From IMG/VR virus record IMGVR_UViG_3300045996_000744, positions 1-23,453 of that record: a stretch of DNA of 23,453 nucleotides; one strand, written 5' to 3'. The stretch's first letter is position 1. Each line of letters opens with the position of its first letter. The translations under genes were made by a program, and so were the position numbers. Positions 1 through 23,453 of the stretch are shown piece by piece. The notes beneath the pieces were generated by a model that was not told the DNA's origin, made no database searches, and worked only from the letters and a program-made list of their open reading frames with translations. Origin of the DNA: a virus.

Positions 1-28
1 TTCTCAGTCGGTTGTGCCATCGAGGCAT
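1..28 (-). CDS. Start of a further tail-module gene (partial)
   Basis: An ATG (CAT on the plus strand at 26-28) is preceded on the minus strand by GAAAGGAG about four bases upstream, the same kind of ribosome binding site used by neighbouring genes. The nine visible codons start MPRWHNRLR and run off the window edge. The gap to the preceding FN3 gene is only about ten bases, as expected for the same operon. Nothing can be said about its function; from its position it is likely another minor tail or late protein. The call rests only on the start site and spacing. Confidence 0.5.
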
Positions 29-39
29 GATTCTCCTTT

Positions 40-1065
40 CTATCCGGCGGGCTTCCACATACCGGCGATTTTGATCATTGGGAGCGCAGGTTTCCAAACC
101 CCGCCCACGTTGACATATGCGATTGCGCGACGAGGAATCATGTTCCCGTTTCCGTCGTCGAGGAAATACCAGCCACCCTGCAGCTGCGTCCCGGAGTTGT
201 CAATACGCAGGCTCCAGGGACTCCACCCAACAGCATTGCGCGTACGAGCCCAGAAGTAATAACGGACTCCCGGACTAAGACCGGGAACCGTGATGAGCTT
301 GCTGCCGGTTGGGAAAGACTGGAAGAGCTGCGGCGCTCCTGATGAGGTGCCATAGCCAAGCTGGGTTTCGACGATGTTGTCGCCGTTAGAAAGGCCCCAG
401 ACAACTCTCAGGTTGGCCGACGTCATTGTCGTCGATTCGAGATATAGCGCAGATGGGGCGTTCGGCTCTTTATCCGTCGTGGCTTGAGTTCGAACGGACC
501 ATGGACTCCAGCCCTTGGCGTTGTGCGTACGAACCCAGAAATAGTAGGTCGTACCCTTGGCGAGACCGGTAATGGTCATGTTGCCGTCGCCAGGATACTC
601 GGACATGTAGAACTGAGTCGCGCCTGAGCTTGTGCCGTAACCGACCTGGATCTGGTCGAGTGCTAGACCGCCATTGCCATACCCATTCGTGTCGCCCTGC
701 ACGCTCGTGGCCAGGACGTTCTGTGGATACCACGGTGGCGGTTGAGGCGGAGGTCCGGCTCGGTTGATGGCGACGGTCAAGAACGTCGGACCACCAAAAC
801 CGCTTGTACCTGTGTCGCCTATATAGAAAGTGACAGACTCATCGACCGAGACCGTGATCCAACCAACCTTGCGCCAACCTGCTCCAGCTGGATAGTCGTA
901 TGAGAACCACGCGGATGTTCCGCCGATACTGCGCCCATATCGCCACGGGAGATCATGATTGTACGTCGTGCTGTTGCCAGACGTGATCCAGAACTCGACC
1001 AGGGAGCCGGTGTCCCGGATCATCATCTGACCGCTGGAGCCTGTGGCTTTCTTGTAGTCAACCAC
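40..1065 (-). CDS. Minor tail protein with two fibronectin type III domains
   Basis: This 341-residue protein probably sits at the tail tip or on the tail surface and may help host binding. Residues 1-100 form a beta-rich domain ending in a proline-rich linker (GPPPQPPPWYP, 104-114). Two FN3-like domains follow, about 115-198 and 203-290. Each has a GYGTSSGA strand and a YYFW-R-NA-GWSPWS-R strand, so they look like an internal duplication. Residues 295-341 carry a WYFLDDGNG segment and a doubled short motif (VGGVWKPA, IAGMWKPAG) often seen at the ends of phage tail proteins. The start is GTG with TAGGAG five bases upstream. It lies directly downstream of the 79-residue tail gene. The FN3 assignment is from sequence pattern; the receptor-binding role is inferred. 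Confidence 0.85.
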   Translation of the reverse strand: MVDYKKATGSSGQMMIRDTGSLVEFWITSGNSTTYNHDLPWRYGRSIGGTSAWFSYDYPAGAGWRKVGWITVSVDESVTFYIGDTGTSGFGGPTFLTVAINRAGPPPQPPPWYPQNVLATSVQGDTNGYGNGGLALDQIQVGYGTSSGATQFYMSEYPGDGNMTITGLAKGTTYYFWVRTHNAKGWSPWSVRTQATTDKEPNAPSALYLESTTMTSANLRVVWGLSNGDNIVETQLGYGTSSGAPQLFQSFPTGSKLITVPGLSPGVRYYFWARTRNAVGWSPWSLRIDNSGTQLQGGWYFLDDGNGNMIPRRAIAYVNVGGVWKPALPMIKIAGMWKPAG

Positions 1066-1073
1066 GCCGGCTC

Positions 1074-1313
1074 CTAAAGGATGATCTTGAAGTAGATATC
1101 GCCGTCGTTACCACCGGAAGGTTCCGCCGTACCTGATGTGATGCCTGCTGCGGAACGAAAGCCCGACTTCCCCACAGGGATAAGAGCCTTGACCGCAGCG
1201 ATGTAGTCGCGGGTACGGTTGAGCTCTCGCCCACCCCAGCGAACTCGGCCCTCCTCGCCCGTGTCCGGAACGACTTGGAAGCCTGCTGCTTGTGCTTGAT
1301 CGCCAATAGCCAT
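1074..1313 (-). CDS. Small tail-associated protein
   Basis: A 79-residue protein encoded between the Gp37-like tail protein and the FN3 minor tail protein, with TAAGGAGG a few bases before its ATG. The N-terminal half contains a helical stretch (GRELNRTRDYIAAVKALIPV). The C-terminus ends in a glycine-rich GGNDGDIYFKIIL segment, a type of ending common in small phage tail and fibre-associated proteins. It has no signal peptide or membrane segment. Its position suggests a baseplate or fibre-attachment role, but no specific function can be assigned. The overlapping longer frame at 1058-1306 lacks its own ribosome binding site and is treated as a shadow. Confidence 0.75.
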   Translation of the reverse strand: MAIGDQAQAAGFQVVPDTGEEGRVRWGGRELNRTRDYIAAVKALIPVGKSGFRSAAGITSGTAEPSGGNDGDIYFKIIL

Positions 1314-1324
1314 GTCTTACCTCC

Positions 1325-2488
1325 TTAGGGCAGCTCGGACCAGGTGATGGGATCGCCTTCGTAATCCAGCCAGACCTTGTTCTGCTCCCAAGAGAGCCAG
1401 GAACCGAGGTTGATGAACTGGTTCATGGTCAGCGTGGGATATGACCGGGTACCCTCTGCGTCGGAGACAAAGATCTGCTCCGTGACTCGCATGTGGTTGA
1501 TGACACCGTCGACGTTACGCATCTCGACTAGGTCGCCAAGGGTGTAGTCCTTCTGATACAGATATGGACCCGTCTGGCTGATCTCACCGTCGAACGCTTG
1601 GAATGCTCGGTACTGCGCGAGCTCTTCTTTTCCACGCTGTTCGAGAGCGATGGTTACGTCAGTAACACTTTCCTCGGTAATATCGCTTGCGTCGACAAAA
1701 AGGACCCGACGATCGAATCCTTCCGTGTCCGGCGCTACACCGACTGGAAAAACAACCAGAGATCCGGCTGGCGACACCACGTAGGCAACGTTCTTCGAAC
1801 TCTCGATCGATGACAGCTCCTTGGTGTTCTCGAGGTTGTCCAGATCCGGTGAGAATATGACCGGAGCCTGAGTCGCCTGACCGCTGGTGCGGTCGTAACC
1901 CGAGTAGATTTCGAAATACAACTCCGAGGCGTCGTAATTCCGGACAAGCCGGAAGCCTAGCGTGTAGACGTCACAGATTGCCTTGATCGCGTCATAGACG
2001 GTTTTGGGCGGGAAGTCGATCTTGATGGGATCGATCGGTTCGGGGATGTTGCCCAGAGGTAGCAGGTTCCCAGGCATGAGGAACGGGATCTTGTCGTCGA
2101 GGCTGAGAACGCCGGTTCGACAGATATCGTCGAAGATCTTCCGAGCGATGTCGGCCGGCTCGTCCTCGATGGGCCACGTTGCCGCAGTCAGTGACAGCAT
2201 GGCGATTCGATCCATGAGAAGGGACTCGAGCGAGAAGCCCGAGACTCTCAGGATGCGTTGGCCTCGAGGGTCGGTGCTGATCTCGACAGTCTCAATTTTC
2301 ATGACCCGCCATGACGCCTGCATAGCCAAGTGAACTCCAGGCCGCAACACGGCCCGGTTTTCCAGAGTCGAGCGAATCGTCAGGACGAAGTCGCCCGCTG
2401 CGTTGAACCGCTCGGTCCAAATAAGTGACTCATACAGATCGATGACTCTCTCACGACGGAGGAGACTGTCGAGAACATACACCTCCAT
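1325..2488 (-). CDS. Siphovirus ReqiPepy6 Gp37-like tail protein
   Basis: This 387-residue protein resembles the ReqiPepy6 Gp37-like family, found directly after the distal tail protein in many Gram-positive siphophages and likely part of the tail tip hub. Visible family features are the N-terminal MEVYVLDSLLRRERVIDLYESLIWTER region, the RVSGFSLESLLMDRI segment, and a C-terminal part with YTLGDLVEMRN and SYPTLTMN strands that resembles other tail-hub proteins. The length is typical. The ATG overlaps the stop of the preceding gene as TAATG and has GGAGG about six bases upstream, so the two are probably translated in a coupled way. Family membership is recognised by sequence; the exact place in the tip is inferred. 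Confidence 0.85.
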   Translation of the reverse strand: MEVYVLDSLLRRERVIDLYESLIWTERFNAAGDFVLTIRSTLENRAVLRPGVHLAMQASWRVMKIETVEISTDPRGQRILRVSGFSLESLLMDRIAMLSLTAATWPIEDEPADIARKIFDDICRTGVLSLDDKIPFLMPGNLLPLGNIPEPIDPIKIDFPPKTVYDAIKAICDVYTLGFRLVRNYDASELYFEIYSGYDRTSGQATQAPVIFSPDLDNLENTKELSSIESSKNVAYVVSPAGSLVVFPVGVAPDTEGFDRRVLFVDASDITEESVTDVTIALEQRGKEELAQYRAFQAFDGEISQTGPYLYQKDYTLGDLVEMRNVDGVINHMRVTEQIFVSDAEGTRSYPTLTMNQFINLGSWLSWEQNKVWLDYEGDPITWSELP

Positions 2489-3309
2489 TACAAGCCTCCG
2501 TACCTATTGGTGTACTCGATGGTGAAAGGAATCGGGGTTCCTGTTGCGTACACCCGGAAGGTGTTGATCCCTCGCTGAAGTGCAACCCAGTCCGCTTGTG
2601 GCGCGATGCCGTAAAGAACTGAGCTTTGGGACCCCGCTCGAGTGACCCACGCGCCCTTGGAGCCGGGAACCGTACTGATCAACAGCAGGTCTCCGGTAAG
2701 TAGGGCGCCCTGGAAGTTGAGCTCCCGGAGAGTGTTGTCCGGCGGCTTGTAGTACACCGTGATGTTGTTCTCGTCGCGGTTGAGCGCGAAGTTGAACCTC
2801 ACGCCAGCCTTGACGGTTCCCTGATAGTTGATGGTGAATTCGGTCATGTCTTCGACCGTAGTCCCAGCCACGACGATGGAATCCGCATCGACAAAGTCGG
2901 GGTTCATGCAGCGGATATGAATGACGGCATTGGGGTCGTCGGTGAACAGAGGGGCGTCGAACTCCTCGACATATCCCGAGATATCCGCCTGCACCCCGTC
3001 GCTGGTGGTAAACCGCAGATTCACCCATGATTGCGTCATGAACCAGTTGTACAACTGGTGGCGTAGAGCCCGAACCGTCGTCCCTGAGTAGTCCGGCTCA
3101 AGGCCGATATTGAGGGTGAGGTCTCGGGGGCCTCGACGGCTGGACTGATAGTCATCCCCGTCCAGGTTCGCGAATGGGGAGCTGACAATTTCTGCTTTGA
3201 CGGGGTGCAGGCCCTCAATCTCCCCCATGGCATAGCCATTGCTGACACTGCCTAGGGGGAGACTGAGGAGGGCGCCCTGGGGGTTGCGTGCTTCGACCGT
3301 GGTGATCAT
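2488..3309 (-). CDS. Distal tail protein (Dit-like, siphovirus tail family)
   Basis: A 273-residue protein of the Sipho_tail/Dit type, which forms the ring joining the tail tube to the tip. The N-terminal part carries FANLDGDDYQSSRRGPRDLTLNI, GTTVRALRHQLYNWF and the SDGVQADISGYVEEFDAPLF region, a pattern typical of the Dit N-terminal domain. The C-terminal half is beta-rich (GTVKAGVRFNFAL, INTFRVYATG, FTIEYTNRYGGL), consistent with the galectin-like domain of larger Dit proteins. Its ATG overlaps the tape measure stop as ATGA, and it hands over to the Gp37-like gene through TAATG. Gene order tape measure, Dit, Gp37-like is the standard one, which supports the call. Confidence 0.87.
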   Translation of the reverse strand: MITTVEARNPQGALLSLPLGSVSNGYAMGEIEGLHPVKAEIVSSPFANLDGDDYQSSRRGPRDLTLNIGLEPDYSGTTVRALRHQLYNWFMTQSWVNLRFTTSDGVQADISGYVEEFDAPLFTDDPNAVIHIRCMNPDFVDADSIVVAGTTVEDMTEFTINYQGTVKAGVRFNFALNRDENNITVYYKPPDNTLRELNFQGALLTGDLLLISTVPGSKGAWVTRAGSQSSVLYGIAPQADWVALQRGINTFRVYATGTPIPFTIEYTNRYGGL

Positions 3310-6300
3310 TGAGCGGTTTCCAGAGCTCCCTTCGCCTTGGATATGAGGCTCTTGCCGTTGCGGTAGATCTCCGCTTCAGACAAGGCCTTCGGTGAGTTGT
3401 TGTTCTGAGTGAGCTGAACCAGAGGAGTGTCGCTGTTTCGCATGAAGGCTGCCTCTGCTGCCGCAACTTCACGAGCTCGTTCGCTGGCCCGGATAGCAGA
3501 CATAGCCTGCGTGGCTGACGAATATGCCGACCCCACCTCGAGAGGCTTGGCCGACAGGAGTCCGTCGATGCGACCGGCCTGCTTCTGGACGTCCGTTAGA
3601 TCCAAAACCGGCTTGATGGACGGGTTGACGTCCACCTCGGCACCGACCTTTGAGGATATGTCCTTCAGCGTCTTTCGCATGGCCTCCACAGCGTTGTGGC
3701 CCACCTCTTCTGCAGCCTGCACCGCCATCCCGTTCTTCCGCAAACCAAGCGCCAAGCCCCTAATGGACCAGTCACCGATCTTCTGGAATACCTTGGAAGG
3801 CGAACGAATACCCAGAGCAGTCTTGATCTGGGCGGCCATGGAAGCTGCGATCTTGTTCATCTCGGCCTGGATAGCGGCCTGCTCCTGCTGAAGTCCGACA
3901 ACAAGACCCTGTGCTGCCCGAATACCCGCCTCATAGAGGGAGCCGGCAGCGCTGTTGCCCAAGTTCTGGGCAGACCTGTCAAGCGCGCCTCCGAGTGCAT
4001 TCAGCTCCGTGACGGCGTTCTTTCCGCCTTCCAGGATTTGAGTTACAAACGGAATTGCGTCGACGCCCTTGCCAAGCAGGGTCTGGTACATGTCGTCGTT
4101 GAGCCCAAGCTTCTTGAGCTCCTGCAGTTGCGCGGTCAATATCTGGGTGTTGACGACCTGCTTCTGAAGGTCCTTGATGTAGTCGGTGAGCTTGGTGTCC
4201 TTCGAGATATCCGGCAGATTGTCGTACTGGTCCTCGACACCGCGGCTGTACTCGGTGAAGGTCTTCTGTCGAGCCTCCTCCACAGCCTTGTGCGCTTCGG
4301 CGAGCTTTGCCGAGACACCTGTTGCTCGAGTTGCGAGCTTGTTGAGAGCTGCGATCTCGTCGCCGAACGTCTTGCTGACCTGGTAGGCCTTTGAGGTCTT
4401 GGCGTATTCTGCCCGAGCCTCAGCAAGAGCCCTCGTGGTTGCGAGGATTGCCGCGCGGTTCTTGACACGTGCTGCGTTGAGAGTCCGCAAGCGGGCCTCG
4501 AGAGTTGCGATGTTCCGCTTCTCCGCAGCCATAGCGGCCAACAGCATGTTCTGCATCGTCTTGGTCGTGGCCGTGATAGCGGCAGTGCCGCCGGCCATTC
4601 CCTTGGCGTAGCCTTGTGCTGACCACATACCCAGCTTGGCGAACTCCTTCGACGGGGAGGAAATCCCCAGGAAGCTCTTGGCGGCACTGAGTGCGCTCTT
4701 TGCCAAGTTCCTCGCCGCACGAGTAACCGCAGATATGCCGCCCGTGATTCCGCTGACCATACCCTCGACGATTGCCGAGGCCAGGTTACGGCCAGCCGCG
4801 TTCATAGCGGCCTGGTTGCGGCGGATGGCGTTGGCCATACCGTTCACGAAGGCGATGATCAACTTCACGCCGGAGTCGATGATCCGGGGAAGGTTCCTGG
4901 ATATACCTCCCAGGAACGCCACAATCACGTTGGTGGCCGCTGTGATGACACGGCCGATGTTCGCGGCAACACCATTGAGGATCCCAACGACGATGTTGAG
5001 TCCTGCTCGAACCATCTTGGGGATAGCCTGCTGAAGAACGCCCAGCAGCATCGTGATCATCGCGATCATTGCTCGCCCAATTCTCGGGGTGAGCCGGACA
5101 ATTGCGTCCATGAATGCGACCAGTACGGCAACGATCGCCGCAACAACTGCGGGTGCTGCCTTCTGAATCGCCTGCGCAAGCGCGACGATGACATCACCCA
5201 AGGCCTTGACGATGACTGGCAGAAGTCCAAGGACTCCGGTCACTAGGACGGTGAGTCCCGCAACAACCATCGCGGCAGCCCCCGAAAGGGCTATGAGACC
5301 GACGGAGAATGCCAATACACCGACGCCAGCCAATGCCACAGCTGCGCCTAGAAGGCCGATCGCGATACCCATACCAAGCATGGATGGAATAACCGGCGTC
5401 AGCAACGCTGCCGCAATACCGATCACGGCGAGTGCGCCGGCCAGCATGATGAGGCCCTTTGCAATGGACTCCCACGACATAGCCCCGAACGCCAGCAGAA
5501 CCGGCGCAAGGATAGCGAGAGCTCCCGCAACCACGACAAGCGCCGCGGCGCCGAATATGGCAGTCGTCATGGCGTTCATAGCCACAGCGATGATGAGAAG
5601 AGCTCCTGCGAGCAGAGTCAGACCCTTTGCGATTTCCTCCCAGCTGAGACCGGCCATTGACTGGAGAACTGGAGTGAGGATTCGAAGTGCTGCAGCCACC
5701 ACGAGGAGGGCTGCCGCGCCGAATATGGCGGTCGTCATGGCGTTCATGGCCGCTGCGATGATGAGCAGCGAACCGCCCAAGACGACGAGCCCCTTTGCGA
5801 TCTCTTCCCAACCCATCGAGGCCATCTGCTGCAGCGAGTCGGCCAGCATCCCGAGAGACGTGGCGACAATAAGTACAGCTGCAGCCGAGAGAACCGACGA
5901 TGGAGGAATAAGCTTGAGGGCGGCTGCCATAAGGGCCAGTCCACCACCCATAGCAGCAAGGCCGCGACCGATCTCCTCCCACGAAAATGCAGAGAAGTCC
6001 TGAAGTGCGCTTGCCAGGAGCTTAATACCCACTGCGAGAAGAACAAGACCTGCGCCCTGAGCGAGCCCGCCCTTGTTGACGGCGGCGAACCTCGTGAAGA
6101 GAGCCAAAGCGGCCAGCATTGCGCCGACTCCGACCAGTCCACGAGCCATTTCCTCCCAGCTCATCTCGGCAAGGTCCTTCACCGAGGAAGCGAGCAGCTT
6201 GATGGCACCGGCCATGATGACCAGACCGATGCTCGAGGAAATCATCTTCTTGCCGTCAGGCATAGCGCGTGCCGCACCAGCAACGAGGATCAACAGAGCC

Positions 6301-8612
6301 GCCGTTGCCGACAGCCCCTTGGCCAACTCCTCCCAACTCAGTTCCGCGAGGTCCTTGACCGCCGACGTGAGGATCTTGATGGCGATCGAGAGAAGGATGA
6401 GTTGAGTCATTCCTCCACGAATATCGATCTTCTGGAAGACAGCCATGGCCACAGCGAGCTGGAGGAACATCACAGACATCGCTGTGAGGGCTCGCTTGAG
6501 ACCGTCCGCGTCGACCTTGGACAGCGCCACAACCGACAGAGCCAGGATCCCAACCGCGGCTGCGATCTGAAGCAAGGTGGCTGCACGAAGCGTAGTCTGC
6601 ATCGTCTCGAGCGTTCCCGTAAGAGCCGAGAAGGGAGACGTGACGTTGCCAAGCGCATCGGTGATCCCTCCTGCAATACCACCGAATGATCCGGTGAACT
6701 GCTTGAACAGAAGAACCAAACCGGCGAATAGACCGGTGTTGATGGCGCTCAGTGCCAGTTCCCAGTCCACGTTGCCCAAGGCTTCGGCGATCCACGTACC
6801 GATGTCCTGGAAGAACTCGACGAACTTCTCGGCAAGCGGTGCGAGCTTGGCGCCGATGTTCTGGAACGTCTCCTCGACCTTTGACCATGCGTTGTCGACC
6901 GCGTCGCCACTCTCGGTAAGGGGACCGAACACGTTCCCGATCCCATCAAGGAAACTGAAGTCCAGATTTCCGAACAGGTCTCCCAGAGCACCAGCGAGCT
7001 TTCCGATGAGCTTGATCGGGATCTTGATGATCGAAGCGATGTTGCTGAAGAAGTTCGTCAGGCCTTCGCCGTTCTTGACGGCCTCGTGAAGCTTGACGAG
7101 GAAGTCGCCAATCTTGGCGGTGATTTCGAGGAAGCTTCCTGTGCCCTCGCCCACTGTGCCAAACAGCTCGAAGAAAACACGAGCAACCTGCTTGATGATC
7201 TCCCAGCCGATTCCGAAGATTGCGAACACGCCGGCGAAAGTACGCTTTAGCTTGTCCGCCGTTTCGCCTCCTATTTTGAGCCTCTCGGCGAATTCTCGGA
7301 AAGCGATGGTGATGTCGAGCAATTGCTTGGCGGAAGTTGCCGGGAAGATCTGACGGAAGGCATCCTTGATCGGCTTGACAACCGACATGACCCCTTCGAA
7401 GGCGGCTTTGATGCCTTCAATGAGGTGGGTACGGCCTCCCATCTCCTTCCAGTCGGCCAGCAGCTTGTTTCGTCCGTCGGCGGAGGCCTGGATGAAACCG
7501 CCGAACACGTCGTTAACGCTGGTCCAAAGGGCCTTGGCCTCTTCGAAGTCACCGACGATGATCTCGAAGGTCTCCGCCCATCCGGAGGCCGAGGCCTCCT
7601 TGAGGGTACCCATGAGCTGGGTGGCGGTCTTGACCTCGGTGGCGGCGGCCTTGGCCGTCTTGGCCTGGGCCTGAATGGCCTTGATCTGGGCGGCGCTGAA
7701 GCCCTGGGCTGCAAGCTCGGCATCGGAGAGGTCCCCGGTGAACTGCTGGAGCGTGGCCGTCAGGACCTCGGACGTGAGCCAGGACTCCTCGCCGGGCTTG
7801 GCCGTGATCGACTCTCGGAAGGACTTGCCCTCGATCGAGACGTTCTTCATCTTGCCCGTCAGGGAGACGGCCCCCTTGTCCAGGGTCCCCATCTTCTCTG
7901 CGGTCTGGGCGAGGGCGCGCTGGAAGATCGTGCCACCCATGCCAGCGTTGACAACCGAGTTCCAGTCCTGCAGAGACACTCGGCCAGCCGAGATCGCCTG
8001 TGAGAGCTGGTACATAGCCGTCGAAGCCTGCTGAGAGTTCGAGCCCGAGAGGGCCGCGAGGTTCGCGATACCCTTGATCGAGCCCGTAGCGGTCTGAAGA
8101 TCCACGCCGGCAGCCGTGAAGGTACCGATGTTCTTCGCCATCTCGGCAAAGTTGTAGATCGTCTGGTCCGAGTACTGGTTAAGCTCCTTGAGAGCGGCGT
8201 TGACGTCCGAGAGCTTAGTCCCAGCCGCGGCCGTGTTCGCAAGAATGGTCTGGACCGAGCCCAGCTTGGTCTCGTACTCCTCGAAGCCCTGCTTGATCGG
8301 GTCGAGAGTCAGAGACTTGGCGATCTGCGTTCCCGCAGTGATTGCGCGATTGGTGATGTTCGCCAAAGCCGTGACGGCAATGACCGACAACGCGTTGAAC
8401 TTAGAGGCGATAGCGTCAACGCCTCTTGCGATGTGGCTGACATCTGTCGCCTTAGCCGCCGCATTCAGGTTCTGGAAACCCTTGGCTGCGCCATCCAGCT
8501 TGAGCCCTTGATTGAGATGCTGGATCGTCGCCAAGGACTGGCGAACACCGGCCTCGAACTGCGAGTTGTCGAACTTCAGCTCGGTAATCCGAGTCTCAAT
8601 GGTTGCGCTCAC
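3306..8612 (-). CDS. Tail tape measure protein
   Basis: At 1768 residues this is the largest gene and occupies the usual place before the distal tail protein. Tape measure proteins set tail length and are released into the host with the DNA. The N-terminal 270 residues match the tape-measure N-terminal domain type (YETKLGSVQTILANT, TIYNFAEMAKNIGTF, SAGRVSLQDWNSVVNAGMGG). About residues 750-1060 hold six tandem hydrophobic units of 56-59 residues, each marked by (S/G)WE(E/S)xxxGL. Two copies of a GIxSPSKxFxKxGxWSxxG motif lie near residues 1315 and 1605, with coiled coil between them. It starts with GTG overlapping the upstream stop as GTGA. At the usual rough 0.15 nm per residue, the tail would be about 250-270 nm; that figure is an inference. 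Confidence 0.96.
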   Translation of the reverse strand: MSATIETRITELKFDNSQFEAGVRQSLATIQHLNQGLKLDGAAKGFQNLNAAAKATDVSHIARGVDAIASKFNALSVIAVTALANITNRAITAGTQIAKSLTLDPIKQGFEEYETKLGSVQTILANTAAAGTKLSDVNAALKELNQYSDQTIYNFAEMAKNIGTFTAAGVDLQTATGSIKGIANLAALSGSNSQQASTAMYQLSQAISAGRVSLQDWNSVVNAGMGGTIFQRALAQTAEKMGTLDKGAVSLTGKMKNVSIEGKSFRESITAKPGEESWLTSEVLTATLQQFTGDLSDAELAAQGFSAAQIKAIQAQAKTAKAAATEVKTATQLMGTLKEASASGWAETFEIIVGDFEEAKALWTSVNDVFGGFIQASADGRNKLLADWKEMGGRTHLIEGIKAAFEGVMSVVKPIKDAFRQIFPATSAKQLLDITIAFREFAERLKIGGETADKLKRTFAGVFAIFGIGWEIIKQVARVFFELFGTVGEGTGSFLEITAKIGDFLVKLHEAVKNGEGLTNFFSNIASIIKIPIKLIGKLAGALGDLFGNLDFSFLDGIGNVFGPLTESGDAVDNAWSKVEETFQNIGAKLAPLAEKFVEFFQDIGTWIAEALGNVDWELALSAINTGLFAGLVLLFKQFTGSFGGIAGGITDALGNVTSPFSALTGTLETMQTTLRAATLLQIAAAVGILALSVVALSKVDADGLKRALTAMSVMFLQLAVAMAVFQKIDIRGGMTQLILLSIAIKILTSAVKDLAELSWEELAKGLSATAALLILVAGAARAMPDGKKMISSSIGLVIMAGAIKLLASSVKDLAEMSWEEMARGLVGVGAMLAALALFTRFAAVNKGGLAQGAGLVLLAVGIKLLASALQDFSAFSWEEIGRGLAAMGGGLALMAAALKLIPPSSVLSAAAVLIVATSLGMLADSLQQMASMGWEEIAKGLVVLGGSLLIIAAAMNAMTTAIFGAAALLVVAAALRILTPVLQSMAGLSWEEIAKGLTLLAGALLIIAVAMNAMTTAIFGAAALVVVAGALAILAPVLLAFGAMSWESIAKGLIMLAGALAVIGIAAALLTPVIPSMLGMGIAIGLLGAAVALAGVGVLAFSVGLIALSGAAAMVVAGLTVLVTGVLGLLPVIVKALGDVIVALAQAIQKAAPAVVAAIVAVLVAFMDAIVRLTPRIGRAMIAMITMLLGVLQQAIPKMVRAGLNIVVGILNGVAANIGRVITAATNVIVAFLGGISRNLPRIIDSGVKLIIAFVNGMANAIRRNQAAMNAAGRNLASAIVEGMVSGITGGISAVTRAARNLAKSALSAAKSFLGISSPSKEFAKLGMWSAQGYAKGMAGGTAAITATTKTMQNMLLAAMAAEKRNIATLEARLRTLNAARVKNRAAILATTRALAEARAEYAKTSKAYQVSKTFGDEIAALNKLATRATGVSAKLAEAHKAVEEARQKTFTEYSRGVEDQYDNLPDISKDTKLTDYIKDLQKQVVNTQILTAQLQELKKLGLNDDMYQTLLGKGVDAIPFVTQILEGGKNAVTELNALGGALDRSAQNLGNSAAGSLYEAGIRAAQGLVVGLQQEQAAIQAEMNKIAASMAAQIKTALGIRSPSKVFQKIGDWSIRGLALGLRKNGMAVQAAEEVGHNAVEAMRKTLKDISSKVGAEVDVNPSIKPVLDLTDVQKQAGRIDGLLSAKPLEVGSAYSSATQAMSAIRASERAREVAAAEAAFMRNSDTPLVQLTQNNNSPKALSEAEIYRNGKSLISKAKGALETAQ
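5450..6345 (-). repeat. Tandem repeats inside the tape measure gene
   Basis: Six copies of the motif (S/G)WE(E/S)xxxGL occur with spacings of 59, 59, 57, 56 and 56 residues. Between them lie hydrophobic, alanine-rich helices that could span a membrane. Two neighbouring units are still close at DNA level: the block starting CCGAATATGGC at 5551 recurs at 5719, exactly 168 bases away, and differs at few positions over about 30 bases. Those two units therefore look like a more recent duplication than the others. Confidence 0.85.
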
Positions 8613-8986
8613 GCTGCTTTCACCGCCTTCCAGATCTGTTCGGCGATCTTGTCAAAGATCGGACGCATTTGAGGATTGATGTAGTCACGACCTTGGACGT
8701 AGCCGCCTGTACCCGTCGCATAACCGATTTGGAGACGCAACGCAACTGGGAAACCTTCCTCGATGTCCGAGTTGTTCCAGGTAACAGTCCAGCCTGTGCT
8801 CGTCTGCTCGACGCGGTAGAACCATGAATTCCCGGCCAGTCCCGTGTCCGTTGGAGTAGCGCCTTCGAGAGCGTCGACACCAGCTTTTCCGTAAGTGTCG
8901 AGAATCGGCCGAATGTTGAGATTGGTCGACTTCCGAAGCCACGCTTCTGTGCCACTGAAGGAGCCCGAGGAACGGAGTGTGAACAC
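8609..8986 (-). CDS. Tail component, HK97 gp10-like
   Basis: A 125-residue protein resembling HK97-gp10-like tail components, which act at the head-tail or tail-completion interface. Characteristic parts are LEGATPTDTGLAGNSW, a central strand region with the WTVTWNNSD segment, and the C-terminal GYVQGRDYINPQMRPIFDKI helix. It starts at GTG with AAAGGAG four bases upstream. Its stop overlaps the tape measure start as GTGA. In many siphophages a gp10-like gene precedes the major tail gene, whereas here it sits after both tail-tube paralogues, immediately before the tape measure. The overlapping frame at 8620-9000 lacks family-like sequence and is a shadow. The family call is moderate to good; the exact role is inferred. 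Confidence 0.72.
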   Translation of the reverse strand: MFTLRSSGSFSGTEAWLRKSTNLNIRPILDTYGKAGVDALEGATPTDTGLAGNSWFYRVEQTSTGWTVTWNNSDIEEGFPVALRLQIGYATGTGGYVQGRDYINPQMRPIFDKIAEQIWKAVKAA

Positions 8987-9003
8987 GAGACTCCTTTCAA
9001 GAA

Positions 9004-9801
9004 TCAGGTGACCGTAAGGCGGAAGTTGCTGGTGCTGAGAAGTTCGGCTCTCCAGTGGGAGATGACGAACGTTCCGTCGCCGTTGTCCTGGACGTACTCG
9101 TCCGCACCGATGGCGGTCCAGGTGCCATCACCGTTGTCGATGATGATGATGTCATCACCCATGGCGCCGTTGAGAATCACGTAGATCTCGGCGGGATCAG
9201 GCATTCGCGCGGGAGCTTCGTCAGTCCCATACATGACATCTTCGAGAACTGCCAGTCTCGTGGGATCGGCGTATCGAGAGTCGACCATGTAGTGCGCCGT
9301 CGGACGATTCGTTCCGAAACGAACCGGCGTCGTGGTGATGTCCCACGCAATAGTTCCGGGCTCTACCTGAGAACCGAGCGTGTTGTAGTCACGCTGCGTT
9401 GGCTCGGTAAGAGCGTTATAGATGAAGTGAAGTTTGTATCCATGATCGGGCCCATCGAGGGCGTTGCCGACCATGGTGCGATATGACAGACCGAACTCAC
9501 GACGAGGCTGCTGAAGCACGAACATTCCGCCACCGGCGGGCCCAGTTCCGTCGCAAGCGGCAAACTCAGGCGGTGCGGTGTAGGCGTTGATCGTGGCTTC
9601 GTACTCCTCGCGCGGAGGAACGTTCAAATACTTCACGCCGTCCTGGTAGTGGCCTTTCGCACTGCCGCCAGACGACTTCTCGTTGATGGCGATAAGACCA
9701 ACCCAAGGTACGCCCGGGTCGTTTCCGACGTACAGGACGCCCTGATCGACGCCAACTTCGTAAACACGGTCGTTAGCGCCGGACCATGCGAGACGTGGCA
9801 T
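9004..9801 (-). CDS. Second major-tail-protein paralogue with C-terminal extension
   Basis: This 265-residue protein is a clear paralogue of the major tail protein at 10398-11054. Shared landmarks in the same order are DR(V/I)YE.GVD.GVLY, EF..CDGT, FGL.YRT.VG.ALD, GYKLH..Y.AL..P..R.Y.T and TTTPV. It carries an added C-terminal tail (about residues 214-265) with two DNGDGT(W/F) units, a small beta motif common on tail-tube and minor tail proteins. Its codon use is less GC-extreme than that of the first paralogue, hinting at lower expression. AAGGAGG precedes the ATG, and the chaperone-like gene ends 13 bases upstream. It could be a minor tube, tail-decorating or alternative tube subunit; which one is not known. 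Confidence 0.82.
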   Translation of the reverse strand: MPRLAWSGANDRVYEVGVDQGVLYVGNDPGVPWVGLIAINEKSSGGSAKGHYQDGVKYLNVPPREEYEATINAYTAPPEFAACDGTGPAGGGMFVLQQPRREFGLSYRTMVGNALDGPDHGYKLHFIYNALTEPTQRDYNTLGSQVEPGTIAWDITTTPVRFGTNRPTAHYMVDSRYADPTRLAVLEDVMYGTDEAPARMPDPAEIYVILNGAMGDDIIIIDNGDGTWTAIGADEYVQDNGDGTFVISHWRAELLSTSNFRLTVT

Positions 9802-9814
9802 GAACTTCCTCCTT

Positions 9815-10360
9815 TCAGCCTGGGGCTACGCCCATTTGGGCGAGACGTTCTTCGTTAAGACGATCGCGTTCACGAATCATCTCGGCTTGGCTCATCTTCT
9901 TTGGCGGTTGATTCTTCTCGTTGGTGACACGAATAAGCGTGATCAGCTTGTTGAGATGCCAGTGTTGACACTCCATGTCAATGTTGAGAGACAACATCCA
10001 GTAGTAGATAAGCTCGCCGGTGACAACTTCGCGACCTTTTTTCTGGTTCGGGGTCTCTTTAAACCAGGTCGCAGTTTGTTTCGAGGAAATATAGTCGTTG
10101 ATCTCCTTGACGTTCCCCGGCGAAAGCTTCATGTAGATCTCGTCGGGGACGTCCGGAGTAAGCGTCATTGCCTTGATGTACCAGATTGTCTCTTCTGCCG
10201 TCTTGTCTGCTTCCGACAAGAACGGCTTTCCGAACTTTGACTCCCATTTTGAAAGGGAGACCAGAGAATGCTCTAGCTCCAGCTTGAACGCCGAAGTGAC
10301 GATGAACAAGTCTTTGTCTTCGTCGTAGTCTTCGGTAAGTGGAACGTGGATCGTGAGCAT
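9815..10360 (-). CDS. Tail assembly chaperone-like protein
   Basis: A 181-residue protein with LELEHSLVSLSKWESKFGKPFL, ETIWYIKAMTLTPDVPDEIY, ATWF and YYWMLSLNIDMECQHWHLNKLITLIRV segments. This pattern is recurrent in a family placed between the major tail and tape measure genes of Gram-positive siphophages and often called a tail assembly chaperone. The C-terminus is charged (KKMSQAEMIRERDRLNEERLAQ). GAGGAAG lies upstream of the ATG. Its position between the two tail-tube paralogues fits a chaperone for tail assembly. No second overlapping frame of useful size is seen near its end, so there is no support for the frameshifted G/GT pair of lambda-like phages. The function is by family and position. 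Confidence 0.68.
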   Translation of the reverse strand: MLTIHVPLTEDYDEDKDLFIVTSAFKLELEHSLVSLSKWESKFGKPFLSEADKTAEETIWYIKAMTLTPDVPDEIYMKLSPGNVKEINDYISSKQTATWFKETPNQKKGREVVTGELIYYWMLSLNIDMECQHWHLNKLITLIRVTNEKNQPPKKMSQAEMIRERDRLNEERLAQMGVAPG

Positions 10361-10397
10361 TCTCTGGTCTTCCTCTCAGATGTGGATCACTCCTCGA

Positions 10398-11054
10398 TCA
10401 GACGGGATCCGTGAACAGCGCGATGACCTCGTCCGGGGTCGGGAGCGTCGGATCGGTGGCGACCGCCCCGTACAGAAGGAGCTCGAGCGCCGCCAGGTCA
10501 CCGCTGTCCACCTGGGTGGAGTCGATGGTGATGATGGAGGTGGCGCCGAGGCCGGTCACGGTCACCGGGGTGGTCGTGAACTCCCAGCTGAAGGTCAGCG
10601 GCTCGGGCGAGTCGTTGACCGTGGTGTAGCTGCGCTCCGACGGCGACGCCAGGGCGCCGTAGACGAGGTGCAGCTTGTAGCCGAGGCCGGCGTCGAGCGC
10701 GCTGCCGACCTTGGTGCGGTAGCACAGGCCGAACGGCTTGCGGGTCTGCTGACCCACGTAGACGCCGAGCTTGGGCGCGGCGGTCCCGTCGCAGAGCATG
10801 AACTCCTTGGGGAACGCGAAGGCCTCGATCGTGCCACCGAACTCCTCGGCCGAGAGGATGTTCAGGTAGACACCGTTGTCGGCGTACTGCTTGTTGGACT
10901 CGGCGCCGGAGGGCGCCTCGGAGACGCTCACGAGGCCGTTCCAGGCGAAGCCGGTGTCGTAGTCACCGGTCACGTCGGGAAGGTAGAGGACTCCGCGGTC
11001 GACGCCGGTCTCGTAGATCCGGTCAGCGGCTGCGCCCCAGACGAGTGCGGTCAT
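10398..11054 (-). CDS. Major tail (tube) protein
   Basis: This 218-residue protein is the likely main tail-tube subunit. It lies directly after the tail terminator-like gene, the usual place. Conserved marks are DRIYETGVDRGVLYLP, FNGL-type FAWNGLVSVSE, EFMLCDGT, FGLCYRTKVGSALD, GYKLHLVYGAL and WEFTTTPV. The gene is much richer in G and C than its neighbours: 43 of 60 bases at 10441-10500, against 28 of 60 at 10021-10080 in the chaperone gene. Strong third-position G/C preference is typical of a highly expressed structural gene. AAAGGAAA lies upstream of the ATG. The call comes from context and codon use as well as family resemblance. Confidence 0.85.
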   Translation of the reverse strand: MTALVWGAAADRIYETGVDRGVLYLPDVTGDYDTGFAWNGLVSVSEAPSGAESNKQYADNGVYLNILSAEEFGGTIEAFAFPKEFMLCDGTAAPKLGVYVGQQTRKPFGLCYRTKVGSALDAGLGYKLHLVYGALASPSERSYTTVNDSPEPLTFSWEFTTTPVTVTGLGATSIITIDSTQVDSGDLAALELLLYGAVATDPTLPTPDEVIALFTDPV

Positions 11055-11074
11055 GTCGTTTGTTTCCTTTCAGG

Positions 11075-11374
11075 TCAGAAGTAGATGTCGAAGACGTCGT
11101 GGTTGATGTTGTCCGCCACGAAGTGTGTACTGAACGTACACATTGGCAATGCAGCGACCGCCTCGATAAGGGGTGAATCTACTTCCTTATCGATCACGGT
11201 CAGTGTGTATCCCTGGGTGAAGAGATACGGTTTGTCGCCAGCGAACCTTGTATCCGCGCGTGACCGTGCGTACACGATGCACGGATACTCCATCTCCACG
11301 TTGCTGGGTGGTTGGAAGTAAACGTTGGGCGTGATCGCGTTTAGCAGTGCGCTAAGACCCGCTCGTTGGCCCAT
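11075..11374 (-). CDS. Tail terminator-like protein
   Basis: A protein of about 99 residues resembling tail terminator/completion proteins of Gram-positive siphophages. It has a VYFQPPSNVEMEYPCIVYARS segment with a downstream GYTLTVIDKEVDSPL strand and ends in the typical NINHDVFDIYF. It would cap the tail tube before joining to the head. A GTG at 11383 opens the frame three codons earlier, but GGGAGGT lies almost on top of it and about eight bases from the ATG at 11374, so the ATG is preferred. The gene overlaps the end of the head-closure gene by about 20 bases. It precedes the major tail gene, as expected for this role. Confidence 0.78.
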   Translation of the reverse strand: MGQRAGLSALLNAITPNVYFQPPSNVEMEYPCIVYARSRADTRFAGDKPYLFTQGYTLTVIDKEVDSPLIEAVAALPMCTFSTHFVADNINHDVFDIYF

Positions 11375-11690
11375 TGTATACACCTCCCAACCTCAACAGG
11401 AGGCGAGGACTCTGCACTTCGACGTCTGAAACCGTCCACAGAGCCCCCGCCCACCTGATGTAGCGAATGGCATGAAAGTGTTCGTTGGCGTACTCGTCAG
11501 CGACGATGCTGATGGAGTTGTTGACCGACAAGTCGTTGTTGACCTTGTCGCTGCTCTCGAGTTGTCGTGAATTTCGAACAACATCGCCGTAGTACGAGTA
11601 CTCGACCATTGTTGCTTTGAACACATCGGGAGCGGTCTCCACAGCTGGCGTCGCATAGCCCACCTGTCCGAAGAACCTTCTAGATGCCAT
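11352..11690 (-). CDS. Head closure / head-tail connector-like protein
   Basis: A 112-residue protein with YYGDVVRNSR, NNSISIVADEYANEHFHAIRYIRW, WTVSDVEVQSPRLLLRLGGVYNG. This string of motifs is recurrent in small proteins between capsid and tail terminator genes of siphophages and is usually taken as head closure or connector. It starts 18 bases after the capsid stop, with only a weak AAGG directly before the ATG. That suggests expression depends on coupling to capsid translation. Codon use is less GC-biased than in the capsid gene. The function is from family pattern and position. Confidence 0.72.
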   Translation of the reverse strand: MASRRFFGQVGYATPAVETAPDVFKATMVEYSYYGDVVRNSRQLESSDKVNNDLSVNNSISIVADEYANEHFHAIRYIRWAGALWTVSDVEVQSPRLLLRLGGVYNGPTSGS

Positions 11691-11708
11691 CCTTAACGAC
11701 GCCTAGGC

Positions 11709-13004
11709 TCAGGCCGAGTAGGCGAAGGTCCAGTCGGCGTCCGTGTTGTGCGGGAAGTTGTACCCCGAGTCCGGACGCGCCTCGACATCGGTCGTCTCCG
11801 TGATGACCACGTCCGCACCGTCAGCGAGACCGGTCTCGGAGAGCGGGTTGGTGACGTTGAAGTAGCTCACGCCGGCGATCGTCGGGATCGTCATGGTGTT
11901 GGTCTCCGAGTCGAACTCCGGCGACAGCGGCGTCACGGTGGTACCCGAGGTGCGCTTGAGGACGACGGCCGACTTGGCCTTCGTCAGGGCGCCCGAGATC
12001 CGGGTCTCCATGAGGTACTTCTGCTGGTTGTAGTCGATGTCGAAGTCGTCGAACATCGCCAGCTGGCCGCCCTTGTCCGCACCGATGGTGTAGTCGGACA
12101 TGTTGACGAGGACCGCGATCAGGTCCGGAACGTCCTCCATGACCTCGACGACCACGATGTTCGCCACGCGGATGGCCGAGGCGAGCTCGCCCTCCGTCAT
12201 GTACAGGCGGCGACCGATCTTGTCCTTGACCAGGAGCATGTCCGTGAGGATGTCGTCCGTGGTGAACAGCGTCGGCGTGCCGGTGCCCTTGTAGTGCTTG
12301 CGGGCGCGCAGGAAGTACTCCACGTAGTCGTCGGGGACGACGTTGGCCGGCAGGTTCACCGGGTGGGCGTACATCTCGTGGTCCCAGGCGATCGGGCGGA
12401 GGTGGTCCTCGTCGATCTTGTCCTCGTCGTCGGGCTCGCGGCCGTCACCGATGAGGATCGCGCGCGCGATTTCCTCCTCGAGCATGAAGCGCATCTCCCA
12501 CTTCAGCCACACCACCACGTCGAGCTCGGTGATGTCGATGATGTCGTCGCGGTCGAGCTTCTGCTTCTTGTAGACCGTGGTGGGGGTGGTCACGCGCTTC
12601 AGGAGCTTGATGACCTCCTCCTTCTTCAGGGCACCCTTGACGTAACCCTTGGCACGCGCCTCCTCGGCGGTGAGGTCGGCGTGGATGCTCTTGACCCGCG
12701 AGAACGGGGAGTGCTTGGCGCCGTCGAGCACCTTCGCGACCCACTCCGTGCGGCGCGCGATGAGGTCGGGCGTCGAGGTCACGGACTTGGCGTCCGGGAA
12801 CAGGAGCTCGATGTCGTCGATGCCGTAGCCGAGGGACTCGGCGTGGGCGAGGAACGCCTCCTTGTAGGAGCCGGTCTTCTGGGCGTCGGCCTGGATGGCC
12901 TTGAGCGTGTCGTGCGACAGGGTCGCCGGGAGCTCCTCACCCGTGGACGAGTGGATCAGCGTGGTCGAACCAGACTTGTTCTGGTCGAAGACGTTTCGGG
13001 ACAT
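11709..13004 (-). CDS. Major capsid protein (probable internally started product)
   Basis: Within the protease-capsid frame an ATG at 13002-13004 begins MSRNVFDQNKSG and gives a 431-residue capsid protein of ordinary HK97-fold length. AGGAAGG lies ten bases upstream. From this point on, third positions become strongly G or C, as in the major tail gene, while the protease part is more mixed. This fits separate and heavy translation of the capsid. The alternative is that the whole 707-residue chain is made and cut just before or after this methionine. The sequence alone cannot tell these apart. Confidence 0.7.
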   Translation of the reverse strand: MSRNVFDQNKSGSTTLIHSSTGEELPATLSHDTLKAIQADAQKTGSYKEAFLAHAESLGYGIDDIELLFPDAKSVTSTPDLIARRTEWVAKVLDGAKHSPFSRVKSIHADLTAEEARAKGYVKGALKKEEVIKLLKRVTTPTTVYKKQKLDRDDIIDITELDVVVWLKWEMRFMLEEEIARAILIGDGREPDDEDKIDEDHLRPIAWDHEMYAHPVNLPANVVPDDYVEYFLRARKHYKGTGTPTLFTTDDILTDMLLVKDKIGRRLYMTEGELASAIRVANIVVVEVMEDVPDLIAVLVNMSDYTIGADKGGQLAMFDDFDIDYNQQKYLMETRISGALTKAKSAVVLKRTSGTTVTPLSPEFDSETNTMTIPTIAGVSYFNVTNPLSETGLADGADVVITETTDVEARPDSGYNFPHNTDADWTFAYSA

Positions 13005-13832
13005 GGTGTTGTTGCCTTCCTGGTGAGTGAGGTCGCCCTCGCCTGTGATGCCTGAGTGAGATGCAGAGCTGCTGGCCTCGGCCGCTTCGAGAGCTGCGCC
13101 GATCATGTAGTGGACGACGTTCTTCTGCGTCTCGGTGAACGAGTCGTAGACGTCCTGGACGGTCGCGTCCGCGTGGACAATGACCTCGGCGCCAGCATCC
13201 GCCGAAACTTCGAGCGCAGCGCCGATCATCGAGTGAACGACCGCCTTCTGCTCCTCGTTGAGGGTCTCATAGATCTCCGTAGCGGTCTGACCTTCGTCAT
13301 CGCCGCCTTCGGATGCCTTGTCGCCCTCGACGACCTTCTCGCCCTCGGCCTCAGGCGCTCCCTCTTCGGAGTGCATGAGCTCGAGACCGGTGTAGATGAC
13401 CGCCTCGTCTGCCAGAACCTCGAAATCGCCGTCCGAGTGAGCGATCTGCCAGTTGACGATCTTCGCGCCCGGGTTTGCCCCGGAAAGGACCAGGCTGAGC
13501 TCACGGACGGTACCGTGGAACACCTGCTTGGCCTTCTCGACCAGCTCGTTGGCGAAGATTGAGAGGGAGGTGATGTCGCGGTTGCCGACGGCCTCCTTCG
13601 CGTGCTGAGCTGCGTCGGTCTTGTTGAAGAACCCGTCAGCCCAGAGACCCTCCGGCTTCGCCGTGAGAATCGCGTGGCCGAGAACGTTCTGAACCTCGCC
13701 GTGCCGGTGATGCCAGACGAGCGGAACCTCGACTCCGTCCATGTGGGCGAACGCGTCGGGCATGATGGTTCGACCGTCGGAGCACTTGAGATTCGCCTTG
13801 GTTGCCCAACCACTGAAGTCAGGTTCCGTCAT
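11709..13832 (-). CDS. Capsid maturation protease fused in frame to major capsid protein
   Basis: One uninterrupted frame of 707 codons. Residues 1-150 resemble S78 prohead proteases, with a likely catalytic histidine in VPLVWHHRHG (41 or 42) and serine in RELSLVLSGANPG (S113). An acidic spacer (150-185) follows, then two helical repeats (EIYETLNEEQKAVVHSMIGAALE at 187-208 in two parts, and a close copy at 228-251), which could act as scaffold. From M277 the sequence is an HK97-fold capsid protein (FSRVKSIHADLTAEEARAKGY, VVWLKWEMRFMLEEEIARAILIGDGR). AAGGAG precedes the ATG at 13832; the start is 14 bases inside the portal gene. Either a polyprotein is cut by the protease or the capsid is also made from the internal start at 13004. 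Confidence 0.9.
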   Translation of the reverse strand: MTEPDFSGWATKANLKCSDGRTIMPDAFAHMDGVEVPLVWHHRHGEVQNVLGHAILTAKPEGLWADGFFNKTDAAQHAKEAVGNRDITSLSIFANELVEKAKQVFHGTVRELSLVLSGANPGAKIVNWQIAHSDGDFEVLADEAVIYTGLELMHSEEGAPEAEGEKVVEGDKASEGGDDEGQTATEIYETLNEEQKAVVHSMIGAALEVSADAGAEVIVHADATVQDVYDSFTETQKNVVHYMIGAALEAAEASSSASHSGITGEGDLTHQEGNNTMSRNVFDQNKSGSTTLIHSSTGEELPATLSHDTLKAIQADAQKTGSYKEAFLAHAESLGYGIDDIELLFPDAKSVTSTPDLIARRTEWVAKVLDGAKHSPFSRVKSIHADLTAEEARAKGYVKGALKKEEVIKLLKRVTTPTTVYKKQKLDRDDIIDITELDVVVWLKWEMRFMLEEEIARAILIGDGREPDDEDKIDEDHLRPIAWDHEMYAHPVNLPANVVPDDYVEYFLRARKHYKGTGTPTLFTTDDILTDMLLVKDKIGRRLYMTEGELASAIRVANIVVVEVMEDVPDLIAVLVNMSDYTIGADKGGQLAMFDDFDIDYNQQKYLMETRISGALTKAKSAVVLKRTSGTTVTPLSPEFDSETNTMTIPTIAGVSYFNVTNPLSETGLADGADVVITETTDVEARPDSGYNFPHNTDADWTFAYSA
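13005..13021 (-). promoter_or_regulatory. Internal ribosome binding site for capsid
   Basis: AGGAAGG (minus strand, 13015-13021) precedes the in-frame ATG at 13004 by ten bases, inside the longer protease-capsid frame. The spacing is slightly long but usable. It is the only good site between the acidic spacer and the capsid domain and falls exactly at the change in codon use. Confidence 0.6.
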
Positions 13833-15063
13833 GGCTATCTCCTTCCTGTATTGGTGGTGCTGGTGAAGTTGCCGGCTCCGACGGAGCTGGCATGTTGCTA
13901 TTACGCAACTCATCGGCCTTGGGATCGGTCGATGGCATGAAGCCCAAGAAGGGCCTGAGCTCGTTTGGTGAAACGATCTCGTTTCGAGAAAGCTTGTCGA
14001 TGACATCGGCGAGCTCCGAAAGAGGCACGAGCTTGAAAGGGTCGCGGTAGTACTCGAGTGAGTGTCCCTGTGTCCGAGCCGTCTTGGTCAAGAAGGTGCG
14101 CTTCATGGCTTCGCAAACGGCGTCGAGCAAAGGCTCGATTGTTCGGTTGAGATAGTTCAGCATGGCTTTTTCGTCAGCCGTGCCGTTCATGATCTCGGGA
14201 GTGAGCCCCAGCTGGCCGTAGAGCATCTGAATAAGGTATTCGATCTGCCCCATCAGGTTGTTCTCGGCCGGTCGGTTCAGCTGCGTGATTTTCTCGGTAC
14301 CGTCCGTGTAGGCGATACCGTACTTGCTGTCCTTGAGCTGGAATTCGATGTCTTCTCGGCGATTTTCTGCCTGCTTACGTCGCGCGTCGGTCTTGATGAC
14401 GTACGGAAGCTGAATAATGAGGTCCAGCTTGCCGGATCCGGTCTGCTCGTCGATGGCGTCGAGTAGGTTCAGCTTGCGAATAAGACGTTGAAGCGTCGAG
14501 TTCGCCTCGTTCATCACTGAGTAGAACGGATTCTCGACAATGGCAACCAGCTTCTTGTCTAGCGTGATGTTCTCACGCTTGCCGGTCTTGTCGTTGTAGA
14601 GATTAATTGTCACCTGGCGCGGCATCCACTTGGTAATAACGCCGACACGCATCGTTTCGATGTCGTAACTGCCAGAGTCGTTGGGGTTCATCGACGTATC
14701 GACAGGAACGATGGCGAGAGTGCCCGACTCGAACATCGTCATCGCAATATCCTGACGGAATGCGCGGGCACCCTGATCGATGTTTGCCTCGAGCAACAGA
14801 CAATTGTTCAGTCCGCTAACGGCATGCTCCTTGAACCGTCCAGTCTCTGGGTCGAGCTTGACGTGTCGGATCGCGATTGAGGCGAAGTCGACGGCCAAAC
14901 GCACGTATATGGCAGACACGATGGAGCGTTCGTTGGACAGGTTGAGTCGAAGACGACTCGGCGAGGATGAGCCGTACGTTACGGCCTGTCCAAAACCGAG
15001 GCTGTCTTCAGCTCGTCCGTTGAACGCGTTCCACGCGTGCATGAGCTTGTTCCCGATTCCCAT
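13819..15063 (-). CDS. Portal protein (HK97-like)
   Basis: A 414-residue protein of the phage portal family, forming the dodecameric DNA gate at one head vertex and the docking site for the terminase. Landmarks are the N-terminal SIVSAIYVRLAVDFASI helix, TLAIVPVD, ITKWMPRQVTINLYND, a central LIRKLNLLDAIDEQ helix, the KYGIAYTDGTEKITQLNRP region, and GQLGLTPEIMNGTADEKAMLNYLNRTIEPLLDA near the clip and crown. The C-terminus is proline-rich and probably disordered. AAAGGAGG stands just before the ATG. Length and place, before the protease-capsid gene, are normal, although two small tagged genes separate it from the terminase. Confidence 0.92.
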   Translation of the reverse strand: MGIGNKLMHAWNAFNGRAEDSLGFGQAVTYGSSSPSRLRLNLSNERSIVSAIYVRLAVDFASIAIRHVKLDPETGRFKEHAVSGLNNCLLLEANIDQGARAFRQDIAMTMFESGTLAIVPVDTSMNPNDSGSYDIETMRVGVITKWMPRQVTINLYNDKTGKRENITLDKKLVAIVENPFYSVMNEANSTLQRLIRKLNLLDAIDEQTGSGKLDLIIQLPYVIKTDARRKQAENRREDIEFQLKDSKYGIAYTDGTEKITQLNRPAENNLMGQIEYLIQMLYGQLGLTPEIMNGTADEKAMLNYLNRTIEPLLDAVCEAMKRTFLTKTARTQGHSLEYYRDPFKLVPLSELADVIDKLSRNEIVSPNELRPFLGFMPSTDPKADELRNSNMPAPSEPATSPAPPIQEGDSHDGT

Positions 15064-15098
15064 GATTCACCTCCTTTCCTTTTAGTGCGATCGGAGGG

Positions 15099-15485
15099 TT
15101 AGGACTTCTTTCGATACTTGTCGCGACCGCCGGCAACGATGTCGGCAATGCTGGTCAACCCATGTCGCTTCAAGACGTCCATTGCGTTTTCGCGTCCATT
15201 GTTGACGCGGTCCATGTGGGCTCGTTCGCGCTCTGCTCGAAGTGCTGCAGCCCCTTTAAGGCCCTTGCCCTTCACGAGATCGACGTTCGACGTAGTTAGC
15301 GCAACCTTTGCCTTGTCGCGGAGAGATGCGTTACCCGAAGCAACCCGTTCCTGCCTTGACGCTATCTTGTCGCGCTTTTCGAGGTATCGCTTACGAACAC
15401 CCCACTTCATTCCCTTGACGCCATAGTGCTCGAGGTATTCGCCCACGAATGCTTCGGTCGTCATCACCTGCTCAGCTACACTCAT
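15099..15485 (-). CDS. KGMKWG-tagged small protein C
   Basis: A 128-residue basic protein of unknown function, the second of two tagged genes between the terminase and the portal. Residues 1-32 form a tag ending in HYGVKGMKWGVRK (20-32), 27 of 32 residues identical to the tag of the protein just upstream. After the tag comes a lysine/arginine-rich helical stretch (RYLEKRDKIASRQERVA) and further charged helices up to the C-terminal GGRDKYRKKS. There is no membrane segment. AGGAGG precedes the ATG by about four bases. HYGVKGMKWGVR motifs are known from many phage genomes near head genes, but their role is not established. A capsid-associated or injected DNA-binding protein is a guess. Confidence 0.8.
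   Translation of the reverse strand: MSVAEQVMTTEAFVGEYLEHYGVKGMKWGVRKRYLEKRDKIASRQERVASGNASLRDKAKVALTTSNVDLVKGKGLKGAAALRAERERAHMDRVNNGRENAMDVLKRHGLTSIADIVAGGRDKYRKKS
15394..15419 (-). repeat. 26-base repeat coding the KGMKWGVR core, copy 1
   Basis: The plus-strand string beginning CGAACACCCCACTTCATTCC is identical over 26 bases at three loci (15394, 15955 and 18187), including all wobble positions. It codes the VKGMKWGVR part of the tag in three different genes. Confidence 0.9.
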
Positions 15486-15505
15486 TAGTCCTCCTGACGG
15501 TTTAG

Positions 15506-15520
15506 GTGACTCTTAGTCAC
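15506..15520. other. Short inverted repeat between tagged genes
   Basis: GTGACT, a three-base loop and AGTCAC form a perfect six-base stem in the 63-base gap between the two tagged genes, which is the widest gap in this part of the operon. On the transcribed strand it is not followed by a T-run, so it is not a convincing terminator. It might be an mRNA hairpin or an operator half, or chance. Confidence 0.3.
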
Positions 15521-15548
15521 GGTTTTGTGTGTAAATCCGCGAGTAGAA

Positions 15549-16046
15549 TCACCCTCGCAGTCGATCGCGTTCATAGCTGGGCGTAAATTCGTTGCTTCGA
15601 GGGTTGTACCCCGGAGCGGTTTTGAGCATGAACTCGGTCTGCTCTTTGTGAGCCCTAGCGAAGTCGGCGTCCATTTCGGCAACAATCTTCTTAAACGCGG
15701 CCTGCTCAGCCATTCGCTTAACCGCGGCTTCTCCGTCAGCGGTCCGCTTCTTTACCACAGCGGGGTCGATGGTGCTACGAGGAGACGACTTAAGGGCGCG
15801 ACCCGCGTTGACGATTTGATCGACGGGAAGCTTTCCTTGCTTACCAAGAACGACCATTGCGGTAATCGCACCGACGGCAACAACTCCACCAACAATCGCT
15901 TTCTTTTGATTTGGCGTAAGCTTTCGGCGCGGCGATCCGTCGTCACGTTGCTTTCGAACACCCCACTTCATTCCCTTGACACCGTAGTGCTCGAGGTATT
16001 CTTCCACGAACTCGTCGGTCGTCATCACCTGCTCTGTCGTGCTCAT
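15549..16046 (-). CDS. KGMKWG-tagged protein B with one membrane segment
   Basis: A 165-residue protein of unknown function. It begins with the same 32-residue tag (HYGVKGMKWGVRK at 20-32), followed by a basic patch (RRKLTPNQKK), then one likely transmembrane helix at about 49-66 (AIVGGVVAVGAITAMVVLG). The rest (70-165) is charged and helical, with ERDRLRG at the end. The ATG overlaps the terminase stop as ATGA, and AAGGAGG precedes it, so it is coupled to terminase translation. It is the clearest single-pass membrane protein in the window. It could be a structural, ejection or membrane-acting protein; a holin role is possible but the tag argues for something shared with its siblings. Confidence 0.8.
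   Translation of the reverse strand: MSTTEQVMTTDEFVEEYLEHYGVKGMKWGVRKQRDDGSPRRKLTPNQKKAIVGGVVAVGAITAMVVLGKQGKLPVDQIVNAGRALKSSPRSTIDPAVVKKRTADGEAAVKRMAEQAAFKKIVAEMDADFARAHKEQTEFMLKTAPGYNPRSNEFTPSYERDRLRG
15955..15980 (-). repeat. 26-base repeat coding the KGMKWGVR core, copy 2
   Basis: Identical to the copies at 15394 and 18187. Together with the copy at 18187 the identity extends to about 35 bases (TTT on the left, ACCGTA on the right, plus strand). Confidence 0.9.
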
Positions 16047-17812
16047 TCGAATGCCTCCTTGTTGGCCTTGTATGCGACGTAGGCATCCATCAGAGCTGCC
16101 ACGTTGTCGATCTTCTCGTCTTGCCGTTTCTTCAGCAACTTACGGTTGCCATTCGTGTCCTCCATAGTGATGGCATTACCCATCGTGAAGGACATGAGTA
16201 CCTGGTCGAATATGAGCATGCGCTCACCCGCCAGGATCTTCAGCTCGCCGAGAGGAACCGACTCGGTCCGAGCGCCCTGAATGACCTTGACGGTGCCGTA
16301 CTCCCCATTCTCGAGATTCCAGCGCGTCACAAATTCAGCAGCGTTGTAGGGGTCATAGCCGAAAGCACGAACATCGTCGAATTGCTCGCGAACCATGTAT
16401 TCGTTGAGATCGTCGTAGACCTCCATCATGTCCAGAACGGTGCCCTCGAGAACTCGAAGGCTTCCTTCCTTGATGAAGCTGTCGTACTTGACTCGCAGAG
16501 CCCCTGGGAGTTTGCTCAATGTCAGAGCGGTGATGTAGCTAAGTGTCTTGACGCCGAAAGCGCCGCGACGGTTGAGATTTGGGAACAGGAAGGTGAACGC
16601 ACAGAAGTCGTCACCCTGCGAGAGGTCCGCGCCGAGTGCACAGGGCATTCCCATGAACGCGCGAGGGCGTCGAGGGTGCGGAAGAGTCTCGCTGTATTCG
16701 AAGAACCAGGTGTAGCCCTCCATGGGGATACCGAAACGCTTTGCGAGAATGTCATTACGAGAAGCAGGCGCCTTTTCGGCCCGCTCGACGTCTAGGTGAT
16801 ACGTCTCATACGTGACGGTTCGTCCCAGGTTGGGTTGGGCCTTCAACCACAGCTCGGGGTGTGCAACTTCAGCTAGATCGTCCAGCTTGTAGTGAAAAAT
16901 CGAGATGTGAGGAGCTTTGTACTCCCCTCGGAGGATCTCTGCCAGTTCCATTTTGATGGTGTCGCCAGATCCGTTTCGAACAGTTCCTTCTGAGCTGACA
17001 GCGACGATCAGATAGTCCTCGCCGTCCTTTGAAGCTCCCTGTTCGATGGCTCCGATGACGTCTTCTCTGAGATCTCCCGACAACCATTCGTCAACCGTCG
17101 AGATCTTGGGCCTTAGACCCTGCAGCTTGTTGATTGACATCGGTCGAACTTCGAGCATCGACCCAGTGAGGAAGTTTTCGACGCCCTTCTTCGTTGCTGC
17201 CAGCTTGACACGGTTAGCTCGAGAGCCGGTCGTGTTCTGAAGAGAGCCTTCTGTCAGGAATGCGAACAGAGGACCCTTGCTTCGGGTGATGGCGGTTCGA
17301 ATCGGGGACATCACCTCCTCGGCCTGCTTCATTGTCGGGGCCGTGGTGATCTGGTGAGTGGTCGAGGTGTCGATGTTGAGGAAGTAAGCCTGGAGCAGAG
17401 ACTCGTAGAGGGACTTGGCGGCTCCTCGGGCCACGATGAGATACTGCTTCTTCGTGAGCCGGACTTTGAAGACCTTGTCGACGAATCGACCTCCCAGGGC
17501 GGACGCGTTGCCGTAGTCCTCCCAGACGGGACGAGTCTCGAAGACCCACCAACCGAAGATCTGCTCGGCCCAGAGCTTGAACGTGGGAAGGAGCTTCAGA
17601 TCGCGCCCATCTGTGAGTGTCATCTCGTTCTCGCAGAACAAGATGAAGCCCTCGAGCGGATCTGGGTCATAGAAGACCGTCTTGTCAGCGATGAGCCTGT
17701 CAATGCGGTTCATCTCCATGGAGATCTCTCGGTTTACCGGGATCTCTCCTCGAATCACCGCATCACGGAACTGCCCGTAGTAGAACGGCGTAGCCGTGTT
17801 TGATAGGCTCAT
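16043..17812 (-). CDS. terL: Terminase large subunit
   Basis: A 589-residue packaging motor and nuclease. The ATPase part shows a deviant Walker A (ARGAAKSLYE, about 129-138), and a Walker B ending in STVDEW (D241, E242) after the EVRPMSINKLQGLRP segment. The nuclease part shows the acidic residues expected for the RNase H-like fold: D396 in GADLSQGDDFCAFTF, D487 in FGYDPYNA and D569 in KIDNVAALMDAY. The frame is open upstream to 17905, but the ATG at 17812 has AAAGGAGG in place and begins MSLSNTATP, so it is preferred. The gene follows tagged protein A and ends in an ATGA overlap with tagged protein B. Length and motifs are complete. Confidence 0.95.
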   Translation of the reverse strand: MSLSNTATPFYYGQFRDAVIRGEIPVNREISMEMNRIDRLIADKTVFYDPDPLEGFILFCENEMTLTDGRDLKLLPTFKLWAEQIFGWWVFETRPVWEDYGNASALGGRFVDKVFKVRLTKKQYLIVARGAAKSLYESLLQAYFLNIDTSTTHQITTAPTMKQAEEVMSPIRTAITRSKGPLFAFLTEGSLQNTTGSRANRVKLAATKKGVENFLTGSMLEVRPMSINKLQGLRPKISTVDEWLSGDLREDVIGAIEQGASKDGEDYLIVAVSSEGTVRNGSGDTIKMELAEILRGEYKAPHISIFHYKLDDLAEVAHPELWLKAQPNLGRTVTYETYHLDVERAEKAPASRNDILAKRFGIPMEGYTWFFEYSETLPHPRRPRAFMGMPCALGADLSQGDDFCAFTFLFPNLNRRGAFGVKTLSYITALTLSKLPGALRVKYDSFIKEGSLRVLEGTVLDMMEVYDDLNEYMVREQFDDVRAFGYDPYNAAEFVTRWNLENGEYGTVKVIQGARTESVPLGELKILAGERMLIFDQVLMSFTMGNAITMEDTNGNRKLLKKRQDEKIDNVAALMDAYVAYKANKEAFE

Positions 17813-17825
17813 CGCTGACCTCCTT

Positions 17826-18278
17826 TCACTTCTTCTTGTCCATGGCCTTTGCGACCTGCTTCGTGACGGCTTGCGATGCGATGCTCGAGACTTGATTCCG
17901 GCCAAGATTGAGTAGAAGGCCTCCGACGAACGCCAGCGTCTTCTCTGATGCTGACTTAGGACGAAGCTGGCTGTACTGCTGCTCCATCTGAAGCCGGTTG
18001 ATCAGAGCCTTCAACTCCTTGTCGGAAAGAGCGTCCGTCGTGCTCTTCTGAGCCTTCTGCTTTCGAACTGCAGCGCGAACGGCGTCTGGATGAGCAGCTT
18101 GACCCGTACCTCCAGTTGCCTTGACGCGAGCTCCGGGCGCGTGAGTGGTCCGGACCTTGGTTCGTTCGACTCCACCGCGATCTTTTCGAACACCCCACTT
18201 CATTCCCTTGACACCGTAATGGGCAAGGAAATCGCCAGCGAATTCCTGGCCGGAGGCAAGATGTGTAGCTGTTGACAT
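17826..18278 (-). CDS. KGMKWG-tagged small protein A
   Basis: A 150-residue basic protein of unknown function just upstream of the terminase. Residues 20-32 are HYGVKGMKWGVRK; the residues before them (MSTATHLASGQEFAGDFLA) differ from those of the two siblings more than those differ from each other. The body has a disordered basic region, then ALSDKELKALINRLQMEQQYSQL (two helices, a pattern seen in similar phage proteins), a hydrophobic AFVGGLLLNLG stretch and a lysine-rich end. The frame is open far upstream (to 18617), but GGAAGGAGG lies directly before this ATG and the tag aligns from here. It sits 13 bases after the minor tail gene. Confidence 0.82.
   Translation of the reverse strand: MSTATHLASGQEFAGDFLAHYGVKGMKWGVRKDRGGVERTKVRTTHAPGARVKATGGTGQAAHPDAVRAAVRKQKAQKSTTDALSDKELKALINRLQMEQQYSQLRPKSASEKTLAFVGGLLLNLGRNQVSSIASQAVTKQVAKAMDKKK
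18187..18212 (-). repeat. 26-base repeat coding the KGMKWGVR core, copy 3
   Basis: Third copy of the identical 26-base string, about 2.2 kb from copy 2 and on the other side of the terminase gene. Confidence 0.9.
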
Positions 18279-18291
18279 TCGTACCTCCTTC

Positions 18292-19548
18292 CTAAAGAAC
18301 GCCCATGGCGAAGTTCTTGGCTCGGACCGTAGTTCCGGCCATTCGAAGACTGCCACGTCCGGCAGCCGAAACACCACTGTGAGTGGCCGTTGCGCGAACA
18401 ACCCCGTCGACCAAACCACGGATCGTTGTTCCCTGGCACTCGATGCGAAGTTGTGAACCAGCAGCAAGAACGGCCGAGTAAGCACTCCCAATGGCAGTGA
18501 AGGATCCGGCCGACACATAGAAGAGCTGACAGTCGGATCCGCTGTAGCGCCAGACATAACCCGTTTCGGCCGCCCCACTTGGCGTGAATCGAGCGCCGAC
18601 ACCCATTGTGCCAGCAACAGTCATTCGAGCCTGCGACCATTGATCAGCCGACGGAGCGACCGCAACCGTAGCCATGTGGTTTGTGTTTGCGTCCGGTGAC
18701 GCAAAGGCCTTGGAGACGATCGTCAACGATACGCCGTTGAGCAACTGCCAGTCGGAACCCAGTGCGGCGTTTGCACGTTCGCCGTGGTCCATCCAGGTGT
18801 AGCCGTAGTCGCCGACCACCATCATGATTAGCGAACCAGAGTCGCCGCTGATGATCTGAGACTGAACCGAATGTGGCGTTTTTGGCTGCTCTCCAGGAAG
18901 TCGGTACGCCGACCCAAAGGCGTTGGTGGTGTTGTACCCGGAGTCGTTGACGTCCCACCCTGAAGTGGGAACCTTGGCTCCGGGGAACTGGGTGATGTTG
19001 CCCAATGTTGCATCGAAACCGAGCATCCAGCCAAGTCCGATTTGCCCGTATCCGCAGTCGGCCGCAGCGGTCATCAGAGCGCCGCCGCCCAAGTTCTGGT
19101 ATTGCCCAGATGCGAAGCGTGAGCTAAGACCGCGAACCAAATACAGGTGTGCCGTCATCACAGCAGCGCTGTTCTGAGTGATCGTGACTACACCACTCGA
19201 CGTGAGATCCTCACCGATCCAAGCTGACAGCTGATTGGTGTGCGTGAACAACAAAGACCAGACCCCGCCCATACCTACGATCGAAGATATGACTCGAACG
19301 CTGGTAGCACGGTGGCACCCGTAGAGAACAATGACCTTGTCGCCGGGCTGTGGAGTTGTCGCAAATGTCACCGACTGCGGTCCAGTGCCGGCAAAGGTCG
19401 TGAACTTCTCCTCCACAACGGTGATGGGACTCGTTAGACCCGAAGCTGCCGGCTCCCACACGAGATCGCTACCCTTATAGAGCTTTGACACCGCGTTGGA
19501 ACCGACTTTGAATGTGTCTGCGAGAGTAAGACCTTGGCGAACAGGCAT
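18292..19548 (-). CDS. Minor tail protein with C-terminal lectin-like domain
   Basis: A 418-residue protein likely to contact the host surface. The N-terminus (MPVRQGLTLADTFKVGSNAVSKLYKGSDLVWEP) is a short motif found on many phage minor tail proteins. The middle (40-255) is beta-rich and resembles phage surface proteins with a KVIVLYGCHR strand and MTAHLYLVRGLSS. The last 150 residues look like a concanavalin A-like/LamG fold, with LRIECQGTTIRGLVDGVVR and a closing KNFAMGVL strand. The ATG lies three bases after the fibre stop; only a weak GGGG stands before it, so it is probably translated by coupling. Function as receptor binding is inferred from fold and from its fibre neighbour. Confidence 0.8.
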   Translation of the reverse strand: MPVRQGLTLADTFKVGSNAVSKLYKGSDLVWEPAASGLTSPITVVEEKFTTFAGTGPQSVTFATTPQPGDKVIVLYGCHRATSVRVISSIVGMGGVWSLLFTHTNQLSAWIGEDLTSSGVVTITQNSAAVMTAHLYLVRGLSSRFASGQYQNLGGGALMTAAADCGYGQIGLGWMLGFDATLGNITQFPGAKVPTSGWDVNDSGYNTTNAFGSAYRLPGEQPKTPHSVQSQIISGDSGSLIMMVVGDYGYTWMDHGERANAALGSDWQLLNGVSLTIVSKAFASPDANTNHMATVAVAPSADQWSQARMTVAGTMGVGARFTPSGAAETGYVWRYSGSDCQLFYVSAGSFTAIGSAYSAVLAAGSQLRIECQGTTIRGLVDGVVRATATHSGVSAAGRGSLRMAGTTVRAKNFAMGVL

Positions 19549-19551
19549 GTT

Positions 19552-21276
19552 TTACCCCACAATCACATAGAGAGTTGTTGCTGCCTTTGATCCGAGAGCG
19601 TCGTAGGCCGCTTGAGTGATCGTCACGATGTTGTCGATCGTCGTTGACGCAACCATGGCTGCTTCGGCGGCGTCCACCTCAGCTTGAACAGCCGCAACAG
19701 CCGCAGTTCGCGCAGTGACCTCATCACTGACCGACGTCGTGGTCGCAAGACCAGATACGTTGATCTGAAGAGCGTTCCCACCGTCGTTGTAGACAAAGTC
19801 GAGATGGGTTGTGTCCTGAACCAAAGCCGCGACGCGGTCATCGACAGCTTCGTCGAAGTCGGTGATCTGGTTCTTCGGGTGAACGTGAACTGCCTCGGCC
19901 TTGGCGTCGATGTTGGCTTGAAGCGTCACATCGGCAGCCGTTCGGGCCGAAGTTTCAGCAGCGAGCTCCGCATCCGTTGCGAACGTGGAGTGGTCGATTG
20001 CCTCGAGAGCGTCAACTCGCGTGTCAAGAGCTGCGTCAGCCGATGCACGAGTGGAAGCTTCTGACGCGAGTTCTGCGTCAGTGGCATAACCAGTCAGATC
20101 TGGACCCGTCGTTGCCTCGAGAACGTCAACTCGAGCATCCAAGGCGTTGTCGGCAGAAATGCGAGCGGCAGACTCAGCCGCAAGCTCCGAATCCGTCGTG
20201 AACGTGGAGTGATCCACAGCCTCGAGGGCGTCGACGCGAGTGTCAAGAGCGCTGTCAGCAGATACGCGGGCAGCAGACTCAGCCGCAAGTTCGGCATCGG
20301 AAGCTCGGCCAGAGATAAGGCCGTCGACTTCGGTCTCGGTGTAGTAGCGGTCATCGTGCGTGTGAGCCGTGTTGGCCTTTGTGGCTAGACCGGCTGCGAG
20401 CTCCGCGTCCGTTGCATAGCCCGAAAGATCCGGAGCTGCACTGGCTTCGAGAGTGTCAACGCGCGAATCAAGAGCCGCATCGGCGGATGCGCGAGCCGTG
20501 GCCTCAGCATTTATAGCGTTGGCAAGAATCACATCCTCAGACGCACGAGTCGTTGCCTCGGTTGAGATGGATCCGGCCAGGGTTGCATCCGCGCTCGATC
20601 GAGTGGATGCCTCCGTGGAAAGTTCCGCATCTGTGGCGAATAACCCGTGGTCAATTGCCTCGAGAGTATCGACACGACCGCTCAGAGCGGTATCGGCGAT
20701 CTCACGCGCGACGGTTTCCTCAGCGATGGCATCTGTGAGAACGATAGCCTCGGCCACGCTAAGCGCACCCACGTCCTCGGCATCAAGAACGACAGCGCCG
20801 TCCTCACCGTTCACCGATATGACTGAGCCCGAACCCATCGCATCGATTCGGGCCGAGAGCTCCTCGTACTCGGAGACTGTCAGAACCGGTCCGCCAGGCG
20901 GCATCGAATTCGTGAGGTTCAGCGGGAAGTTCTCAGTGTGATCGACGAGCACCTCGATCATATGGCTGGCGATCGTGATGTTGTTGAAGGTGTAGAAGAC
21001 CTTGTAGGTGCCGGTAACGAGCCAGACACCGACCTCTCCTTGTGGGTCGATCAAATAACCGGCCGCATTGACACCACAGCGGATTCGGTAAGGAACAACC
21101 GTGGTCGGCTCAGGCGTCTCGGCCTGGAACTTCGGCTCCATAGGCGAGAAGGTGACGTAGCCGATCGGAGGAACTGCATCGGGAAGGTTGTCCACATCAG
21201 TCGCGTCGCCCACCGCGAGGATGAAGCGGCCAGTGACGTAGCCGTGAAGAATGTCGGTGGGCATTGGAACTGTCAT
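19552..21276 (-). CDS. Tail fibre with coiled-coil repeats
   Basis: A 574-residue fibre. Residues 1-150 form a beta-rich domain (GYVTGRFILAVGDATD, GEVGVWLVTGTYKVFYTF), probably for attachment to the tail. From about 155 a SVNGEDGAVVLDAEDVGAL linker leads into alanine-rich coiled coil with five RVDxLEA marks and repeated TDAELAxExxxRxxAD blocks. A HTHDDRYYTETEVDGLISG insertion, a common fibre motif, interrupts the middle. A second fibre linker (HVHPKNQITDFDEAVDDRV) and a C-terminal AAYDALGSKAATTLYVIVG end follow. Such proteins are usually trimers. GAGAGGAG precedes the ATG. The repetition means assembly errors are possible here. Fibre identity is strong; the receptor is unknown. Confidence 0.88.
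   Translation of the reverse strand: MTVPMPTDILHGYVTGRFILAVGDATDVDNLPDAVPPIGYVTFSPMEPKFQAETPEPTTVVPYRIRCGVNAAGYLIDPQGEVGVWLVTGTYKVFYTFNNITIASHMIEVLVDHTENFPLNLTNSMPPGGPVLTVSEYEELSARIDAMGSGSVISVNGEDGAVVLDAEDVGALSVAEAIVLTDAIAEETVAREIADTALSGRVDTLEAIDHGLFATDAELSTEASTRSSADATLAGSISTEATTRASEDVILANAINAEATARASADAALDSRVDTLEASAAPDLSGYATDAELAAGLATKANTAHTHDDRYYTETEVDGLISGRASDAELAAESAARVSADSALDTRVDALEAVDHSTFTTDSELAAESAARISADNALDARVDVLEATTGPDLTGYATDAELASEASTRASADAALDTRVDALEAIDHSTFATDAELAAETSARTAADVTLQANIDAKAEAVHVHPKNQITDFDEAVDDRVAALVQDTTHLDFVYNDGGNALQINVSGLATTTSVSDEVTARTAAVAAVQAEVDAAEAAMVASTTIDNIVTITQAAYDALGSKAATTLYVIVG
19990..20690 (-). repeat. Coiled-coil repeats in the fibre gene
   Basis: The RVD(T/A/V)LEA mark is encoded at about 20000, 20113, 20220, 20445 and 20658, each beginning with a GCCTCGAG-like string on the plus strand. 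The blocks alternate two endings: (I/V)DHxxF(A/T)TD and PDL(S/T)GYATD. The copies at 20000, 20113 and 20220 are evenly spaced (107-113 bases); the wider spacings come from the inserted HTHDDRYY segment and from extra short heptad blocks. Confidence 0.8.
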
Positions 21277-21288
21277 GACGCGCTCCTC

Positions 21289-21657
21289 TCAGAGCTCGAT
21301 GTCGGCAACGGTGACGATGCGGTCCGGGTCCGTGAGGACCGAAAGACGCCACTCCATCTGCTCGATCTGCTTCTCGATCGCAGTCAGGTGGAACGATGTG
21401 GCGGGAGGATCGAAGAGAAGCTTGGCCCGCAGGAAAACGTACGTCGGTACGTTGTTGAGGCGGGGATCGCCACCAAGGAGGTCCCCCCATTCCGCAGTTT
21501 CATCCTGGATCGAGAAACCGCCGACTGGACCAACGCCAAGCTGCTCCAGAGTGGACAGAGCCGCGTTGATGTAGGTGATGATGTCCAGGTCGAAGGCCTG
21601 GTACTCGGGCGCGACGCCCAAGTTCTTCTTGGTGCTTTCGAGGATGCTTTGGTTCAT
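21289..21657 (-). CDS. Conserved small phage protein, connector-like
   Basis: A 122-residue protein with SILESTKKNLGVAPEYQAFDLDIITYINAALSTLEQLGVGP at the N-terminus (shown here as a continuous helical region, residues 4-44), then GGFSIQDETAEWGDLL, and PTYVFLRAKLLFDPPATSF followed by a helix ending KQIEQMEWRLSVL. This is a recurrent small protein of Gram-positive siphophages, often found next to fibre genes and sometimes labelled head-tail connector-like. Here it sits between endolysin and fibre, far from the connector genes, so a fibre or baseplate link is at least as likely. AAGGAGG precedes its ATG by nine bases. Function unresolved. Confidence 0.7.
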   Translation of the reverse strand: MNQSILESTKKNLGVAPEYQAFDLDIITYINAALSTLEQLGVGPVGGFSIQDETAEWGDLLGGDPRLNNVPTYVFLRAKLLFDPPATSFHLTAIEKQIEQMEWRLSVLTDPDRIVTVADIEL

Positions 21658-21704
21658 GGGGGGACACCTCCTTGGTGACTCTCATTTTGAACTGGGACTG
21701 AAGA

Positions 21705-22331
21705 TCAGGCTGGGATCTTCAGCTTGTTCCAGGTGTTGAGACCGACCCAGCCGTCGACCTTGAGACCGTTGCGGCTCTGGAAGGACTTGACGCTGGCCTC
21801 GGTCTTCGGACCGAAGCTGCTGTCGAGCTCTCCGCTGTAGAGACCGAGAGCCTTGAGCCTCTTCTGGATCCGACCGACGTGCCAGTCGTCCTTGGTGCTC
21901 TCGGCGTGCTGGTGACCGGGGTACGGAAGGTACGACACCGCCGCGACCGGAGCCCGGTAAGTTCCCGGGTAGAACCAGACGTGAACGTGGTCGTAGTGGT
22001 TGTCCGTGGTGGAACCACGATCCGCCATGAGGCGACGGACGCCAGGCTGGACGACGGTCGAGGTGATGTGCTGCTCCCAGATCACATGGATCAGGCGCAG
22101 GCGAGCTCGGTTCGCCCAGATGTAGTTGCGGATCCAGTCACCGGCGGCCTCGTTGCGGACCATGAGGTCGAGGGCGTTGCCCGAGCCGTGCTCGTTGCCC
22201 CCGCCCATGCCCCACATGAACCAGATGTCGTGGCCGGCAGCCTTGGCCTTGTCGTAGAGCTCCTTTGCGATCGACCGCGTCTCCGGGTCGACGTTGCCGA
22301 GCTTGCTGCTGACGTAGGCGAAGGTGCTCAT
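21705..22331 (-). CDS. Endolysin: M15-like peptidase with peptidoglycan-binding domain
   Basis: A 208-residue enzyme that likely cuts peptide bonds in the cell wall at the end of infection. The N-terminal domain shows the zinc-peptidase (LAS/M15-type) pattern: H48 and D55 in NEHGSGNALDLMV and the HYDHVHVWF motif (H112, H115, H117). The C-terminal domain (about 145-206) is a PG_binding_1-type three-helix unit with VGRIQKRLKALGLYSGELD, FGPKTEASVKSFQ and VDGWVGLNTWNKL. It has no signal peptide. The ATG overlaps the preceding stop as ATGA. No holin-like gene lies beside it. A tail-borne wall hydrolase is possible, given the fibre genes next door, but free endolysin is more likely. Confidence 0.86.
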   Translation of the reverse strand: MSTFAYVSSKLGNVDPETRSIAKELYDKAKAAGHDIWFMWGMGGGNEHGSGNALDLMVRNEAAGDWIRNYIWANRARLRLIHVIWEQHITSTVVQPGVRRLMADRGSTTDNHYDHVHVWFYPGTYRAPVAAVSYLPYPGHQHAESTKDDWHVGRIQKRLKALGLYSGELDSSFGPKTEASVKSFQSRNGLKVDGWVGLNTWNKLKIPA

Positions 22332-22645
22332 GCCTTGTCGTCCCCCTTCTCCTGGTTCTTGGGGGCGACGTCGGCGGGGGTCGGCGTGACCTTACCCTCG
22401 TCGGGGTTGTCGGCCGAGGGGATGAAACCCTTCTCGTCGGACTCGACCTCGACTGGAGCGGAGTCGTCCTGGAACGACTCGGCATCGTCGGCGTCCTCCA
22501 CCGGGGCGTCGTTCTTGGCGTTCTGCTCCGGAGCGGCGTAGTCAGGCTTGGTCTCGAGAAGCTCGTCGGCCGTCGTGGCCTCGGGCTCGAGGGTGCCGTC
22601 CTCCGCCTCGTGCGGCTGGGGAAGCTCGTGGGGGTTGGTAGTCAT
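22328..22645 (-). CDS. Acidic disordered protein of unknown function
   Basis: A 105-residue protein very rich in aspartate, glutamate, proline and alanine, with almost no hydrophobic core (LEPEATTADELLE, PVEDADDAESFQDD, KGDDKA). It is likely disordered. The frame extends upstream to 22810, but AAAGGAG stands before the ATG at 22645 and the upstream part lies over the HNH gene, so the shorter start is chosen. It ends in an ATGA overlap with the endolysin, so the two are co-translated. It could be a chaperone, DNA mimic or linker, but nothing in the sequence decides this. Confidence 0.72.
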   Translation of the reverse strand: MTTNPHELPQPHEAEDGTLEPEATTADELLETKPDYAAPEQNAKNDAPVEDADDAESFQDDSAPVEVESDEKGFIPSADNPDEGKVTPTPADVAPKNQEKGDDKA

Positions 22646-22670
22646 GCTGGTTCTTCTCCTTTGGATTGTG

Positions 22671-23081
22671 TTACCACAGCTTGGTGTCACCAGGACTACG
22701 TTCGACGAGCTGCCGGGGAAGGAGCCTCTCGTCGCCGTAGTGAATGGCGTTGTGGGTTCGATGCGTTGTGCTGATGAGGAACTCGGGATCGAGGATGGCG
22801 GCGTCGCCATGTTGGATGTCGCCCACAGTCATCGGGTTCATGTGATGAATGATGACCTTCTCGTGGATCTCATACCCTTCAACTCCGAGATCGCAGCCTA
22901 GATCTCGCGCGATTACCTCGTGACGGATCTGCCGCCACTGGCGAGAGACATAGAACCGTTGGTTGATGTGCCGATCAAAGCCGAAGGTCGCCTGACCAAC
23001 AGCTCCTCGAAGCTTCAGGTACTTAAACCTGTCTTCGAAGCTTGGAATGCGATTGAGCTCGGACCATGTTCTAACTCTCAT
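22671..23081 (-). CDS. HNH endonuclease
   Basis: A 136-residue HNH nuclease of the kind found beside terminase genes, where it is needed with the terminase for cutting and packaging DNA in several siphophages. The classic YVSRQWRQIRHEVIARDLGC segment (44-63) is followed by VIIHHMNPM (H79, H80) and THRTHNAIHYG (N111, H114), giving the H, N, H set of a beta-beta-alpha metal fold. The frame is open to 23123, but GAGGAGG stands eight bases before the ATG at 23081, so that start is preferred; it overlaps the end of the preceding gene by 11 bases. Here the large terminase is nearly 5 kb away. Confidence 0.88.
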   Translation of the reverse strand: MRVRTWSELNRIPSFEDRFKYLKLRGAVGQATFGFDRHINQRFYVSRQWRQIRHEVIARDLGCDLGVEGYEIHEKVIIHHMNPMTVGDIQHGDAAILDPEFLISTTHRTHNAIHYGDERLLPRQLVERSPGDTKLW

Positions 23082-23424
23082 AGCCTTCGTCCTCCTCAGG
23101 CATGCGACCAGTGCTGTACCCACGGAACGCGTCCATGGCAGCCTTCATCCGCTCCTCTTGACGAGCCTCGGATTCGATCTGTTCGCGCTTGATCTTGAGT
23201 AGTTCGATCTCATGTGCCATCCGCTCCTGCTCGAGCTGTTCTCGCGAAGAGCCGAGCTTGAGATAGTGCGTGATGATCTGTGCGGGCGCGTTGCCCGACT
23301 GCATGAGCTTCTCGGCCTGGTCAACCGCCAGGGCTACGAGCTGGTTCTCACGGTCCTTAGGAGTCTTTGCCGGTGGCCTACGACTCGAGGTAGCATTTGG
23401 GTCGTTCACTCGACGTGTGGCCAC
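23071..23424 (-). CDS. Small coiled-coil protein, possible small terminase subunit
   Basis: A 117-residue protein. Residues 1-25 are basic and probably disordered (MATRRVNDPNATSSRRPPAK). Then comes a helical part with RENQLVALAVDQAEKLMQSG and APAQIITHYLKLGSSREQLEQE, and a long charged coiled coil (MAHEIELLKIKREQIES). Similar ITHYLKLGS-type proteins occur next to HNH endonuclease genes in many siphophages; the role is not firmly known, and small terminase subunit is the most usual suggestion. It starts at GTG with AAAGGAG eight bases upstream. It is the first gene in the window and overlaps the HNH gene. Confidence 0.65.
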   Translation of the reverse strand: MATRRVNDPNATSSRRPPAKTPKDRENQLVALAVDQAEKLMQSGNAPAQIITHYLKLGSSREQLEQERMAHEIELLKIKREQIESEARQEERMKAAMDAFRGYSTGRMPEEDEGYES

Positions 23425-23453
23425 GGTTCCAACTCCTTTCGAGTGAGTTAGGA

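What the first reader, a model, noticed from the sequence alone, without database searches (positions are those of the whole stretch)
15099..18278. Three different proteins around the terminase share one N-terminal tag
Proteins at 17826-18278, 15549-16046 and 15099-15485 each carry HYGVKGMKWGVRK at exactly residues 20-32, while their bodies are unrelated: one has a hydrophobic stretch near its end, one a transmembrane helix, one only basic helices. Copies B and C match at 27 of 32 tag residues. This looks like a transferable address label: it could direct cargo into the prohead, to the portal, or into the host with the DNA. The motif is known in phage genomes, but I know of no established function for it, and three tagged cargoes in one operon is notable.
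Basis: partly seen in the sequence, partly recalled or inferred. Interest (0 to 1): 0.68.

Follow-up and report, generated by a model that had tools for sequence, protein, structure and literature searches.

The report
Phage tag likely loads injected proteins
A short N-terminal tag shared by hundreds of otherwise unrelated phage proteins, three of them in this window, looks like a shipping label that puts cargo proteins into the immature virus head, where the head-trimming protease cuts them, so that they can be injected into bacteria with the viral DNA.

Summary
Three proteins flanking the terminase carry HYGVKGMKWGVRK at residues 20-32, with unrelated bodies. The tag is Pfam DUF7211, of unknown function; I found no paper on it. 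It is widespread: 1,209 distinct tagged proteins fell into 324 body clusters, up to nine per phage. Cargoes include ADP-ribosyltransferase, glutamine-deamidase, GNAT, Ntox50 and 2H-phosphoesterase domains.

The tag occurs almost only in phages whose major capsid protein is fused to an assemblin-fold prohead protease. The counts match by host genus. In 391 Clostridia-class genomes, exactly the same three hold both.

A motif, [LIVM]-x-H-[SAG]-[DE], is about 30-fold enriched in the protease-capsid linker and capsid N-arm. It is also 17-24-fold enriched at junctions before internal tags; inside cargo bodies [LIVM]-x-H is depleted. The tag itself contains the invariant [LI]-x-H, about 12 residues from the N-terminus. 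T4 capsid-targeting sequences show the same geometry with [LI]-x-E.

Best reading: a capsid-targeting and protease-processing signal for injected internal head proteins. Prohead entry and processing are well supported by sequence. Cleavage after the tag His, the receptor, and injection are inferred.

The parts
17826..18278 (-). Tagged protein A (150 aa), directly upstream of TerL; body of the common 'SDxELxxxxNRLxxExQY + hydrophobic tail' family
   Evidence: DUF7211 6.6e-14; phrog_7021 1e-21; orthologues
18183..18221 (-). Tag core of A, HYGVKGMKWGVRK, residues 20-32; preceded by L18-A19
15549..16046 (-). Tagged protein B (165 aa), hydrophobic helix after the tag; body is a singleton in this data set
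15951..15989 (-). Tag core of B
15099..15485 (-). Tagged protein C (128 aa), basic helices
   Evidence: phrog_17496 3.6e-23
15390..15428 (-). Tag core of C
16043..17812 (-). Terminase large subunit
   Evidence: TerL_nuclease 3.8e-31; phrog_9 8e-99
13819..15063 (-). Portal protein
   Evidence: Phage_portal 6.8e-15; phrog_12 3e-40
15037..15045 (-). Portal N-terminal LxH site (MGIGNKLMHAWNAF, residues 7-9)
11709..13832 (-). Fused protease - scaffold linker - major capsid protein (707 aa), phrog_3270
   Evidence: 2.3e-238
13443..13832 (-). Assemblin-fold protease domain (aa 1-130)
   Evidence: pLDDT about 95; herpesvirus proteases, Z up to 10.1
13437..13445 (-). Candidate protease site 1, IAH|SDGD (aa 130-132), His invariant in 44 relatives
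13371..13379 (-). Candidate protease site 2, LMH|SEEG (aa 152-154)
13197..13283 (-). Linker repeat 1, helical hairpin (aa 184-212)
13065..13160 (-). Linker repeat 2, helical hairpin (aa 225-256)
13002..13004 (-). Conserved internal ATG (MSRNVF, aa 277), possible second start that makes capsid protein alone; the SD-like sequence is weak in this window

Best explanation
DUF7211 is the capsid-targeting and processing signal of a large siphophage lineage defined by a fused prohead protease-scaffold-capsid protein. Step 1: cargo proteins made near the terminase carry the N-terminal tag x(about 10)-[DE]-x-[LI]-x-H-[YHF]-G-[VI]-x-G-[MQ]-x-W-G-x-R. Step 2: the tag docks on the inside of the growing prohead, most likely on the protease or linker part of the fused capsid protein, and so takes the cargo into the shell. 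Step 3: the assemblin-like protease cuts after [LIVM]-x-H in the linker, the capsid N-arm, the portal N-terminus and the junctions between tagged modules, and probably in the tag itself, freeing cargo from scaffold. Step 4: mature cargo stays with the DNA and is injected, where effector domains (ADP-ribosyltransferase, deamidase, acetyltransferase and others) act on the host. Shown here by computation: the tag, its cargo diversity, its link to this capsid type, the shared motif and its placement. Inferred: the His P1 specificity, the docking partner, the cut inside the tag, and injection.
For: (1) Co-occurrence. Phage records with the tag versus records with the fused capsid protein: Arthrobacter 95/95, Gordonia 55/55, Streptomyces 54/54, Curtobacterium 7/7, Microbacterium 4/4. 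Of 391 Clostridia-class genomes, exactly the same three hold DUF7211 and full-length phrog_3270; standalone S78 hits come without the tag. Of 41 bacterial or archaeal genomes with the tag DNA, 38 hold the fusion. (2) Place: 138 of 229 between TerL and portal, 84 within 4 kb upstream of TerL. (3) Cargo: ADPrib_exo_Tox, Gln_amidase, Ntox50, GNAT, 2H phosphoesterase, DUF6883, M90. Gordonia phage Mossy gp17 is tag-GNAT-tag-glutamine deamidase. (4) Motif: [LIVM]xH[SAG][DE] 342 observed against 9.8 shuffled in linkers and 113 against 3.7 in N-arms; absent or low in capsid core, TerL and other ORFs. Before internal tags 18 against 0.74; before tags that follow an N-terminal domain 7 against 0.40; [LIVM]xH depleted in bodies, 363 against 536. 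(5) The tag has [LI]xH in about 97% of 1,236 copies, with P2 and acidic P4-P5 preferences like the linker sites. (6) Portals have [LIMV]xH in the first 25 aa in 184 of 292, TerL in 6 of 255. Other N-terminal modules of these phages share it: YYDP type 29/34, SGRYPWGSG type 33/37, against 6.6% background. The SGRYPWGSG module sits on a DFDGD RNA polymerase, a motif shared with virion RNA polymerases of other phages. (7) Lactococcus phage 1706 orf7, with two degenerate tags, is recorded as a structural protein. (8) MuF is absent in 40 of 40 records.
Against: No virion proteomics could be read: the phage 1706 label is a GenBank annotation. In the tag, P1' is Y/H/F, not the S/A/G of the linker sites, so the tag site may be a docking pseudo-substrate and not be cut. 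GVKGMKWGVR is too conserved to be explained by cleavage alone; its partner is unknown. AlphaFold2 left the tag disordered beside the linker repeats in the one natural fusion, L039. Tag number hardly follows repeat number (rho 0.22). Most loci were fetched by the tag pattern, and the phages are related, so counts are not independent events. A few fused-capsid loci (L227; L242 degenerate) lack a clear tag.
Confidence: 0.66

Rival explanations
1. The tagged proteins are head-assembly factors (scaffold-like or packaging chaperones) that dock on the fused capsid protein through the tag but are lost before the virion is complete; they are not injected.
For: Tight link with the fused capsid protein; the commonest tagged family (protein A) is small, basic and immediately upstream of TerL; a natural fusion of linker repeats with a tagged protein exists in L039.
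Against: Many bodies are enzymes or toxin domains with no role in assembly; more than 300 body clusters is too diverse for assembly factors; phage 1706 orf7 is recorded as structural.
Confidence: 0.17
2. The tag anchors cargo to the tail or portal channel, or is an ejection signal, without entry into the prohead.
For: Genes lie next to the portal; in phage D_HF5_2C (L185) the tagged genes lie just before the tape measure gene.
Against: Prohead-protease-like sites at tagged-module junctions and their depletion in bodies imply exposure to the protease; association is with capsid type, and only 5 of 229 tagged ORFs lie downstream of the capsid gene.
Confidence: 0.08
3. The tag is a nucleic-acid-binding or membrane-active peptide (basic, with Trp) that acts in the host cell, and co-occurrence merely reflects one phage lineage.
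For: Composition K-G-M-K-W-G-V-R-[RK]; several bodies have hydrophobic helices.
Against: Does not explain the invariant LxH shared with capsid linker, portal and other modules, nor one tag in front of each module in multi-module proteins.
Confidence: 0.06
4. The repeated tag is a DNA-level element (recombination or homing site) kept for shuffling genes.
For: Four-fold sites of tag pairs in one locus agree more than codon usage predicts (0.434 against 0.328); in the window they agree at 15 of 21.
Against: Most synonymous identity is lost while the amino acids stay (0.79 identity), so selection is on the protein; frame and N-terminal position are kept.
Confidence: 0.03

Closest known systems
Phage T4 capsid targeting sequences (IPI, IPII, IPIII, Alt) with prohead protease gp21
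   Same: Short N-terminal propeptide, 10-19 residues in T4; here His at a median of residue 12. A tripeptide site, [LI]-x-E in T4 and [LIVM]-x-H here. Unrelated cargoes, including an ADP-ribosyltransferase, beside the same scaffold (PMC9026906). The T4 IpII precursor cut MKTYQEFIAE|A is recorded in GenBank X04567; compare GDFLAH|Y in the window.
   Different: P1 is His, not Glu; a conserved GVKGMKWGVR follows the site; protease and capsid protein are one polypeptide; HK97-like siphophages, not T4-like; many more cargoes, some as multi-tag polyproteins.
Phage P1 DarB capsid targeting (first 30 residues)
   Same: N-terminal signal sufficient to package a reporter; cargo defends the incoming genome (PMC9024508).
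   Different: P1 Dar proteins show no shared sequence at their N-termini; here one sequence is shared by hundreds of proteins.
MuF-linked effectors of temperate phages
   Same: Head-module proteins that carry toxin or effector domains (from general knowledge of MuF polymorphic toxins).
   Different: No MuF domain in 40 of 40 tag phages; the targeting element is a 25-residue tag.
Salmonella phage SPN3US gp245 system
   Same: Prohead protease with a three-residue motif (A-x-E, Ser at P1') repeated in propeptides of internal ejection proteins (PMC10052503).
   Different: Motif and phage lineage differ.

Membership tests
Pfam DUF7211 (PF23847) | Match to the 25-residue profile above its curated cut-off | tested here: met
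   three copies, 44-54 bits against a cut-off of 27
Capsid-targeting sequence (T4 type, by function) | Short N-terminal sequence shared by unrelated proteins | tested here: met
   93% of first tags within 35 aa; 324 body clusters
Capsid-targeting sequence (T4 type, by function) | Contains a prohead-protease site | tested here: inconclusive
   [LI]xH shared with linker, N-arm and junction motifs, but P1' differs and there are no cleavage data
Capsid-targeting sequence (T4 type, by function) | Necessary and sufficient for packaging into the prohead | not testable with these tools
   needs a reporter-packaging experiment
T4 CTS, by descent | Homologous sequence with gp21-type [LI]xE cleavage | tested here: not met
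   P1 is His in essentially all of 1,236 tags; resemblance is functional only
Fused protease-MCP phages (phrog_3270) | One ORF with N-terminal prohead protease, linker and HK97-like capsid protein | tested here: met
   (2.3e-238)
Herpesvirus assemblin / prohead protease fold | Assemblin-like beta-barrel | tested here: met
   VZV protease Z 10.1, 122 residues, 4.3 A; herpesvirus proteases fill the top 34 rows, from Z 10.1 down to 5.6, the next best row 4.0
Herpesvirus assemblin / prohead protease fold | Catalytic Ser and His residues | tested here: inconclusive
   H42 and S91 invariant, H106 in at least 90%; not superposed on a catalytic triad
MuF effectors | Phage_Mu_F domain (PF04233) | tested here: not met
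   0 of 40 records

The most novel reading that the evidence does not exclude
One lineage of siphophages, spread over hosts in several bacterial phyla, uses a common two-part N-terminal code for loading its proheads. The shared half is [LI]-x-H, read by a His-specific assemblin-like protease fused to the capsid protein. The second half is interchangeable: GVKGMKWGVR on effectors, SGRYPWGSG on a virion RNA polymerase, YYDPxKAxEYY on a protein encoded between portal and capsid genes. Hundreds of unknown phage proteins would then be injected cargo that can be listed by sequence.
Probability: 0.5. Interest if true: 0.88.

Novelty: new variant of a known kind. Interest (0 to 1): 0.79.

Why it matters
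A family of unknown function would gain a role, and a large share of unannotated proteins beside phage terminases would become predicted injected effectors, many with toxin or anti-defence-like folds. It gives a sequence rule for finding cargo, a new P1 specificity for an assemblin-like protease, and a candidate short tag for packaging foreign proteins into siphophage heads. All of it can be tested on cultured actinophages and lactococcal phages.

Tried and rejected
Literature: no paper in the held library contains the motif or DUF7211; none on the other module motifs. Solved structures: no sequence match to the tag or the fused capsid protein. DNA-repeat explanation rejected by the synonymous-site test. 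The idea that the linker repeats are the tag receptor gave only a weak count correlation (rho 0.22) and no docking in the L039 model, although L039 fuses two such repeats to a tagged protein. My first His-motif script matched only 6 linkers because of a faulty pattern and was redone on 188. A mixed alignment placed linker fragments wrongly and was not folded. L043 first seemed to be a tagged RNA polymerase; it holds only a short DFDGD remnant. The Bacteroidia sample was uninformative: only the centre genome had either feature. I did not search the literature for a His P1 specificity of prohead proteases beyond these calls.
Full report
OBSERVATION. The three tagged ORFs are real and correctly placed. 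Each has His20 of HYGVKGMKWGVRK, and each contains exactly one [LIVM]-x-H, the one inside the tag. All three hit Pfam DUF7211. The window is a 23,453-base virus record with the order tagged A, TerL, tagged B, tagged C, portal, fused protease-capsid protein. Three tagged genes is not many: Arthrobacter phage Paella has nine, Rhodococcus phage ReqiPepy6 eight.

HOW WIDE. About 239 of 50,697 phage records hold the tag, mostly phages of Actinobacteria, also Lactococcus, Faecalibacterium, Bifidobacterium and gut contigs. Scans of viral and bacterial contigs gave 1,414 tags in 542 loci and 1,209 distinct tagged proteins, in 324 body clusters, 269 of them singletons. In 136 cluster representatives only H, G and W of the tag are invariant across the set. 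Consensus: [DE]-x-[LI]-x-H-[YHF]-G-[VI]-x-G-[MQ]-x-W-G-[VI]-R. Some 59 proteins carry two to four tags.

ONE CAPSID TYPE. Records with the tag and records with the fused protease-capsid protein agree genus by genus. In a sample of 391 Clostridia-class genomes, one of them the centre chosen because it has the tag, DUF7211 is in three and full-length phrog_3270 is in the same three; ten others have only partial hits and no tag. Of 41 tag-bearing bacterial or archaeal genomes, 38 have the fusion. Lactococcus phages have 13 capsid-protein hits against 8 tag hits, which fits degenerate tags such as LQHRGVIGMRWG and LLHKGVKGMKWG in phage 1706 orf7, a protein recorded as structural.

PLACE. In loci with TerL, portal and capsid genes, 138 of 229 distinct tagged ORFs lie between TerL and portal, 84 upstream of TerL within 4 kb, 2 between portal and capsid gene, 5 downstream.

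CARGO. Pfam finds ADP-ribosyltransferase exoenzyme, glutamine deamidase, Ntox50, DUF6883, GNAT, M90 peptidase, 2H phosphoesterase, peptidoglycan-binding and EF-hand domains in single or few members; most bodies match nothing. NCBIfam adds a XopAD-like protein. Mossy gp17 is tag-GNAT-tag-glutamine deamidase.

THE FUSED CAPSID PROTEIN. AlphaFold2 gives a confident beta-barrel for aa 1-130 and two helical hairpins in the linker. The barrel matches herpesvirus maturation proteases. The hairpin repeat is almost confined to this linker; one tagged protein, L039, has two such repeats in front of its tag. An internal ATG just before the NVF motif has a Shine-Dalgarno-like sequence in 67% of 200 genes against 33% after synonymous shuffling, so capsid protein may also be made alone; the window's copy is weak.

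THE SHARED MOTIF. Of 867 His residues in 188 linkers, 86% have L, I, V or M two residues before, against 17% in the capsid core. [LIVM]xH[SAG][DE] occurs 342 times in linkers (9.8 expected from shuffles) and 113 times in the 60-residue N-arm (3.7 expected), 6 in the capsid core (4.2), 2 in TerL (15.6), 17 in other ORFs (20.3). Scaffold segments studded with a short motif, and one near the capsid N-terminus, are what T4 gp21 and SPN3US gp245 substrates look like. I infer that this is the cleavage motif of the fused protease.

THE SAME MOTIF IN TAGGED PROTEINS. The tag has the invariant [LI]xH at a median of residue 12. In multi-module proteins the full motif is 24-fold enriched in the 60 residues before an internal tag (18 against 0.74), 17-fold before a tag that follows an N-terminal domain (7 against 0.40), absent from the rest of inter-tag segments (0 against 0.84), and [LIVM]xH is depleted in the bodies after the last tag (363 against 536; every one of 300 shuffles was at or above the observed count). 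Sites at junctions and avoidance inside bodies are what one expects if these proteins meet the protease, that is, inside the prohead.

OTHER MODULES. Portals have [LIMV]xH in the first 25 residues in 184 of 292, TerL in 6 of 255. A protein between portal and capsid gene begins LxHYASxYYDPxKAxEYY; 29 of 34 have the LxH. A DFDGD-type RNA polymerase found in the same phage genera (95/55/54 again) begins LxHYGxxRxSGRYPWGSG (33 of 37 for the module; RNAP identity). DFDGD marks the virion RNA polymerase of phage P23-45, and crAss-like phage phi14:2 gp66 is a single-subunit virion enzyme of the same broad class (PMC10770324); crassviruses carry RNA polymerase proteins as capsid cargo (PMC10172136). 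So [LI]xH is common to several second halves, which argues that it is a separate functional element.

SELECTION. Tags on unrelated bodies in one locus are more alike (0.788) than tags on related bodies in different loci (0.762) or random pairs (0.707); none of 200 shuffles of tags among loci exceeded 0.709, against the overall within-locus value of 0.793. Synonymous sites are mostly scrambled. This fits tags adapting to a receptor within each phage, plus some recent copying, though common descent within a phage could also contribute.

MECHANISM AND LIMITS. Best model: dock, package, cut, inject. The docking partner is not identified; protease domain and linker are the candidates because both belong to the fusion. 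Whether the bond after the tag His is cut is open, since P1' is aromatic. Injection is inferred from cargo type and from T4 and crassvirus precedent. Counts come from related phages and mostly tag-selected loci, so fold enrichments, not P-values, should be read.

Noticed in passing
window 13002-13031 and relatives: Conserved internal ATG with a Shine-Dalgarno-like sequence inside the protease-capsid fusion gene; capsid protein may be made by internal initiation as well (67% against 33% in shuffles).
   Followed up: partly
L039:1359-2540 (minus): Tagged protein upstream of TerL whose N-terminus carries two scaffold-linker repeats, then tag-body-tag-body: a natural fusion of scaffold repeat and tag.
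   Followed up: partly
L282:3991-6714, L440:1522-4218 and phage genome ends: A DFDGD-type RNA polymerase of about 900 aa, often annotated as helix-turn-helix protein, is found in the same phage genera as the fused capsid protein and has its own N-terminal LxHYGxxRxSGRYPWGSG module.
   Followed up: partly
L186:17559-18338, L302:4034-4870 and others: Protein between portal and capsid gene with a second N-terminal motif, LxHYASxYYDPxKAxEYYxRTxxLKGR, in 48 of 245 loci; no Pfam match.
   Followed up: partly
L043:3776-7282 (minus): A 1,172-aa reading frame with four tags, a GNAT-like first module, xHS[DS] sites before the later tags and a short remnant of the RNA polymerase active-site motif.
   Followed up: partly
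L295:1055-1732, L079:2813-3307, L266, L269, L331: A rare fourth N-terminal motif, HKYIxKxxxxGKWxYxY, in small proteins, with [LI]xH just upstream in 5 of 5.
   Followed up: no
L193:6440-7993, L053: 2H phosphoesterase fused in front of the tag and the common body in Gordonia phages; this fold includes known cyclic-nucleotide anti-defence enzymes (from general knowledge), so it may be injected counter-defence.
   Followed up: no
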